The position numbers were made by a program, and so were the translations under genes. A stretch of 64,000 bases of DNA from the NCBI RefSeq assembly GCF_023824315.1, contig NZ_CP098732.1:1860001-1924000 (forward strand). Reading direction: 5' to 3'. Shown one piece after another: positions 1 to 64,000 of the stretch. The stretch is from Acinetobacter tibetensis. Its GTDB lineage: Bacteria > Pseudomonadota > Gammaproteobacteria > Pseudomonadales > Moraxellaceae. The notes under the pieces were generated by a model. That model was not told where the DNA came from. It worked only from the letters and a program-made list of their open reading frames with translations, and made no database searches. Every line of letters begins with the position of its first letter. Positions within the stretch are counted from its first letter, which is position 1.

Positions 1-2
1 GG

Positions 3-314
3 GAGCTTAATTTAGAAAAGGATCTTTGTCCCGAGGGCTACCCACTGCGCCCGCATGTGGTCTGGTTTGGCGAGGCTGTACCGGCTTATGCCGAGTCACA
101 AAAAATTGTGCAGCATGCAGATATTTTTATTGTGATTGGTTCCAGCTTAGAAGTTTATCCTGTTGCAGGATTAATTCATGAAATTCCACCACACTGTAAA
201 GCGTATTATATTGACCCCAAAGCGCATCAACAAACCATGCCTCCGCAGTATCAACTTATTGCACAAACCGCAACCGAAGGCATGCAACAATTATTCAAGC
301 TATTGACCACTTAA
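3..314 (+). CDS. NAD-dependent deacylase (sirtuin), C-terminal part
   Basis: The frame is open from the left window edge, so the 5' end is missing and the GTG at 57 is not a start. The visible part carries the sirtuin signature LRPHVVWFGEAVP, the catalytic-core continuation with IVIGSSLEVYPVAGLI (the conserved GTSxxVxPA region), and a short C-terminal strand ending in YYIDP. Sirtuins remove acetyl or longer acyl groups from lysines, consuming NAD and releasing nicotinamide. The zinc-binding and NAD Rossmann residues would lie upstream. The class is clear; CobB-type substrate preference cannot be judged from this piece. Confidence 0.85.
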   Translation, partial: ELNLEKDLCPEGYPLRPHVVWFGEAVPAYAESQKIVQHADIFIVIGSSLEVYPVAGLIHEIPPHCKAYYIDPKAHQQTMPPQYQLIAQTATEGMQQLFKLLTT

Positions 315-381
315 ACCCTAAACTCGGATTGAATCGTTCTCCAACCTCCAGTCTAAGTTTAGGTTTTGAATACATCCGATC

Positions 382-1161
382 TTAAGCGCCATATTGCTTT
401 TTAAGATAGTTGACGATTTTTGCCGATTCAAACATCTTTACTTGGGTATTTGGGTCAACCAAATATGGCACTTGAATATCACGCCCCATCAGCGCCACCA
501 CCTTTTCACGTTTACCTTCTTTAAGGGGAACATACTTGCCAGGCTTTAGTCGTAATACGGCTGGTCCCATATCTTGCCAACGTTCTTTTGCCACATTATG
601 GAATACAAATGGTAGTTCCAATTCTGTCAGTACACTACGAACCACACGGGTAAATGGGCTGGCTTCAAATCCCCATAACTGGAGTAAGTGTTGTGGTGCT
701 TCACGGTGAATAATTCTCTTGTCTACCCAAACACCACGCGCACCATTAATAATCGTTCCAGCAAGTGCCATGACAGGAATTTTAGGATAATGCGCAAATT
801 TTTTCGGTGTTTTCCCTGTTCGCCCATAATGTTCAAACAGATGATGGATGATGTCTTGCGACTCATACATCTGCGTTGAAGTATTTTCATCAATGAAGAA
901 AGGAAATTGTTTTTTCCCACCTAATTGCTTTACGATTTGACGATATTTTGTTCCACCTTTTGGACATGGATAAACTTCATAATCCAAATTCAATAAAGTT
1001 AAAACTTCACGCACACGGCGACAAAATGGAGAACCTTCAAATTCATAGAGTTTCAATGATTTCTCTGGTTGCTTTGGAAATGCTGTACCAGAGACTCCTC
1101 GACCACCTTCCGCGAATGATGAAGCCAAAGCTTGAATAACTTTTATTTGATGATTCACCAT
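382..1161 (-). CDS. Tandem GST N-terminal (thioredoxin-fold) domain protein
   Basis: The 259-residue protein contains two consecutive thioredoxin-fold GST_N domains. The first starts near residue 36 (KLYEFEGSPFCRRVREVL) and the second near residue 158 (LLQLWGFEASPFTRVVRSVL). The first has a Cys at the SPFC position, whereas the second has Thr. No helical GST C-terminal domain follows either one, so this is not an ordinary glutathione transferase; glutaredoxin-like or haem/thiol-binding roles are possible. Both domains have the ES(Q/A)xI glutathione-binding loop (YESQDIIHHL, FESAKIVNYL). The gene is the last of a minus-strand set of three, 24 bp after the RraA-like gene. Function unknown. Confidence 0.75.
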   Translation of the reverse strand: MVNHQIKVIQALASSFAEGGRGVSGTAFPKQPEKSLKLYEFEGSPFCRRVREVLTLLNLDYEVYPCPKGGTKYRQIVKQLGGKKQFPFFIDENTSTQMYESQDIIHHLFEHYGRTGKTPKKFAHYPKIPVMALAGTIINGARGVWVDKRIIHREAPQHLLQLWGFEASPFTRVVRSVLTELELPFVFHNVAKERWQDMGPAVLRLKPGKYVPLKEGKREKVVALMGRDIQVPYLVDPNTQVKMFESAKIVNYLKKQYGA

Positions 1162-1185
1162 GTTTTGTCCTTATTTTTAATGGTC

Positions 1186-1698
1186 TTATAATTCGACCAA
1201 GGGTTCTTTAGCCACCACAATGCCATTATTATCGGCATAAATGTAATCGCCAGATTGAATATTTACCCCACCAAAATAGAGCGGAATATCCGTTTCGCCT
1301 ATGCCTTTACGATTACTTTTTTGTGGAATTGCAGCCAATGCATGTACACCCAAATCCAATTCCGCAATGGCATCCACATCACGAACACATCCGTAAATAA
1401 TCACACCATTCCACTGGTGCTTGACTGCTGACTCAGCGATCAAATCCCCCATGAGCGCACAGCGCATTGAAGCTCCCCCATCTACCACAAGGACTTTACC
1501 CTGACCATCGGTCGCCAGTAGTTCTTTAACACGGGAGTTATCTTCAAAACACTTTACAGTCACCACCTGACCACCAAAGGTTTTACGAGCACCATAACTT
1601 TTAAAGAATTTACCATCCATCGATGGAGTAACCACCTGAAGCTCTTTTTCAGGATTATCATCTAATAAATCACAAGTTACAAAAGGAACAGTTGCCAC
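1186..1698 (-). CDS. rraA: RraA-family protein (HMG/CHA aldolase-like or RNase E regulator)
   Basis: The 170-residue length matches the RraA/MenG-like family. Family features visible are the N-terminal TCDLLDD, FGGQVVTVKCFEDNSRVKELL, and the central GGASMRCALMGDLIAESAV and GVIIYGCVRDVDAIAELDLGVHAL segments. The conserved Arg-Asp pair of GCVRD is the metal/pyruvate site used by HMG/CHA aldolases of this fold. In Escherichia coli RraA binds RNase E and inhibits mRNA decay; many homologues instead cleave 4-hydroxy-4-methyl-2-oxoglutarate. The sequence alone does not separate these. It lies 12 bp after the NAD(P)-binding gene and is probably cotranscribed with it. Confidence 0.85.
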   Translation of the reverse strand: MATVPFVTCDLLDDNPEKELQVVTPSMDGKFFKSYGARKTFGGQVVTVKCFEDNSRVKELLATDGQGKVLVVDGGASMRCALMGDLIAESAVKHQWNGVIIYGCVRDVDAIAELDLGVHALAAIPQKSNRKGIGETDIPLYFGGVNIQSGDYIYADNNGIVVAKEPLVEL

Positions 1699-1710
1699 TT
1701 CATTCTCCAG

Positions 1711-2394
1711 TTATTGAGCTTTTTGTATGCGTAAATTATCATAAATCTCAAACTTTTCAGTCTGATATTGAGCTGCCACGACCATAGTATGAGCCACTTG
1801 TTCTGCAGTCACTGGCTTATATTTAAAAGAATCTGGTACCAAATGCGACATCTTTTGATATAAACGCTGAGTAGCACCTTCTAGCAACCGTTGTTCTGAC
1901 CGCTCCCCTAGCAATAAAGAAGGTTGTAGTATTGAAGTCTTCGCTAAAGCCAATTCACGAATATGCTGTTCTAACTCACCTTTCACACGATTATAAAAAA
2001 TTGGTGACTTCTGATTGGCACCTAGTGCGCTGACCAACAAGTAATGCGTTTCCAATCCTTCAAATAAGTCCGCAAAATGTGCATTTATCTCATAATCAAT
2101 ATTATAAAACTGTGCTTTTGAGCCTGCTTTTTTTAAAGTTGATCCTAAACAACTAAATGCATGGCTATAACCGTGCACATCTTCATCATTTAGTAACAAA
2201 AAATCTTCAAGTACGAATTGATGGACTTTTTCCAACTGACTTAACTCGACATCATAGTGTCGAACCACCGCAGTAATTTGCTCACAACTACTTAATTCAT
2301 TTAATTGTTTTATTAAGGTCCGACCAACAAGACCTGTCGCGCCAATCACAATTGCATTTTGAATCGAATTTATCATTTTTTGACCGTTCTCCAT
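1711..2394 (-). CDS. NAD(P)-binding Rossmann-fold oxidoreductase (HTATIP2-like SDR)
   Basis: The protein has an N-terminal dinucleotide-binding motif AIVIGATGLVGRTLIKQL, followed by DFLLLND, AFSCLGSTLKKAGSK and a YNRVKGELE segment in which Tyr and Lys match the atypical SDR catalytic pair. At about 227 residues it fits the NAD(P)H-binding/HTATIP2-like group. Start choice is open: the ATG at 2394 lacks a clear ribosome site, while the ATG at 2376 follows GGAG at long spacing and would give MINSIQNAIVIGATG, a more usual N-terminus. It is first in a minus-strand three-gene run with rraA. Substrate unknown. Confidence 0.75.
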   Translation of the reverse strand: MENGQKMINSIQNAIVIGATGLVGRTLIKQLNELSSCEQITAVVRHYDVELSQLEKVHQFVLEDFLLLNDEDVHGYSHAFSCLGSTLKKAGSKAQFYNIDYEINAHFADLFEGLETHYLLVSALGANQKSPIFYNRVKGELEQHIRELALAKTSILQPSLLLGERSEQRLLEGATQRLYQKMSHLVPDSFKYKPVTAEQVAHTMVVAAQYQTEKFEIYDNLRIQKAQ

Positions 2395-2465
2395 GGTTTA
2401 TGAGTAATCTAACGTTTTCTTTAACATTTTTCTGCATCTAAAATGTTGTCAAAGCATGTCAAGAC

Positions 2466-2494
2466 TTGACTTCGTGGCCATGTTTAATCAAAAT
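2466..2494 (+). promoter_or_regulatory. Probable sigma-70 promoter of rpsT
   Basis: TTGACT (2466-2471) and CAAAAT (2489-2494) are separated by 17 bp, about 100 bp upstream of the rpsT GTG codon. The -35 box is strong and the -10 box weak. The position fits the divergent region between rpsT and the minus-strand gene at 2394. Confidence 0.4.
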
Positions 2495-2591
2495 ATGCCA
2501 CTTGTTTACGGGCTGGTGATAGTTCTACTGATGTTGGTTTTCAGTATGAATTACAGCCCGCCCAGACCAATCTAATTCAAGGAGTGCACGA

Positions 2592-2858
2592 GTGGCAAAC
2601 TCTGCTCAAGCAAAAAAACGTGCTCGTCAAAACGTTAAAGCACGTAAACACAACGCAAGCTTGCGTTCTATGGTTCGTACTTACATCAAACGCACAGTAG
2701 CTGCTATCGCTGCTGGTGACCATGCTGTTGCTACAGAAGCTTACAAAAAAGCTGTTCCTGTAATCGACCGTATGGCTGATAAAGGCATCATCCATAAAAA
2801 CAAAGCTGCTCGTCACAAGAGCCGCTTAAATGCACAAGTTAAAGCGTTAGCTAACTAA
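2592..2858 (+). CDS. rpsT: 30S ribosomal protein S20
   Basis: The 88-residue, strongly basic protein begins [20 protein letters not shown], the typical S20 N-terminus, and continues with [14 protein letters not shown] and [22 protein letters not shown]. It binds 16S rRNA early in 30S assembly. The start is GTG at 2592, preceded by AAGGAG about 6 nt upstream; the non-ATG start of S20 is a known feature in other bacteria (UUG in E. coli), where it is tied to autoregulation. It stands alone with its own promoter and a strong terminator 12 nt after the stop. Confidence 0.97.
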
Positions 2859-2870
2859 TTTGTTGTATTA

Positions 2871-2895
2871 AAAAAAGCCCATCTGGGCTTTTTTT
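2871..2895 (+). terminator. Rho-independent terminator of rpsT
   Basis: The stem AAGCCC/GGGCTT has a four-base loop (ATCT), preceded by an A-run and followed by seven T. It sits just after rpsT. Confidence 0.9.
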
Positions 2896-2987
2896 ACGTC
2901 TATACCTTTTGACTTTTCAATTCCATGGTCTAATTAAAAATAAAAGATATCGAATATGCCCTCAACAGAAGTGAAGGAGCGAAATTT

Positions 2988-3445
2988 TTAATTTACCAAT
3001 ACAGCTAAATTTTTAGGCTTCAAATAAGATAAAATTAAATGGGTATTCGGAGTCAACATACTCCATTTCCGATTCGCCCCATTAGTACATGAATAACGAA
3101 TCAAATCCGCCTGATTATCGACCCAATATCCCTTATTCAAATCAAGATACTGATTTTCTTGACGAATAGACTGCGTATCTGCTGCCATCGTCCAGATTGG
3201 ACTGCTTAATTTTGTTGAACAGGTCGCCAAAGAGATTTTATTACCACTTCCATTACTGGTTTGGCTGACCACTTTGAGCTAGCAATTTTTGCTCAAAACT
3301 TGGTAATTCAATTTTATGCAAAGCTTCACAACCATTTTCACGGCCAATTTTACCGCAGGACTTATTGCTTCGGCATAGGTCGGAATCTCAATACTAGAAA
3401 GCAATTTTTCAGCCTAATTGGCTTTTTTACAATACAAGCCAACAT
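2988..3445 (-). pseudogene. Decayed gene of unknown function, frameshifted at least twice
   Basis: Coding-like sequence runs through all three minus-strand frames in turn. From about 3408 downwards one frame reads AEKLLSSIEIPTYAEAI; a second frame reads GCEALHKIELPSFEQKLLAQ; the third, 2988-3272, is an open 94-codon stretch starting SQTSNGSGNKISLATC and ending PKNLAVLVN. The third frame has a TAG immediately upstream of its GTG, so it is not an independent gene start. A possible original ATG lies at 3445. The encoded product, perhaps an exported protein, was not recognised. Confidence 0.6.
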
Positions 3446-3604
3446 GCTGTGGCTAAGTTTTTATATTTTAAAATAAATCATTAAAAACATGATCTTATGA
3501 ATTATTATATTATGCTTTTGACGAATCTACACCATCCGTTGCAGGAGTACACATATAAAGAATTATTCAGCCAGATAAAATAGAATATATCGGAGTTTTT
3601 GATT

Positions 3605-4339
3605 CTAATGATGTTGTTTAAACTGTCGAATATTTAATTCGTGTAATTCACCACGCCAAATCCATTTTAGTTTTGAATCTAAAAACTCATCGCCTTCAAA
3701 CCAGACAAATAAGCCTTCCATCATTTGTGGCCAGTCTTCTTGAGTAATTACATTTCGACCTGAAATTACAGCAATAATTGCAGCAATAATGGTATCGTGA
3801 CTCACTGCTAGGCTAAGCCCATTATGCTGCTGTGGATGCGTGTTATAAATTAATTCAAGCACATCGACCACACCTCGTATGGGGTGTTTCATGCCAGGTA
3901 AAGCATTATTTACAAAGCTATTGATAAATCCCAAAGCACCCTGTTCACGGAAATAAGGGCCTGCCTGTTTAATATCAAGCACAAAACTTCCTGGCTCAAC
4001 CAAGAGTCCTTGCTGCACTATTTCAATATGATGCGTATTGTTTTGCAGGCTAATTGAATCCGCCCCTTGAATCATTAAAGCAGCAGTATCTACACAACGC
4101 TGAATAGGGCTAGAAATACAATGCTGAATAGTCCGATCGGTCTGAGCAATTAAGTGTCCCCCCCATGCTTGCGCCAAATCACGCCCTTGTGGTGTTAGCT
4201 GTAAATCATAACCAGCCAAGCCTTGCCCACTCACCATTTCACGAATGGAATGACGTGTAAATAATGTGACTGGAGTATGCGTATCTGGCAATAAATCTAT
4301 TGCTTTTAACATACTATGTGGGAGTCGTTCTAATGCCAT
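3605..4339 (-). CDS. Histidine phosphatase superfamily protein
   Basis: The catalytic RH motif is seen as LFTRHSIREM (residues about 26-35; nucleophile His followed by the Arg pocket), with the second arginine in SSPIQRC and the distal His in LAVSHDTIIAAI. The layout GYDLQLTPQGRDLAQAWG is the usual spacer of this fold. At 244 residues with a long insert between the two halves it resembles the acid-phosphatase-like branch more than phosphoglycerate mutase. It acts on phosphomonoesters; the substrate cannot be inferred. It is followed downstream by the decayed patch and preceded by cysQ, 52 bp away on the same strand. Confidence 0.8.
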   Translation of the reverse strand: MALERLPHSMLKAIDLLPDTHTPVTLFTRHSIREMVSGQGLAGYDLQLTPQGRDLAQAWGGHLIAQTDRTIQHCISSPIQRCVDTAALMIQGADSISLQNNTHHIEIVQQGLLVEPGSFVLDIKQAGPYFREQGALGFINSFVNNALPGMKHPIRGVVDVLELIYNTHPQQHNGLSLAVSHDTIIAAIIAVISGRNVITQEDWPQMMEGLFVWFEGDEFLDSKLKWIWRGELHELNIRQFKQHH

Positions 4340-4391
4340 AAGACCATCATGCTTCCGTCGAGTTTACACTATAACATTTTAATTGTTTTGC

Positions 4392-5249
4392 TCAATGCTT
4401 ACTCTGCATTACTGCAAGTGCTTGTAATGCGAGTTTTTTCATCTCTGCATTTCGATAGGCAATAAAACCACCATTCAACAAGGTCTCTCGTTGATTATAT
4501 ACAAATGGTCGCCCTCTAAAATCAACCAATCCACCACCAATTCGCTCAATTAAACATTGTCCCGCACTGGTATCCCATTCACTGGTGGGGTGAAAACGAG
4601 GGTAAATATCCACCTTATGTTCCAAAATCATACAAAACTTATAGGCACTCCCCGCTTTAAATACATCATAGCTAGTCATATCTTTCAACGCATCTAAATA
4701 CGCCGTATATTCAGACTTATGCTGTGCACTCTGACTTAGACCTATATGCACTGGCGCAGCCATTGAGTGTTCCAATTCATACACATACCACTGCTGTGTA
4801 CTTAGATTTAACTTCAATGGCATCCCTTGCAGAGGACAAAAGTACACGACCTGTTCCGCTGGAATTGCCAAGACTGCAAAAACCGTATGCACACCTTCAA
4901 CCAAACTTAAATTGATGGTGAATTCAGAACGTTTATGTAAGAATTCTTTGGTGCCGTCCAATGGATCGAGCAACCAAAACCGATGCCATTGCTGACGTTG
5001 ATCATACTCACCTTCTTCTGACAGTAAGGGAATATCTACAGATTGCTGTGCCAAAGCCTCTGTAATATATTGATTCACTCTAAAGTCTGCCTGCGTGACA
5101 GGTGAGTCATCATGTTTCTTCGTGATATCAAACTGTTCACCAGCACAATATCGTTGATATTCTTCTCGCAAAATTTCGCACGCTTGTGTCACAATGGGCA
5201 CAAGCTGCAAGATCATTGCATCTTGCGGCGCTGTTGTTGTTTTAAACAT
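4392..5249 (-). CDS. cysQ: 3'(2'),5'-bisphosphate nucleotidase CysQ
   Basis: This inositol-monophosphatase-fold enzyme hydrolyses 3'-phosphoadenosine 5'-phosphate to AMP, recycling the by-product of sulfate assimilation. The Mg-dependent motifs are present: SPVTQADFRVN, LLSEEGEY, LLDPLDGTKEFLHKRSEFTINL (DPxDGT with the CysQ-specific KEF), and SEWDTSAGQCLIERIGGGL. Length 285 is slightly long for CysQ. The ATG at 5249 has AAGGTG about 6 nt upstream; an internal ATG at 5216 would give a more E. coli-like N-terminus. The gene is divergent from the HAD phosphatase gene with only 14 bp between the start codons. Confidence 0.92.
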   Translation of the reverse strand: MFKTTTAPQDAMILQLVPIVTQACEILREEYQRYCAGEQFDITKKHDDSPVTQADFRVNQYITEALAQQSVDIPLLSEEGEYDQRQQWHRFWLLDPLDGTKEFLHKRSEFTINLSLVEGVHTVFAVLAIPAEQVVYFCPLQGMPLKLNLSTQQWYVYELEHSMAAPVHIGLSQSAQHKSEYTAYLDALKDMTSYDVFKAGSAYKFCMILEHKVDIYPRFHPTSEWDTSAGQCLIERIGGGLVDFRGRPFVYNQRETLLNGGFIAYRNAEMKKLALQALAVMQSKH

Positions 5250-5263
5250 AGATCACCTTATAT

Positions 5264-5950
5264 ATGTCGAACTTTTCTCAAAAACCGACCATTATCTTCG
5301 ATATGGACGGAACCTTACTCGATCTTGCTTATGATGACCTGATTTGGAATCAGCTTGTGCCCATTCAGTATGCTGATGTGCATCAGTGTTCGATCGAACA
5401 AAGTAAAGAAGTCCTATTCCAATTCTATCAAGAACATAGTCACACTTTAAACTGGTATTCTTCACATTTTTGGTCGACTAAAGTCGGCTTTGATGTGCTT
5501 GCATTACAAAAAAAGCAGCAACATAAAGTGAGCCGCCGTGAAGGCTGTATTGAATTATTAGAATATCTGAAAGCCAATGATTATCCATGTTGGTTAGCGA
5601 CCAATGCGGACTGTGCCAGTCTAGAATTTAAACTTAAGCAAACAGGTATTGGGCAATATTTTGACGTGATTGTCAGTAGTGAAACGCTAGGCCATGCCAA
5701 AGAATTTACTGCCTTTTGGGAGAAGTTACATCAGTTACATCCTTTTGACGCGCAGCAAACTTACTTTATTGATGACACTGAAAAAGTTTTACTGGGTGCA
5801 CAAAAATTTGGACTACAGCATTTGATTACGATCCAACAGCCCTCATCTACAGGATTAGTGCGTGAGAAATCCAACTTCCCAATGCTTGATATACTCACCG
5901 ACTTAATTCCCTTACTTGAACAAGCCGAGGAACAAAAGCAATATGCCTAA
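5264..5950 (+). CDS. yrfG: HAD-family GMP/IMP nucleotidase (YrfG-like)
   Basis: HAD motif I is IIFDMDGTLLDLAYDDLIWNQ, with the YrfG-type continuation (DxxFWxxxxP equivalent). Motif II is WLATNADC, motif III the Lys in LGHAKEFTAFW, and motif IV FIDDTEKVLLGAQ. E. coli YrfG dephosphorylates GMP and IMP, and its gene lies beside hslR just as here. Stop and start overlap the hslR frame by 8 nt (ATG 5943, TAA 5948-5950), indicating translational coupling. The region upstream of the ATG is AT-rich with no obvious ribosome-binding site. Confidence 0.85.
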   Translation: MSNFSQKPTIIFDMDGTLLDLAYDDLIWNQLVPIQYADVHQCSIEQSKEVLFQFYQEHSHTLNWYSSHFWSTKVGFDVLALQKKQQHKVSRREGCIELLEYLKANDYPCWLATNADCASLEFKLKQTGIGQYFDVIVSSETLGHAKEFTAFWEKLHQLHPFDAQQTYFIDDTEKVLLGAQKFGLQHLITIQQPSSTGLVREKSNFPMLDILTDLIPLLEQAEEQKQYA

Positions 5951-6383
5951 AGCAGAGCAAAATCTTCCTGCTGAAACTGTACGTATCGATAAATGGCTGT
6001 GGGCTGCACGTTTTTTTAAAACTCGAAGCATTGCCAAATCTGCAATTGAAGGTGGTAAAGTCCATTTCGATGGCGAACGTGTCAAAGTTTCTAAAGAAGT
6101 TCGTGTAGGTATGGAACTTACCATCCAACAAGGTTTTGAAAAAAAAACGATCGTTGTTAAAGCAATTTCTAATGTGCGTGGCCCTGCCCCCATTGCTCAG
6201 CAATTATATGAAGAAACTGAAGTCAGTTTAGCAAAAAGGGAATTGCTTGCATCCCAAAGAAAATTGCATAATCTTGCTCGACCTGATCATCGACCGTCGA
6301 AAAAAGATCGCCGACAAATCAGTAAATTTAAACAAGAAAATGATCAGCAATTTGGCCAAGATTGGTCATATAATGATGATTAA
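5943..6383 (+). CDS. hslR: Heat shock protein 15, ribosome-associated RNA-binding protein
   Basis: An S4 RNA-binding domain occupies residues about 12-70: RIDKWLWAARFFKTRSIAKS, GGKVHFDGERVKVSKEVRVG. Hsp15 binds stalled 50S subunits carrying a nascent chain and recycles them. The basic C-terminal tail (RPDHRPSKKDRRQISKFK) is typical. The ATG at 5943 is chosen over the upstream TTG at 5916 because MPKAEQNLPAETVRIDKW matches the family's N-terminal length (about 146 residues) and gives the 8-nt overlap with the preceding gene. Confidence 0.92.
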   Translation: MPKAEQNLPAETVRIDKWLWAARFFKTRSIAKSAIEGGKVHFDGERVKVSKEVRVGMELTIQQGFEKKTIVVKAISNVRGPAPIAQQLYEETEVSLAKRELLASQRKLHNLARPDHRPSKKDRRQISKFKQENDQQFGQDWSYNDD

Positions 6384-6431
6384 ATTACTCACGTCATGTT
6401 ATGTCGCACAAGATATAACAGGCATAGAATA

Positions 6432-6492
6432 ACAGAAATAATTCTGTCACTATACTGAAGTGGAAAACGTTTGCAATGTAAGACATCCACTT
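6432..6492 (+). promoter_or_regulatory. Inverted repeats in the recA upstream/leader region
   Basis: Two inverted repeats precede recA. The first is ACAGAA-N4-TTCTGT (6432-6447). The second has arms AAGTGGA (6458-6464) and TCCACTT (6486-6492), enclosing an inner ATGT-AAG-ACAT hairpin. Neither matches the E. coli LexA box. Acinetobacter is known to lack a canonical LexA; whether either repeat binds UmuDAb or acts as an RNA leader hairpin is not resolved here. Confidence 0.4.
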
Positions 6493-6530
6493 GAGTTAAA
6501 AGTAAAGTGACAAAGTTTTGAGGTTGTAAG

Positions 6531-7571
6531 ATGGATGAGAATAAAAGTAAGGCACTCAATGCTGCCCTAAGCCAAATTGAAAAACAGTTTGGTAAAAATA
6601 CAGTTATGCGCCTTGGCGACAATACAGTACAAGCTGTTGAAGCTGTTTCAACAGGCTCATTGACACTCGATATTGCACTAGGTATTGGTGGCTTACCAAA
6701 GGGTCGTATTGTTGAAATTTACGGTCCTGAGTCTTCAGGTAAAACCACCATGACATTACAAGCCATTGCACAATGTCAAAAAGCGGGTGGTACGTGCGCC
6801 TTTATCGATGCTGAGCATGCACTTGATCCACAATACGCTCGTAAGCTTGGTGTTGATATTGACAACCTTTTGGTTTCCCAACCCGACCACGGTGAGCAAG
6901 CACTTGAAATTGCAGACATGTTAGTCCGCTCTGGTGCAATTGACTTAATCGTAGTCGACTCTGTTGCTGCACTAACACCACGTGCTGAAATTGAAGGCGA
7001 AATGGGTGACTCACATATGGGCTTGCAAGCACGCTTAATGAGCCAAGCCTTACGTAAAATTACAGGGAATGCCAAGCGTTCAAACTGTATGGTGATCTTC
7101 ATTAACCAAATCCGTATGAAGATTGGTGTGATGTTCGGTAGCCCTGAAACCACAACAGGTGGTAACGCATTAAAATTCTATGCTTCTGTTCGTCTTGATA
7201 TTCGTCGTATTGGTCAAGTTAAAGAAGGCGACGAAATTGTAGGTTCAGAAACTAAAGTTAAAGTGGTTAAAAACAAAATGGCACCCCCATTTAAAGAAGC
7301 ACTTTTCCAAATTCTTTATGGCAAAGGCGTTAACCAGCTAGGTGAATTAGTCGATCTTGCAGTTCAGCAAGACATCATCCAAAAAGCGGGTGCTTGGTAT
7401 TCATATCAAAGTAACAAAATTGGTCAAGGTAAAAACAATGTCATTCGCCACCTTGAAGAAAACCCACAATTGGCACAAGAAGTGGAACGCATTATTCGTG
7501 ACCAGTTATTAACAACGGGTGGTGTTGCAGAAGATAAAGAAGAAGAATCTGACCTCTTGCTCGACGCTTAA
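6531..7571 (+). CDS. recA: Recombinase RecA
   Basis: The 346-residue protein is RecA throughout: [19 protein letters not shown], Walker [10 protein letters not shown] (residues about 64-72), Walker [12 protein letters not shown]1/L2 DNA-binding loops around [20 protein letters not shown] and [21 protein letters not shown], and an acidic C-terminus ([13 protein letters not shown]). RecA coats single-stranded DNA, pairs homologous strands, and as a filament promotes self-cleavage of LexA/UmuD-type proteins. The ATG at 6531 follows GAGG about 9 nt upstream. A terminator and then recX follow, as in many gammaproteobacteria. Confidence 0.99.
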
Positions 7572-7608
7572 ATCGCCTGCTTATTTATAAAATATACCTG
7601 TTACACTC

Positions 7609-7630
7609 AAACGCCCTTCGGGGCGTTTTT
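7609..7630 (+). terminator. Rho-independent terminator between recA and recX
   Basis: AACGCCC-TTCG-GGGCGTT is a stable UUCG-tetraloop stem followed by T5. Partial read-through would supply recX, whose ATG is 21 nt further on. Confidence 0.9.
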
Positions 7631-7650
7631 CAATCAAGATTAGATATAGT

Positions 7651-8244
7651 ATGAGCCAATCAAAATTCCCTAAATTGCTTGACTACAACAGCTTAAAACA
7701 AGAGCTTGGAACTTCTCATTCTGAGTACACACTGTCACCAGATGCAACGGATTACAATAATGCTGCTATAGAGGCTGAACCACCTCAAAATACAGGGCTA
7801 ACAGGCTCACGCTTACGTTCTTATGCATTTGCTGTACTCACCCGTAAAGAATTCTCCAAAGCCGAACTGATTGAAAAGATCGAAACCTACGCAGCAAATC
7901 GCGAGGAAGTCATAAATCTTGTAAATGAATTGTCCGAGCAGAACTATCAAAGCGATCAGCGCGTAGCAGAAATTGTCCTATCAAGCCAAAAAAGAAAAGG
8001 GAAAGGGCCACAACGCATCAAATTAGCATTAAAAAACAAGAAAATTAACAGCGACCTCATTCAAGACGAATTGAAAGAAATCGATTGGGCTGAACAAGCC
8101 TATCAACTGAAAATCAAGAAATTTGGTTATGCTGTTGAGAAAGATGCAAAACTGAAAGCGAAGCAGATACGCTTTTTACAATATAGAGGATTTGATATGG
8201 ACGCAATTATGAAAGCAATTAACCAAAAGGAGTTTGAAGATTAA
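7651..8244 (+). CDS. recX: Regulatory protein RecX
   Basis: RecX caps RecA filaments and limits their growth. The 197-residue protein has the all-helical RecX repeats: LRSYAFAVLTRKEFSKAELIEKI, VNELSEQNYQSDQRVAEIVLSS, KRKGKGPQRIKLALKNKKINSDLIQ and AKLKAKQIRFLQYRGFDMDAIMKAI. The first 50 or so residues form a polar N-terminal extension that many RecX proteins lack. It lies directly behind the recA terminator, so expression probably depends on read-through or a promoter inside that short gap. Confidence 0.92.
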   Translation: MSQSKFPKLLDYNSLKQELGTSHSEYTLSPDATDYNNAAIEAEPPQNTGLTGSRLRSYAFAVLTRKEFSKAELIEKIETYAANREEVINLVNELSEQNYQSDQRVAEIVLSSQKRKGKGPQRIKLALKNKKINSDLIQDELKEIDWAEQAYQLKIKKFGYAVEKDAKLKAKQIRFLQYRGFDMDAIMKAINQKEFED

Positions 8245-8270
8245 TTATAATAAAATGTTATAAAAATAAA

Positions 8271-8388
<118 letters not shown>

Positions 8389-8397
8389 CAAGAACAG

Positions 8398-8425
8398 AGT
8401 ATAGAGATTTTTACTCAAGTTGCAA
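8398..8425 (-). promoter_or_regulatory. Sigma-70 promoter of the 4.5S RNA gene
   Basis: On the minus strand TTGCAA (8420-8425) and TATACT (8398-8403) are 16 bp apart and end about 8 nt before the inferred RNA 5' end. Confidence 0.65.
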
Positions 8426-8661
8426 GCCTTTAATCTAGTTTTATATAGCTAAGCTATTCATTTGATTATTTAAAATACAAAAATACAGATTTATCACCAT
8501 TTATCTTCTTCATGCAGGATGAGTTTACTTTAAACATACGACAAGTTTGCAAACACTTATTGCTTTTCCTTACCCGAACATTTTAAATGTGTTCAAGATG
8601 AAATGAATAAAGCCACACAAACTCAAGGCTTTAAGCAAGTAATACAAAATGGATATGTTTT

Positions 8662-9540
8662 ATGATGCAATATAAGCATGCAATTTATGCACTCACCTTA
8701 CTCAGCAGCACTACGTTATATGCCAATGTACCTATCGAAACACGTGGCTTAAGTCAAAGCGATTCAGGTTCAAGCTATAACTCTTCCAACACCAATTCAT
8801 CAACACCAGAAGCAACTGTGCCAACCAATCTAAATTGGCAACTCATGCAAAAAAATCAACAGCTTGAAAATGATATTCGAAGTCTACGTGGACGCATTGA
8901 AGAACAAGAAAATACCATTGAGCAACTTAAAAATGACCTCAACAACCGCTATACCGACCTAGATCAGCGTTTAGAGTTATTACAACAAAAGGTTGACCCT
9001 GACAGCACTACCCAAACGGAGGATAATCAACAAGATACTTCTCCCAGTTCCAACAGCACCACCACTCCAGCAACATTAAACAATGCTAGCAACCCCACAC
9101 CCGTAGCAATCCCCCCAACCAAAGCCATCAACACGGATACAACAGCCACAGCAAACACCCAACAACAAACTACCGATTTAGAGAAAGCAGCCTATACAGT
9201 CGCATTAGATGCCTATAAACAAGGAGGTGCGAAAAAAGCAATTGCTCCAATGCAAAACTTTATCAAAAATCACCCCAATAGCGTTTATATTAGTAATGCA
9301 TATTTTTGGTTAGCAGAATTCAATCTAGCCATAGAACCAACCAACTATACTGAAGCCAAGCGAAATTATAATATTGTGGTCAACCAATACTCTCAATCTT
9401 CCAAAGCCTCTCGAGCGCTTTATCAACTGTATAGCATCGCCAAAGATGTAGATCGTAATACAGCACTGGCAAATCAATACAAAGCCAAACTCTTAAAACG
9501 ATATCCAAAAAGTGAAGAAGCTGGCTATTTTAAGAAATAA
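8662..9540 (+). CDS. cpoB: Tol-Pal cell division coordinator CpoB (YbgF)
   Basis: A signal peptide (MQYKHAIYALTLLSSTTLYA) leads into a Ser/Asn-rich spacer. A coiled coil follows at about residues 60-110 (QLENDIRSLRGRIEEQENTIEQLKNDL), which trimerises in E. coli YbgF. After a Thr/Pro/Asn-rich linker come C-terminal TPR repeats (AAYTVALDAYKQGGAKKAI, AYFWLAEFNLA, ASRALYQLYSIA). CpoB coordinates Tol-Pal constriction with PBP1B in the periplasm. Here it is detached from tolB-pal and stands alone next to ffs. The linker is long and low in complexity. Confidence 0.85.
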   Translation: MMQYKHAIYALTLLSSTTLYANVPIETRGLSQSDSGSSYNSSNTNSSTPEATVPTNLNWQLMQKNQQLENDIRSLRGRIEEQENTIEQLKNDLNNRYTDLDQRLELLQQKVDPDSTTQTEDNQQDTSPSSNSTTTPATLNNASNPTPVAIPPTKAINTDTTATANTQQQTTDLEKAAYTVALDAYKQGGAKKAIAPMQNFIKNHPNSVYISNAYFWLAEFNLAIEPTNYTEAKRNYNIVVNQYSQSSKASRALYQLYSIAKDVDRNTALANQYKAKLLKRYPKSEEAGYFKK

Positions 9541-9569
9541 AAAAAAGACACCTTAAGGTGTCTTTTTTT
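9541..9569. terminator. Bidirectional terminator between cpoB and lpxA
   Basis: The perfect palindrome AAGACACCTTAAGGTGTCTT is flanked by an A-run and a T-run, so it serves both convergent genes. Confidence 0.9.
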
Positions 9570-9577
9570 ACAGCAAA

Positions 9578-10366
9578 TTAACGCACAATGCCGCGCTCAG
9601 ACTGCTCCAGAGAGTCAAGCAACAATTGAGCTTCTGCCACCGTAGGCAAAATTTCCTGACGGATACGCTCAATTGCCTCAACTGTCGTCAAACCTTCTTT
9701 ATAAATAAGCTTAAACGCTGTACGTAAACCCTGAATTACTTCTTTAGACCAGCCCTTACGACGCATGCCTTCTACATTCATTGCAAAAGCATGTGCAGGA
9801 TTACCAGAAGCCATAACATAAGCAGGAACATCTTTCAAAATTAAAGATGCACCACCAATCATGCTGAATGAAGCAAGTTTACAGAACTGATGGATACCTG
9901 AGTTTCCACCAACAATAACGTAATCACCAATGTGAACGTGACCCGCCACGCCTACATTATTAGCGAAAATATTGTGATCACCCACCATACAATCATGTGC
10001 AATATGGGTATTCACCATCAACAGGTTATGACTACCAATTTTGGTCAAGCTCTGATCTTGTACGGTGCCTCGATGCAAACTGCAATGCTCACGAATCGAG
10101 TTATGATCACCAATTTCCAACCAAGTTTCTTCACCTTGGTATTTAAGATCTTGACATACTTCGCCAATACTCGCGAACTGGAAAATTTCATTATTTTTAC
10201 CAATACGCGTGTAGCCTCCAACCACAACATGTGAGTGAAGTTTTGTTCCCGCTCCAATTGTGACCTGTGGACCAATAATACAATAAGGCCCAATTTGCAC
10301 ATCTGGAGCAATTACTGCTGATGAGTCAATAATAGCGGTTGGGTGAATTAATTCGTTATTGCTCAT
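9578..10366 (-). CDS. lpxA: Acyl-ACP--UDP-N-acetylglucosamine O-acyltransferase LpxA
   Basis: This is the first step of lipid A synthesis: transfer of a 3-hydroxyacyl chain from ACP to UDP-GlcNAc. The 262-residue protein is a left-handed beta-helix of hexapeptide repeats (IHPTAIIDSSAVIAPDVQIG onward), with the catalytic His in VNTHIAHDCMVGD and the LpxA signature GNPAHAFAMNVEGMRRKGWS leading into the helical C-terminus. It lies 7 bp after fabZ and is the last gene of the envelope operon, ending at a bidirectional terminator. lpxB, often adjacent in other bacteria, is not here. Confidence 0.97.
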   Translation of the reverse strand: MSNNELIHPTAIIDSSAVIAPDVQIGPYCIIGPQVTIGAGTKLHSHVVVGGYTRIGKNNEIFQFASIGEVCQDLKYQGEETWLEIGDHNSIREHCSLHRGTVQDQSLTKIGSHNLLMVNTHIAHDCMVGDHNIFANNVGVAGHVHIGDYVIVGGNSGIHQFCKLASFSMIGGASLILKDVPAYVMASGNPAHAFAMNVEGMRRKGWSKEVIQGLRTAFKLIYKEGLTTVEAIERIRQEILPTVAEAQLLLDSLEQSERGIVR

Positions 10367-10373
10367 GCCTGCT

Positions 10374-10853
10374 CTATACTTTCTGATGATAAACCATAAT
10401 TTCCGCGGTTGTTGCGACTACGCCATCAACAGTGGCAATACAATTATATTTGTAAATACCACGTTTTTGCATAATTAACTCAGATTTTAATACAAGTTGA
10501 TCACCTGCAACCACTTGTTTTTTAAATCTCACCTTCTCTGCACCTGCAAAAAGGAACAAAGAACCTTCACTCGGCTTCTCATTGTTCATAATAAAGCCCA
10601 AAATACCTGACACTTGCGCCAAGGCCTCAACAATTAATACGCCAGGCATAATTGGGTAATTCGGGAAATGTCCTTGTAAGAACTCTTCATTAATTGAAAC
10701 GTTTTTATAACCCACAATCCCATTATCAGTTACATCAACAATACGATCAACCAATAAGAATGGATAACGGTGTGGTAAATATTCACGAATTTGCTGAATA
10801 TGCATTGGCAATTCTGGTTTCGTAAATGATAGTAAAGTCGACTCAGTCATCAT
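10374..10853 (-). CDS. fabZ: (3R)-hydroxyacyl-ACP dehydratase FabZ
   Basis: This hot-dog-fold dehydratase of type II fatty acid synthesis draws on the same 3-hydroxyacyl-ACP pool as LpxA and LpxD. The catalytic His and Glu are in GHFPNYPIMPGVLIVEALAQ, and the N-terminal motif is LPHRYPFLLVDRI. The frame extends upstream to 10916, but that part overlaps the end of lpxD. The start is therefore placed at the MM pair (10853/10850), giving about 160 residues, the family length. A 4-bp gap separates it from lpxD. Confidence 0.95.
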   Translation of the reverse strand: MMTESTLLSFTKPELPMHIQQIREYLPHRYPFLLVDRIVDVTDNGIVGYKNVSINEEFLQGHFPNYPIMPGVLIVEALAQVSGILGFIMNNEKPSEGSLFLFAGAEKVRFKKQVVAGDQLVLKSELIMQKRGIYKYNCIATVDGVVATTAEIMVYHQKV

Positions 10854-10857
10854 ATTT

Positions 10858-11928
10858 CTATTTACGCAATTTAAAAGTTGATTCAAGGGACTCAATTTGA
10901 GTCTGCATATGATCAAGTCGTTTGACTAATTGGGTCAATGGCACATCTGCTAATTGTCGAAGCCTTACAACTGTACGCTTCCATTGCGGCGTTTCAAATA
11001 ATCCTGTACCACCAGAATAACTTCCCGCCTCGTAAATATTATTTGTGACCATTGACATTCCTGTAATTGTCACATTATCCGCAATTGAAATGTGTCCCAC
11101 AACACCACAACCACCGGCAAGGATACAGTTTTTGCCAATTGTCGTGCTACCCGCAATCCCACTCTTTGCAGCAATCGCGGTGTTTTCGCCAATTTTAACG
11201 TTATGCGCGATTTGCACAAGGTTATCAATCTTAACACCATGTTCCAAAATGGTATCATCCAAAGCACCACGATCAACACTACAATTTGAACCAATTCGGA
11301 CATCATTTCCGATTTGAACAGACCCCAATTGAGCTATGCGATGCCATTTCCCCTGATAAGGTGCAAAACCAAAACCTTCTCCACCTATCACTGTATTGGC
11401 ATGTATACGCACACGATCGCCAATTTTACATGCGCCCGTTAACGTAACATGCGAATCAATGAATCCATCCTTACCAATTTCAACAGCATCATCAATACGC
11501 ACATGTGGTTGAATTACAGTGTTATCTCCAACAACACAATTTTCACCAATAACGACATAATGACCAATATAAGCCGAATCCGAAATAATCGCTGAAGGAT
11601 GAATCTGAGCAGTACTTTCAATACCAACATCTGTATGCTTTTTCTCAAACACATGCGTCAGAATTGCAAAAGCAAGATATGGATTTTGAACGAGGATAAA
11701 ATTTTGATGGCTATACAATTTTTCCTGTAAAGCCTGAGTGACAATAAGAGCACCTGCTTTTGAGGCAAGCGCTTTATCTAAATACTTTTCATCTGTCACA
11801 AACGAAATATTGTGCACAGATGCTGCTTCTAAGCTTGCTAAACCTTGAATAACAAGGTTGGATTGACCTATACACTCGCCTTGTACAAGACGAGCTAGGT
11901 CTTCTAAACTTTTTTTGTTAAGATTCAT
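10858..11928 (-). CDS. lpxD: UDP-3-O-(3-hydroxyacyl)glucosamine N-acyltransferase LpxD
   Basis: LpxD adds the N-linked 3-hydroxyacyl chain, the third step of lipid A synthesis. An N-terminal uridine-binding domain (residues about 1-100, [15 protein letters not shown]) is followed by a hexapeptide beta-helix ([20 protein letters not shown] through [11 protein letters not shown]) and a C-terminal helix. The catalytic His region is [19 protein letters not shown], and [21 protein letters not shown] is typical of LpxD. Length 356 is normal. It follows skp by 3 bp. Confidence 0.97.
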
Positions 11929-11931
11929 TGA

Positions 11932-12426
11932 TTACTTAATTGCATTAACCTTTTGAATCATTTTATCAGTTAAATCATACTTAGCGTCATAGGCAAGTGC
12001 AGAGTTTTTGTTCAACACTACATCTAAATTACCTTCTTTACGCAATTGCTCAGCAACTTGTTTAATACGAGAATCCAAGGTCTTGTTCATCACTTGCAAA
12101 GATGCCTGAACTTTACCCTGTAAACCCTGCTGAATACCGTTTAGCTCGTTTAACTTAGTTTGGTATTCCGCACTCATTTTCTGCATTTCAGCTTCTGAGA
12201 GTTTAGTACGTTGGGCTTTCTGCTTCATCGCTTCCAGCTCTTTACTCAATTGCTCTAATCGAGTTGTTTGAGGCTTGATCGACTGCTGTAGACTTGCATT
12301 TTGTGCTTTTAAATATGTACTATTTTCAACCACTTGCTCTAAATCAACAACACCATAACCAGCCGCATGTACAACAGAACTGAGTAAAACACTCGAAACA
12401 GCTAAAGCTTTGATTATATTACGCAT
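11932..12426 (-). CDS. skp: Periplasmic chaperone Skp/OmpH
   Basis: A signal peptide (MRNIIKALAVSSVLLSSVVHA) is followed by GYGVVDLEQVVENSTYLKAQ and a long helical, Lys/Gln-rich region that forms the tentacles of the trimeric chaperone. Skp holds unfolded outer-membrane proteins in the periplasm before delivery to the BAM complex, which fits its place directly after bamA. The length, 164 residues, is standard. The bamA-skp gap is 47 bp. Confidence 0.93.
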   Translation of the reverse strand: MRNIIKALAVSSVLLSSVVHAAGYGVVDLEQVVENSTYLKAQNASLQQSIKPQTTRLEQLSKELEAMKQKAQRTKLSEAEMQKMSAEYQTKLNELNGIQQGLQGKVQASLQVMNKTLDSRIKQVAEQLRKEGNLDVVLNKNSALAYDAKYDLTDKMIQKVNAIK

Positions 12427-12473
12427 GAATTAAACCTTATTGTATATTATCTTTGGTTTAAAAATGATCGTAC

Positions 12474-14972
12474 TTAGAAAGTACGACCAATTTCAAATTG
12501 AAGTTCTTTAGTTTCATCACCAGGCTTATCATTCAGTGGGAAAGCATAGCTTAATGATAATGGACCAATCATGGTAATCCAAGTAAAGCCTACACCAACG
12601 CTATAACGCATGTTACCTAAATCAAAACCATATTCATCTTTACAGGTTTTCTTTGCAGCGTCTGTACTAAAGACATCACATTGAGTATCAAATACTTGTG
12701 CCCCTTCAGCAAACAACACTGGGCGGACTTGTCGCGTCCAATCCCCTTTAAACGGTAAAGGCAATGCCAATTCAGTACCAAATTGAACTAGAGCATTACC
12801 ACCCACTTCTTCTGGTGATGGGTCTGTTTGCCCCGTTTCACTATAGTAAACACCATCATACTTTGGACCTAAAGTACTGTTGTCATAACCACGTACTGAC
12901 CCATAACCACCTGCATAGAAGTTTTTATAGAAAGGTAAGTCGTTACCATAACCTAACTTACCATAACCACGCAAAACAAAGTCCTTACCAAGAGGTAAAA
13001 ACGCCTGTGCATCATAAGTAATTTTTTGGTATTCAACATCACTTCCAGGTAAGGCAATTTCCGCATTGACACGGTGAGACTGACCAGTTGTAGGGAATAC
13101 AGGGCGGTTTAATGTATTGTATGACCAACCCAAGGTTAGATTGTATGTAAGGAAGTCACCCTGAAACTCATCATCAAAATCAACCAAATCCTTATCACAG
13201 TCATAGCTTGTTATTGTTGTTGGCTTTGAAGTATCACCATACACAGGTGTCAACGTTCCTGTACAAACATCCTCAGCACGATGTTTCGCTTTTCCACCAT
13301 TTGCAAGCAAATAATCACGCACATAAGTAGAAACATACTGACCCGTTGTTACTTCTGTTTGATCAATATTTAAACCCGCACTAATACTTTGGTTTTCATC
13401 AATTGGATAACCAAAGTTGATACCCCCACCAAAACTGTCTGTTACGTAGTTATTTACGTTGTAATCATCATCAAGCTTGGTTTTACGGTAGTACATGTTG
13501 TAACCACGACGCACACCATCAATGGTGAAATACGGGTCAGTTACACTCAGGTTGTAGTAATCTTGAGTCTCTGAACGAGAAAGATCAATTGCAACACTAT
13601 TTCCCGTTCCCATAAAGTTGGTTTGGCTCAATCCTGCTTGGAATGTGACACCACCACTTTGTGAATAACCGACTGCCAAGGTACTTGTCCCGGAATGCTG
13701 CTCTTCAACATTCACATTCAAGTCCACCTGATCAGGCATATTCGGAATACGAGTTGGTTTAACTTCTACTGTTTTGAAATAACCAGTACGCTCTAAACGC
13801 ACTTTAGACAAGTCAATTTTTTCATTACTTGCTAAAGCACCTTCCATTTGGCGCATTTCACGACGTAATACTTCATCAGAAGTTTTGGTATTCCCTGTGA
13901 AATTAATACGACGTACAGTCACTTGCTGACCTGGATTAATATAATAATTCAGATCAACTTGACGCGTTTCATTATTAATTTGTGGAACAACATTAACTTC
14001 TGCATAATAATAGCCAGCATTACCATATTTGCGTAATAACAACTGCTTAACAGCATTTACTTTTTCTTGCGAATAGGTTGAACCATCTTTATAAATCTGC
14101 ATTGCCTTCAATTCTTCAGGCTTATACAATGCATCTCCTAAAAATTTAGATTCACCAAACTTAAATTGCTGACCTTCACTTACTGAAACTTCAATAAAAA
14201 TTCGCTTTTTATCTTCACTCAAGTTCAAACTTGAGTTGGTAATATCAAAGTTGATATAACCCGCGTTTAAATATAAAGCACGCAATGCCTCTAAGCTTGC
14301 AGCCATCTTTTCACGTGCATAACGGTCATTACGTGAAACAATTGAACTCCAGCTACTTTCTTTTACAGCAAAAGCTTGTTGAATGTCACTATCACTAAAA
14401 ACAGTGTTACCAATGACATTAATATCTACAACTTTAGCAGCTTTACCTTCATTAAACTCGAGCAATAGATCTACACGGTTATTTGGTCTTGCTGTAGTTG
14501 TCACTTTTACATCAGCATCATAACGACCTTGCTGAACATATTGCTGCTCTAATTCAGACTCAACTGTTTGAAGTGTTGATTTCTTTAACACCTCACCTTC
14601 AGCCAAGCCCATTTTCTTTAAGCCTTCTTCCAAAGCTTCCTTAGGAATAAGTTTATTGCCTTTTAGCTCAATTTTAGAAATAAGAGGACGTTCAATCACT
14701 TTAAATACAAGCGTATCACCGTCTTTCGATGCCTTAATGTCATCAAACATGCCTGAAGCATATAGTGCACGAATTGAATTCGAAATAGCCTGATCATCAA
14801 CACGATCACCACTACTCACTGGCAACATGGTATACACATTGGTAGGAGTTAAACGAACGAGTCCATCAATTTTTATATCACGAACAATAAATTCATCCGC
14901 TGCATATACTTGTTGTACTGCTGCCATAGCACTAACCAGCGCCAAAGGCATAAATAAATGTGTGTGCTGCAT
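12474..14972 (-). CDS. bamA: Outer membrane protein assembly factor BamA
   Basis: BamA is the core of the machine that folds and inserts beta-barrel proteins into the outer membrane. A signal peptide (MQHTHLFMPLALVSAMAA...) is followed by five POTRA domains (residues about 25-400; first one FIVRDIKIDGLVRLTP) and a 16-strand barrel with the loop-6 motif YGSVRGYDNSTLGP and a C-terminal aromatic (IGRTF). The frame extends to 15041, but that part overlaps the rseP end and would bury the signal peptide, so the ATG at 14972 is preferred (832 residues). Cysteines in the barrel extracellular loops (CDVFSTDAAKKTC) may form a disulfide. Confidence 0.97.
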   Translation of the reverse strand: MQHTHLFMPLALVSAMAAVQQVYAADEFIVRDIKIDGLVRLTPTNVYTMLPVSSGDRVDDQAISNSIRALYASGMFDDIKASKDGDTLVFKVIERPLISKIELKGNKLIPKEALEEGLKKMGLAEGEVLKKSTLQTVESELEQQYVQQGRYDADVKVTTTARPNNRVDLLLEFNEGKAAKVVDINVIGNTVFSDSDIQQAFAVKESSWSSIVSRNDRYAREKMAASLEALRALYLNAGYINFDITNSSLNLSEDKKRIFIEVSVSEGQQFKFGESKFLGDALYKPEELKAMQIYKDGSTYSQEKVNAVKQLLLRKYGNAGYYYAEVNVVPQINNETRQVDLNYYINPGQQVTVRRINFTGNTKTSDEVLRREMRQMEGALASNEKIDLSKVRLERTGYFKTVEVKPTRIPNMPDQVDLNVNVEEQHSGTSTLAVGYSQSGGVTFQAGLSQTNFMGTGNSVAIDLSRSETQDYYNLSVTDPYFTIDGVRRGYNMYYRKTKLDDDYNVNNYVTDSFGGGINFGYPIDENQSISAGLNIDQTEVTTGQYVSTYVRDYLLANGGKAKHRAEDVCTGTLTPVYGDTSKPTTITSYDCDKDLVDFDDEFQGDFLTYNLTLGWSYNTLNRPVFPTTGQSHRVNAEIALPGSDVEYQKITYDAQAFLPLGKDFVLRGYGKLGYGNDLPFYKNFYAGGYGSVRGYDNSTLGPKYDGVYYSETGQTDPSPEEVGGNALVQFGTELALPLPFKGDWTRQVRPVLFAEGAQVFDTQCDVFSTDAAKKTCKDEYGFDLGNMRYSVGVGFTWITMIGPLSLSYAFPLNDKPGDETKELQFEIGRTF

Positions 14973-15009
14973 GCCAGTCTTTTCCGATGTTAATTTCAAA
15001 GCAACGTTG

Positions 15010-16365
15010 TTATAAACGCATAAAGTCATTAAATAATGCAAGGAGCATCATGCTACCCAACAGTACCATACCAATTTTTAAACCAACCAATTGTATTTGT
15101 TCAGAAACAGGTTTACCACGAATCAATTCCACAAAGTAGTACACTAAATGCCCACCATCCAACATAGGAATAGGCAATAAGTTTAATATTCCCAAACTTA
15201 CACTCATAAGCGCCATAAAGGAAATGAAGGTTTGCCATCCCATTTCAGCACTTTGTCCTGCAACTTTTGCAATCGTGATTGGACCTGATAAGTTTTCAAA
15301 ACCAATTAAACCACGAACCATCTTAACGATAGAATTCAGGATCATGGTACTAATTTGCCCTGTCTTATCAAGTGCCTTACCAAATGCCTCTACGGGACCA
15401 TACTGAATAGTTTGTTTGTATTCTTCAGGAATCACTACTTGACCAGGATTATTTTGCACACCAAGCACACCAGATACATTACCCATGTTATCTCGCTTAC
15501 CTTGAGGCATCACTTCCAAGTGCACCAACTGATTTTGTCGTAATACATCAATTTTGAGTAGTTTTTCAGGTGAAGCTTGCACCACCTCCACCACATCAAA
15601 CCAATCTTTCATTTTCACGCCATCAATTGCAACAATGCGATCTCCTGCTTTCATTCCTTGACGAATTGCTGCACCATCTTCATTTAATTTCATGACAGTT
15701 GCAGGAATGTGTGGACGATAAGGAATAAAGCCCAAGCTATCTAATGGCGATTGATTCTGATCTTTTAAGAAATTCTGAATAGGAAGTACAAAAGATGTTG
15801 CTTGACCATTTCGATCTGCATCAATGTGAATGACACCCGTTTCACCAGCACGATCAACCAAAGCAAAGTTTAATTGCTCCCAAGTCGATGTTTTCGCACC
15901 ATCAACTGCTGTAATCTTATCACCAACTTGCATTTGTGCCGTTGCAGCAGGTGAATTCACCAAGACCTTACCAATACGAGTATTCAACTGCTCTTGAGCT
16001 GGTAAAAACAATACCCAGAACAATAAAACTGCAAAGATAAGATTGATTAATGGGCCAGCAGCCACAATCGCAATACGCTTCCATGGATGTTGGCGATTAA
16101 ACGCATAAGGTAAATCAGCTTCTGCCACATTCCCTTCGCGCTCGTCCAACATTTTGACATAGCCACCTAAAGGCAAAGCAGACAATTGATATTGAATACC
16201 TGACTTTTTTGATGTCCATTTCAACACAGTTGGGCCAAAGCCAATGGAATAAACTAAAACTTTGACGCCTAGTTTACGTGCTACAAAATAATGTCCGAAC
16301 TCATGAATCGCAATGAGAGGCCCGAGCAATAAAATTGCCGCAACAATAATAAACAAGGCATTCAT
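15010..16365 (-). CDS. rseP: Site-2 intramembrane zinc protease RseP
   Basis: The zinc motif HEFGH lies in the first membrane helix (ALIAIHEFGHYFVARKLGVK), and the third ligand motif LDGGH is at the C-terminal end (LLPIPMLDGGHLVYYFVEL). Two PDZ domains lie between (GKVLVNSPAATAQMQVGDKI; IRQGMKAGDRIVAIDGV). In E. coli RseP cuts the anti-sigma factor RseA and also clears signal-peptide remnants. Length 451 is as expected. It is 1 bp from dxr and leads into bamA. Confidence 0.96.
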   Translation of the reverse strand: MNALFIIVAAILLLGPLIAIHEFGHYFVARKLGVKVLVYSIGFGPTVLKWTSKKSGIQYQLSALPLGGYVKMLDEREGNVAEADLPYAFNRQHPWKRIAIVAAGPLINLIFAVLLFWVLFLPAQEQLNTRIGKVLVNSPAATAQMQVGDKITAVDGAKTSTWEQLNFALVDRAGETGVIHIDADRNGQATSFVLPIQNFLKDQNQSPLDSLGFIPYRPHIPATVMKLNEDGAAIRQGMKAGDRIVAIDGVKMKDWFDVVEVVQASPEKLLKIDVLRQNQLVHLEVMPQGKRDNMGNVSGVLGVQNNPGQVVIPEEYKQTIQYGPVEAFGKALDKTGQISTMILNSIVKMVRGLIGFENLSGPITIAKVAGQSAEMGWQTFISFMALMSVSLGILNLLPIPMLDGGHLVYYFVELIRGKPVSEQIQLVGLKIGMVLLGSMMLLALFNDFMRL

Positions 16366-16366
16366 G

Positions 16367-17563
16367 TTAGCTTCCTTTACTGCTTACAAACTGCTGAGCA
16401 ATAGATCTGGCAGTTGAGTCCGCTTGTAAGATTAAATCTATTGAATCCGCAGAACCATTTTCAACCCGATTCAACGTATGTTCAACTACTACTGGAATAT
16501 CGGTAAAACCAATCTGTTTTTGCAAGAAAGATGCCACCGCAATCTCATTCGCCGCATTTAAAATTGCAGGAACTAAGCCCCCCGCTTGAATGGCTTGACG
16601 AGCCAAAGTTAGTGCAGGAAAACGTGTTGCGTCTGGCTCTTGAAAATCAAGTTGATGATTTACAAATAAATCCAAAGCAGGAACATGGGTATTAATACGC
16701 TTAGGCCAAGCTAAAGCATGTGCAATTGGGGTACACATATCTGGATTCCCCATTTGCGCCAATGTCGAACCATCAACATATTGCACCATGGAGTGAATAA
16801 TACTCTGCGGATGCACAACAATTGTTACAAAATGTTCTGAAATTGCAAAAAGATGACATGCTTCAATTAGCTCAAGCCCTTTGTTCATCAAAGTCGCAGA
16901 ATCTACAGAAATTTTCTGACCCATTGACCAGTTTGGATGCTTACAGGCTTGTTCAGGTGTAACACTTCGCAACTCATCTAGAGAATGATGAAGAAATGGA
17001 CCACCCGATGCTGTTAGTAGAATGCGCGAAACACCCAGTTTAGGCTGACCATTACGCTCCACATTCAAATATTGTTCTGGTAAACACTGAAAAATTGCAT
17101 TGTGTTCAGAGTCTACGGGCAATAATAAAGCTTGATGCTGACGCGCAGCCTGCATCATCAAGTCACCAGACATGACTAAAGCTTCTTTATTGGCAAGTAA
17201 TACTCGCTTACCCGCTTTAACAGCCGCCAAGGTCGGTAACAAACCTGCCGCCCCAACAATGGCCGCCATAACAACATCAACATCTGGATGACATGCAACA
17301 GCTTCCAAGCCTGCTTCGTCAAATAAGACTTCGATGTCGTTAATATTTTCTTGCGAAAAAAGTTGTAGTAACTCTAGCTCTTTAGCAGACGGAATCACCA
17401 CAACTTTAGGACGAAACTGTTTGCAAATTTGCACCAATTCCTTAATTCGACTATATGCCGTTATTGCAAAGACAGAATAGTCTTCAGGATGCTGTTGCAG
17501 TATTTTTAAGGTACTTTGACCAATAGAACCCGTTACACCTAAGATACAAACAGCTTGTGACAT
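16367..17563 (-). CDS. dxr: 1-deoxy-D-xylulose 5-phosphate reductoisomerase
   Basis: This is the second step of the MEP isoprenoid pathway: NADPH-dependent conversion of DXP to MEP. The NADPH motif is ILGVTGSIGQSTLKIL, followed by ANKEALVMSGDLMM, the metal/substrate segments LPVDSEHNAIFQCL and LLTASGGPF, and SMGQKISVDSATLMNKGLEL. Length 398 is standard. It abuts cdsA and rseP by single bases, so the operon is tightly packed. Its product chain feeds uppS, two genes upstream in the same operon. Confidence 0.97.
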   Translation of the reverse strand: MSQAVCILGVTGSIGQSTLKILQQHPEDYSVFAITAYSRIKELVQICKQFRPKVVVIPSAKELELLQLFSQENINDIEVLFDEAGLEAVACHPDVDVVMAAIVGAAGLLPTLAAVKAGKRVLLANKEALVMSGDLMMQAARQHQALLLPVDSEHNAIFQCLPEQYLNVERNGQPKLGVSRILLTASGGPFLHHSLDELRSVTPEQACKHPNWSMGQKISVDSATLMNKGLELIEACHLFAISEHFVTIVVHPQSIIHSMVQYVDGSTLAQMGNPDMCTPIAHALAWPKRINTHVPALDLFVNHQLDFQEPDATRFPALTLARQAIQAGGLVPAILNAANEIAVASFLQKQIGFTDIPVVVEHTLNRVENGSADSIDLILQADSTARSIAQQFVSSKGS

Positions 17564-18388
17564 TTACAAATCTACGCCAATTAGTTTTAACACATACATA
17601 CCCGCAGCAAATATAGGTGCTGCAGAAAGCAATGAATCAATACGGTCCAACACACCACCATGCCCAGGTAAAATACGACCTGAATCCTTAATACCAGCAC
17701 GGCGCTTAATCATTGACTCAAACAAATCACCTAACACCGAACTAAACACAGTGACTATAGAGAGAATCAGAAATAAAATATGTTGTGCTAACGTTAAGTC
17801 CAGATATAAAACCTCAACAACAACCACAATAAGCATTGACGTTAAGATACCCCCGTATAAACCTTCTACAGATTTATTTGGACTCACATCTGGTGCAAGT
17901 TTCTTCTTACCCAATTTACGCCCAACAAAATATGCACCGCTATCTGCCCCCCAAACCAACAAGAACAGATACATCAACCACCATGGCGAACTTACCCATA
18001 GCGCAAAAATTGCAGTCACAGCAGCGGAAATAAGAATAAATCCTGAGAAATAGAGGCTATTATTATACCAACCATCGTATTCTGGGTAGTTTTTCACCCA
18101 ATAAACACTCACCAACCAAGACAAAATTGATGCACACCACAATAAAAGTGCAATATCTTTAAAATACAAAGCTAAAGTTGCCAATGCTGCAGTAACAATA
18201 CCGTAGCACCATGCAAAAGGCTTAATAATATGATTTGTTTTTCTCGGCATGAGCTTAAACCACTCATAACCAGCAACCCCAGCGGCAACAATCATCAGTA
18301 TCAACATTGGATACTGAGATTGCGTAGCAAACATACAACTAAGTACAACTGCCACCAATACCAATGCGGTAATAATCCGCTCTAACAT
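17564..18388 (-). CDS. cdsA: Phosphatidate cytidylyltransferase
   Basis: CdsA makes CDP-diacylglycerol from phosphatidic acid and CTP, the branch point to all phospholipids. It is an integral membrane protein with about eight hydrophobic helices. The family signature is complete: SVLGDLFESMIKRRAGIKDS followed by GRILPGHGGVLDRIDSLL. Length is 274 residues. The gap to uppS is 3 bp. Confidence 0.96.
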   Translation of the reverse strand: MLERIITALVLVAVVLSCMFATQSQYPMLILMIVAAGVAGYEWFKLMPRKTNHIIKPFAWCYGIVTAALATLALYFKDIALLLWCASILSWLVSVYWVKNYPEYDGWYNNSLYFSGFILISAAVTAIFALWVSSPWWLMYLFLLVWGADSGAYFVGRKLGKKKLAPDVSPNKSVEGLYGGILTSMLIVVVVEVLYLDLTLAQHILFLILSIVTVFSSVLGDLFESMIKRRAGIKDSGRILPGHGGVLDRIDSLLSAAPIFAAGMYVLKLIGVDL

Positions 18389-18391
18389 TTA

Positions 18392-19144
18392 TTAATTCTC
18401 AAATTTATCTTGTTGAATTTGCTCAGATGTTTTACCAAAACGACGCTCACGCCCTGCAAAAACCTCAAGTGCATGATCGAACTCTTGCACACCGAATTCA
18501 GGCCATAACGTTTCAGTAAAATACAATTCTGCATACGCTGCTTGCCAAAGCAAGAAATTCGACAGTCGATAATCCCCACCTGTACGAATGAGTAAATCTA
18601 CAGCAGGTAAATCTGACATACTAATATGCTGTCCTACCAGATCAGCATTAATTTGCGCCACTTCAAGCTTACCAGCTTTAACTTCTTGAGCAATTTGCTG
18701 CGCAGCTTGCGCCATATCCCACATGCCACCATAACTTACCGCAATGGTTAAAGTCATTTGAGTGAACTTAGCAGTCCTTTGCTCGGCATGCAACATTAAC
18801 TCACGTAAATGCGGAGACAAGCGTGAACGATCACCAATAAATCGTAAGGCGATTTCAAATTTTTCCATACGCGGGATTTGCTCATGAATTGTCTCTTCCA
18901 ACAAATTCATCAGCAAATCCACCTCATACTGAGGTCTGTTCCAATTTTCGCTTGAAAATGCAAAAACGGTTAAAGCCTGAATCTTTCTTTTTCGACAATG
19001 CTCAACAATTGGATCTAGGACATTTTTACCTTCACGGTGTCCCGCACCCTTTTGCATTTGCATTTTTTTGGCAAAACGATTGTTGCCATCCATAATGATG
19101 GCAACATGTTTTGGAAGATGTGTAGCGTCTTCAGATGTGGTCAT
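18392..19144 (-). CDS. uppS: Undecaprenyl diphosphate synthase
   Basis: This cis-prenyltransferase builds C55-PP, the lipid carrier for peptidoglycan and surface polysaccharides. The motifs are HVAIIMDGNNRFAKK (catalytic Asp; the usual GNGRWA is GNNRFA here), GAGHREGKN, FAFSSENWNRP, DLLIRTGGDYRLSNFLLWQAAYAELYFTETLWPEF. Length 250 is normal. Six bp separate it from frr. Confidence 0.96.
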   Translation of the reverse strand: MTTSEDATHLPKHVAIIMDGNNRFAKKMQMQKGAGHREGKNVLDPIVEHCRKRKIQALTVFAFSSENWNRPQYEVDLLMNLLEETIHEQIPRMEKFEIALRFIGDRSRLSPHLRELMLHAEQRTAKFTQMTLTIAVSYGGMWDMAQAAQQIAQEVKAGKLEVAQINADLVGQHISMSDLPAVDLLIRTGGDYRLSNFLLWQAAYAELYFTETLWPEFGVQEFDHALEVFAGRERRFGKTSEQIQQDKFEN

Positions 19145-19149
19145 TAATT

Positions 19150-19704
19150 TTAGACCTTCATCAATTCGGCTTCTTTTGCAGCTAGACGTTTTTCAACTTC
19201 AGCAACGAATTTATCGGTGATTTTCTGGATATCTTCACCTGCACGGCGCTCATCATCTTCAGAAATTTCTTTTTCTTTCAACAATGCTTTGATATCACCC
19301 AACACATCACGACGGATATTACGAATTGCTACTTTCGCATTTTCAGCTTCGTTACGTGCGACTTTTTGCATGTCACGACGTGTTTCTTCAGTCAAAGCTG
19401 CCATTGGTACGCGAATCGCATCAGCGGTAATAGGGTTCAAACCCAAGTCTGATTCACGAATCGCTTTATCAATTGCAGCAACCATTGTACGTTCAAATGG
19501 CTGAATTAATAGTGTACGAGAGTCTTCAACACCGACATTGGCAACCTGATTTAAAGGCACATCAGAGCCATAGTAAGGAACCATTACACCGTTCAGAATG
19601 GATGGATGCGCTCGTCCAGTACGAACCTTTGCAAAGCCATGTTCCAACGAGTCAAGTGACTTGTTCATACGGTCTTCTGCGTCTTTTTTAAGATCGTTAA
19701 TCAT
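19150..19704 (-). CDS. frr: Ribosome recycling factor
   Basis: RRF, with EF-G, splits post-termination ribosomes. The 184-residue protein is standard: [20 protein letters not shown], the [21 protein letters not shown] hinge region and [39 protein letters not shown]. It follows pyrH by 79 bp. The pair pyrH-frr is widely conserved, but rpsB and tsf, which usually precede, are absent here because rimO lies upstream. Confidence 0.97.
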
Positions 19705-19783
19705 ATGATCTTCCTTACTTAATTCTAAAAGATATCATTACTAAAATAGCGTGTAGTATAAAGAGCTTTCTGGCTCACGTACA

Positions 19784-20512
19784 TTAGTTCGTAACGTGAG
19801 TCCCTTCTTTTTCACCCATAACCACTGAAAGTAACGCACCAGATTTGTTCATATCAAATACCTGAAGCGGTACATGATGGTCACGGCACAAACAAATCGC
19901 TGTTAAATCCATAACACCCAATTTTTCATCCAATACCTGATCGAATGTTAAGTTGTCATATTTAACAGCATCATCAAATTTGCTTGGGTCTTTATTATAG
20001 ACACCATCAACTTTAGTGGCTTTTAAGATAAGGCTAGCTTCAATTTCAATACCACGTAAACAAGCTGCAGTATCTGTCGTGAAGAACGGGTTACCCGTAC
20101 CTGCAACAAATACACATACCTCACCTTGAGTCAGGTGACGAATGGCATCACGGCTAGAATAAGATTCCACCACAGTACCAATTGGCAATGCTGACATTAA
20201 ACGTGTTTTAATGTTACGGCGTACCAATGCATCACGCATTGCCAAACCATTCATTACAGTTGCCAACATACCCATTTGGTCACCTGTTACACGACCAACC
20301 AAGCCATCTTTTTGTAGCTGGCTACCGCGGTATAAGTTACCACCACCGACAACAATACCAACTTGCACACCAAGTCCAACCAAATGTGCAATAGATAAAG
20401 ACATTTGATCTAGCACTTGTGCATCAATACCCATGTCTTTGTTGCCCGCAAGTGCTTCACCTGAAAGTTTCAGCAAAATGCGTGAATAGCGTGGATTCTT
20501 TGAATCTGACAT
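19784..20512 (-). CDS. pyrH: UMP kinase
   Basis: PyrH phosphorylates UMP to UDP. It is an amino-acid-kinase-fold enzyme: [13 protein letters not shown] at the N-terminus, [54 protein letters not shown] and [11 protein letters not shown]. The ATG at 20512 ([18 protein letters not shown]) gives 242 residues, the usual size; the frame's earlier ATG at 20524 would add only four residues. It heads the envelope/translation operon that runs down to lpxA. Confidence 0.96.
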
Positions 20513-20561
20513 TCCAAACTCCAAATTTACTTAATCTGTATTTTTCTATATATGGATTTAC

Positions 20562-21905
20562 TTAAGCTGATTTCACTTGAATCAACTTAGCAAACAAGTC
20601 GTATTCGTCTGCATCAGTAATTTCAACTTCAAGCAGAGCACCTGGTTTAATCAGATTTTTATCAATATCTTCTACAAAGACGTTCCCATCAATTTCAGGT
20701 GCATCCGCATATGAGCGTGCAACCGCAACAGGAAACTCTTCTTCAAGATCATCAACCAATACTGTCATGACTTGACCAATACGCTTTTGTAGCTTAGCGG
20801 CTGAAATTTCCTGCTGAACTTCCATAAAACGTTCATAACGCTCTTGCTTAATTTCTTCAGGTACGTGATCCGGTAAATCGTTAGCCGTAGCACCTTCAAC
20901 TGGTGAATAAGTAAAGCAACCAACACGGTCTAACTTCGCTTCTTTCAACCAATCTAACAACATTTGAAAATCTTCTTCAGTTTCGCCAGGGAAACCAACC
21001 ACAAATGTTGAACGAATCACCAATTCAGGACATTTTTCGCGCCATAATTTTAGGCGCTCTAATGTATTTTCACTATGGGCTGGTCGCTTCATCAATTTTA
21101 AGATGCGCGGACTGGCATGCTGAAAAGGAATATCTAAGTACGGTAGGATTTTACCCTGAGCCATTAAGTCAATAACAGCATCCACATGCGGATATGGGTA
21201 AACATAGTGCAAACGAACCCAGATCCCTAATTGACCCAAGGCTTCACACATGTCATAGAATTTGGTCTTAACTGGCTGACCGTTCCAGAAATCCAGTTTA
21301 TATTTGGTGTCTACACCATAAGCGGAAGTATCTTGAGAGATAACGAGCACTTCTTTTACACCAGCGCGTTTAAGCGCAGCCGCTTCGTCTAAAACTGAAC
21401 CAACTGGACGTGAAACCAAATCACCACGCATACTTGGAATAATGCAGAAGGTACAACGATGGTTACATCCTTCCGATATTTTTAAATACGCATAGTGTTT
21501 CGGGGTTAAACGAATCCCTTGCTCTGGCACTAAATCAATAAAAGGATTGTGCTTTGGCGGTGCTGGAACATATTCATGTACCGCTTCCATAACATCCTGA
21601 TAAGCTGCCGCACCTGTGACTTTTAGGACATTCGGATGCATTTCACGAATTTTATCTTCGTCTTTACCCAAACAACCTGTCACAATAACTTTACCATTGG
21701 CGCTCATTGCTTCGCCAATTGCATCCAATGATTCTTGTACTGCAGATTCAATAAAACCACAGGTATTAACAACAACCAAATCAGCACCATCATAATCTGA
21801 TGCCACATCATAACCTTCAGTCTTTAACTGAGTTAAAATTCGTTCAGAATCTACCAATGCCTTAGGACAACCTAAAGAAACAAAACCGACTTTGGGGGAC
21901 TTCAT
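20562..21905 (-). CDS. rimO: Ribosomal protein S12 methylthiotransferase RimO
   Basis: This radical-SAM enzyme adds a methylthio group to an Asp of ribosomal protein S12. An N-terminal UPF0004 domain ([49 protein letters not shown]) binds the auxiliary Fe-S cluster. The radical-SAM motif is [18 protein letters not shown] (CxxxCxxC), and a C-terminal TRAM domain follows. The frame runs up to 22046, but homology begins at the ATG at 21905 ([19 protein letters not shown]), giving 447 residues. Confidence 0.95.
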
Positions 21906-22150
21906 GAATCTGCGCTCCACTAGAATGCGCGTATTGTAAGACTTTTCGATTGATAAAAATAGGTGGGAAGCCGACTCTTTGTGTAATGCACCAAAATTAA
22001 TCCACTGTTTGCCTTGCATATTTACATTTGCACCATTTTGATACATTTTAAAAGTTAATTACTTTATATCTTCGGCTTACAATTTTAATAAAGTCCAATT
22101 TCAGCGCATTTTTTTAATAAAGGTTCAACTTTGACCCCCTAGATTTAAAG

Positions 22151-22167
22151 TTGGCGTGCATTTTGCT
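22151..22167 (+). promoter_or_regulatory. Sigma-54-type (-24/-12) promoter upstream of ntrBC
   Basis: TTGGCGTGCATTTTGCT has GG and GC exactly 10 bp apart and matches 10 of 11 or so conserved positions of the RpoN consensus (TTGGCACG-N4-TTGCT), differing only in the AC pair. It lies about 90 bp before the ntrB ATG. An inverted repeat CAACTTT...AAAGTTG sits immediately upstream (about 22125-22153). Confidence 0.5.
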
Positions 22168-22256
22168 TAATATGCATCAATTGCGTTCCAATATTGGACT
22201 ATTAATTGCTTTTTGAAGATGCCATTGCGCCATTTTAATACAGGATACCCTCGCTA

Positions 22257-23366
22257 ATGGATCAGCCACATACTATCGACTATCGCGTTTTGGTGGACAA
22301 TTTGACCACCGCGATTTTGCTTGTCGACAGTAAACTTAATATTTTTTACTTAAACTCATCATGTGAATCTTTGTTTGATATGAGTTTATTACGAGCAAAT
22401 GGGCAACCTGTCCTAAATTTGCTGCATATGCCAAACGATGAATTTAATACAGAAGAAGCATTATTTAACACTTTAGCAACGGGTCAACCGTATACACGTC
22501 GTGAAGCTACAATTAACGTCAACTTTAAAGACATTCATGTGGATTACACGGTTTCACAACTCAATGCAGGTAAACCTTACCATCCCTTACTTTTAATTGA
22601 GCTTAATCCGATTGATCGGATGCTGAAAATCTCCAAAGAAGAAAATCTAATTCAGCAACATCAAGTCGCTCGACAATTAATTCGTGGGGTGGCACATGAA
22701 ATTAAAAACCCTTTAGGCGGCATTCGTGGTGCAACACAACTTTTAGCCCGCAGTTTAAATAATCCAGAATATTCAGAATTCACCGACATTATTATTAGCG
22801 AAGTTGATCGCCTTCGTAATCTTGCGGACACCATGTTGGGTTCTCGTCAATTACCGAGTTATGAACCAGTCAACGTACATGAACCTTTAGAACGTGTTCG
22901 CTCACTCATTGCCAACCAGACCAAAAAGAAAATTAAGATCACACGCGATTACGACTTATCACTACCTGAAGTCAAAGCAGATCGTGATCAACTGATTCAA
23001 GTCATGCTGAACATTAGTGTTAATGCCGTACAAGCCATGATGGAAAACAAGGATTTCTTTACCGAACATCAACCAGAACTGGTCTTAAGAACTCGAATTC
23101 AACGTCTTGTCACCATTAATGGTGTACTCAACCGCTCTGCAGTTCGTGTTGATATTGAAGATAACGGGCCGGGTGTTCCAGAAGAAATTTTGGAATCCGT
23201 GTTCTACCCGCTTGTGACTGGTCGTGCTAAAGGCACTGGTCTCGGTCTGAGTATTGCACAAAACATTATGCACCAACATAACGGAATGATTGAATGCCAA
23301 TCTATTCCTGGAAAAACAGTATTTAGCTTATATTTACCTTGGGAGTCTAACCATGTCGCGAAATAA
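22257..23366 (+). CDS. ntrB: Nitrogen regulation sensor kinase/phosphatase NtrB
   Basis: NtrB (GlnL) phosphorylates or dephosphorylates NtrC under control of PII. A PAS domain occupies residues about 8-120 (LTTAILLVDSKLNIFYLNSS). The H-box is GVAHEIKNPLGGIRGATQLL (His phosphoacceptor), and the ATPase has N-box NISVNAVQAMMENK, G1 VDIEDNGPGVPEEIL and G2 GRAKGTGLGLSIAQN. It is soluble, with no membrane segment. Length 369 is typical. The ntrC ATG lies inside its last codons (14-nt overlap). A sigma-54-like promoter precedes it. Confidence 0.95.
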   Translation: MDQPHTIDYRVLVDNLTTAILLVDSKLNIFYLNSSCESLFDMSLLRANGQPVLNLLHMPNDEFNTEEALFNTLATGQPYTRREATINVNFKDIHVDYTVSQLNAGKPYHPLLLIELNPIDRMLKISKEENLIQQHQVARQLIRGVAHEIKNPLGGIRGATQLLARSLNNPEYSEFTDIIISEVDRLRNLADTMLGSRQLPSYEPVNVHEPLERVRSLIANQTKKKIKITRDYDLSLPEVKADRDQLIQVMLNISVNAVQAMMENKDFFTEHQPELVLRTRIQRLVTINGVLNRSAVRVDIEDNGPGVPEEILESVFYPLVTGRAKGTGLGLSIAQNIMHQHNGMIECQSIPGKTVFSLYLPWESNHVAK

Positions 23367-24828
23367 AATATGGGTAATTGATGATGATCGCGCCATGCGA
23401 TGGGTGCTAGAAAAAACATTCAAAGAAGAAGGTTTTGATGTTACTAGCTTTGAAGAAGCACAATCCGCTTTAGATCAACTGGCAACTGACGCGCCCGATG
23501 TCATTCTTACTGACATTCGCATGCCAGGAATTGATGGTTTGACTTTCTTAGCTAAAGTTAAAAACAACTATCCAGACCTGCCCGTCATTATTATGACAGC
23601 ACACTCCGATCTTGAATCAGCAGTGTCCAGTTATCAAACCGGTGCTTTTGAATATTTACCCAAACCATTTGATATTGATGAAGCGCTCGCATTAGTCAAT
23701 CGCGCAATTTTGCACATCACTAAACTACAACAACAAGAATCTGCAAAAACAGTATCACCTATTCAATCTACAGAAATTATTGGTGAATCTCCTGCCATGC
23801 AGGAAGTTTTCCGTGCCATTGGACGTTTATCACAATCACATATTACCGTATTAATTAATGGTGAGTCTGGTACAGGTAAAGAATTAGTTGCACATGCGCT
23901 ACATCGCCATTCACCACGTAGTAGCAAGCCATTTATTGCCTTAAATATGGCAGCCATTCCAAAAGACTTAATAGAAACTGAACTCTTCGGACATGAGAAA
24001 GGTGCATTTACTGGCGCCAACACGCAACGTCAAGGTCGTTTTGAACAAGCCAATGGCGGTACGTTATTCCTTGATGAAATTGGTGACATGCCCTTCGAAA
24101 CCCAAACACGTCTATTACGTGTCTTGGCAGATGGTGAGTTCTATCGCGTCGGTGGTCACATTCCTGTTAAGGTCGATGTCCGTATTGTGGCAGCAACACA
24201 CCAAGACCTCGAAAAATTAGTCAATGAAGGCCGTTTCCGCGAAGACTTATATCACCGTCTTAACGTCATTCGCATTCATATTCCCAAACTGGCGCATCGT
24301 AGCGAAGATATTCCAATGCTAGCACAGCACTTTCTTGCACGTGCAGGTAAAGAGCTTGGGGTCAGTCCGAAGATTTTGCGCCTAGAAACACAAGAGTACA
24401 TGCAGCAACTTCCTTGGCCGGGTAATGTGCGTCAATTGGAAAATACCTGTCGCTGGCTTACGGTCATGATTACAGGTCGTGAAGTTTACCCAGAAGATCT
24501 GCCTTCTGAACTGAAACAAATTCCGATTGAGAAAGCATCAGAACATGCGACTACTTCTCATTTTGACCGTATTTCACTGCATCACTGGGATGAATTACTC
24601 GGTCAATGGGCAATTCAAAAGCTTAAAAATGGTGAAATGAAGATTCTTGATATTGCGACACCAATGTTTGAACGCACACTCATTAATGCTGCACTACAAC
24701 AGACTCGTGGTCGCAAACGCCATGCTGCTGAGCTTTTAGGTTGGGGGCGAAATACCCTGACACGCAAACTGAAAGAACTTGGTATGGATACAGCAGATGA
24801 TGATATTGAAGAAGAAATAGAAGGTTAA
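23353..24828 (+). CDS. ntrC: Nitrogen regulation response regulator NtrC
   Basis: NtrC activates sigma-54 promoters of nitrogen-assimilation genes. A receiver domain (KIWVIDDDRAMRWVLE, phospho-Asp in DVILTDIRMPG), an AAA+ domain with Walker A GESGTGKE, the sigma-54 contact loop EKGAFTGANTQRQGRF and Walker B GGTLFLDEIGDMP, and a C-terminal Fis-type helix-turn-helix (GRKRHAAELLGWGRNTLTRKL) are all present. The ATG at 23353 (MSRNKIWVIDDD) is chosen over the upstream frame extension, giving 491 residues. Translation is probably coupled to ntrB. Confidence 0.96.
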   Translation: MSRNKIWVIDDDRAMRWVLEKTFKEEGFDVTSFEEAQSALDQLATDAPDVILTDIRMPGIDGLTFLAKVKNNYPDLPVIIMTAHSDLESAVSSYQTGAFEYLPKPFDIDEALALVNRAILHITKLQQQESAKTVSPIQSTEIIGESPAMQEVFRAIGRLSQSHITVLINGESGTGKELVAHALHRHSPRSSKPFIALNMAAIPKDLIETELFGHEKGAFTGANTQRQGRFEQANGGTLFLDEIGDMPFETQTRLLRVLADGEFYRVGGHIPVKVDVRIVAATHQDLEKLVNEGRFREDLYHRLNVIRIHIPKLAHRSEDIPMLAQHFLARAGKELGVSPKILRLETQEYMQQLPWPGNVRQLENTCRWLTVMITGREVYPEDLPSELKQIPIEKASEHATTSHFDRISLHHWDELLGQWAIQKLKNGEMKILDIATPMFERTLINAALQQTRGRKRHAAELLGWGRNTLTRKLKELGMDTADDDIEEEIEG

Positions 24829-24832
24829 TCCT

Positions 24833-24867
24833 TAAAAAAAACAGCTCCTTATATGGAGCTGTTTTTT
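24833..24867. terminator. Bidirectional terminator after ntrC
   Basis: The stem AACAGCTCC/GGAGCTGTT has a six-base TTATAT loop, flanked by an A-run and a T-run, between the convergent ntrC and the minus-strand 106-residue gene. Confidence 0.9.
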
Positions 24868-24871
24868 ATAA

Positions 24872-25192
24872 CTAAACTGCAAAGCCAGTATAACGATACA
24901 TATTCTCTACCCCCAATTCTGAACGCACCAGAATGGCATGCTCAAAATCAACTTTCTGAATTTCTTCATATATATTCGCAGCTTCATCATCATGAATTTG
25001 ATCCACCGAACGTGACATTTTTTCTTCAAAACGATCAGATACAAACTCAAAGCCCAAATCCATTGCAATAAATAATGTATGTTCACATGGCTGGATATAT
25101 TGCTCTTGTGTCCAATCTACAACAGCCTGCTGACAAATTGGACAACTAATATTACTTTCTGCTGAATCTATTTCAATAATTTGTTGGTACAT
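24872..25192 (-). CDS. Small protein with CPIC zinc-type motif, function unknown
   Basis: The 106-residue acidic protein begins MYQQIIEIDSAESNISCPIC. Two cysteines in CPIC, followed about 18 residues later by the Cys and His of QPCEHTLF, could form one Cys3His zinc site. The remainder (DRFEEKMSRSVDQIHDDEAA, VDFEHAILVRSELGVE) resembles no family I recognise. It sits between ntrC and a LysR gene, sharing the bidirectional terminator with ntrC. It has its own upstream gap of 137 bp to the divergent LysR gene. Confidence 0.6.
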   Translation of the reverse strand: MYQQIIEIDSAESNISCPICQQAVVDWTQEQYIQPCEHTLFIAMDLGFEFVSDRFEEKMSRSVDQIHDDEAANIYEEIQKVDFEHAILVRSELGVENMYRYTGFAV

Positions 25193-25329
25193 CTTTTTTC
25201 AACTGTAATCACTTAATTGCAGTCTAATAGATTCAACAGCAAAATTACATGAAAGACCCACGATTAAAAATTGACAATATGCAACATTAACTCTAAATTC
25301 TAAAAATTGTTGCATAAATGGAATTATAA

Positions 25330-26229
25330 ATGTTATCTGATCTCGATGATTTTTATTGCTTTGCATTGGTGGTTGAACACGGAGGCTTTAGTGCGGCAGA
25401 ACGCGCTACAGACATTCCTAAATCAAAACTCAGTCGTCGCGTTTATAATTTAGAAGAACGCTTAGGCGTGCGACTTATTCAGCGTAGTTCACGTCATTTT
25501 GCAGTGACTGAAATTGGCATGAATGTTTATCGACATGCTCAAGTCATGATAAATGCCGCTCAAGCAGCTCATGATTTGGTGGATCATTTAAGTGTAGAAC
25601 CACGTGGTGTGATTAAAGTCAGTCTCCCCGTCTCGATTGCTCAAAATGAAATGACCAAGATCTTGCCTAATTTCCTCAAAAAATATCCAGAAATTAAGGT
25701 TCAACTTCTGGTGAGTAATCGTCGGGTTGATGTAATTAATGAAGGTATAGATTTAGCTTTACGTGTCCGATCAAATCTTGATGATGACCCTAGTCTTATC
25801 TTGAGAAAATTTGAATTAATTGAGCAGCATCTATTTGCGAGTCAAGCCTATCTCAATGAATTTGGTGAGCTTAAACAACCTGAAGATTTAGCCCATCACC
25901 ACATACTGAGTATGGTCGATGAGCATCTTGATCAGCAAATTATTGTACATGACAACCAGAATCATCAAAAGAAAATCAAGGTGAATCCCGTTGTCATGGG
26001 TTCAGACTTAATGATGTTGGCACAACTGGCTCGACAAAACTGCGGCATCGCCTTACTACCAGATTCGATTGCACAAGATTTTATTAAAACAGGAGAACTC
26101 GTACGCGTTTTGCCTGAATGGAAAGCACCTCATGGTATATTCCACGCAGTCTATCCATCTCGCAGAGGGCAACTTCCTGCTGTACGAGTTTTTATTGATT
26201 ACTTGGTTGAGCATTTAGCACATAAGTAA
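25330..26229 (+). CDS. LysR-family transcriptional regulator
   Basis: An N-terminal winged helix-turn-helix (DDFYCFALVVEHGGFSAAER, PKSKLSRRVYNLEERLGVRL) precedes a periplasmic-binding-protein-like effector domain (GVIKVSLPVSIAQNEMTKIL onward). The 299-residue length and the GIDLALRVRSNLDDDPSLI segment place it in the large CrgA/AaeR-like subgroup. It is divergent from the 106-residue CPIC gene, a possible target. The effector cannot be inferred. Confidence 0.9.
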   Translation: MLSDLDDFYCFALVVEHGGFSAAERATDIPKSKLSRRVYNLEERLGVRLIQRSSRHFAVTEIGMNVYRHAQVMINAAQAAHDLVDHLSVEPRGVIKVSLPVSIAQNEMTKILPNFLKKYPEIKVQLLVSNRRVDVINEGIDLALRVRSNLDDDPSLILRKFELIEQHLFASQAYLNEFGELKQPEDLAHHHILSMVDEHLDQQIIVHDNQNHQKKIKVNPVVMGSDLMMLAQLARQNCGIALLPDSIAQDFIKTGELVRVLPEWKAPHGIFHAVYPSRRGQLPAVRVFIDYLVEHLAHK

Positions 26230-26234
26230 AGGGC

Positions 26235-26265
26235 AAAAAAAAGCTTATCCGAGGAGGATAAGCTT
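26235..26265 (-). terminator. Terminator hairpin reading on the minus strand
   Basis: AAGCTTATCC and GGATAAGCTT form a 10-bp stem around GAGGA. The A-run is on the left, so the U-run follows the stem only on the minus strand. It would end transcripts of the methionine aminopeptidase gene, which stops about 210 bp away; for the convergent LysR gene it is only a stem. Confidence 0.65.
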
Positions 26266-26477
26266 GAAATAAGAAACTACAGCGAGAATCTTGGAGTGCA
26301 TTTTATAGACTGATCTTAATTCGATCAAAGATAAAAAAACGATTAATATTTTCGCTCAAAAATCACACACCCTAGAAAGACTATAGCTCAAGCAAAACAA
26401 AGATCGAAATTAACTATTAATATTAACGAACAAATAAGAAACTTCGACTTAAGTCTAAATTCAATTTAATTGAGTTG

Positions 26478-27275
26478 TCACTTAATTTCTGGATAATCCC
26501 CAGTCCCTTCTGGCCAAGGCGTCAATAACTCAAACCCTGTATCTGTTACCGCAACCATATGCTCCCATTGGGCAGACAGTGACTTATCTGTAGTGACTAC
26601 CGTCCAACCATCTTGAAGTTCTTTTACGCTGCCACGACCGATATTTACCATTGGCTCAATAGTAAACACCATGCCTTTTTTAAGCTTCAAACCTAGACCT
26701 GGCTTACCATAATGTAAGACGCTTGGCTGCTCATGATAAACTTTGCCTATACCATGACCACAATAATCTTTAACAATACTAAACCCTTCGCGCTGTGCAA
26801 CAGACTGAATAGCAAAACCAATATCCCCTAATGTTGCATCGGGTTTAACTGCTTTAATTCCTGCTAACATGGCCTCATACGTGGTATCGACCAGTTTTTT
26901 AGCTTCTGGCTTAACACTCCCCACATAATACATACGACTCGTGTCACCAAAGTAACCATCTTTAATAATTGCAACATCAATGTTGATAATATCCCCATCT
27001 TGTAAAATATGGGTTGCAGAAGGAATACCATGACAAACAACTTCATTTGGCGAAATACATGTTGTTTTTGTATAACCGTAATAACCAATATTTGCAGGGA
27101 TCACATTTAAGGTATTTACAATATAATCATGACAAATGTCATCCAGATATTCAGTACTGACCCCAGGCTTAATATACTCACCAATCATTGCCAAAACTTG
27201 TGCAGCCAAACGCCCTGACACACGTAGTTTTTCAATATCCTGCTCAGTTTTAATCACTACTGAAGAAGCCAGCAT
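26478..27275 (-). CDS. map: Type I methionine aminopeptidase
   Basis: This pita-bread-fold metallopeptidase removes the initiator Met. The metal ligands are visible: DVAIIKDGYFGDTSRMYY (two Asp), CGHGIGKVYHEQPSVLHYG (His), VFTIEPMVNIG (Glu) and SAQWEHMVAVTDTGFELLT (Glu). Conserved VVCHGIP is present. Length is 265 residues. It is not next to rpsB, the site of the essential map in many bacteria, so it could be a second copy; other copies would lie outside the window. Confidence 0.93.
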   Translation of the reverse strand: MLASSVVIKTEQDIEKLRVSGRLAAQVLAMIGEYIKPGVSTEYLDDICHDYIVNTLNVIPANIGYYGYTKTTCISPNEVVCHGIPSATHILQDGDIINIDVAIIKDGYFGDTSRMYYVGSVKPEAKKLVDTTYEAMLAGIKAVKPDATLGDIGFAIQSVAQREGFSIVKDYCGHGIGKVYHEQPSVLHYGKPGLGLKLKKGMVFTIEPMVNIGRGSVKELQDGWTVVTTDKSLSAQWEHMVAVTDTGFELLTPWPEGTGDYPEIK

Positions 27276-27600
27276 ATCCTCACCCTCTTAAATAATGCAG
27301 GCATTATAATCCTTTTCATTTAAAAATGTTGCGAGCGATAATTCAGAAATCAGAACACCTTTAACAATATCAAAATGAAGACTCCCAAATAGTGCACAAC
27401 ACCTCGCCCATCTAACTTTCTTATAAATTTCTAAACAGACTCTTTAGTAATTTTTCATCAATTTTCAGCCATATAATTCAACCATTAGTTAAACTACACA
27501 AAAGTTTGTATAAAAAAAATTCATATTACATATAAAAAATTTTCCCAAGTCCTTATTTTTCTACTAAAATCGCCTGTTTTTAGTCAATGCATCTCTCAAC
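27276..27600. other. Divergent intergenic region map/brnQ
   Basis: This 325-bp AT-rich stretch must hold the promoters of both divergent genes. No T-box, tRNA or other RNA structure was seen, and no box is convincing enough to list. Confidence 0.5.
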
Positions 27601-28893
27601 ATGACGAATCTTCGTACTAGAGATATTATTGCCTTGGGTTTTATGACCTTTGCTCTGTTCATTGGGGCAGGCAATATTATCTTTCCTCCTATTGTTGCCC
27701 AACAAGCGGGTGAACATGTTTGGCTAGCCGCTGCTGGCTTTCTGGTCACCGCAGTGGGTTTACCTGTTATTACCATCATTGCACTTTCACGTGTAGAAGG
27801 TTCAATTCAGCTACTCAGCTCTCCACTGGGTAAAGTTGCTAGTTTAATTTTAACAATTGTTTGTTATTTGGCTGTAGGTCCGCTCTTCGCTACACCCCGT
27901 ACAGCAACTGTTTCTTATGAAATTGGATTTTCCTCATATTTTGGTACTTCACCCAATAGTTTGCTGATTTACAGCATTATCTATTTTGCAATAGTGACGC
28001 TGGTTTCACTTTATCCAAACAAATTATTGGATACTGTCGGTCACTTCCTCGCACCGATCAAAATTATCTCTTTAGCCATACTAGGTATTGCAGCATTCTT
28101 AATCCCTGCAGGTTACATCCCTCCTGCTATTCATAATTATGCAAGCAGCCCAGTATCTGAAGGTTTTGTAAATGGCTATCTCACCATGGATACGCTTGGC
28201 GCTCTGGTCTTTGGTATCGTCATTATTCATGCCATTCACTCACGTGGTGTCACTGACAAAAAGTTAGTTACAAAATACGCAGTTATCGCAGGTCTTATTT
28301 CTGGTGTTGGTTTAACGCTGGTTTATCTCAGTTTGTTTAAACTTGGCCTTGGAAGTCATGAAGTCGCACCAAATGCAGCAAATGGCGCCGTTATTTTGCA
28401 TGCTTATGTGCAACATGCTTTTGGTGACTTAGGCTCAATCTTCCTTACGGGTATGATTTTCCTTGCATGTATGGTGACTGCAATTGGCCTGACTTGTGCA
28501 TGTGCCGAATACTTTTCAGAACTAACTCAAATTCCTTATAAAATTTTTGTATTTGTTTTGGTTGGTTTTTCACTCCTGATCTCTAATTTAGGTTTGACCA
28601 AACTCATTGCGGTATCCGTGCCTGTGTTATGTGCGATTTATCCACCTGCAATTGTGGTGATCATGCTCAGTTTCTTCGCAAAATTCTGGAAAAACCCTCC
28701 AGCAATTATTGCACCAGTAACCGCAATCGCTTTTATCTTTGGAATTTTAGAAGGTTTAAAAGCAGCAGAACTCAATTCTTTCTTACCAGAATTTGTTCAA
28801 CATCTACCATTAAATGAACAAAATCTTGCATGGTTAATCCCATCTTTGCTGGTCTTGGTTATTGCTCTTATCTGCGACAAATTTAGAAAATAA
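27601..28893 (+). CDS. brnQ: Branched-chain amino acid transporter BrnQ
   Basis: This LIVCS-family secondary transporter imports Leu, Ile and Val with Na+ or H+. About 12 hydrophobic segments fill the 430 residues. The family N-terminus is [20 protein letters not shown], followed by [10 protein letters not shown], the conserved [13 protein letters not shown] segment, [14 protein letters not shown] and [18 protein letters not shown] motif near residue 295. The stop is followed by nearly 490 bp without a gene. Confidence 0.95.
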
Positions 28894-29386
28894 GTTTTCA
28901 ATTTGTAATTAAAATCCAATTTTACCCAAATTTGATTTTATATGTGACCAATAAATGTCGGTTTTACCCAAATCAACTTTTATTGTTTACTTTTCGCAGT
29001 CATGCAATACCATGCCCTGCATGCCTAAATCCCCCTTCAAGTTACACGCTTTTGCCAAATTCAACTTCTTTGGTCTATTTTTTGCTTTATACGACTTAAG
29101 CACTATTAAGCTTTTTCAAATATAGAAGTAGGCTAAGTGTTAGGGTTATGAATATCATATTGATGACATATTTGATCAAAACAATATGTACAGGGAATTA
29201 TTACCTAATAAAATATGAATTATTCATAAAATAAACAGTTCACCATACAAATTGCAATATTAGTGAAAATTTAATGAAAAAATAACGGTATTAGCTATTG
29301 AAATACCCTTTAATTCACAGTACAACATTAGTAACCAATCCGACCGAAACACTAGGTTTAGGTCAAATTCATTAGGAGGGATGGAG
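28894..29386. other. Intergenic region after brnQ
   Basis: About 490 bp of AT-rich sequence. The only clear element is the Shine-Dalgarno AGGAGGG at 29374-29380 for the next gene. No hairpin with a U-run follows brnQ, and no RNA gene was recognised. Confidence 0.5.
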
Positions 29387-29629
29387 ATGTTATCATTACA
29401 TTTCAACAAGCAAGTCTTCATTAACGCTCTAAAAGCAAACAAGAATATGGTCACGTACTTAAGTACAACTGTGGCACTTATGCTTACTTTGCTTTTTCAC
29501 GGACTTATTCAAGGGCATCTGAAAGCTGAATATTTTGCATACGCTCTTTTCGTCTCTGCAGCATTTTACAGTTGGGCTGTCATTGATCAAAAAGTCCGTG
29601 CCCAGAAAAAATCTAAGAATTTCGATTGA
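29387..29629 (+). CDS. Small two-helix membrane protein, function unknown
   Basis: The start is placed at the second ATG (29387) because AGGAGG at 29374-29379 is 7 nt from it but only 1-2 nt from the first ATG (29381). The product is about 80 residues with two predicted membrane helices (YLSTTVALMLTLLFHGLIQG and YFAYALFVSAAFYSWAVI) and a basic tail (DQKVRAQKKSKNFD). The strong ribosome site argues that it is expressed. No family recognised; it stands alone. Confidence 0.6.
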   Translation: MLSLHFNKQVFINALKANKNMVTYLSTTVALMLTLLFHGLIQGHLKAEYFAYALFVSAAFYSWAVIDQKVRAQKKSKNFD

Positions 29630-29675
29630 ACAGATGGATGATTATTCATCCATCTTTAAAAAAGTATATAAATAA

Positions 29676-30131
29676 TTAAAATAAATTAAGTCCCGCACCT
29701 AGTACCAACATTCCCGTCGCAAACAGTTCACCTACCACCAGTAAAACCATCGCTAAAGTCATCATCGTTCGTGGTAAAACCTTTTTACCCAATTGATGTG
29801 GTACTTTAAATTGATTCGTGGTGTCTTTTAAATAACCATGCAACACATAGCTCAATATTGATGCACTAAAGAAAATCAAATTAATAACCACAAAAATCAG
29901 ATTCCACATTTCTGACCAAATAGAAAATTCAGCAAGCACAGCCAAAATCAAACTTGCAGATGCATACAACAAGCTACTTCTATGCGCGATATCCACATAA
30001 TAATGTGCTCTTGCCTGAGTAGAATGTCTAATCTGCCAGTATTTCCAAACCCCTGTTAACATACCCAACCACAAATACACACCACTAAAAAGAATTGCCA
30101 ATTTCATAGCAATTGAAAAATGATCAAACAC
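29676..30131 (-). CDS. Four-helix membrane protein, function unknown
   Basis: The 151-residue protein has four hydrophobic segments (KLAILFSGVYLWLGMLTGVW, SLLYASASLILAVLA, WNLIFVVINLIFFSASILSY, MTLAMVLLVVGELFATGMLV), with HRSSLLYASA between helices one and two. The GTG at 30131 is the start, preceded by GGAGG at 5-nt spacing, which supports the non-ATG choice. It converges with the small membrane protein gene. No family recognised. Confidence 0.6.
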   Translation of the reverse strand: MFDHFSIAMKLAILFSGVYLWLGMLTGVWKYWQIRHSTQARAHYYVDIAHRSSLLYASASLILAVLAEFSIWSEMWNLIFVVINLIFFSASILSYVLHGYLKDTTNQFKVPHQLGKKVLPRTMMTLAMVLLVVGELFATGMLVLGAGLNLF

Positions 30132-30245
30132 CGCCCCTCCTTACCCTTCTTAAATATGAATTTTCTGACTTCTAAGTCATACTTTTAATAAGTTTCTTTT
30201 TAGAACTTGGTTAAAGTAATCTAAAACAGCAAATACATAGTACTT

Positions 30246-31109
30246 ATGAACACTCAACCTCAATCGATTCAAATACAATGTGCTGATGGCTATCAATTAA
30301 GTGCAAAATTCTATCAAAATCAAATAAATTCCGACAAAACCTTCCCCATTCTGATTTGCCCTGCCACTGGGATCGTGAAAGAGTTTTATCACGCTTATGC
30401 AGAATGGCTAAATAGTCTTGGACATACTGTCATGTGTTTTGACTTTAGAGGAATTGGCGCTTCATTGCATGGCCCATTGCACCAATCTGAAGCAACCATT
30501 GTCGATTGGGGGCAATTAGATATTACAGCCGCAATTGATTGTTTGTTAGAACAAACTCAAGCCGAAAAAGTGATTCTTCTTGGCCATAGCGCAGGTGGAC
30601 AACTCCTTGGTATTTCATCAAATTACAACAAAGTCGCCAAAATCATTGCTGTTGCAGGATCAACAGGTCATGTCCGCAGCTTAAAAGGTAAAACCAAATT
30701 CCTTGCACCCATTATGTTCAATGTCATTTTCCCAATTTCGAGCAAACTCAAAGGGTTTGGCGCCACCAAGATGATTGGAATGGGTGAAAACCTCCCCAAA
30801 AATGTTGCAAAACAATGGGCTGAATTTTGTGGTACACAAGGTTATGTGATGCATGCGGTAAAGAAACAACGACTTCCTGATTACCATAGCCAGATAACTT
30901 GCCCCATTACTGCAATTTGGGCATCAGACGATGAAATTGCAACTCACCCCAATGTTCAAGCACTACTCAACCTTTACCCAAATGCTGCAACGGCGATGAT
31001 TGAACTCAAACCAAAGCAATTTCAACACAAAAGCATTGGTCATATGCAAATGTTCCGCAAATCACATCGTAATATTTGGGATTTAATTGAACAGCAACTT
31101 TATATTTAG
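30246..31109 (+). CDS. Alpha/beta hydrolase (serine)
   Basis: The nucleophile elbow GHSAGG (Ser near residue 117), acid DDE in IWASDDEIATHP and His in KSIGHMQMFRKS form a complete catalytic triad. The oxyanion-hole region is ICPATGIVKEFYHAYAEWL and the conserved strand is CFDFRGIGAS. There is no signal peptide, so it is cytoplasmic. Length 287. The family is YbaC/YheT-like; the substrate is unknown. A terminator follows 7 bp after the stop. Confidence 0.85.
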   Translation: MNTQPQSIQIQCADGYQLSAKFYQNQINSDKTFPILICPATGIVKEFYHAYAEWLNSLGHTVMCFDFRGIGASLHGPLHQSEATIVDWGQLDITAAIDCLLEQTQAEKVILLGHSAGGQLLGISSNYNKVAKIIAVAGSTGHVRSLKGKTKFLAPIMFNVIFPISSKLKGFGATKMIGMGENLPKNVAKQWAEFCGTQGYVMHAVKKQRLPDYHSQITCPITAIWASDDEIATHPNVQALLNLYPNAATAMIELKPKQFQHKSIGHMQMFRKSHRNIWDLIEQQLYI

Positions 31110-31115
31110 TTTTCC

Positions 31116-31158
31116 CCATCAAGCTGCCTTTATTTCCAATCCAGCTTGATGGCTTTTT
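31116..31158 (+). terminator. Terminator of the alpha/beta hydrolase gene
   Basis: CCATCAAGCTG and CAGCTTGATGG form an 11-bp stem with a 15-nt loop, followed by T5. Confidence 0.8.
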
Positions 31159-31165
31159 ATTCCAT

Positions 31166-31193
31166 AAAAAACGCCCGATTGTTCGGGCGTTTT
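31166..31193. terminator. Terminator downstream of the TerC-family gene
   Basis: AACGCCCGA-TTGT-TCGGGCGTT has an A-run on the left and T-run on the right. It lies 15 bp beyond the minus-strand stop and can act in both directions. Confidence 0.85.
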
Positions 31194-31207
31194 CATCATT
31201 ACATAAC

Positions 31208-32740
31208 TCAGTGGCGATAAATGATTGTCACGAATTTTATGCGATTTTCGTCTAATTCAGTAACTTCAAAATGAACACCTTGATAGTCAAGCTGAGTTCC
31301 AACTCGAACTTCGCCTTGCGCCTTATCCAGAATCAGACCAGCTACAGTCATATAACCAGCATCATCTTCAACTAAATCAAAAACACCGAGTTCAAGCTCA
31401 AGTTGATATAAATCCAACATGCCAGAAGCCTTCCATGTTTGATCATTAATTTTGACCAAGTCTAATTGCTCATCAGCATCAGGGAATTCACCTGCAATTG
31501 CCTCAAAAACATCTAGTGGAGAAATTAAGCCTTTTACATTGGCAAATTCATCTGTGACCAGAACCAATGAACCTTTTGATGTTCTTAACGTATTAATGGC
31601 ATCAATCACTTTCATCTTTTCAAAGATAAAAATTGGACGCTGACGTTTAATCAGTGATTTTAAAGCTTCATCACCATCATCCAACACATCAAGCAATTCT
31701 TTGGCACGCACCACACTAATGACTTTATCCAAGCTGCCGCGGCAGACGGGAAATAAACTATGTGGTACTGCAAGCACCTGCTCTCGAATTTTTTCAGGAG
31801 TATCATTTAAATCAACCCATGAAATCTGATTACGAGGCGTCATAATTGAAGCAACTGAACGCTCTGCCAGAGTTAATACTCCACCAATCATATAGCGTTC
31901 TTCAGCCGCAAAGGCTTCCTGAGCTTCGCTTTGCTCGGCATCCATATGCGAAGGTTCAACTTTTCCACCCATTAATTTTAAGATGGAATCTGCGGTACGA
32001 TGACGCAATGGAATCTTAGATTCATGTTTCGCCACATTTCGCTGGGAATATTGGTTAAAGGCTTCAATCAAAATTGCCACGCCAATACCCGAATAAATAT
32101 AACCTTTCGGAATATGAAAACCGAATCCTTCCGCAATTAGACTAATACCAATTAACAATAGGAAACTTAAACACAGAATAACAACTGTAGGATGACGGTT
32201 TACAAAGCTAGTGAGTGGCTTAGATGCAATTAACATCACAATTACTGCAATAGTTACCGCCGCCATCATCACATAAATATTATCTACCATACCAATGGCA
32301 GTAATGACCGAATCTAGAGAAAAGACCGCATCAAGTACAATAATTTGCGCTACGACTGCCCAGAAACCTGCATAAACAACTGAAGATGTTGATTTAATTT
32401 CAGGCTTACCTTCCATTTTCTCGTGCAACTCGGTCACAGCTTTATAGACCAAGAACAGTCCACCGAAGAGCAAGATTAAGTCACGCCCTGAGAAAGATAA
32501 ATCGGCAATTTGAATGAGCGGTTTGGTTAAAGTAACCAACCACGAGATAACGGATAACAACCCCAATCGCATAACCAATGCGAGAGAAAGACCAATAACA
32601 CGCGCTTTATCGCGCTGCTCTGGTGGAAGTTTATCTGCCAAAATGGCAATAAAGACTAGGTTATCAATACCTAAAACAATTTCTAATACAATTAGAGTAA
32701 GTAAGCCAACCCAAATTCCTGGATCTAATAAAAATTCCAT
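31208..32740 (-). CDS. TerC-family membrane protein with CBS and CorC domains
   Basis: The 510-residue protein joins an N-terminal TerC domain (residues about 1-235; metal-type acidic motif [20 protein letters not shown] and [16 protein letters not shown]) to a CBS pair (about 300-420; [35 protein letters not shown]) and a C-terminal CorC_HlyC domain ([20 protein letters not shown]). TerC proteins are linked to manganese export or tellurite resistance, and CBS/CorC parts sense nucleotides and regulate such transporters. It matches the E. coli YoaE/YegH layout. It is monocistronic with a terminator downstream. Confidence 0.9.
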
Positions 32741-33498
32741 TATTGGTGCACCTCGATTAACTCAAGGCAAAACTTTAATAAGCTAGACCTGCACGGCGAC
32801 GGATCCATGTAAAACCTCTTTTTAACAATAGATGGTTTTATTATGCATACTCTTTTTGCATTGTAATTACTTTTTTAATTTTTTTTACAATATCAACTTA
32901 TTAGATTTGATTTTCAAGAAAGATTAAAATATTATCCATTGATACAATTCAAATACATTGACCGAGTTGATTGTAACAAAACAAAAAAACTGAATAGTCA
33001 CAGATGATTTAACTCAACCTATTTAAGGATTCATTTTGAATTAAATTATTGATTTAATTAATTATTTAGCATTTAAATATATCTTTTTTTTAGATTAATG
33101 TTTTAAATGACAGAAATGTTTTGTAAACAAAGCTAGTTTTCAAAACATTTTTTTATACTAAAATGAAAAACTTATATGGAATATCAGTTTATTTATTACT
33201 CAATATGTACGGTAAATGAATTGCCTATTCAACCCAGATTGATTTACAGGATTGGTTGCTATGACAAAAGGAACAGGATTGACCTTTTATCTACCCCTAA
33301 TGTGCACTCTTAATTTGCACCAAAACCATACTCATTTAGACCTAGAGCAGCTATTTAAACTCCCTCGGGTGTAACTCGTCATCAAATCACTTCAGATACA
33401 CAAACTGTATTTTGAAAACCTAATCACAATTATATTGCCTAATGTGTCATGTCTCACCTAAAATTAAGCAATATAAAAATAAATATTTGGAATCACAT
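32741..33498. other. Long AT-rich intergenic region before marR
   Basis: About 760 bp between the TerC and MarR genes. A 37-codon ORF (ATG 33261, stop 33372-33374) has no clear ribosome site and no recognisable product. The leader of the TerC gene was inspected for a manganese riboswitch and no convincing match was seen. Promoters of the divergent genes must lie here but none is clear. Confidence 0.5.
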
Positions 33499-33963
33499 AT
33501 GACTAAAAAGTATGCGAAGTTTTTACCTACCACCGATGACTTCACCTTAGAAAACTTTCCTTTTTTTTGGATAACTCAGGTTTATTCACAACACGTGCAA
33601 AAGGTCGATCAAGTCCTAAAAAAGTACGGCTTAGATAATTCTCGTCGTCGTATTTTACTTGCTTTAAAATCCAAACCGAACGCCAGCGTATCTGATCTTT
33701 CTGATATGGTCGTATCCAAAATGTCTACGACGACAAAGATTGTCTATCGCCTTAAGGACGAAGGCTTGGTTAACACCTATTCATGTGAAGATGATGCGCG
33801 TATAACACGGGTCATCCTTACGGAAAAGGGTAATGAAATGACACATAAAATCAATGATTTGACTAGCGCTGTACTTGAACAATCATTTGAAGGTCTAACC
33901 CCTTTACAGATTGAAAAAATGATGGATAGCTTGAAGCACATTTTTAACAATCTGAATCGTTAA
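33499..33963 (+). CDS. MarR-family transcriptional regulator
   Basis: The winged helix-turn-helix of MarR proteins is clear: LKKYGLDNSRRRILLALKSK, ASVSDLSDMVVSKMSTTTKI, wing YSCEDDARITRVILTEKGNE, and a C-terminal dimer helix (LTPLQIEKMMDSLKHIFNNL). The start is set at the ATG at 33499 (MTKKYAKFLPTTDDF, 154 residues) because the frame's earlier ATG at 33442 gives an unusual extension. No neighbour on the same strand suggests a target; a long upstream gap may carry autoregulatory sites. Confidence 0.88.
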   Translation: MTKKYAKFLPTTDDFTLENFPFFWITQVYSQHVQKVDQVLKKYGLDNSRRRILLALKSKPNASVSDLSDMVVSKMSTTTKIVYRLKDEGLVNTYSCEDDARITRVILTEKGNEMTHKINDLTSAVLEQSFEGLTPLQIEKMMDSLKHIFNNLNR

Positions 33964-33975
33964 TTTATAAAATAT

Positions 33976-34005
33976 AAAAAGGGTTTCTGAATAGAAACCC
34001 TTTTT
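33976..34005. terminator. Bidirectional terminator between marR and the SRAP remnant
   Basis: AAAAAGGGTTTC-TGAATA-GAAACCCTTTTT is a perfect 12-bp stem that includes the flanking A and T runs, serving two convergent genes. Confidence 0.92.
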
Positions 34006-34009
34006 ATAT

Positions 34010-34273
34010 TTAGAAAAGATCAAACATATTCAACTGAGGTGTTGGCTTTTCTATTTTTGCTTTAGGCACATGTGAACACTCAAACGCTTCGACAGGAAAT
34101 CCCTGCATAAATTGAGTCATTTGATGTGGCTGTTTTAAGCTTAACCAATGATCAAGATGCTCATGCGGAATGACGACAATTGATCGTTTTACATCACCAG
34201 GTTCATGAAACTCTTTCATCATAGGATGATCTATTGCATCCATATCAAACATTGATGAAACCTTGACTAACCT
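34010..34273 (-). pseudogene. Truncated SRAP (YedK/HMCES-like) gene, C-terminal part
   Basis: The C-terminal section reads DHPMMKEFHEPGDVKRSIVV followed by IPHEHLDHWLSLKQP, the end of an SOS-response-associated peptidase domain, which normally has about 200-230 residues and shields abasic sites in single-stranded DNA through Cys2. Only about 80-87 codons remain; the open frame meets a TAA at 34274-34276. The catalytic Cys and the first two thirds are missing, and no MCGRF-type start was seen elsewhere in the window. The break lies next to the integrase gene, so insertion of a mobile element is the likely cause. Confidence 0.7.
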
Positions 34274-34362
34274 TTAATTACCTTTCTTTGTATCTATATG
34301 ATTTTATTAAATTGATACACTTACTATGCATAACCTTGTGTGACATGACATTACTTTTATTT

Positions 34363-34413
34363 GTGAGTAATATCGTGAGTAACCTTTTTTAAACCATAAT
34401 GGTTGTTACTCAC
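34363..34413. repeat. GTGAGTAAC repeats at the integrase 5' end
   Basis: Direct copies GTGAGTAA (34363-34370) and GTGAGTAAC (34375-34383) are followed by the inverted copy GTTACTCAC (34405-34413), which ends just before the preferred integrase ATG at 34417. The layout suggests arm-type integrase sites or an autoregulatory operator; this is inference. Confidence 0.5.
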
Positions 34414-34416
34414 ATC

Positions 34417-35634
34417 ATGTTAAACGATCTAAAAATCAAGCAATTAAAAGCCAAAGAAAAACTATACCGAATCGCTGATCATTCAGGTTTATGTATTGAA
34501 GTGCGCCCAACAGGGAAAAAATTTTGGCGCTTTCGTTATCGTTTCCTAAATAAACCGCAAATGCTCACAATTGGGCAATATCCTGAAATTAGTCTGTCCT
34601 ATGCAAGATCTAAAGTAATTGAAATAAGAGAGCAGCTTGCAAAAAATATAGATCCAATAGCATTCAAGAAAAATGAACGACTAGAGGCACTGCAATCTCA
34701 AGAAGAAACATTTAGTGCTCTCGCAATAGAATATTGCAATCATAAAAAGGCCATGAAGTCTAATAATTGGCTTTATGTTCGTGAACTTTCATATGAAATA
34801 GATATATTTCCAGTTATTGGTAATAAACCAATTAAAGATGTAACTTCTGTTGATATTAAGAATATTATGGATAATACTCTTTCCCGTGTCTTGCGTTCTG
34901 GGAAGGGTACTGGTGAAAAGAAAGCAATTTTAGTTCGACAACATATAGCTGAAGTCATGCAGTACGCCATTATTTCAGACAAGCTTGTAAATGACCCAAC
35001 ATATGCATTGCGTGGCTATATTCAATCTCCAGAAGCTGAAAATGCTCAACCTGTTAATTCAAAAGACCGCAAAATTATTATGTCTAAAATTGATAATTAT
35101 TCTGGCGCAATTAGCACCAAGAATGCCTTAAAAACTCTCATCTATACAATGCTCCGTACAGTGGAGATTCGCAGAGCTTTAAAAGAATATATAGACTTTG
35201 AAGCACGCACTTGGACAATTCCAATTGTAACTAAATCTGATTTACTGGCAGGAAAGAGAAATATGAAAAAGAACCGTATTCATATCGTCCCCTTATCCGA
35301 CCAAGTTATTACAATTTTAAAAGCCCAATTTTTAGCATACCCAGATAGCCCATATATCTTTCCTGGTATAAAACCTAATACCATGATTGCAGCAAATACT
35401 TTGAATCAGTCATTTCGAAATATGGGATTAAATCATATTACAATGCATGATTTTAGAGCTACAGCATCCACCGATCTAAATGAAGCAAATTATAATTCGA
35501 ATTGGATTGAGCTTCAGCTTGCTCATGTCAAAGGTGATAAAGTCAAAGCAACTTATGATCATGCTAAATGGCTTAAGGATCGTACAAAAATGATGCAAGA
35601 TTGGGCTGATATTGTTGATAGTTGGAAAGAATAA
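34417..35634 (+). CDS. int: Tyrosine recombinase/integrase (DUF4102, P4-like)
   Basis: An N-terminal arm-binding DUF4102 domain (LNDLKIKQLKAKEKLYRIAD, GKKFWRFRYRFLNKPQMLTI) and SAM-like core domain lead to a catalytic domain. The Arg is in MLRTVEIRRAL, the HxxR box is MHDFRATAST, the second His is in LQLAHVKGD and the nucleophile Tyr is in ATYDHAKWL. The ATG at 34417 (MLNDLKIKQL) is preferred over 34399, since homology begins there. It reads away from the truncated SRAP gene. No tRNA or tmRNA target is visible beside it, which is unusual for this integrase type. Confidence 0.9.
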   Translation: MLNDLKIKQLKAKEKLYRIADHSGLCIEVRPTGKKFWRFRYRFLNKPQMLTIGQYPEISLSYARSKVIEIREQLAKNIDPIAFKKNERLEALQSQEETFSALAIEYCNHKKAMKSNNWLYVRELSYEIDIFPVIGNKPIKDVTSVDIKNIMDNTLSRVLRSGKGTGEKKAILVRQHIAEVMQYAIISDKLVNDPTYALRGYIQSPEAENAQPVNSKDRKIIMSKIDNYSGAISTKNALKTLIYTMLRTVEIRRALKEYIDFEARTWTIPIVTKSDLLAGKRNMKKNRIHIVPLSDQVITILKAQFLAYPDSPYIFPGIKPNTMIAANTLNQSFRNMGLNHITMHDFRATASTDLNEANYNSNWIELQLAHVKGDKVKATYDHAKWLKDRTKMMQDWADIVDSWKE

Positions 35635-35732
35635 AAATGAAAGACTGGTTATATTTTCACATCAAGCATGTGCATATAATAGATGAAACATATGGATTCT
35701 TATGTCGATTGAAACAATATAACTAATGATGA

Positions 35733-36203
35733 TTATTCAATTTCAGAATCAGATAGGTCTTTGGAAATATTAAGGTTAATTTTAAAATTTTCATGTACCC
35801 CCTCCTTAGACCAATCACCGTATATTAAAGCCTGCACATTGATGCCTGAGTCTTTGGATAAATTATTTAACTTTAATAATTTAGTGAATTTAACTGCATC
35901 TTCTTCAGAAAGATAGCCTAGCCTCAAGTCATTCACTAGGACCATTACTCGGCATTTATTATCCTTATTACTAAAATCTCTTACTAAAAATGCTGTAACT
36001 ACTATTTCTACAGAATCGCCTAGTTTAGGACCAATTATTTCAATAAAAGCCCCTTGATAGGGTGCACCATTCATAATTTCATGCTGGAATTTATTTTTTT
36101 GAATATGCTTGAATTTGCCTGATAACTTGAAGTTTTCACTTGAGTTAACCATCACAAAAAAAGTAATGGCTATGATGAACAAAAAAAAGAGTAATAACCA
36201 CAT
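35733..36203 (-). CDS. Membrane-anchored protein with weak HIRAN-like segment
   Basis: The 156-residue protein opens with one hydrophobic helix (WLLLFFLFIIAITFFVMV), then a soluble part. The segment VVTAFLVRDFSNKDNKCRVM followed by VLVNDLRLGYLSEEDAVKF has the spacing of HIRAN domains (N..DxxAV.V...G..vGYLs...A), which bind DNA ends in helicases; similarity is weak and the membrane anchor would be unusual. It converges on the integrase gene and is part of the accessory stretch. Function unknown. Confidence 0.5.
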   Translation of the reverse strand: MWLLLFFLFIIAITFFVMVNSSENFKLSGKFKHIQKNKFQHEIMNGAPYQGAFIEIIGPKLGDSVEIVVTAFLVRDFSNKDNKCRVMVLVNDLRLGYLSEEDAVKFTKLLKLNNLSKDSGINVQALIYGDWSKEGVHENFKINLNISKDLSDSEIE

Positions 36204-36290
36204 TGTCTGCTCTTTGCATGAAATTGTGGGATGATATTAATCTTATCACTAAGAGCGTAAAAAATTCATGCCCATCAACACAATTACTAT

Positions 36291-36488
36291 TTATATAATT
36301 TTAAAAATTTTTCCACTTAAAGTACTTTGAAAAAACATTTCAAAACTAGGGCGAATATCTTCACCATCAACGGTGATATGTCTTATATTCGAATGACATT
36401 GTGTATTGGCAAACTGTTGATCCACTGTTGCTTGAATCGTTTGCTTAACCCCAAACTGATCTTTAATGCAAAGACTATGTTTAAACAT
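36291..36488 (-). CDS. Small protein, function unknown
   Basis: The 65-residue protein MFKHSLCIKDQFGVKQTIQA... contains two cysteines and no membrane helix. Its ATG follows GAGGATATATAT, a good ribosome site also seen, as AGGATATA, before the next two minus-strand genes up to cspA. No family recognised; the chance of a spurious frame is moderate. Confidence 0.4.
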   Translation of the reverse strand: MFKHSLCIKDQFGVKQTIQATVDQQFANTQCHSNIRHITVDGEDIRPSFEMFFQSTLSGKIFKII

Positions 36489-36554
36489 ATATATATCCTC
36501 AATAAAATTGTATTAAAAAAAACTTAAATTTATGATGCTTATTAATTATTATCT

Positions 36555-36782
36555 CTAAGAGACTTTATGACTTAATTTAAATAATTGATTTGGAGAAGCG
36601 TAAAATGTACGGCCATCCAAATTCAAATTAACCTCGATCCCAGATTCCAGCAGAACTCTTTTACCGACTTCAATTTGTTTAAAACCTTGACGTGTATTCT
36701 GAATTTTATTGAGGGGAATTAATGAAACAATAATTTCAGTACCATTTTTTGATTTTGCAATTAAATCATTTATTTTTAACAA
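36555..36782 (-). CDS. Small protein with TTG start, function unknown
   Basis: The 75-residue protein MLKINDLIAKSKNGTEIIVS... is polar and probably a small beta barrel (alternating hydrophobic residues, VLLESGIEVNLNLDGRTFYA). The TTG at 36782 is preceded by AGGATATAAG, which supports this start. It lies between cspA and the 65-residue gene on the same strand. No family recognised. Confidence 0.45.
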   Translation of the reverse strand: MLKINDLIAKSKNGTEIIVSLIPLNKIQNTRQGFKQIEVGKRVLLESGIEVNLNLDGRTFYASPNQLFKLSHKVS

Positions 36783-36834
36783 CTTATATCCTATTTTTTA
36801 GAGATCTTTTACTATTGAAAACAAATTTCAAAGT

Positions 36835-36858
36835 ATAAAAAAGCACTCGTAAGTGCTT
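36835..36858 (-). terminator. Terminator of cspA
   Basis: AAGCACT-CGTA-AGTGCTT is followed on the minus strand by T6, 22 bp after the cspA stop. Confidence 0.8.
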
Positions 36859-36879
36859 TTCACCACTGCTTATTATTAC

Positions 36880-37095
36880 TTAGATAGCAACAATATTTAC
36901 AGCATTCGGTCCTTTTTGACCTTGAGCTACACTGAATTCAACTTGCTGGCCTTCAAGTAAGGTTTTGAAACCTGAACTCGCGATCTCGCTGAAATGAGCA
37001 AAAACATCTGGACCTGATTCTTGTTGAATGAAACCAAAACCTTTAGTCTCGTTAAACCACTTAACAGTACCTTTAACAACATTTGAGTTTGACAT
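36880..37095 (-). CDS. cspA: Cold shock protein, CspA family
   Basis: The 71-residue OB-fold protein contains RNP1 KGFGFI and RNP2 VFAHF, with the usual [20 protein letters not shown] start and [10 protein letters not shown] end. It binds single-stranded RNA and DNA as a chaperone. The ATG follows AGGATATATT. The 516-bp upstream gap leaves room for the long leader typical of cold-shock genes. Which member of the family it is cannot be told. Confidence 0.95.
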
Positions 37096-37611
37096 AATAT
37101 ATCCTACTAATTTTTAATAATTTTTAGTCATTTGATTGACTGATTATAACTTTGAAATAATAAAGAATGAGACTTAAAATCTGAAAAAACGAAGGATTAT
37201 GACTAAAACTGCGATACTTAAGGAAGATTTACCGAAACAAGACTTTTTTCTAGTTGAGTTAAATATACACTAAAAACAGAAATAATCAAGTTTTTAAATA
37301 TATATATTTATTATCCTTATAATTAAATTTAAAAAAATCATTAAAAATTATCTTAATTCAATCAGATACAATCATAATTTAATTTTAATTGCCATTAAAT
37401 AAGTTTTATTTGCTCGAATGACTTTTTTAACCTAGTCAATCAATAGGTTTATATAGTTTCATAATGGTGTTAGTTATTCTAATTTTAGAAATGATGTTCG
37501 CCCGATACAAAAAGCTTTTTTGATGTTTTAGCCGCATCTCAACTTTTTAATATCTTGTTTAGAAAACTAGTTAAAGCTGATACATTAAAACTTAAATTAT
37601 AAAAAAACCAG
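37096..37611. other. Divergent intergenic region cspA/lipase
   Basis: 516 bp, very AT-rich. It must hold the cspA promoter and leader and the promoter of the lipase gene. No specific cold-box or hairpin could be assigned by eye. Confidence 0.5.
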
Positions 37612-38826
37612 ATGGATCAACTAATGAAAATTAAATATCCCATTTTACAATTAACGGTAAGCTGCTTATTTTTAGGGTCAACATATACTATAGCCTCCCC
37701 TATATTACCTAATAATAGTAGATACCAAATATCTGATATTGTGAGTAAAAATCCTGGTTCAATATTATCTATACAAGAAGAAAATACAGATCTATTTACA
37801 AATGCTTCACAGCGATTCTTAATCACTTATCATAGCCGTGGAGTGCATTCAGAACCAATTGTAACTTCAGGATATCTCTTACTTCCTAAAGGTAAAGTAC
37901 CTAAAGAAGGTTGGCCTATTCTCGCTTGGGCTCATGGTACAACAGGTGTGGCAGATACTTGTGCTCCGTCTGGAGATTATACTGATGGGCCAGTCCATGT
38001 TTATCAACAAATTGCTGCTAAAGCACTCAATGCTTGGCTCGCTCGTGGATATGCTGTTATCGCACCTGATTATCAAGGTTTAGGCACACCAAGCGGACAT
38101 CCATATATGAATGCTGAAAGTCAGTTGCATACTGTTGTTGATGCTGTCAGAGCAACTCATTATATGAAGCAGTATAAATTTAGTAAAAACTGGTATGTCA
38201 TGGGACATAGTCAAGGAGGTGCTGCATCTCTAAAAGTAGCAGCGGACGGCCCAAAAGATGCACCTGAATTTAATCTACGCGGTGCGATTGCACTCGCACC
38301 AGGTGGCTACCAATATGAGGGAATTGCTGAATATGTTGCAAATAATTCAAAAATTACCACAGATGTTGCTGCTTTTTTTCCAATCGTTCTTCTTGGTGCT
38401 GAGGCCGCAGATCCTAATCTGAATCCAGTAAATCTAGTCAGTCAAGAAATGGAACAAATCCTTAATTATGCACGCAGTCGTTGTTTGTCTGAATTACAAA
38501 CAGATCTGAAGGCTGCACCTAACACTGTATTTAAACCGAATATAAATTTGCAACCTTTAACAAATTATTTGAAAAAACAGTCTATTGAAAATATGACTCC
38601 TACTGTACCGCTACTAATTGTACAAGGTGAGAAAGATCAACTCGTAGATTATCGTGGTACTTATGCTTATTATCAAAAAATATGTGCAAAACAAAAACCT
38701 GTAGCATTTCATCCCATCAAAAATGGCGATCACCGTGATTCTCTGAGACAAAGTGAATTTCTGATTGGAAGCTTTATCAACTCAGTTGAGGATGGTAAAT
38801 CTGTGAATACGTGTTCTTCAAAATAA
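37612..38826 (+). CDS. Secreted lipase/alpha-beta hydrolase
   Basis: A signal peptide (MKIKYPILQLTVSCLFLGST, from the second ATG at 37624) precedes a LIP-type secretory lipase. Oxyanion region WPILAWAHGTTGVADTCAPS; nucleophile elbow VMGHSQGGAA; acid VQGEKDQLVDYRG; His in IKNGDHRDSL. Cysteines at TCAPS, RSRCL and KICAKQ suggest disulfides in the periplasm or outside. Length 404 (400 from the second ATG, which may be the real start; neither has a clear ribosome site). It is followed by an SDR gene 99 bp on. Confidence 0.85.
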   Translation: MDQLMKIKYPILQLTVSCLFLGSTYTIASPILPNNSRYQISDIVSKNPGSILSIQEENTDLFTNASQRFLITYHSRGVHSEPIVTSGYLLLPKGKVPKEGWPILAWAHGTTGVADTCAPSGDYTDGPVHVYQQIAAKALNAWLARGYAVIAPDYQGLGTPSGHPYMNAESQLHTVVDAVRATHYMKQYKFSKNWYVMGHSQGGAASLKVAADGPKDAPEFNLRGAIALAPGGYQYEGIAEYVANNSKITTDVAAFFPIVLLGAEAADPNLNPVNLVSQEMEQILNYARSRCLSELQTDLKAAPNTVFKPNINLQPLTNYLKKQSIENMTPTVPLLIVQGEKDQLVDYRGTYAYYQKICAKQKPVAFHPIKNGDHRDSLRQSEFLIGSFINSVEDGKSVNTCSSK

Positions 38827-38925
38827 TACTTTAGACTCAGTAATTTAAAAGTTTAGAAATACTTATATGAAGACTAAGAAATTAAATAATTCGATTTTTT
38901 AATATAGACGAGGAGATAAATAAAA

Positions 38926-39702
38926 ATGATGTCAGAAAGTTTACTATCATTGAAGGATAAAACTGCCCTTGTAACAGGTGGTGCAGCAGGTATAGGAAAA
39001 GCTAGTGCTCTCATTCTTGCACAATCTGGTGCAAACGTGATGATTGCGGATTTAAATTTAGAAGCCGCTGAAAATACAGCGCAAGAGATCAATAAACTTA
39101 CTGGCGGAAATATAAAATGTGTTGCATGTAATATTCTGCAAGATGATCAACTGGTCAATGCGGTAAATAAAACTATAGAAACCTTTGGTCAAATTCACAT
39201 CTTAGTGAACAATGCTGGGGGTGGCGGTGGTGGCCGTGAATCTCCCAATCAAATTACTGTAGATACAATTGAACGTGATTTTCAGCTCAACGTTTTTGCT
39301 GCTTGGCGATTATGCCAGCTTGTGGCACCACATATGAAGAAAGCTGGTTATGGTTCAATCATAAACATTAGCTCTATGAGTTCAATTAACAAAAGTCCGG
39401 CTATGAGTGGGTATGCATCATCAAAAGCTGCCTTAAACCATATGGTGGCCAATTTGGCACACGATTTGGGTCCTCATATCCGTATCAATGCTATAGGGCC
39501 TGGAGCAATTCGAACAGCCGCATTAGAAACTGTTCTTACGCCTGATATAGAGAAAAGAATGCTTTCTCATACTCCACTATGCCGATTAGGTGAACCTGAA
39601 GATATTGCCAGAGCCGTATTATTCTTTGCCGCACCTATTTCATCTTGGATTTCTGGACAAACATTATTTGTAAATGGTGGCGGTATACAAACACTAGATT
39701 AA
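38926..39702 (+). CDS. SDR-family oxidoreductase
   Basis: This classical short-chain dehydrogenase has NAD(P) motif TALVTGGAAGIGKASAL, NNAGGGGGG, catalytic Ser in IINISSMSS, and YASSKAALNHM (Tyr/Lys). The pattern resembles 7-alpha-hydroxysteroid dehydrogenase and FabG-like enzymes, with the usual NGGGIQTLD end. Length 258. AGGAG lies 10 nt before the ATG at 38926. A terminator follows at 39757. It is probably cotranscribed with the lipase, although no substrate can be proposed. Confidence 0.9.
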   Translation: MMSESLLSLKDKTALVTGGAAGIGKASALILAQSGANVMIADLNLEAAENTAQEINKLTGGNIKCVACNILQDDQLVNAVNKTIETFGQIHILVNNAGGGGGGRESPNQITVDTIERDFQLNVFAAWRLCQLVAPHMKKAGYGSIINISSMSSINKSPAMSGYASSKAALNHMVANLAHDLGPHIRINAIGPGAIRTAALETVLTPDIEKRMLSHTPLCRLGEPEDIARAVLFFAAPISSWISGQTLFVNGGGIQTLD

Positions 39703-39756
39703 ATTCAGATTTCAAACCATATTACAAAGCACTTATTTCACGCAAAAGTACCAATA

Positions 39757-39783
39757 CAAAAGCTCTCATTTCGAGAGCTTTTG
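39757..39783. terminator. Terminator after the SDR gene
   Basis: CAAAAGCTCTC-ATTTC-GAGAGCTTTTG is a perfect 11-bp stem with A/T flanks, able to serve the SDR gene and the convergent roadblock gene. Confidence 0.85.
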
Positions 39784-39855
39784 ATAAACTTTATTCATTT
39801 AAATGAATAAAAATTGCCGCAGTATTATTAACTAGACTTCCTTTTAACACTAAAT

Positions 39856-40212
39856 CTAAGAAAAATCTAATTCCTTTTCAAATGCTTTTAGTTCAAAGCG
39901 GGCCATAGCTAAATTTGATTTAGAACGATCTAAAACTAAATACAAGAACAAGTTATGGTTGCTTTCAAGAGGTCTGATTAAATGATATTACTTACCTAAA
40001 GTAATTAAAATATCTTCAATATTATCATTTAATTGTAGAGCTTTCGCTACTTTACGTTTCGCGCGAATGACTTCTGTATTACCTGCTGCTGCAAGTTCTA
40101 AATCTATCGTGGTTCCTTGAACAGCTAAAGCCAGACCACTCTCACTATCGACCAATGCTGTTGCAATAAAACCATCTATACAAGTTAAACGTTCTAAAGC
40201 TATACGAGCCAT
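39856..40212 (-). pseudogene. Roadblock/LC7 protein gene interrupted by an in-frame TAA
   Basis: The frame reads MARIALERLTCIDGFIATAL ... NIEDILITLGK, then TAA at 39988-39990. It then continues in the same frame as [20 protein letters not shown] and ends [19 protein letters not shown] before a TAG at 39856-39858. Without the TAA it would be a 118-codon roadblock/LC7 protein; such proteins are partners or activators of Ras-like GTPases (MglB in Myxococcus). The truncated 74-residue product would lack the last two beta strands and helix. It lies 45 bp after the 317-residue gene and belongs with the GTPase gene upstream. Confidence 0.7.
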
Positions 40213-40257
40213 ATTACTTTCTACCTCAAATTAAGAGTTTCTTGAGGAAATATTGAT

Positions 40258-41211
40258 TTAAAGACCTAATTTTTTACGTAGTTTCATAAAAAAACTGCGA
40301 ACTTTAATCATCTGACCTTCATCAATTGATTCATCGCTTCTCATGAATTTAGCTTCATGAGAGTCAATCCATGAACCCATTTTGAGCATATGGGAAAGTG
40401 CAACAAAGCGGATAATCTGTTGTCTTGGAATCTTTAATTGATCAATTACCGTTTTAATCTGAGCACCTTGGGCAAAACATGAAGCAATTTTTAATAGCTT
40501 TCGACGCTCATAGCCTGACTCAAATTTTGGCCAGAACTCCAGTTTAAAATATTGATTAATCTCTATCTCTGGAATATCTAAGTCACTAGAGTGATAACCC
40601 ATCTGCCACAACCAGCTACGTAAATCCTGAGCATCTAAGTTTTTCATCGTTTCTTGAGCAAATTGATTTGTGACATAGGTTTGATTCAGACTTTTATCAA
40701 AAAAAGTTATAGGATAATCAGTGCTTACCCACACTCGCTCCGTCATGGTATCAACTAAGGCCAAAAAACCTCGATAATCAAATAACTGTATAAAACCATT
40801 ATAAGCCAATAAACATTGATCCAGTACAGTTGAAATTGATACTTCTAAAGTTGTTGGCTTTAAATAAAGATTATCATATGGTTCATAATCAAAGAATTTT
40901 TCTTGCAGCCATTCGCGCAAATCATCTGACTTGGTTACAGGATATGATAAGGTGTCCCCTACAATTATTCCCTGCTTTTCTGGGACTTTAATCAGACGTA
41001 AATACTGCACATTAATATGAGCGAGAATTTTCTGGATAGTGAATGAAGAAAAAAAAGCATCATTAATCATGAGGAGATCAATGTTTTTATCAGCGATATT
41101 CACCCAACGCACCATCACTTTATCAGGGACTGCTAATAGTATTTGGCTTTTAAGTTGGTCAAGCACATTCAGGCTTATCCCGAATACAGCAATATTTAAA
41201 AACTTTTTCAT
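40258..41211 (-). CDS. Protein of unknown function in a GTPase/roadblock set
   Basis: The 317-residue protein has an N-terminal alpha/beta segment (KKFLNIAVFGISLNVLDQLK, DKNIDLLMINDAFF) that recalls a degenerate receiver or Rossmann fold. A middle part follows (LKPTTLEVSISTVLDQCLLA, GFIQLFDYRGFLALVDTMTE). The C-terminal region (KIASCFAQGAQIKTVIDQLK, PRQQIIRFVALSHML) has helix-turn-helix character, seen at the end of some PatA/DUF4388-type proteins. It sits between the GTPase and roadblock genes on the same strand, so it may be an effector of the GTPase. No named family recognised. Confidence 0.6.
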   Translation of the reverse strand: MKKFLNIAVFGISLNVLDQLKSQILLAVPDKVMVRWVNIADKNIDLLMINDAFFSSFTIQKILAHINVQYLRLIKVPEKQGIIVGDTLSYPVTKSDDLREWLQEKFFDYEPYDNLYLKPTTLEVSISTVLDQCLLAYNGFIQLFDYRGFLALVDTMTERVWVSTDYPITFFDKSLNQTYVTNQFAQETMKNLDAQDLRSWLWQMGYHSSDLDIPEIEINQYFKLEFWPKFESGYERRKLLKIASCFAQGAQIKTVIDQLKIPRQQIIRFVALSHMLKMGSWIDSHEAKFMRSDESIDEGQMIKVRSFFMKLRKKLGL

Positions 41212-41311
41212 ACTCTAACCACATTAAGCTAGGTGTCATTACAATAGACAATTAATTACTTTAATAAAAAATATCTATCCATTTATTTCGACAAAAGATT
41301 CAGATGCTTTT

Positions 41312-41340
41312 TTGACTTGATATCTGATTTAACCTATAAA
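41312..41340 (+). promoter_or_regulatory. Near-consensus sigma-70 promoter reading rightward
   Basis: TTGACT (41312-41317) and TATAAA (41335-41340) are 17 bp apart. The direction is away from the 317-residue gene and toward the 3' end of the GTPase gene, so it would make an antisense or small RNA; no plus-strand gene follows. Confidence 0.5.
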
Positions 41341-41358
41341 AATATCAAGTGAACCTAC

Positions 41359-41377
41359 TGCAATCATTATCATTGCA
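41359..41377. promoter_or_regulatory. Fur-like palindrome
   Basis: TGCAATCATTATCATTGCA is a 19-bp inverted repeat. The centre matches the core of the Fur box (GATAATGATAATCATTATC) at 12 of 19 positions. It lies about 12-30 bp past the start expected from the rightward promoter, and about 150 bp upstream of the 317-residue gene. The binder is not proven. Confidence 0.4.
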
Positions 41378-41491
41378 AAGTGCGTATATTCAACCTCAGT
41401 TAACACCACATATTCATTCTCTAGCAGATTTCAATCAAGGGGTGAAGAATCTGGCATGAATGTATATAGATATTTACTTTGATTTCATTTT

Positions 41492-42034
41492 TTAAAGCAT
41501 TTCAACGATTCGGGTTTCAACAGCGGTAATTAAGACCTCTACTAAAAGTAAGACGTCATCATTTTGTCTAGCATCAACAGCAAATAAAGGATAGCTATAG
41601 TGATGTAAAGTCATCCATTCTCTATAAATTTTGAGCATCTGATCCACGTGTTGATCGAGATGTGTAATGCCTATGACTATATTTTCACTGTAGCTTCGAA
41701 ATGCATTGATATAAGTTTGTAATTCTTGCAAACGCTCATGATTCGAATGATCAATTAAAATAGCAACACCAAGTGCGCCTTTGCAGACAATTGGCCACAT
41801 AAAATCAAATCGATCTTGCCCAGGAGTACCATAGAGTCCAATTTTGGTATTATCCTCAAGCACTATTTCGCCATAATCGATCCCTACCGTAGTGGAGTAT
41901 TTACTATGTCTATTGACGTCAGTATTAAGTGCTTCCGTTTCTATTACTGGAATATCTGAGAGTGTTTTAATAGCTGCAGACTTTCCAGCCCCCATACTCC
42001 CACCAAAAACAATTTTATATTGCTGTAAAACCAT
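41492..42034 (-). CDS. Ras-like small GTPase (MglA/CvnD-type)
   Basis: The 180-residue protein shows all G motifs: P-loop GGSMGAGKSAAI (G1), TTVGIDYGEI (G2 Thr), GLYGTPGQDRFDF (G3), GITHLDQHV (G4). The PGQ version of G3 and the THLD version of G4 match bacterial small GTPases of conserved conservon operons (CvnD) and MglA rather than translation GTPases. Such proteins work with roadblock partners in polarity, motility or signalling. It is the first gene of a minus-strand set with the 317-residue protein and the roadblock gene. AGAGAAGAG precedes the ATG. Confidence 0.85.
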   Translation of the reverse strand: MVLQQYKIVFGGSMGAGKSAAIKTLSDIPVIETEALNTDVNRHSKYSTTVGIDYGEIVLEDNTKIGLYGTPGQDRFDFMWPIVCKGALGVAILIDHSNHERLQELQTYINAFRSYSENIVIGITHLDQHVDQMLKIYREWMTLHHYSYPLFAVDARQNDDVLLLVEVLITAVETRIVEML

Positions 42035-42473
42035 ATATGTACTCTTCTCTTAAAGATTTAATAAAGTTTTAAATGAATTGTATTAGGTGGCTTTAAAACT
42101 AAATTAGACACAATTTAAGGCTATATTTAATTAATTACTTTCAACTAGTAATTTAAATAAATAAATGCTTAGTGAATTCTCTAGCCATCATCACTTTTCT
42201 AAATAGAACTTACGATTACATGTGTGAACAAATTGTGAATTTGATTGATATTTCAATTATTTATTTGATTATCAATGATATATATCCAGTATTTTTTATT
42301 TTTAAGTATAAATTAAAAATATTTTTAGGATAAGTACAATTAATTACAATTGAAGCGAGTGAATAATAATTATTTTTCAATTTAACAGAAATGGATCATA
42401 AGTACGGCTCAATATTTGAACTTTTCATAAGGCAATTAATATTGGCATTAACATTTATTAATTTTTAGTAAAG
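42035..42473. other. AT-rich junction between GTPase gene and prophage late genes
   Basis: 439 bp of very AT-rich sequence. It should include the GTPase promoter and possibly the left attachment site of the prophage, but no duplicated att sequence can be seen from one side only. No RNA gene or terminator was recognised. Confidence 0.5.
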
Positions 42474-43103
42474 TTACTCAACTTTCAAAAATAATGCTTT
42501 CTCTTTAGCTCGTCGATTTACTAATCCCTTGATCTTTTTACCATTGTCATACACCCAACGATCAAATTGTAATGCTGCAGCTTTTAAATCACCTTTATTG
42601 ATCAAAGTCAGCATAGTGCTTTTCATAAAAGCTATCTCACCCACGTTATAGATAAAGCTTACCAGTGCATCAAACTGATTTTGATTGATCGTGACCTTCA
42701 CGTATTTATCTAGGCAAGCATCAACCCATTGGCTATCATTTTTAAGCCAAAGCTCTGCTTGACATTGGGTGCAAGTATCACCTTTCTTAACCTTGGTGCC
42801 ATTTGGATACTTAATCGTGCCATAGCCTATGGTCCATACCGCTCCAGTATCGAGATAGGCACTTGCTCGAAACCCCTCAAACTCTCGAATAATTGCAAAG
42901 CCCTGCTCTGAAATATCGCGTAAGCTGGTAACTACTGGGGTGGTTGGTAAAGAGTAGCCTATTAGCTTGGCAAATTCGCTAAGTCCATTGGTGGCAATAA
43001 TGGCGTCACCAGCATTGACCTGATCTTGAGTGAGCTTTCCACCCGACATAGCACGAAGCCATGAATATGCTTGAGCGATTTGTTCTGAATGATTTACTGT
43101 CAT
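42474..43103 (-). CDS. Phage lysozyme/endolysin, GH24
   Basis: This muramidase cleaves the peptidoglycan glycan strand at the end of the lytic cycle. The catalytic triad is in IREFEGFRASAYLDTGAVWT followed by IGYGT (Glu, Asp and Thr of the T4/P22 lysozyme family, residues about 75-100). The C-terminus is DRWVYDNGKKIKGLVNRRAKE. About 65 residues precede the catalytic domain (YSWLRAMSGGKLTQDQVNAG), more than in P22-type lysozymes, and could be a regulatory or cell-wall module. No signal anchor is seen, so release needs the holin. Confidence 0.92.
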   Translation of the reverse strand: MTVNHSEQIAQAYSWLRAMSGGKLTQDQVNAGDAIIATNGLSEFAKLIGYSLPTTPVVTSLRDISEQGFAIIREFEGFRASAYLDTGAVWTIGYGTIKYPNGTKVKKGDTCTQCQAELWLKNDSQWVDACLDKYVKVTINQNQFDALVSFIYNVGEIAFMKSTMLTLINKGDLKAAALQFDRWVYDNGKKIKGLVNRRAKEKALFLKVE

Positions 43104-43122
43104 TTCACTTTCCTATAGGCAA

Positions 43123-43143
43123 TAAAAAACCGCCCTAAGGCGG
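43123..43143 (-). terminator. Stem-loop before the lysozyme gene
   Basis: On the minus strand CCGCC-TTAG-GGCGG is followed by T6 and ATTGCC, 20 nt before the ATG. It is one of seven related stem-loops in the late region. Confidence 0.7.
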
Positions 43144-43203
43144 CATATAAAACAAAAATGACCAACGTATGGTCATTTTAAATAAATTAAGATGATTGGA
43201 TTA

Positions 43204-43635
43204 TTAATTACTCGCGCGTAACCAAGGTGTTACTGTTAGCCCTGTTAGGATTCCTTCAGGACTTAAAAAGCGTGTAACTGTTTGCCCCCATGGCTCGACC
43301 CGATTATTAACCAGCAATTGATAGCCATTAGAAGCTAAATGAACTGAAGCTTCCGCAATATCTTCAACTTCAAATTCAATCCAACCTTGAGGTATATTGA
43401 GTTCTTCCGGCCATTCGTTAACACCAAAACATGACGCAGCCGCCTGAGTTAAAGGCCATAGTGCAAAATGCTTTACGCCACCTAGCTCACCATCTTCAGT
43501 GCTCATATATGATTCATTCCCCTCCATCTCTTTGATTGGAAGATCTAATATATTGAGATAGAGTGATTTACTCTCTTGATCTACTCTTGTAATTGGTCCA
43601 AATCCAGCAACAAAAAGTACTTTGATTGGGGGCAT
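43204..43635 (-). CDS. VOC/glyoxalase-fold protein carried in the lysis region
   Basis: The 143-residue protein has the paired beta-alpha-beta-beta-beta modules of the vicinal oxygen chelate superfamily: GFGPITRVDQESKSLYLNIL, GVKHFALWPLTQAAASCFGV, GWIEFEVEDIAEASVHLASN and VTRFLSPEGILTGLTVTPW. VOC proteins include glyoxalases, antibiotic-resistance proteins and dioxygenases; the substrate is unknown. It sits between lysozyme and holin genes with gaps of about 100 bp on each side, so it is a probable moron (host-benefit gene). Confidence 0.75.
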   Translation of the reverse strand: MPPIKVLFVAGFGPITRVDQESKSLYLNILDLPIKEMEGNESYMSTEDGELGGVKHFALWPLTQAAASCFGVNEWPEELNIPQGWIEFEVEDIAEASVHLASNGYQLLVNNRVEPWGQTVTRFLSPEGILTGLTVTPWLRASN

Positions 43636-43732
43636 TAAAATAACTCATTCTTATAAAGTAGTTGATTCCTTTATACTTCAAATAGTTCACTTTTAAAACA
43701 TGAAATATTTTATGCATAAAAACTCAATTAAT

Positions 43733-44125
43733 TTATTTGGTTAATTCATCCTTTGATGCTTTAAGATCTTTCACCACTTCAATAATGGTCTTCCCCTCCT
43801 GTTTATTGATGAAGTTAAATGTCCACCGAACAACAGCCCAACCAGGTAATCCACACACAAAGAAGAAACCACCGAGAGTAATCATCCCCCAAATGTCAGT
43901 CACCCATGAATGCAGAGCAAATTTAACAATGATGAATGATCCACCCGCCAGACTGGAAACCACTGTGCAGATCAAGCCCACGGCCCACTCTTGTGGTGAG
44001 CGTGGCATACGCGTCATCAAGACAACTGCAGCGACCAAAGCCACAGCTAACGTCACCATAATTGCTGCACCATAAAATTTTAAAAGTGCTGTTAAACCAA
44101 AACTGCTTGTAGAGACAGGCTCCAT
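43733..44125 (-). CDS. Putative holin (three-helix membrane protein)
   Basis: From the ATG at 44125 the protein has about 130 residues with three hydrophobic helices (AAIMVTLAVALVAAVVLM, WAVGLICTVVSSLAGGSFII, MITLGGFFFVCGLPGWAVV) and a charged C-terminus (VVKDLKASKDELTK), the layout of a class I holin. Its place beside the lysozyme gene supports that role, though separated by the VOC gene. No spanin pair was seen nearby. The frame extends to 44185, but this part lies across the upstream stem-loop. Assignment rests on topology and context. Confidence 0.6.
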   Translation of the reverse strand: MEPVSTSSFGLTALLKFYGAAIMVTLAVALVAAVVLMTRMPRSPQEWAVGLICTVVSSLAGGSFIIVKFALHSWVTDIWGMITLGGFFFVCGLPGWAVVRWTFNFINKQEGKTIIEVVKDLKASKDELTK

Positions 44126-44148
44126 ATATTTCCCCAAATTTTTGACAT

Positions 44149-44168
44149 AAAAAAACCGCTGAACGCGG
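44149..44168 (-). terminator. Stem-loop before the putative holin gene
   Basis: On the minus strand CCGC-GTTCA-GCGG is followed by T7 and ATGTC, about 20 nt before the ATG. Confidence 0.55.
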
Positions 44169-44185
44169 CACTCACTTCTTCTCAC

Positions 44186-44416
44186 TTAAACTTCAATATT
44201 CATGACCTCACCTGCAGGTGCGCTCCTTACGATCAATTGTCCCCGAACAAACACTCGGCTACCCATTTGAAATACCGTGGCAGCAGTACAAGCTACCAAT
44301 CCTGATCCATCAATGACCAATACCTTATAGTTGGGATGATCAGCCATCTGAACCGTACCTACAAATTCGGATTCCCTGGGAATGAGATCCAATAAGCGCT
44401 TATATGCATTACTCAT
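44186..44416 (-). CDS. Small phage protein, function unknown
   Basis: From the ATG at 44416 (MSNAYKRLLDLIPRESEFVG) the protein has 76 residues and looks like a small beta barrel (TVQMADHPNYKVLVIDGSGL, VFVRGQLIVRSAPAGEV). Its start overlaps the end of the preceding 675-residue tail gene by 8 bp, which indicates translational coupling. It is possibly a tail-tip component. The longer frame from 44473 would overlap that gene by 65 bp and is less likely. Confidence 0.6.
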   Translation of the reverse strand: MSNAYKRLLDLIPRESEFVGTVQMADHPNYKVLVIDGSGLVACTAATVFQMGSRVFVRGQLIVRSAPAGEVMNIEV

Positions 44417-46436
44417 GATTAACTCGCTCAACGGTAACGGTCTGTGTGACTTTGCTATAACTAAATGAACCACTGATAGAATCTACAATGCCCCACCACT
44501 CTGCATTGAATGCCAGAATATCTGCAGGTTTGCATTGACCAATTTCTTGAGTTAATGGCATCGTAAAAGCATGCATCTCGACCATTCCCGCTTTGGCCAA
44601 TGCTGACTTAGCATAAGCACCCATTACTGATGCAGAGGTAAACAAGTTATTGTTGATTGTTTCGACCAGCACATCACCACTAGTACCAGTGCGCTTTACC
44701 AGTCCCGTAGCACCTGTCTTGTCATTGGTGAGGCTAATGCCGTTATAGTCTGGATAGGTCTCATAATCAGTAGACTGTTCTGTGATGATCGATTCAGGCA
44801 GCAGAATGTCATAGTCATTAGTACTCATCGAATCCCAGAAGGTTTTCTTGTAAAGTGGCTTGATCGTAATCGCCTGACTATCTGTCTCGCTATATACAAA
44901 ACCACCTGCTGCTGTTGCAATTTCCTGAATGGCTTTGATCGGAGTAAGTCCTGAATAGCTCAAACTTTCAGTAGGAACAATCCAACCCAATGCATCAATC
45001 AATTGCCAGTTCAAGCCTAGATCTGGATAAGCAGATCGATCAATCTCAGCCTGTACCAGTTGCACCGACGTACGCTCATTCTCCTGAAGGAACGCCCGAG
45101 GTGGTGAAGATGGTGAATCCAGCAAGGCAGATGGACTACGCCCTGTTAAAGTATAGGTTTCTTGAGCAAACTGCCGTGATCGTGTACGGTTTTCAAGCAG
45201 CATCAAATACTCGAAGCTATTCACTACAATTTTCAAGATGACAGGTTGCCCTGCTACTGGATCTAGTTTTGACAATTCATATGCTGGAATCACTAAGGTA
45301 TAGGACCAGCACCAACTCTGCCGATCGGTGCGGTAGTTCCCATTTAACACATGAATCTTTTGCCCACTATCAAGGCGCGTTACGCTAATTTCATTCACGA
45401 TATACCACCATGGTTTTGGAGCTATTGCGGGTATGCAGTCGTCTACGCCAAAATTCAGAATGACGTTATGTGAGTCCACATCTGTGCAGAGACAATTGAA
45501 AACCAAATCTGTATTACCAGCGTATTCAGGGATTTCAGCTTCTGGCCAAGGCTCAACTGCATGTTTGCGGTAATAAGTGGGCCGAGCCTTTTCCCAGGGA
45601 ATAGAATCCTGAGTGACAAGCTCTAAACCTTCATCCCAATCAAATACCAATCGATGCTCAAAAACTTCAGCGACCTCATGACTGAATGTCAATTGCTTAC
45701 GCTTGCGAATAAGCTCATCCCATTCTGTAAAACGTTGAATCCTTAGCTTGCTTGATTCTTCAAAAACTAAGCTTTGATTGATGAAGGACTTTTGATTCTC
45801 TTGCCAATACAAATAACCTGGACTGCTTAGCCCTGTGCCTTGTTCAAAGGCTTTTTGCACCACTGTTCTAAGTACATTGCCAATTTGAAAACTAGATGCC
45901 ACAGAATGATTGATGGCCAACCCTGAGTCATAAAAAAAGGCACTGTGATGTGCCTTAAAGTTTGGTTTTGACCAGGGAGTCGCATCGACGATTAGTTGAT
46001 TCTTGGCAGCACCAAAGTTCAAGCTTTGTTGGAGAGCAACACCTAAACTGTTATTCATGTTTTGAGTGCTAACGACCAATGCATTAAAGTCTGTACTGAT
46101 ATCAGCACTTAAGGCACAGAATTGATCTATGACCACAGCATTTACGAAAGGATTAAAATCCGTTTTGACTTCTGCATAAAGCTGTGCAATTTGCCCAGTA
46201 ACAGCATAAATCTCTGCATCAAAACAAGTTACGACAGTGCTTTCCAGTGCGTTGTGATCTTGGATTTTTGTCGTAATAACAGGTTCAAAGCCGATTGATA
46301 CGACAGCATTCAATGAAGCAGTTATGAGCTCATCTGCACCAAACTCTAAAATGAGATGATGAGCATCAATTGCCCCCATCTCTTTTTTAAAATCTAGCTC
46401 TACATTGTGTGCATCAGGTGGCGTATAGTTCGACAC
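44409..46436 (-). CDS. Tail-tip/baseplate hub-like protein
   Basis: The 675-residue protein has an N-terminal part (about 1-300) rich in short beta segments. The C-terminal half has SYSGLTPIKAIQEIATAAGG, VYSETDSQAITIKPLYKKTF and MPLTQEIGQCKPADILAFNA, a pattern of hub proteins in siphovirus tail tips (gp27-like). A motif HHLILEFGADE (near residue 26) recurs as HNVILNFGVDD (near residue 325), so the N-terminal region may be duplicated. It probably closes the tail tube and anchors the receptor-binding proteins. Seen from context and secondary-structure pattern; no named family. Confidence 0.6.
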   Translation of the reverse strand: MSNYTPPDAHNVELDFKKEMGAIDAHHLILEFGADELITASLNAVVSIGFEPVITTKIQDHNALESTVVTCFDAEIYAVTGQIAQLYAEVKTDFNPFVNAVVIDQFCALSADISTDFNALVVSTQNMNNSLGVALQQSLNFGAAKNQLIVDATPWSKPNFKAHHSAFFYDSGLAINHSVASSFQIGNVLRTVVQKAFEQGTGLSSPGYLYWQENQKSFINQSLVFEESSKLRIQRFTEWDELIRKRKQLTFSHEVAEVFEHRLVFDWDEGLELVTQDSIPWEKARPTYYRKHAVEPWPEAEIPEYAGNTDLVFNCLCTDVDSHNVILNFGVDDCIPAIAPKPWWYIVNEISVTRLDSGQKIHVLNGNYRTDRQSWCWSYTLVIPAYELSKLDPVAGQPVILKIVVNSFEYLMLLENRTRSRQFAQETYTLTGRSPSALLDSPSSPPRAFLQENERTSVQLVQAEIDRSAYPDLGLNWQLIDALGWIVPTESLSYSGLTPIKAIQEIATAAGGFVYSETDSQAITIKPLYKKTFWDSMSTNDYDILLPESIITEQSTDYETYPDYNGISLTNDKTGATGLVKRTGTSGDVLVETINNNLFTSASVMGAYAKSALAKAGMVEMHAFTMPLTQEIGQCKPADILAFNAEWWGIVDSISGSFSYSKVTQTVTVERVNHE

Positions 46437-46448
46437 ATGCTCACCTCA

Positions 46449-46847
46449 TCAAACTGTTGTGGGTTTCAATACAATCGAATTCATCATCAGTGTTGCGCCT
46501 AGCACTAAGGTTGGATTAGCTAGACTAATGTCGGTTCCAACTGCAAAATCGGCGACTGCTAAACCTGCCCCGTTGTAAAGACGTGCCCATACTGCTGCTC
46601 CTGCTTTTGTGACCAATGCTGCATCGGTTTGATTCAACTCAATGCTGTCAGTATTCAATTGTTTGAAGCATGGCTTCGGTAATGTAAGCGTTACAAGTGC
46701 AGCAGAAGTGCTCGCAGCGACATCTATGGATGCAGGTTTGGTATCGCTATAAAAAACAAAGGTAGCATTTGAGCTACCTTGATCAATGTATGTTGACAGT
46801 GCTTGCAACTGGGCAAGTCCTGCGGCTAAAGATGGGATTACACTCAT
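46449..46847 (-). CDS. Phage tail-tip protein, function unknown
   Basis: The 132-residue protein (SVIPSLAAGLAQLQALSTYI, VTLTLPKPCFKQLNTDSIEL, AAVWARLYNGAGLAVADFAV) is mostly beta strands with a helical start. It overlaps the next gene by 4 bp (ATGA) and belongs to the tail-tip run. No enzyme motif. Confidence 0.6.
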   Translation of the reverse strand: MSVIPSLAAGLAQLQALSTYIDQGSSNATFVFYSDTKPASIDVAASTSAALVTLTLPKPCFKQLNTDSIELNQTDAALVTKAGAAVWARLYNGAGLAVADFAVGTDISLANPTLVLGATLMMNSIVLKPTTV

Positions 46848-47137
46848 TTTGGCACCACATTGTCTTGAATAACTGCATTGAATTCAGAAGTAGGATGATG
46901 AGCAACGATGAAAAACTTCGTCTTCGTCAGATGATCAAACTCGTAAAAACCGTTTTGATCAGTGACCACTTCCGCAACCATACGACCAGATAATTTCTCA
47001 AACAGTCGCAGACGACAAGGAATAGGCGCACCAGTCTCTCTCACCTGTCCTTTGATAGATAAACCTTTATCAGTTGCATACAAAAAATCATTGTTTGCAC
47101 TAATGGCTGGTATAACTTGAAGATTTATTAGCATCAT
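46844..47137 (-). CDS. Small Ig-like/carboxypeptidase-regulatory-fold phage protein
   Basis: The 97-residue protein carries the pattern of a CNA_B/carboxypeptidase-regulatory-like beta sandwich: LSIKGQVRETGAPIPCRLRL, GRMVAEVVTDQNGFYEFDHL. Such domains decorate phage capsids and tails and can bind polysaccharide. It overlaps its neighbours by 4 bp on both sides, so three tail genes are translationally coupled. Confidence 0.6.
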   Translation of the reverse strand: MMLINLQVIPAISANNDFLYATDKGLSIKGQVRETGAPIPCRLRLFEKLSGRMVAEVVTDQNGFYEFDHLTKTKFFIVAHHPTSEFNAVIQDNVVPK

Positions 47138-48375
47138 AAATCCCCTATTTTTAAAACAACTTGCCCGAGTGTAGAGGACGATTGAACTACATTCACTGCA
47201 ATATAAAGCCCGCTATTTTTTTCAATAAGCTGGTAGTTGGAATATGGTCTATTCTGAAATAACCAATACAATCCAAACATTTCTCCTCGTAAAACTGTTT
47301 CATTAATAAAGACTGGAGCAAATGGGGCAACATTGGTTAAGTTAAAGGCTCCAATATAGTTAGATGAACCCGAATACATAGCAGCTTCACCAGTATTTAA
47401 AGAAGTGTTTTTAGCTGTAATTGATTGAGCAGCTTGAGAATAACCTCGTTGTAATAAAATTTTAGTTGTAGCTTGACTATCTGCAAGTCCTGTAAGTTGG
47501 GCGTGAAAATAACTACTATTTGCAGCTACATTATTAAGCGTACAAGATAGAAAAGTGTTTGATGTATCAGCATTTACAAGTGAATTAAATGCACCAAATC
47601 CATAAATTATTACATCTGTAGTAGCAGCAATTGAGGCAGGCAATATATAAAAATAGTCACTATTCCCTACCAAAAACCAATTTCTATTACCCGCTGGTAC
47701 CGCCTGACTATCACTATAAAAATTAGCAGTTGCGCCTGCGTAATACCATTTTGCCCATCCATTTATGACTGTAGTGCCACTCCCTGTACCCACCCAGTTC
47801 TTATTGGGCGCAGCACTATCATAGGGAGCCTGAACCCCAAGCATCGTATCGATATCCGTCATATCTTCAACAATGCCTACTTTTGCGTACTTCGCATAAG
47901 TTGAAGTGTAAGCTGGATCTAATTCATCAACCACGCGTAAATATGGTCTGCTCGGCAGCAATATATTATTAGAGCGATACGCGGCTTTTCCAGCAGCACT
48001 AAACGGCTTTGACCAGCCTAACGGTGGTAATGAACACGTCATGGCGCCTGTTGCGGTACTTACACTGGGTTCGGATGTAAGTTGAAATGTAATGGTATTG
48101 GCATTTGGAACACTAATAATCCGGTGCTCGCCATTAAACTCAGCCTGATTTGCTCCGGCTATTTTAATCACTTGGTACTGCATAAAATTATGCGCTGCAC
48201 CAAAAGTTGCTGTCACCGTCGTTCCACTGGTAGTTAATGTGCTGACCGACTGAGCGCCAAACCCGTTGACCAAACACGCATCAAGCACATCAATCATGCA
48301 GCCAAAATTATTAGTCAACTGAGGTGCATTGCTATTGGTATGCACATAGAGCTTAGGATCTGTACTTGCAACCAT
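47134..48375 (-). CDS. Phage tail fibre/tip protein, possible receptor binding
   Basis: The 413-residue protein begins with STDPKLYVHTNSNAPQLTNN and contains TTSGTTVTATFGAAHNFMQY and GANQAEFNGEHRIISVPNAN, a beta-rich segment with a ubiquitin-activating-like or Ig-like look often found in tail proteins. The C-terminal half has aromatic and Asn/Ser-rich stretches (NWFLVGNSDYFYILPASIAA, SYFHAQLTGLADSQATTKIL). By position and composition it may touch the host surface. Its ATG follows a stem-loop of the late-region type. Confidence 0.6.
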   Translation of the reverse strand: MVASTDPKLYVHTNSNAPQLTNNFGCMIDVLDACLVNGFGAQSVSTLTTSGTTVTATFGAAHNFMQYQVIKIAGANQAEFNGEHRIISVPNANTITFQLTSEPSVSTATGAMTCSLPPLGWSKPFSAAGKAAYRSNNILLPSRPYLRVVDELDPAYTSTYAKYAKVGIVEDMTDIDTMLGVQAPYDSAAPNKNWVGTGSGTTVINGWAKWYYAGATANFYSDSQAVPAGNRNWFLVGNSDYFYILPASIAATTDVIIYGFGAFNSLVNADTSNTFLSCTLNNVAANSSYFHAQLTGLADSQATTKILLQRGYSQAAQSITAKNTSLNTGEAAMYSGSSNYIGAFNLTNVAPFAPVFINETVLRGEMFGLYWLFQNRPYSNYQLIEKNSGLYIAVNVVQSSSTLGQVVLKIGDL

Positions 48376-48390
48376 ATTCTTTTATCCAAT

Positions 48391-48412
48391 AAAAAGACCG
48401 CTTTAAGCGGTC
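48391..48412 (-). terminator. Stem-loop before the 413-residue tail gene
   Basis: On the minus strand GACCGC-TTAAA-GCGGTC is followed by T5 and ATTGG, 15 nt before the ATG at 48375. Confidence 0.7.
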
Positions 48413-48430
48413 ATATTCTGTTAATTCACT

Positions 48431-50047
48431 TTAGACATTGCGATTGATATCGCCACGGAACATGATCTGGAATTGATCCGAGATTGTTGTCGGCTCGGAT
48501 TGCTTCACCGTGCGAATGCACCAGACTGGGAATGTGGCAGCTTTAGTATTGAAGCGCAGCACATTGCCTGATGCCCAACCCGTTCCCCAACCTTCTTTCT
48601 TGATTGTGAAATAAGGAGAACCTGTAATTGGATTGATCGGAGAGCAATCCACATTAATTGAACCCGTTCCAATTTGACCAGCATCCTCACCAATAATTCT
48701 GAAGTTAGTGGTATCGGTAAACACAATCGCCCAGCGTTCCTGAATCGCACCTTTATTCGTGACTGCAATCGGATAAAGCGCATCATTGTAATTGGCAGAA
48801 AGACTTGCGCCTGTTGCTGTATCGGTCCATGTGTTATTCCACACAGACTGGACAAATTTACTGGTATAGCGCGACTGCATATCATTGATGACTAAAGCGG
48901 ATCCGACCACCGTATTCTCTGCTTGATAATTGTGCGTCAAAGGCTTGGTAAATGTTACTTGGCCATTAATCTGCACATCATTAATCAAGCCCATATCCTG
49001 ATAGCGATATTTAGCTTTGAGTGGTACTGCCAGTGCTCCTAATGCGAAATCACCGCCTAAAGTCACATGCCCATAATCATAATCCACCATATACATGTCA
49101 TAAGGAACCTTGGTCCCCGCGCTATCTTCAAGCTCACACCACGAAATACGCTGATCGTTCAAGTTATAAGTTTGCCCTGCAACATGGCTTGGCAACTCTT
49201 GAATCTTGGTTGCACTGATAATGCCGAGATCACCAACACGAAAAATGGGTACTCGCCCATCTGGTGGCAAGCGCGTTGCTGAAAGCCCCAAAATATCCGC
49301 ATCCAATGGAATGTATGTATATGCCACTGCATTGAAACGCACGCTATCCGCAGCAATCCAGAATGGCACATTGATATAATGATCTGTACCTTCGATAAAC
49401 TCCAGTTCAGGCAAATACCATTCTTCAGCTTCGATCTCAGCACGATTGGCTTCGGTAATCTTGGTTTTGGTATAGAAATAAAGATCTACAAAACCAGTTT
49501 CATAGTTAATCGAACCGTGAGCCTGTGTCGTCTCAATCAGACCAGCTTCATTCGCAGTCAGGGTTAACTGCCCTCCGCTGATTGCGCCTACAACAACGGT
49601 CAGAGAACCAGGACGAATCGGAATCGTTGGTGTTCTAAAACTGACATGGTGAATGGGCAAAAGATCAGTTGTAGTCGTGAGCGATTGGAGTGTGAGCGTG
49701 TTATCCGCTCCTGGTGTCCAGCTATCAACAGTGACAACACCTGTACCATATTGAATAGATCCACTCTGTGTTGCGCTGCCTGTGGTCGGATCTACATTAC
49801 GGTAAATTAAACCACTGCGATCAATAAAGGTGTCTGCACCAGCTTTAAATCGTACAGAACCAGATAAGATCTGTTCATCAAAGCCATTAGTGAGATCAAA
49901 CTTTAAGTTTGATGCATTCACCTGTGTAGATCCTGCTGTTGCACTTGCTGTATCTCGATATCGCACAGTGATATCAGTCGTGCCATAGGCTTTATAGGTT
50001 TCTTGCGTTGTAATAACCTTGTCAGTCTGTGGTAAATAGAAGCCCAT
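48431..50047 (-). CDS. Beta-rich tail protein with G-S-I-x-Y-x-T-G repeats
   Basis: The 538-residue protein contains at least two copies of a motif seen also in the next gene: SGSIQYGTGVVTVDSW (near residue 97) and HGSINYETGFVDLYFY (near residue 178). It starts MGFYLPQTDKVITTQETYKA. The composition, rich in Thr, Gly, Asn and Asp with few Cys, is that of a virion structural protein. It lies 3 bp after the 655-residue gene. Likely a tail-tip or tail-fibre component; no enzyme motif. Confidence 0.6.
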   Translation of the reverse strand: MGFYLPQTDKVITTQETYKAYGTTDITVRYRDTASATAGSTQVNASNLKFDLTNGFDEQILSGSVRFKAGADTFIDRSGLIYRNVDPTTGSATQSGSIQYGTGVVTVDSWTPGADNTLTLQSLTTTTDLLPIHHVSFRTPTIPIRPGSLTVVVGAISGGQLTLTANEAGLIETTQAHGSINYETGFVDLYFYTKTKITEANRAEIEAEEWYLPELEFIEGTDHYINVPFWIAADSVRFNAVAYTYIPLDADILGLSATRLPPDGRVPIFRVGDLGIISATKIQELPSHVAGQTYNLNDQRISWCELEDSAGTKVPYDMYMVDYDYGHVTLGGDFALGALAVPLKAKYRYQDMGLINDVQINGQVTFTKPLTHNYQAENTVVGSALVINDMQSRYTSKFVQSVWNNTWTDTATGASLSANYNDALYPIAVTNKGAIQERWAIVFTDTTNFRIIGEDAGQIGTGSINVDCSPINPITGSPYFTIKKEGWGTGWASGNVLRFNTKAATFPVWCIRTVKQSEPTTISDQFQIMFRGDINRNV

Positions 50048-50050
50048 CTT

Positions 50051-52018
50051 TTACCCCGCTAAATAATAGGATTGAGTTGTGTAATTTTTGGTGTAACGGG
50101 TATAAGTCGAATGAGGGCTAATCTCCACCGCTCCCGTAGTGTAGTTGATGGTGCCCATGGCATTACCCAGTCGATCGACCAGATTTCCCAGAGTTCCACT
50201 CACCGGAACATCGGTCACCAGGACCGAGCCTCCCGCTTGTAAAAGCGGATTGGTTAAAGGGATGTCAAGTTCAACACTGTTGGGCTGAATGGCTGCACCT
50301 GTACCAATGGTAAATACCAACTTATTACTTGCATCAGGAACAACATTTGTGACCACTTGTGAATCAGGCTCACCATAATCAAATACAAAGTTAAATACGG
50401 TGCCTTTCTGCGGAAGCTTATTCGGTATCAACTTTCCACTACCTGCGGCATAGTTAATGCTTCCGATCGCATCCCCTGTGAATTGTCCTTGCGCATTACT
50501 GGTTGCGGTTTTAGTCACTCCATCGAGTAACCATGTGGCAGTGACACTGCCAGACTTAACCCCTTCTTGCCCTAAATCAAATTCAATCGCTGCTGGTAGT
50601 ACAGCAAGATTTGATCGAGCAAAGGTTGTAATTGGTGACCCCCATTGCAACAGAATCGGTGTTCCGACATCAGGTAAAGCGCCTGTGGTTAACAGCCATG
50701 AGCCTGTCTGATAGTTGACTGTACCACTACCGACTGCACTGTTTGCCCCAACCAAACGCCCTGTGCCATTGTCTTTTAAGACATAGAACTTACCTTGCGC
50801 CATATAAGAAATCGAAAGTGCACCAGGTGCAGGAATCGGAAGTAATACTCCTGTCCAGTTGGTTCCTTGGTTATTCTGAGTCACGGGCAAAGCATAGGAC
50901 TCAAAAGGTTGGGTAGGTGCTGCAGCAGGTGTAAAGGTGATATTCAATACCTGATTACCTGTGCCGATGGCATTGGTCCACACAATCTGACCCGTTTGAT
51001 AATCAACACTTCCCACTTGAGTACCAGTTGCTGTACGGAGTGTACCACCACTGTCCATGATTGCTTGACCAAACAAGCTAAACGACATGCTACCTGGCAT
51101 TACACCTGAGCCAAGAAAGAGGCTTTGTGCTGTATTCACGTTTGTTGTGAATTGAACCGTAATCGCTCCATCACTCCCAGCAACCAGTGCGGTATTTTCA
51201 CTGACTGCATTCAAGTCCAGCAAGGGCGTTTCGACTTGGGAAGATGGGATGAGCTGAGCATAGATACTTTCAGCATTGACGGTAAAACTGCCGACGTTTA
51301 CATCTTCAACTAGATCCACACTGGCATAGTAACGACCACTATCCGCGACGATCGTGTCCCGAATGATGGTTGCTGGCTTAGTATTGTTGTACCACTGTGT
51401 CGCTGACACACCGATGAAATCGTGATTCAGTGGATCATTAAAAGAATACAGAACAATTTTATATTGAATTGTTTTTCCATCTACCCTTAACAAACCAATT
51501 CGCGTCTCAAGTGCTGTAATTCTTAAGAACTGAGTTGTTTCATCAACTGTTCCTTCTCCCACAATTAGAATAATTGTGTCACCAATATTATTCTCAGTTT
51601 CAGATGTATCCATCGCCACTTGAATCGACTTCATGCCCATGTAAGCCGCGTCAAGTAAAGAACCGACTGCCTGGGCACCCTTGGCCAAATAATTCTCTAC
51701 ACGGTTTTGTGCAGATGCTCGTTCATCTGTCCATGATTCTGTACTGAACAGCAAAGCCGATACATTCGGGTCTGCTGGATTCTCTGAAATGAAAGCTGTT
51801 GCTCCCATGAGTGAATCTGTATCTTCATTGGTTAGACCAGGAAAGATCTTACACATCGATACATCACCCATGGTGCGATCAAGCTCTGATATGTCTGGGA
51901 ATAAGTTGTTGCTCTCCCCATCTACTACGATCTGACCTGAGTATTTTCCCCCACCATCTTCTGTATCGGTTAAACGCTGCGACTTATAGATGACGAGGTT
52001 ATGGGTTTCAATTGGCAT
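50051..52018 (-). CDS. Beta-rich tail protein with four G-x-I/V-x-Y-x-T-G repeats
   Basis: The 655-residue protein has repeats at VGSVDYQTGQIVWTNA, SGTVNYQTGSWLLTTG, IGSINYAAGSGKLIPN and MGTINYTTGAVEISPH, spaced about 80-105 residues apart, each preceded by a sheet-forming stretch. This suggests tandem beta-sandwich domains in the last 320 residues. The N-terminal part (PIETHNLVIYKSQRLTDTED, TEDTDSLMGATAFI-like) is distinct. The start overlaps the 139-residue gene by 11 bp. Probably part of the tail tip. Confidence 0.6.
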   Translation of the reverse strand: MPIETHNLVIYKSQRLTDTEDGGGKYSGQIVVDGESNNLFPDISELDRTMGDVSMCKIFPGLTNEDTDSLMGATAFISENPADPNVSALLFSTESWTDERASAQNRVENYLAKGAQAVGSLLDAAYMGMKSIQVAMDTSETENNIGDTIILIVGEGTVDETTQFLRITALETRIGLLRVDGKTIQYKIVLYSFNDPLNHDFIGVSATQWYNNTKPATIIRDTIVADSGRYYASVDLVEDVNVGSFTVNAESIYAQLIPSSQVETPLLDLNAVSENTALVAGSDGAITVQFTTNVNTAQSLFLGSGVMPGSMSFSLFGQAIMDSGGTLRTATGTQVGSVDYQTGQIVWTNAIGTGNQVLNITFTPAAAPTQPFESYALPVTQNNQGTNWTGVLLPIPAPGALSISYMAQGKFYVLKDNGTGRLVGANSAVGSGTVNYQTGSWLLTTGALPDVGTPILLQWGSPITTFARSNLAVLPAAIEFDLGQEGVKSGSVTATWLLDGVTKTATSNAQGQFTGDAIGSINYAAGSGKLIPNKLPQKGTVFNFVFDYGEPDSQVVTNVVPDASNKLVFTIGTGAAIQPNSVELDIPLTNPLLQAGGSVLVTDVPVSGTLGNLVDRLGNAMGTINYTTGAVEISPHSTYTRYTKNYTTQSYYLAG

Positions 52019-52427
52019 CGTTTAGCTCCGTAAATCGCATAGTGACACTGTAGAATTCATTCTCAGAAGCCGCAGGAATACCCTTAACCGGCTTGGCTTC
52101 AATCGCATTTTCAGCATGATTAAAAATTACGTTAAACTCACGCTGATCACTAGCATATTCAAACTTCAGCGTGAATTCTTCACCTTGAGCTGACGACCAA
52201 TCTTTCAGGATTGAAAGCGTAGATCGCTTAACCCAGCCCATACCATCTGCTGCAGGTAGCAAAGTAATCGGACGCCCTGATTTCTTTTTGCCTTCCTGAA
52301 TAATGAGCGTGCCATCTACAGCACGCTCATGCGTCTGTTCAATCGGCTTCCAGTCAAATTCATCCGACCATAAAAAACCGTCCTCAAGTTGGACGGTTTC
52401 GTTTGTTGATTTGCGCATTAGTTTCAT
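52008..52427 (-). CDS. Phage tail protein, function unknown
   Basis: The 139-residue protein MKLMRKSTNETVQLEDGFLW... is a compact mixed alpha/beta protein. Following the tape measure by 3 bp, it occupies the place of a distal tail or lambda gpM-like minor tail protein. A terminator-like stem-loop with T6 lies inside its 5' coding region (codons 10-20), so the hairpin is translated. No family recognised with confidence. Confidence 0.6.
   Translation of the reverse strand: MKLMRKSTNETVQLEDGFLWSDEFDWKPIEQTHERAVDGTLIIQEGKKKSGRPITLLPAADGMGWVKRSTLSILKDWSSAQGEEFTLKFEYASDQREFNVIFNHAENAIEAKPVKGIPAASENEFYSVTMRFTELNDAN
52371..52399 (-). terminator. Intragenic terminator-like stem-loop
   Basis: On the minus strand AAACCGTCC and GGACGGTTT form a 9-bp stem, followed by T6 in total and ATGGTC. 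It lies within the start of the 139-residue gene and belongs to the recurrent late-region set. Confidence 0.6.
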
Positions 52428-52430
52428 GTG

Positions 52431-55400
52431 TTACATACCTTTTTTGAGTCGCTCTAGTTCGTTCATAAATGCGTTCATATCGACTTGAGATGACTCATCC
52501 CCTGAGACTTCTACTGTTTTTCCACCAATTGACAGGTTGTAGGTGACTGTCTTGGCAGATGGTTGCTCAACGGTAGAAGTTGGTACCGCCACATTGACTT
52601 CAGGCGCTAAAGCATTTACAGATGCGCTCTTGGTACCGGACTTTGCGGATCCTTGACCTGACATATATCGCGCCAAGAGCTCTTCTACTTTCTTGGTACC
52701 GAATGCTGAGGTTTGCCCCTGAGCTATTAGTTTTTCAAATGCCTTGGCATTGTAATCACCATATAGACCACCCGTGTTTCTCGCATCACGCGCCTTATTC
52801 TTGTCAATCTCTAAGCCTTGATTCAGAATATTTTTAGCGAGTTTTGCAGCCTCAGCTTCGTCGTAACCCATGCTGGTGAGTTTAGATTGAATATCGGAAA
52901 CGTTATAAGTCGTAAAGTCAGCACCCACGCGCTGCGTCTTATTCTCTTTCTCGGCCTTGGATCGAGCATCCATCATCTCGTTCCATGCCTCGATTGAGCT
53001 TTTGGCTTCTTCACGAACTGCTCGTCCCATCTCACGGTAAGCACTAATAGCACTACCTGAGACCCGCTGAGAATGGCTTTCCACAGCTCTATTCATTTCA
53101 TCATAAGTCTGTACAACCACATTCCCTGTTTCATCAACCTCAACATTCAACCCAGACTGGGCCGCTTTAGCTTTAGCTGCCGATATGGTTACTTGATCCC
53201 CAGAAGCAACTGCAGCTTGCATTGTCCTTTCATAAGCTTGTTTCAATTGATCAGCAGTAGCCTTACCACTTGATTGAATCGTATTGAAATCTGCTAAGGC
53301 AGACTGGGCGGCAAGTTTAAGTTGCTCCTTGGTTTTAATACCTAAGCGCTCAAAAGCTTGCTCGACTAGATCTAAATCATCGGGTAATTGCTGAGTAACA
53401 CGGCGAATTGCCTCCACACCAAGTTCCACTTGCTTAGTAGAAAAAACACCCTGTTTCTCAAACTCTAAAAGTTTAGCTTTAGCTGCATCCACCTCAGCGG
53501 GATTCTTAGCGGTTTCCAGCCATTTAACCCAAGCCAAATACGTTGCCTCACCCGCCTCCTTACCTTTAACACCCATCAACTCTAGGCTTTTTGCAAAACC
53601 ATCAAGCGATGTTTGCTTAGAAGAAAATCCATCTGAAACACGATTCAAGATATTATCTAAATCCAGACCTAAGGCATTGGCTGCCTTACGCCCTGCCGCC
53701 AACCTTCCCTCCAAGGAGGCAATAGACTCAACACTGATTGTCATCGCACTAACGATGGCCTTGCCAGTGCTATCAAACTCAACCTTTAAGCCTTGAGTAG
53801 CAAGTTGAGCATTCAGAACTTTCAGTTGAGCCATACCTGCGGCATCTGCGGTTTTAATGGTCGCAGTTGCTACTGCTTGAGCCGCTTGGATTTTAGCATC
53901 AGTGATTTTCTGACTTTCGACCTGATAGGCTTTTTCCTTGGCATCAAGTTCAGCTAACCCCTTAACAGCAAGATCAATAGATGCTTGGTTACCAGACTTA
54001 CGAGCATCAAATAATTGCTGCTCTAATCGAAGACGCTCATCACTGATAGCCTTGTAATCAGCTTTATGTTTTTCCTCTTGTAACTTGAGGTCATTGAGCA
54101 TTTTCTGATTATCTGCAACACGCTCAGCATTTTTCTCTGCCTCGGTTTTACGCATGTCCTCTATAGCGGACACGGCGGCAGATTTTGTTTCTAAGGCTAA
54201 CCTTTTTGCTTCCGCTGCATTCTTTTCCGCCTGTGCAAACAAGCGATCTGAAGCGTCCTGGGCTTGTTTGGCTAGAGTATCAAACCCAAGAAAGCTCAAA
54301 GCTTTTGACTGAAGCGCAGATAAACCTCCAGATAGGAATTGCAGCCCTGATAACAGCAGTTTTAGACCTATATTTAATCCAGTTGCCGCATCTGAAACTA
54401 CGCCAAGCGCAACCCTAAAGACATTAAACAGAGTTGTTAATCCACTTACATCATCTTGACCACTAAGCAATGCACTAAATAATGGGGAAACAGCATTTAA
54501 GACTGATGTGAATGCACTCCAACCAGTTTCAGCAATACCAGCAAAACTTGCGACAAGATTCTTAACGGTTTTATAGGTCTCGGCCAGAGTGGTTTTAATT
54601 GCTTCAATAGTAGAAGGATCTAATTCAGCCAGCTTACTACCAAACCAGTTAAAACCTTCTCCAACGTCATCAAAAAAGGCTTTGATAATGCCGAGATTGT
54701 CAGCAATAGCTGATAAAGCGTTAGCAGCGGCAGCCGATGAACCGCTTGCTTGATCCATCTCGCCAATCAAGATCTGCCAAGAAGTGGCAATCTTTTGCAA
54801 CGCATTGGAAATCGTTGTTGGGAACTGGTTGTATGTTTCTTGGATTGAGGTGGATTGAGACTGAATAGCCTTGATGACACGCTCTGATGAAAGCTCTCCA
54901 TTCTCAGCCATCTTTCGGAGTTCACCAGTGGTGACTCCCAACCCCTTAGCTAATGCTTCTGCCAATCCATAGCCGTTTTCCATGATGGAGTTAAACTCTT
55001 CACCACGAAGCACACCACCCTGCATAGCTTGAATAAATTGCTGTACAGCCGCTTCACTTGCTTGAGCTGATCCACCACCAATTTGAATCGCCTGAGTAAC
55101 AGTCTTGGTTAAATCCAAAGCTTGTTGCTGAGACATCCCCATGTCTTTACCAATCGTATTGATACGAGTGAATAGACTGCCTGTGGCCTCAAGACTTGAA
55201 TTGGTCATCAAAGCAACTTGATGGACACCAGCCATTGCCTGATTAAAATTTCCACCCTCTCGGGTAGCAATATTGATTCGTGTTGAAAGGTTTGTGTAGC
55301 TATCGGCCGCTTGAGCTAATTCATTAACCCCTAAACCAACACCTAGGGCCGCCATCGCACCAGCAAGTGCATTTACAGCGAATTTTGCCCCATTCATTCC

Positions 55401-55460
55401 TTGATTGAAGCCTGTGGTATTGGCCAATAAGTTCAAGTTGAAATCTAAACTGCCAGCCAT
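52431..55460 (-). CDS. Tape measure protein
   Basis: The 1009-residue protein has the tape-measure domain at the N-terminus (FNQGMNGAKFAVNALAGAMA, LMTNSSLEATGSLFTRINTI, QFIQAMQGGVLRGEEFNSIM, NGELSSERVIKAIQSQ). Hydrophobic helices lie near residues 350-380 and long coiled coils (EEKHKADYKAISDERLRLEQ and similar) in the middle. Tape measures set siphovirus tail length at roughly 0.15 nm per residue, which gives about 150 nm here. It lies between the chaperone/DUF4124 genes and the tail-tip genes. GGAG lies 8 nt before the ATG. Confidence 0.92.
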   Translation of the reverse strand: MAGSLDFNLNLLANTTGFNQGMNGAKFAVNALAGAMAALGVGLGVNELAQAADSYTNLSTRINIATREGGNFNQAMAGVHQVALMTNSSLEATGSLFTRINTIGKDMGMSQQQALDLTKTVTQAIQIGGGSAQASEAAVQQFIQAMQGGVLRGEEFNSIMENGYGLAEALAKGLGVTTGELRKMAENGELSSERVIKAIQSQSTSIQETYNQFPTTISNALQKIATSWQILIGEMDQASGSSAAAANALSAIADNLGIIKAFFDDVGEGFNWFGSKLAELDPSTIEAIKTTLAETYKTVKNLVASFAGIAETGWSAFTSVLNAVSPLFSALLSGQDDVSGLTTLFNVFRVALGVVSDAATGLNIGLKLLLSGLQFLSGGLSALQSKALSFLGFDTLAKQAQDASDRLFAQAEKNAAEAKRLALETKSAAVSAIEDMRKTEAEKNAERVADNQKMLNDLKLQEEKHKADYKAISDERLRLEQQLFDARKSGNQASIDLAVKGLAELDAKEKAYQVESQKITDAKIQAAQAVATATIKTADAAGMAQLKVLNAQLATQGLKVEFDSTGKAIVSAMTISVESIASLEGRLAAGRKAANALGLDLDNILNRVSDGFSSKQTSLDGFAKSLELMGVKGKEAGEATYLAWVKWLETAKNPAEVDAAKAKLLEFEKQGVFSTKQVELGVEAIRRVTQQLPDDLDLVEQAFERLGIKTKEQLKLAAQSALADFNTIQSSGKATADQLKQAYERTMQAAVASGDQVTISAAKAKAAQSGLNVEVDETGNVVVQTYDEMNRAVESHSQRVSGSAISAYREMGRAVREEAKSSIEAWNEMMDARSKAEKENKTQRVGADFTTYNVSDIQSKLTSMGYDEAEAAKLAKNILNQGLEIDKNKARDARNTGGLYGDYNAKAFEKLIAQGQTSAFGTKKVEELLARYMSGQGSAKSGTKSASVNALAPEVNVAVPTSTVEQPSAKTVTYNLSIGGKTVEVSGDESSQVDMNAFMNELERLKKGM

Positions 55461-55479
55461 TTACATTACTCCAGACAAT

Positions 55480-55504
55480 AAAAAACCCCGCAATTGCGGG
55501 GTTT
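55480..55504 (-). terminator. Stem-loop before the tape measure gene
   Basis: AAACCCCGCAA and TTGCGGGGTTT form a perfect 22-nt palindrome, followed on the minus strand by T6 and ATTGTCTGGAG, which runs into the Shine-Dalgarno of the tape measure gene. It would cut transcription into the tail genes unless read through. Confidence 0.8.
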
Positions 55505-55649
55505 GGTGTTCGAGACAAAATCCTTGGTGTCTGCACCCACCATCAATTTAAAAGTTAATTTTTTCCAGACATGAATATTCTTTGCGTTTTACGCAACTAT
55601 ATAAAAGGGGTGAATTTTAAACGCAACCTGTTTTTATGTTTCGGGTGCT

Positions 55650-56057
55650 TTAATCTTGCATCGAAGTTAACACCCCATTAGTAAAGTATAGATAGCGACT
55701 TTGACCTTTATACATGTGGTAGACCCATTGCTCACTTACACCATTCACATTTGTGGTTTTATTTACCTTATCTGGGTAGCCCCAAGTTGACTTTTCGGCT
55801 TGCTGAGACGACATTCCAATTCTAGGTTCAACTCTTGCCGCCCAATCTGCTTGTTGCTGTCTGTAAGCCTGTTCACGTGCTATTTCCTTAGCTTTGGCAG
55901 CATTAACTTTATCCTGAAGCTCTTTGCTACCAGCACAAGGCTTTCCTTGATAAACAGTTTTTCCGCTCACGGTGCAAGTATAGATCTCAGTAGCATTGGT
56001 AGATTGTAAGGCCAGCAGAGAAACAATAACCGAAGCTAAAATTATAAGTTTTTTCAT
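55650..56057 (-). CDS. DUF4124-type exported protein in the tail operon
   Basis: A signal peptide (MKKLIILASVIVSLLALQSTNA) is followed by a DUF4124-like N-terminus, EIYTCTVSGKTVYQGKPCAG, with the Cys pair and the YxG pattern. Then come a charged helix (KVNAAKAKEIAREQAYRQQQ), the PRIGMSSQQAEKSTWGYPDK segment, and a small beta domain (QWVYHMYKGQSRYLYFTNGV). DUF4124 proteins are periplasmic, of unknown role. It sits between chaperone and tape measure genes, where no virion part is expected, with its own strong GGGGGG ribosome site. Probably a moron. Confidence 0.75.
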   Translation of the reverse strand: MKKLIILASVIVSLLALQSTNATEIYTCTVSGKTVYQGKPCAGSKELQDKVNAAKAKEIAREQAYRQQQADWAARVEPRIGMSSQQAEKSTWGYPDKVNKTTNVNGVSEQWVYHMYKGQSRYLYFTNGVLTSMQD

Positions 56058-56091
56058 AAATCCCCCCCTTATTGTGAGATCTAGTCTATTT

Positions 56092-56685
56092 TTATTCTTT
56101 TAATTCATCAACAAAACTTTTAAATTGCTTCGCTGCCGCATGATGCGCCATGCGAATGATATTGGATTGAGTAGCAATATTCTGCTTTTCACGTTTCACT
56201 ACAGCTTCAGAGTAAAGCTTAAATGCTCCATAGGTCATATTCATGATACTTTCGTGGCTATGACCATTCGATATGAGTAGTTGGAATGAATCAAACCAAG
56301 TCGACCCATGATCGTTTGTTTCGGTACGCTTTTTGCGGCGTTTTGATTTCTGCTCTTTATCGACGAAATACGACTGATTGGCTTTTAGGCCTGTTTGCAG
56401 TAGTTGAATAAATACATCCTGATCTTCTGCCGTTTTCAAAATCGCTTGATGATCAAGATCAGTAATAAGCTGAAGCATCACTACACATTCAATCAAATGC
56501 TTCTGCATCAATTTATTGAGAATTTCATCTGAATAATCACTCACATTGCCAAGTGCACTCTTGATCGGATCAGCAGCACCCACCCATAAATCAAACTGAC
56601 TCATGGTAATTTGCCGAACCTCAAGTGAGACATCATCTATCTCAAGGTTTAAGCTACGGTTCGCTGCAATAAAGAAATCATTCAT
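56092..56685 (-). CDS. Probable tail assembly chaperone
   Basis: The 197-residue helical protein (SLNLEIDDVSLEVRQITMSQ, LIECVVMLQLITDLDHQAIL, SMSFYGAFKLYSEAV-like region near residue 155) contains a very basic stretch KEQKSKRRKKRTE. It lies between the tail tube and tape measure genes, the position of the lambda gpG/gpGT chaperones. No slippery site was confirmed near its end. Assignment is by place and helical pattern. Confidence 0.55.
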   Translation of the reverse strand: MNDFFIAANRSLNLEIDDVSLEVRQITMSQFDLWVGAADPIKSALGNVSDYSDEILNKLMQKHLIECVVMLQLITDLDHQAILKTAEDQDVFIQLLQTGLKANQSYFVDKEQKSKRRKKRTETNDHGSTWFDSFQLLISNGHSHESIMNMTYGAFKLYSEAVVKREKQNIATQSNIIRMAHHAAAKQFKSFVDELKE

Positions 56686-56700
56686 GATGGAATCCTAAAA

Positions 56701-56747
56701 CAGGCACAAAAAAAAGACGCTCATGCGCCTGGTATTCTTTGTGCCTG
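56701..56747 (-). terminator. Long stem-loop before the chaperone gene
   Basis: The outer arms CAGGCACAAA (56701-56710) and TTTGTGCCTG (56738-56747) are perfect 10-bp complements. An inner CGC-TCATG-CG stem carries a T8 run on the minus strand. It lies just after the tail tube gene (stop 56755) and about 16 nt before the chaperone ATG. Confidence 0.65.
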
Positions 56748-56754
56748 TAAAACA

Positions 56755-57498
56755 TTAAGTGGTAACTGAGAAGCGATCGATGTGACCAAAGATGCTCAGT
56801 TCTGCATCATTGGCCTTGGCGATATCAGCCAGACACTCACCTTCGATGCTATAACTAGCAAAGTCTTCATTAATTAAGTCAAACTCGGTATCTGGTGAAA
56901 GTTCAAGACGCCACAATGTTACTGCAACCTTGTCACCCTGATAGGTATCCACCCCCTTAAAGAAGAAGCGGTATTCACCACCCACGTTGTCAGCAATCGT
57001 AGTTCGTGCAATTGCTCCAGAACTACCAGACCACTTCACGTCAGTAATCGCTTCGTTAAAAATCACCGTCCCAAACGCTTCATCCAGAGTGTACTTATCT
57101 GCCGTGATTACAGCATCAGCAGGCCCTTTAAATGTAACAGATGTGAGGTTTCGCACTTCAAGATCAATCATCTCACCAGCGATAACTGCACCAATGGATT
57201 TATCTGTAATAGTTGAAGCTGCAACTTCAATTGATTTACCGCTCATAATCATTGCAAGGTTTTCTTTAGTCACCTCTTCCAACGTACCACTAATCGAAAC
57301 ACCTGTTTGTTTGCGCAGCACAGCGTCTTTAGCACGCATACCTGTTTTCGATTCATAATGATCGGTTGACTCAGAACTAATTTGAATTTGAAGCTCAGGT
57401 GAGCTTCCAACAGGCAGTAATGCCGCAGGCTGACCATTAATCATCTTTGCTAGAAACATTTCCCCTTGCAAGGAAATTAAATCAGGTTTATTCGCCAT
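56755..57498 (-). CDS. Major tail tube protein
   Basis: The 247-residue protein (LISLQGEMFLAKMINGQPAA, ESTDHYESKTGMRAKDAVLR, VSISGTLEEVTKENLAMIMS, SYSIEGECLADIAKANDAEL) has the sequence pattern of phage tail tube proteins of the lambda gpV/HK97 type, with a C-terminal ISIFGHID-like strand. It polymerises around the tape measure. Upstream it overlaps the 65-residue gene by 11 bp. Confidence 0.75.
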   Translation of the reverse strand: MANKPDLISLQGEMFLAKMINGQPAALLPVGSSPELQIQISSESTDHYESKTGMRAKDAVLRKQTGVSISGTLEEVTKENLAMIMSGKSIEVAASTITDKSIGAVIAGEMIDLEVRNLTSVTFKGPADAVITADKYTLDEAFGTVIFNEAITDVKWSGSSGAIARTTIADNVGGEYRFFFKGVDTYQGDKVAVTLWRLELSPDTEFDLINEDFASYSIEGECLADIAKANDAELSIFGHIDRFSVTT

Positions 57499-57676
57499 CA
57501 GCTTTTACCTCTTTTACTGTTTTGGTTTGTACAACAAGCTTAGACTCAGAAGCTTCCTTCACTTCTTCAATCACACCTCGCTGCAGTAAGTCTTGGATCT
57601 GTACAGTGGTTAATCCACCAACAATATCTCCAGAGCGAAAACGCCCTACGGGCTTTAGTGCCTTATATGTTTTCAT
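57488..57676 (-). CDS. Small connector-region protein with RFRSGDIVGGL motif
   Basis: From the ATG at 57676 the 62-residue protein starts MKTYKALKPVGRFRSGDIVG and continues GLTTVQIQDLLQRGVIEEV before an acidic tail. The segment RFRSGDIVGGLTTVQIQDLL is closely similar to HFRPGQEITGLEAKQLQALL in the gene at 59072-59428, so the two share a small domain. It lies between the tail-terminator-like and tail tube genes. Role unknown. Confidence 0.6.
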   Translation of the reverse strand: MKTYKALKPVGRFRSGDIVGGLTTVQIQDLLQRGVIEEVKEASESKLVVQTKTVKEVKADGE

Positions 57677-57678
57677 AA

Positions 57679-58119
57679 TCACCACGATTTCATCATTTGG
57701 GATTCAAATAAAAATGGAAAGTACGCAAATCCTGCTGCTGATCCAACTTGGACGCCTGCATTTACTCGATCAAAAGGCCGATAGCCTGCAATGTTGGGAT
57801 CAAAGCCCTGCATTTTTGCTAATATTTCACGTATGAAAGGGTCAGCAATTTTTCTAATATTTGATGTCTCTTCAAGCTGAGCAGATGCATCTTGTACAGC
57901 TAAAACAACCAACCATTGTTGTGTAATAGGTGTAGATCGACCACGACCCGCACTTTCACCCACTTGGTCACCGACATAAATCACGTTCAGTGAGGGTGAT
58001 ACATTAATCACTTGAAGCATGTCATCGACGCTAAAAGGTGTATTGATTGCCAAAATGCCTTCAATATCTTTTAATCGTTCAACAATCGCAGGCTCAAGCG
58101 CAAAATATTCACTTTGCAT
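57679..58119 (-). CDS. Tail terminator-like protein (Mu gp37/DUF1834-like)
   Basis: The 146-residue protein (FALEPAIVERLKDIEGILAI, LNVIYVGDQVGESAGRGRST, QQWLVVLAVQDASAQLEETS, YFPFLFESQ) matches the length and order of the Mu gp37/DUF1834 family that caps the tail tube. It overlaps the gpG-like gene by 11 bp. Similarity judged by pattern, not search. Confidence 0.65.
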   Translation of the reverse strand: MQSEYFALEPAIVERLKDIEGILAINTPFSVDDMLQVINVSPSLNVIYVGDQVGESAGRGRSTPITQQWLVVLAVQDASAQLEETSNIRKIADPFIREILAKMQGFDPNIAGYRPFDRVNAGVQVGSAAGFAYFPFLFESQMMKSW

Positions 58120-58612
58120 TCATTAATAACTCCAGTAGATGCTCTTCAATTTCAAACAAGACCTCTTGAGAGTCATCAACAGACATACCCAAAAATGGAC
58201 GTGCAGGGATAATTACGCTCTGAACCTGTGCCCACCCACCCATGGTTGTTTTAAACTTTAAGTACTTGCCAGATTTGGCTCTAATCGTTGCACCGAAATG
58301 CATGACTGGAGCATAGAAGACATTAGTACCCACAATGACACGCTTACCACCATCAAGCACGGTGTACTTAATTGAGTTGTACAATCGACTTGTATCACGC
58401 AAAGTTGTTCCACCTTGCATTTTTGCACGCCATGATTTCTGCCAAGGCTTATCATCCGTGCCAATACCTGTGTTAATACGCTGTTTTGTATTATGTTCAA
58501 GTATTGAGCCGATGTTGTGCATTAACTTTGAGTGATCGCCTGCCTCCTTTAAAACCCGATTCAACCATTTTGTGATCTTTTCCTGACCGTGGAATTGAAT
58601 AGAATCAGCCAT
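58109..58612 (-). CDS. Phage virion morphogenesis protein (Mu gpG-like)
   Basis: The 167-residue protein contains HNIGSILEHNTKQRINTGIG, DDKPWQKSWRAKMQGGTTLR, DTSRLYNSIKYTVLDGGKRV, YAPVMHFGATI and PARPFLGMSVDDSQEVLFEI, the conserved layout of the Phage_tail_S/virion morphogenesis family. It is needed for head-tail joining or tail completion in P2 and Mu. It lies 2 bp after the DUF1320 gene. Confidence 0.85.
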   Translation of the reverse strand: MADSIQFHGQEKITKWLNRVLKEAGDHSKLMHNIGSILEHNTKQRINTGIGTDDKPWQKSWRAKMQGGTTLRDTSRLYNSIKYTVLDGGKRVIVGTNVFYAPVMHFGATIRAKSGKYLKFKTTMGGWAQVQSVIIPARPFLGMSVDDSQEVLFEIEEHLLELLMNAK

Positions 58613-58614
58613 AA

Positions 58615-59064
58615 CTAAATACTCGGCATGTTATTCAGAATCGAGTCACCAAATACACCACCTGTGTAGGTCGTACCAATTGGCACTGTTGAAGGTTGTT
58701 GTTTCGGCGGATCAGGTAGGATTTCGTTTGTTACAGCATCCTTAATTAATAAAGATGCCTTATTATTCGCAATAAGTTTTAAGAACGCTATTGCGTCCTC
58801 ATAACGCTGCCGAACTTCATCCGAGGCTCTGGACTTCCAAAGTTTGTATCGCGCAATGTCACATACTAAGCGCTTGAGGTTCTGCGGTGTTTCAGCGAGT
58901 GGGAGTGAATAACGCACAGCAATATAGCCATCAACTTCTTCACTTGCATCTTGAAGCGTAGCATCGACACTCATTGAGTTTTCTGCCTGAATACTCGCTT
59001 CAAGTTGCTTTATTTCACGCTCACCAAAACGCAGAACCAAATCATTACGGTCTGCATACCCCAT
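58615..59064 (-). CDS. DUF1320 protein (Mu gp36-like head completion)
   Basis: The 149-residue protein begins MGYADRNDLVLRFGEREIKQ, and has DATLQDASEEVDGYIAVRYS, LPLAETPQNLKRLVCDIARY and SDEVRQRYEDAIAFLKLIAN. This is the signature of Mu gp36/DUF1320, a head-tail connector component. The gene order agrees with the Mu-type head region. The C-terminal tail is low in complexity (DPPKQQPSTVPIG). Confidence 0.88.
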   Translation of the reverse strand: MGYADRNDLVLRFGEREIKQLEASIQAENSMSVDATLQDASEEVDGYIAVRYSLPLAETPQNLKRLVCDIARYKLWKSRASDEVRQRYEDAIAFLKLIANNKASLLIKDAVTNEILPDPPKQQPSTVPIGTTYTGGVFGDSILNNMPSI

Positions 59065-59071
59065 GAATCAC

Positions 59072-59428
59072 CTATTTGGTTTCAGTGGCGGCTTTCTTAG
59101 CCTCGGCAGTAGCCTTTTTCAAAGCAGCTTCTGAGGCATTCAGGGATTTTTCAAGACCTTCCACCTTCGCTTTCAGCTCTGTGTTTTCTTGTTCAGCCTT
59201 GTCTTTAGCTTCAATCAGCTTAAGTTCATTCGCTTTCAGCTCTGCAACCTCAGCAGCAAGATTTGCCAACTGTGCTGCGGTACCATCCGCCTTAGGTTCC
59301 TCAGGCTCTTGATATTCTTCAATAGCCCCAGTTGCTAAAAGGGCCTGAAGTTGTTTAGCTTCAAGCCCTGTAATTTCTTGTCCCGGTCTAAAATGACCAA
59401 TGGACTGTTTTGTAATGTACTTCGTCAT
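59072..59428 (-). CDS. Head-region protein with coiled coil and shared N-terminal motif
   Basis: The 118-residue protein starts MTKYITKQSIGHFRPGQEIT and GLEAKQLQALLATGAIEEYQ, homologous to the 57488 gene, and then forms a long coiled coil (AELKANELKLIEAKDKAEQE, LKAKVEGLEKSLNASEAALK) with an Ala/Lys end. The N-terminal part has the place and size of the FluMu gp35-like protein next to gp36 (58615). Role unknown; head completion is likely from context. Confidence 0.6.
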   Translation of the reverse strand: MTKYITKQSIGHFRPGQEITGLEAKQLQALLATGAIEEYQEPEEPKADGTAAQLANLAAEVAELKANELKLIEAKDKAEQENTELKAKVEGLEKSLNASEAALKKATAEAKKAATETK

Positions 59429-59438
59429 TATTTATTCC

Positions 59439-60512
59439 TTATACAAAGCCACGACCACCAACAAGACCATTCTTGTTGTTAGGAATTGCCAGAGGTGAAG
59501 ACTCCGCTAACATCTCAATGCTAGATGGATTCTTTTTCTGATCCTGAGTTAAGAAAAACTCTAGTGCCTGACCAAATGCTTCAAGGTTTTGAATAGCGCA
59601 GTGAGCAATCCAACCATTAGCATCATTAATCATCCCGAAAAAGTCCTCTGGAATGAATCGACCTGCTGCACCATCCATACTGTGCTGAACGTCATAAGTC
59701 CAGATTTCAATGTTATCGACCACGCCACGGAACTGTGCTTTGTCTTTATGATCGAAAGTAGGTGCAAGTGGAACGCTGATTCCAGCGTATGGCGCAACAA
59801 ATTTAGCAACGAAAGCAGCATCCTGTTTCATTGCATTGAATACTTTTGAGCTTGTTAAAATCATATTTGGAGATGAACCACCATGCTCGATGGATAAATC
59901 AATCATCGCCTGCATATCGTCTAACACTTTCGCTCCTGATTGCCCCCATTTGATTAATGGAGAGAAATTACAAGCAGGATTACGGCGGTAGTCCACTTCA
60001 TATTTTGGAAAGTCTGCTGAAGCGAATGTGGTTTTTCCATAAAGAAGAACATCACGGGCAATCAGCAATTTTCGATTTTCAATAGACTGGCGTAGGTATA
60101 GTGCCTTCTGCGCCTGGTCAATCAATAGTAAGTCAGCATCAGAAAGACGATTTGAACCTGTGGCAATCACACCAAACTTACGCAACTGCGTTACCAAAGC
60201 AGCATTTTGAACGTCCGCAGGCGTTACAGTTACCATTGGCTTGAGGTAAGCAGGCTTAACAAATTGTACTTCACCTGATTCTTCAACTTTAATTGGTCGA
60301 GCACCAACATTTGGCGTAACAAATGGCGCAAGCGGAGTGGCTGTGTTTAATTCACCAACTGGTACCTGTTTTTTGTTGTAAGACACACGTTGCGGGAAGA
60401 AACGGTCCATTAACCAAGTGTCTACCTTCTGAGTGGTATCAGTTAACAATACCAACTGAGGTACATCTAAAAGCTCTACAGGAGCTTCCTGAAACGTAAA
60501 AATTTGACCCAT
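59439..60512 (-). CDS. Major capsid protein (lambda gpE family)
   Basis: The 357-residue protein matches the Phage_cap_E family: FFPQRVSYNKKQVPVGELNT, LAPFVTPNVGARPIKVEESG, YLKPMVTVTPADVQNAALVT, DLLLIDQAQKALYLRQSIEN, and in the C-terminal part PNMILTSSKVFNAMKQDAAF and WIAHCAIQNLEAFGQALEFF. It follows the decoration protein by 3 bp, as in lambda D-E. Confidence 0.9.
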   Translation of the reverse strand: MGQIFTFQEAPVELLDVPQLVLLTDTTQKVDTWLMDRFFPQRVSYNKKQVPVGELNTATPLAPFVTPNVGARPIKVEESGEVQFVKPAYLKPMVTVTPADVQNAALVTQLRKFGVIATGSNRLSDADLLLIDQAQKALYLRQSIENRKLLIARDVLLYGKTTFASADFPKYEVDYRRNPACNFSPLIKWGQSGAKVLDDMQAMIDLSIEHGGSSPNMILTSSKVFNAMKQDAAFVAKFVAPYAGISVPLAPTFDHKDKAQFRGVVDNIEIWTYDVQHSMDGAAGRFIPEDFFGMINDANGWIAHCAIQNLEAFGQALEFFLTQDQKKNPSSIEMLAESSPLAIPNNKNGLVGGRGFV

Positions 60513-60515
60513 CTT

Positions 60516-60899
60516 TTATTTCCCCACTACTTTACGTAGTTCAATTTTGTTAATTAGACCCTGTGCACGAACCGCATCAATTTGATCAGAAGCGAGCTTC
60601 ACACCATTGACAGTGACAACAGATACATCGAAAGGACCTTGTGTATAAATTGGCATTTCAAGATTATTGGCTGCATGATAGGTGGACTGAGCTGCTGTAA
60701 AATCCTCAACAGCAATTGCATTCCAAGTACCGACTACGCCACCTGTAACCGATGGATGAGTTGCTACGTTGGAGGCATCTACATAAAGAAGATCACCGCG
60801 TTTATAGACTGTATTGGTGGTTACTTTGGCATTTTCTGTACGAACACCATTTCCAACAACCAACTGCTCAGAAGTGATCGTTTGAGTAATTGTTCCCAT
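60516..60899 (-). CDS. Head decoration protein (lambda gpD-like)
   Basis: The 127-residue protein MGTITQTITSEQLVVGNGVR... has the arrangement of Phage_HDPD decoration proteins: GDLLYVDASNVATHPSVTGG, VVGTWNAIAVEDFTAAQSTY, and QIDAVRAQGLINKIELRKVV. It stabilises the expanded capsid. It overlaps the protease/scaffold gene by 1 bp. Confidence 0.8.
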   Translation of the reverse strand: MGTITQTITSEQLVVGNGVRTENAKVTTNTVYKRGDLLYVDASNVATHPSVTGGVVGTWNAIAVEDFTAAQSTYHAANNLEMPIYTQGPFDVSVVTVNGVKLASDQIDAVRAQGLINKIELRKVVGK

Positions 60900-61876
60900 T
60901 ATTTTTGCTCCTGTGAGGCTGCAAATTTATTGAAGGCCTGATCCAATGCTGATCCTTGATCACCACCTTGTCCCTGCTGTCCACCCTGACCACCAGTAGC
61001 TTGATGACTAAACAAGTGCTGTAAGTGAGATGGAACGGCGTTGGTTTGCTGCTGTTGATGACCGGCAGGTGGTGCTGACTGCTGTCCTGAGAACTGCTTT
61101 AGCTGCTGAGACATGAAGGCAAAAGCTGAGTCATCCATATTGGTATATGACGTTTTTTCTTCAGCGTTGAACTGCTTATTCAAGGTGGTTTCCAGTGCTT
61201 TAATATCGTCTTCGCGTTTACTTGCTTTGAACTTTTTAAGATCTGCTAAAGCATCATCACGCTCTTTTTCAGCCTGTTTCTGTGCGGCTTTCGCCTGTTC
61301 GAGTTCGGTCACGTCCGTTTCCTCTTTGGTTGGGTTAGGGTTGGATTTGCCTGAAAAGGCTTCGATAGTGGTTTGAGTATCCGCACCCACTCCACAGATT
61401 GTGATTTCATGAACACGCACGTTTCGAAAGACATGCAGTGGTCCTGTAAAAGTTTGACCATTTACGCTTACTGTTTTACCTGGTGCAATTTCTTCAATAC
61501 TCTCTGGATCTGCCCACCATGACATTTGAAATGGATACTCTTCATCAATGTCTTGAACAATCTCCGTTGCTCGTGGATTACTTAGAAAATGACCTTTAGC
61601 TTTAAAGCCGCCATTTACATCATATGAAGTAGCAACCCCAACACGAGTACCACCGAAATGATCTTCAACCAGTCCTGTTTTAGGCTTAAGTTTCAGACCC
61701 TCTAAGTCAATTACCACACCTGTACGCCCCCAGTACCAGTGGTTATCAATCAAACCACCGCTATAGACTTCAGCATCAAAAGTTCGTCGCTTTTTAGCTT
61801 CATCGTTATTCACGCTGATAGGGGTACTTATCGCGGTAAATTGATGTTTGAGGTATTCTTTATTTTCCTCTGGCAT
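60899..61876 (-). CDS. Phage prohead protease/scaffold protein
   Basis: The N-terminal half (about 1-170) has a protease-like layout: DAEVYSGGLIDNHWYWGRTG, KTGLVEDHFGGTRVGVATSY, and VFRNVRVHEITICGVGADTQ with the Ser/Thr pattern of phage head proteases. A coiled-coil charged region (TELEQAKAAQKQAEKERDDA) and a Gln/Gly-rich end (GGQGGQQGQGGDQG) then act as scaffold. The start is moved to the second ATG (61876), since GGAG is 7 nt from it and only 1 nt from the ATG at 61882. A stem-loop precedes the gene. Confidence 0.75.
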   Translation of the reverse strand: MPEENKEYLKHQFTAISTPISVNNDEAKKRRTFDAEVYSGGLIDNHWYWGRTGVVIDLEGLKLKPKTGLVEDHFGGTRVGVATSYDVNGGFKAKGHFLSNPRATEIVQDIDEEYPFQMSWWADPESIEEIAPGKTVSVNGQTFTGPLHVFRNVRVHEITICGVGADTQTTIEAFSGKSNPNPTKEETDVTELEQAKAAQKQAEKERDDALADLKKFKASKREDDIKALETTLNKQFNAEEKTSYTNMDDSAFAFMSQQLKQFSGQQSAPPAGHQQQQTNAVPSHLQHLFSHQATGGQGGQQGQGGDQGSALDQAFNKFAASQEQK

Positions 61877-61889
61877 TTTCATGCTCCAT

Positions 61890-61913
61890 AAAAAAACCGC
61901 CTTTAACGGCGGT
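61890..61913 (-). terminator. Stem-loop before the protease/scaffold gene
   Basis: On the minus strand ACCGCC-GTTAAA-GGCGGT is followed by T7 and ATGGAGC, which includes the Shine-Dalgarno of the protease gene. Confidence 0.7.
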
Positions 61914-61931
61914 CTATGTTCAATTACTTAC

Positions 61932-63197
61932 CTAACTCAAGCTATATACGGTGTTATTGGCAACAAATAGTCGCGTAGCAACCTCGCTTGTCTTTCTAAG
62001 CATTATTTCTGTATCAGATATGCTAATTACCTCTAGATTCAAATCAGGAGCAAGTAAGGCACCATTCAAACCATTAAATTTAGTCAAATCCAATGCAGCA
62101 CCATTTGCATCTGTAATGACAATATTCTTCCCTGCTTGTTCTGCAGTTCTAAATAATGTTGGCGTTTGAATACCGATAACATTACCAATCTGCAAATTCA
62201 GCGAATCAAAACCTTTGATGTTATTACCTGTGATCTTATTTTTAAGATTCTTGGCGACTTTCATAAGGGAATCAAAAGAACGCTTCATCCAATTCACAAT
62301 GACATTCGATTGTATGTCGTCTTTCATGATTGAAGTTTTGAACAGGTCAGTCAGTGATTGCTCATCTTCACGAATCAACTCCGTCAACATTCGTATCGCA
62401 CTCGGCTCTACATCCTTGTTTTGATCAATCACACGATCTACGATCACTTCAAGATTATTTCGAGATTGTTCAGACATAGGTTGAAAGACTTTAACGATTT
62501 CATCATTGGCTTGTTGAGCAAGCAATGCCTCGTCTCGCACATTGATCAATTCAGATGCAAGAGGCGCATCGACTGCGAGTGCTTCAGTAATCTTTTCCTG
62601 AACCACCACATTTAAATGCTTTCCATAACTCGCAGGACTTACAGCCCAACCTTTATCGGGCTGAACACTAGGCAGCTTATCATCAGGTGTAATACCTAAC
62701 TTTATCGCCTGTGCTTCAGTTAGCGCATCTACACCACAACGACATAAATAACCATTTGGCGGGTAGTATGTGTACCAAAATGAATCATCAATGTGCCGAA
62801 CAATATTGTTTAAAGCTAAGTGACTTGGACGAACCCTACTATCTGTTAAAGATGAGTAGCGCAAATAAGGTCGATTGACTTTATTCTCTTGCTGCTGCGT
62901 CCAAATACCGTGTGCATAAGCACTCTGGATATTGGTTCGAAAGATATTCTCAAGATGGTGCGGGCTTAGCTTAATACCCTCTGCCTTGATGGATTCTTTA
63001 AACTCTTGAAATGTTGAACCGCTTTCAATCGCCTTATTGGATAGATTAATAACGGTTCGGATCTGATCAAGAGAAGCTAGTTTACTAACTGTGGTTGCAT
63101 ACTGCCTTGCATTCAAATCCAGCAAATAAAACTCTTCAGGTAGAACAACTTTCTTATCACGCGCATAACGCAGAGCATCTGTATAACTGATCGTCAT
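61932..63197 (-). CDS. Phage head morphogenesis protein (Mu gpF-like)
   Basis: The first 190 residues are a Phage_Mu_F domain: FRTNIQSAYAHGIWTQQQEN, RPYLRYSSLTDSRVRPSHLA, and WYTYYPPNGYLCRCGVDALT. The protein then has about 230 further residues (GFDSLNLQIGNVIGIQTPTL, ITDANGAALDLTKFNGLNGA). C-terminal domains of Mu F proteins often have nuclease or toxin-like parts; no such motif can be named here. It overlaps the portal gene by 1 bp. The gpF family is needed for head assembly and DNA ejection. Confidence 0.85.
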   Translation of the reverse strand: MTISYTDALRYARDKKVVLPEEFYLLDLNARQYATTVSKLASLDQIRTVINLSNKAIESGSTFQEFKESIKAEGIKLSPHHLENIFRTNIQSAYAHGIWTQQQENKVNRPYLRYSSLTDSRVRPSHLALNNIVRHIDDSFWYTYYPPNGYLCRCGVDALTEAQAIKLGITPDDKLPSVQPDKGWAVSPASYGKHLNVVVQEKITEALAVDAPLASELINVRDEALLAQQANDEIVKVFQPMSEQSRNNLEVIVDRVIDQNKDVEPSAIRMLTELIREDEQSLTDLFKTSIMKDDIQSNVIVNWMKRSFDSLMKVAKNLKNKITGNNIKGFDSLNLQIGNVIGIQTPTLFRTAEQAGKNIVITDANGAALDLTKFNGLNGALLAPDLNLEVISISDTEIMLRKTSEVATRLFVANNTVYSLS

Positions 63198-64000
63198 TAC
63201 TTGCTCCGTTGCACATATCCAATCACATCAAATAAATACAAAGCTCTCGCCATTGTTTCAGTGAATTTTTCAACAGACTCACCAGACATCAAGCCATAAA
63301 GCTTTGTTTGCAAATCATTCACATCACTTGATGCTTCAACCAATTCCATTAATTCTGATTCAGAAAATAGTGTTTTATCAATTTCAGAAATCTTTTCATC
63401 AATCTCTTGCTGATTAGCATCTAACCCCTGAACATCAGCTTTAAAGCTAAATGCACGTTTTGGTAATGCCGAGAATTGAGTGTTAGCCGGTAATTGCTTA
63501 ATCTCTGCGATATCACCATCCTGTAAGCCGTATTCACGTTGAAAGTACTGCGGTGTCAGGTTAGCACCAGCATTCTTAAGGTGTGCATCACGCTCTGCTT
63601 GCTCTTTGTTGAGTGGTTTTGGCTTCTCACCAAGCATGACCTCATATTCACCCCAACCATTTAATACACAAAGTGCATTAACCACCGCCTGTAAAGTTGG
63701 CGTTACTAGTCGAATATCAGATCTAAGCTTATCCATTCGTACATTTTCATGCACCTGACCAAGACCGTAACTTCCCTTTCCATCAGTACCACTGGTGAGT
63801 GTCTGGCCTAATACAACTTTCTGAATCTGACGTACCAACTGATTGTTAAAAGACTCAAAAGCAGATCCAGCAGTACCGCTTGCACCTGAAGTACCCAAAA
63901 CCTGCACATCATCTTCAACATCTATCGATAAAACACTCTGAGCATGAGCGGCCAATAATGCCTTACTCATATCTTCAGTTTCAGTGTTTTTACATTTACC
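63197..64000 (-). CDS. Portal protein (DUF935, Mu gp29-like), C-terminal part
   Basis: The frame stays open to the right edge: ten more codons (GKCKNTETED) precede the ATG at 63970, so the 257-residue piece is the end of a longer protein. The features are those of DUF935/Mu gp29 portals: SFNNQLVRQIQKVVLGQTLT, GSYGLGQVHENVRMDKLRSD, LVTPTLQAVVNALCVLNGWG, LTPQYFQREYGLQDGDIAEI. The last part has an acidic helix (EIDKTLFSESELMELVEASS). The terminase would lie beyond. Confidence 0.85.
   Translation of the reverse strand, partial: GKCKNTETEDMSKALLAAHAQSVLSIDVEDDVQVLGTSGASGTAGSAFESFNNQLVRQIQKVVLGQTLTSGTDGKGSYGLGQVHENVRMDKLRSDIRLVTPTLQAVVNALCVLNGWGEYEVMLGEKPKPLNKEQAERDAHLKNAGANLTPQYFQREYGLQDGDIAEIKQLPANTQFSALPKRAFSFKADVQGLDANQQEIDEKISEIDKTLFSESELMELVEASSDVNDLQTKLYGLMSGESVEKFTETMARALYLFDVIGYVQRSK

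Follow-up and report, generated by a model that had tools for sequence, protein, structure and literature searches.

The genome of Acinetobacter tibetensis carries three modules built around an MglA-type small GTPase, and the copy in the window (the whole 64-kb stretch of DNA analysed here) is decaying: both of its roadblock genes are lost, while the genes for the GTPase and for its 317-aa partner, X, are intact. The presence of three such modules in one genome and the decay of the window copy are both new here.

Gene content and decay of the window module

The window module consists of the following features, all on the minus strand:

41492..42034 (-): MglA-type small GTPase, 180 aa (Ras PF00071 match of 24.0 bits, cut-off 21.6, plus motifs)
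41281..41421 (-): remnant of RB2, an MglB-like roadblock gene (tblastn with RB2 of sister loci)
40258..41211 (-): partner X, 317 aa (open reading frame and predicted domain structure)
39988..40212 (-): roadblock-like gene RB1, 74 aa (in-frame TAA at 39988-39990)
39859..39987 (-): continuation of the RB1 frame past the stop (alignable to intact RB1 genes of relatives)
42035..42442 (-): upstream region common to A. tandoii (similarity stops at 42442; the stop codon of a phage lysozyme gene follows 32 bp further on)

A previous sequence-only reading had described a small GTPase with GSMGAGKS, GTPGQD and THLD motifs, and all three are found in 41492-42034 on the minus strand, as part of a complete motif set (G1 GGSMGAGKS, G2 STTVGID, G3 GTPGQ, G4 ITHLD, G5 VDAR). 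The receiver-like start and HTH-like end that it assigned to the 317-aa protein likewise agree with the receiver-like N-terminal and winged-helix C-terminal domains that we found. The roadblock gene it listed is present downstream of X, but its supposed end at 39856 reads through the in-frame TAA, and the encoded product has 74 aa. The three proposed genes and their grouping into one module are confirmed, but the 280-bp gap between the GTPase and X genes holds the RB2 remnant, and the set is not alone in the genome. The nearest neighbours of the module encode a short-chain dehydrogenase, a lipase-like hydrolase and the phage lysozyme; a promoter scan gave 11 sites against a mean of 13.5 in shuffled sequences, i.e., no excess.

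Searching the same genome with X returned three matches (itself, one at 47% and one at 28% identity), and the GTPase and RB1 also have three matches each. We refer to the corresponding modules as A (window), B (L002) and C (L003). Their gene order differs, with GTPase-(RB2)-X-RB1 in the window and RB1-X-GTPase-RB2 in module C. Within this genome, RB2 is intact in module C only (PF03259, E = 1.2e-9) and fragmentary in A and B. The A. tandoii counterpart of module C is located behind rplM, rpsI, an SspA-like gene, sspB and a gene of 218 aa that has no family assignment.

The content of the window gap corresponds to the last third of RB2, with its stop. Comparison with RB2 of the sister loci gave E = 3e-15 at 54% identity (tblastn) and, in a second search, E = 1.6e-7; the remnant covers model positions 90-136 of 140, contains one TAA and is missing its front part. 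RB1 is open for 74 codons, followed by TAA, and its frame is alignable to full-length RB1 down to 39859 (81% identity to the module B copy, with a single TAA inside). Because relatives of RB1 match Robl_LC7 (PF03259; 10 of 22 at E ≤ 0.1, best 2.7e-4), we tentatively assign it as a roadblock-like gene, although the truncated 74-aa product alone matches no Pfam family at E ≤ 1. Among intact RB2 relatives, 21 of 22 match the same family at E ≤ 0.001 (best 1.2e-9), and a profile comparison between RB1 and RB2 found no similarity (probability 0.4%).

The order of these losses can be read from related loci. Seven sister A-type loci (L007, L008, L037-L041) are all ordered GTPase-RB2-X-RB1. An eighth, that of A. 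tandoii (L036), is the exception: it has a matching RB2 remnant together with an intact RB1. Therefore, RB2 had already been lost when the two lineages separated, and the stop in RB1 arose afterwards. The DNA alignment of the window with A. tandoii has 91.8% identity. Separately, silent divergence between the two is low in RB1-A, with a dS of 0.08 against 0.39 in the neighbouring GTPase (39859-40212 vs L036 5957-6310), which could mean local recombination or gene conversion.

We computed dN/dS (NG86) between this genome and A. tandoii for each module. The values are 0.117 (GTPase), 0.205 (X) and 0.086 (RB1, stop codon excluded) for module A; 0.043, 0.128 and 0.078, respectively, for module B; and 0.042, 0.083 and 0.0, with 0.035 for RB2, for module C. 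Thus, the GTPase and X genes of module A are open and constrained, but 2.5 to 2.8 times less so than those of module C. Past its stop, RB1 has 43 codons with 4 differences from A. tandoii, a number too small to judge constraint.

A prophage occupies window positions 42443-64000 and beyond, and its lysozyme gene (42474-43103) adjoins the module, which had led to the suggestion that the module was affected by it. This suggestion is not borne out. The A. tandoii alignment is unbroken from 36280 to 42442 and extends 408 bp past the GTPase start on its upstream side, and A. tandoii shows the same MglB loss without adjoining phage sequence; we therefore see no sign that the prophage caused the gene damage. 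No exact direct repeat of at least 16 bases links window positions 42000-42700 with 44001-100000 (window frame), and the 64-kb window contains no tRNA genes. Past the break, a 1.6-kb stretch from A. tandoii (L036 2200-3800) matched the A. tibetensis genome only over the 79-base end of the known overlap.

Roadblock genes across the genus

We surveyed 119 genomes of the genus with one profile for each of the four genes (E ≤ 1e-30 for the GTPase, 1e-4 for RB2, and 1e-6 for both RB1 and X). Neighbours beyond contig ends would be missed. A module was defined as an intact GTPase match with an X match within 2.5 kb, and a roadblock gene was called intact if an open frame covered at least 85% of the model. 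Some match was present in 79 of the 119 genomes, and 73 genomes carry 117 modules. By open frames, both roadblock genes are intact in 74 modules, RB2 only in 9, RB1 only in 4 and neither in 30 (a first pass by match list gave 72, 11, 4 and 30). As such, 87 of the 117 GTPase-X clusters have at least one intact adjacent roadblock gene, and this co-occurrence upholds the view of the sequence-only reading that the three genes form one system related to MglA/MglB and conservons.

An adjacent intact RB2, the MglB-like gene, is missing in 34 of the 117 modules, and 32 of these 34 lie in genomes that keep an RB2 elsewhere, a distribution that is new here. The two exceptions are G505 (64% complete) and G436. 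RB2 is adjacent in 31 of 33 modules from single-module genomes and in 52 of 84 from multi-module genomes, and all 40 multi-module genomes keep at least one RB2; for this count, RB2 matches were taken as intact unless partial, and two unlinked ones with an internal stop (in G454 and G084) are in genomes that have another RB2. The difference between single- and multi-module genomes gives p = 0.0005 in a Fisher test, with the rows being related. On the GTPase tree (116 rows, 33 without RB2), the presence of RB2 changes at least 7 times, and an ancestry-aware comparison yields 4 independent pairs on starred branches, with which a sign test is unable to reach 0.05. The survey counts therefore do not separate ancestry from cause in the association of RB2 loss with multi-copy genomes. 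In addition, since modules were defined by an intact GTPase and an X match, better retention of these two genes than of RB2 is not provable by the survey. One starred pair on the tree joins window module A with L106, and another starred set joins module B of the same genome with L105 and L107 (L105 and L106 come from G503, taken as A. tandoii).

The GTPase is uniform across the genus, with GTPGQ and Thr-Thr in G2 in 116 of 116 module GTPases; one locus, L122, was left out of these later counts because its G2 and G3 motifs are missing. At that locus (G436 C1:949115-952487), a full X gene stands beside a GTPase-like gene in which ITPIL replaces GTPGQ, and a profile search found no RB2 or RB1 match in the G436 genome. 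X is shorter than 290 aa in one frame in 9 of the 117 modules: two are open with an insert, one runs into the end of its contig, and the other six are fragments or split genes.

Roadblock genes also occur apart from the modules. RB2-RB1 pairs unlinked to X-GTPase form 11 clusters in the genus, so some of its members must already rely on action in trans. A diverged solitary RB1 relative is found in 11 of the 119 genomes (e.g., G482 C1:381339-381677; E = 4e-21 to 2e-27), and nothing else of the system lies within 2.5 kb of it. A tandem RB1 pair lies beside one module (L015 4-881, minus strand), and another away from modules in G454.

Of 274 genomes of the class, this one included, 46 encode such a GTPase (E ≤ 1e-15). 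Across 29 loci of other genomes (L073-L101), X-like and RB2-like frames stand beside the GTPase on its strand in 23; in L075, L077, L080, L081, L084 and L085 an X-like or RB2-like frame is missing within the 2-3.5 kb examined. Nine X relatives of other genomes have open frames of 329-469 aa. Four loci of other genera (L076, L079, L082, L090) have an extra open frame of 218-237 aa between the GTPase and roadblock genes, and in L076 a frame that appears PAS-like by eye follows the set.

Altogether, the genus offers a natural gene-removal series that runs from complete modules through those lacking MglB to X-GTPase pairs alone. A comparison of its members can reveal which component acts as the switch, whether different switches share roadblock proteins in trans, and whether X acts on DNA or at the membrane.

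The partner X and readings of the GTPase-X pair

The window X has no Pfam match. A structure model and alignments divide it into a predicted pseudo-receiver (1-106), an alpha/beta middle (126-206), a winged helix (about 212-284), a low-confidence linker and a basic amphipathic helix (298-314). The reading of X as a pseudo-receiver and winged helix with a conserved basic amphipathic tail is new here. Across the 108 Acinetobacter X proteins longer than 290 aa, the 13-residue tail carries a net charge of +3 to +6 in every one. In the receiver, none of the 108 proteins has an acidic residue at positions 10-13, the end of strand 1; Asp is present at position 51 in 34 of them, including the window X; and Pro 91 is invariant (108/108), with Lys before it in none (0/108). 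Lacking both the acidic pair after strand 1 and the Lys before the cis-Pro, X was rejected as a phosphorylatable response regulator.

Passages of Wuichet and Sogaard-Andersen (2014, PMC4316618) propose that the corresponding protein is a DNA-binding response regulator, in which case the module would control transcription. The receiver-like and winged-helix architecture of X is in keeping with this proposal, as is the alignment of X relatives from other gammaproteobacteria, where many sequences have the Lys-Pro pair and Asp residues close to the phospho-site; the receiver of X may have been active in an ancestor. However, the Acinetobacter proteins have the altered receiver described above, and their recognition helix has a mean net charge of only +0.33 over the 108 sequences, with hydrophobic residues at its conserved positions. 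In addition, the winged helix is structurally closest, by a weak match, to subunits of GTPase-regulating complexes. This pattern of charge and conservation makes DNA binding by X possible but disfavoured, and we regard it as unlikely. Instead, the combination of pseudo-receiver, winged helix and conserved basic amphipathic tail favours X as a membrane-linked GTPase partner over X as a transcription factor. That X is a read-out of the GTPase state, as suggested from the sequence alone, is possible.

The structural neighbours also allow a bolder reading, the boldest that we consider for X. They are SEA/GATOR1 subunits, probably Npr2/Npr3 judging from chain length and passages of PMC3521125, and they match at 7-8% identity with a Z typical of common arrangements, in a list whose best Foldseek E is 0.085. 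The X family would then regulate MglA-type GTPases, or act as their effector, while anchored to the membrane by its basic amphipathic tail. As the bacterial equivalent of the GATOR1 winged-helix subunits, and not a transcription factor, it could run the GTPase cycle without a local MglB, and for this reason MglB could be lost repeatedly with the GTPase and X still paired. Npr2/Npr3 combine a longin domain with winged helices; for X, the likeness consists of a weakly matching winged helix, with a longin domain not shown. We consider this reading distinctly unlikely.

For module A as a whole, we lean towards a reduced Group 3 MglA derivative in which the GTPase and X are the working core and roadblock help comes in trans. 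The ancestral module would have been GTPase-RB2-X-RB1; RB2 presumably disappeared ahead of the divergence from A. tandoii, and the truncation of RB1 followed. GTPase-A and X-A would have been retained, with the GTPase as a GTP/GDP switch and X as a partner dedicated to it, probably at the membrane, that senses or sets which nucleotide is bound. The orphaned GTPase-A would probably be helped in hydrolysing GTP or exchanging its nucleotide by the roadblock proteins of module C, above all RB2-C, and by RB1 of module B. Such sharing in trans appears to be the likeliest mechanism, and it is supported by the finding that nearly all modules without an adjacent RB2 (32 of 34) have one elsewhere in the genome. 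By analogy with Snodgrassella, the cellular output may be surface motility or type IV pili.

Plain decay of a spare copy is ranked close behind this trans-sharing pair of switch and partner, although taken on its own we find it doubtful. Here, module A would be a dying redundant cluster without a function of its own, losing its genes one by one, with the GTPase and X next. Two of its four genes are already lost, its dN/dS values exceed those of module C, and decayed modules exist elsewhere, such as an X gene interrupted by stops (G482), split X genes (G457, G488) and a module with broken RB1, X and GTPase (G509). The weaker constraint on A than on C counts against a working core, because weaker constraint is what a module disappearing as a whole would show. 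Against decay, however, GTPase-A and X-A are full length with the GTPase motifs kept and dN/dS well below 1, and a starred set of 14 modules, all consisting of X-GTPase alone, has persisted long enough to diversify. We also considered that an error in sequencing or assembly produced the RB1 stop, with the module in better shape than it appears. The frame is otherwise intact past the stop (excluding the stop codon, its 117 codons differ from A. tandoii at 8 nucleotides), and one assembly of the species was examined; but this assembly consists of 2 contigs and is 99.98% complete, and the loss of RB2, being common to A. tandoii, is unaffected by any such error. We judge it very unlikely.

Comparison with known MglA systems

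According to passages of Wuichet and Sogaard-Andersen (2014, PMC4316618), Group 3 MglA systems comprise an MglA-type GTPase, typically one or two MglB/roadblock proteins and one protein of unknown function. The latter has a receiver-like N-terminus and a winged-helix-like C-terminus, for which a transcriptional output was suggested and whose role is left open there; the systems are found in beta- and gammaproteobacteria, including pathogens. The claim that the third partner is not a known member of such modules therefore falls: a protein of X architecture belongs to Group 3, and the kind of module is already known, though little studied. Our search of the open-access literature returned nothing on an Acinetobacter small GTPase with a roadblock protein or on an LC7 domain in Acinetobacter, and no gammaproteobacterial operon with a small GTPase, a roadblock protein and a response regulator; in one review retrieved for Acinetobacter twitching, the word 'roadblock' appears within the title of a cited reference; judged by title and abstract start, bacterial winged-helix partners of roadblock/MglB proteins were found only in PMC4316618.

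Other MglA-type systems fit less well. Group 1 (Myxococcus, Thermus) was rejected, since it has TVPGQ in G3 and an intrinsic Arg in G2, whereas the window GTPase has GTPGQ and Thr-Thr. Actinobacterial conservons (CvnA-D), as passages of PMC13343842 and PMC4316618 describe them, resemble the Acinetobacter modules in combining an MglA-type GTPase, an MglB-type roadblock protein and a protein of unknown function in one operon, and the RB2 profile matches the conservon protein CvnB5 (3leq, E = 4e-4). They differ in having a kinase and a DUF742 protein, in contrast to the pseudo-receiver in X. DUF742 (PF05331, CvnC) has no match in the whole genome at E ≤ 0.001 and none among the matches of 16 X relatives, and the neighbours scanned at the window locus include no CvnA-type sensor kinase; a conservon (Group 2) identity was rejected on these grounds.

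A closer parallel is the Snodgrassella mgl operon, which passages of Meng et al. (2024, PMC11112851) assign to Group 3 and describe as one mglA, two coupled mglB and one orphan mglB, with alleles of the orphan linked to changed colony edges on soft agar and to gut competition and host colonisation. That system pairs one GTPase with an orphan MglB, whereas the window has a GTPase-X pair without MglB. Compared with Group 3 as described in the passages cited above, the window locus has the same MglA GTPGQ, the same Thr replacing the G2 Arg and the same receiver-like/winged-helix partner, and its sister modules have MglB-like genes. It differs in that it has no intact MglB, with the second roadblock gene truncated, and in that the genome holds three modules. 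Adjacent MglB homologs, a Group 3 feature, are thus absent from the window copy, although both are present in sister loci L037-L041. Therefore, going by its motifs and partner architecture, we class the window locus as a reduced derivative of Group 3 and not as a full system.
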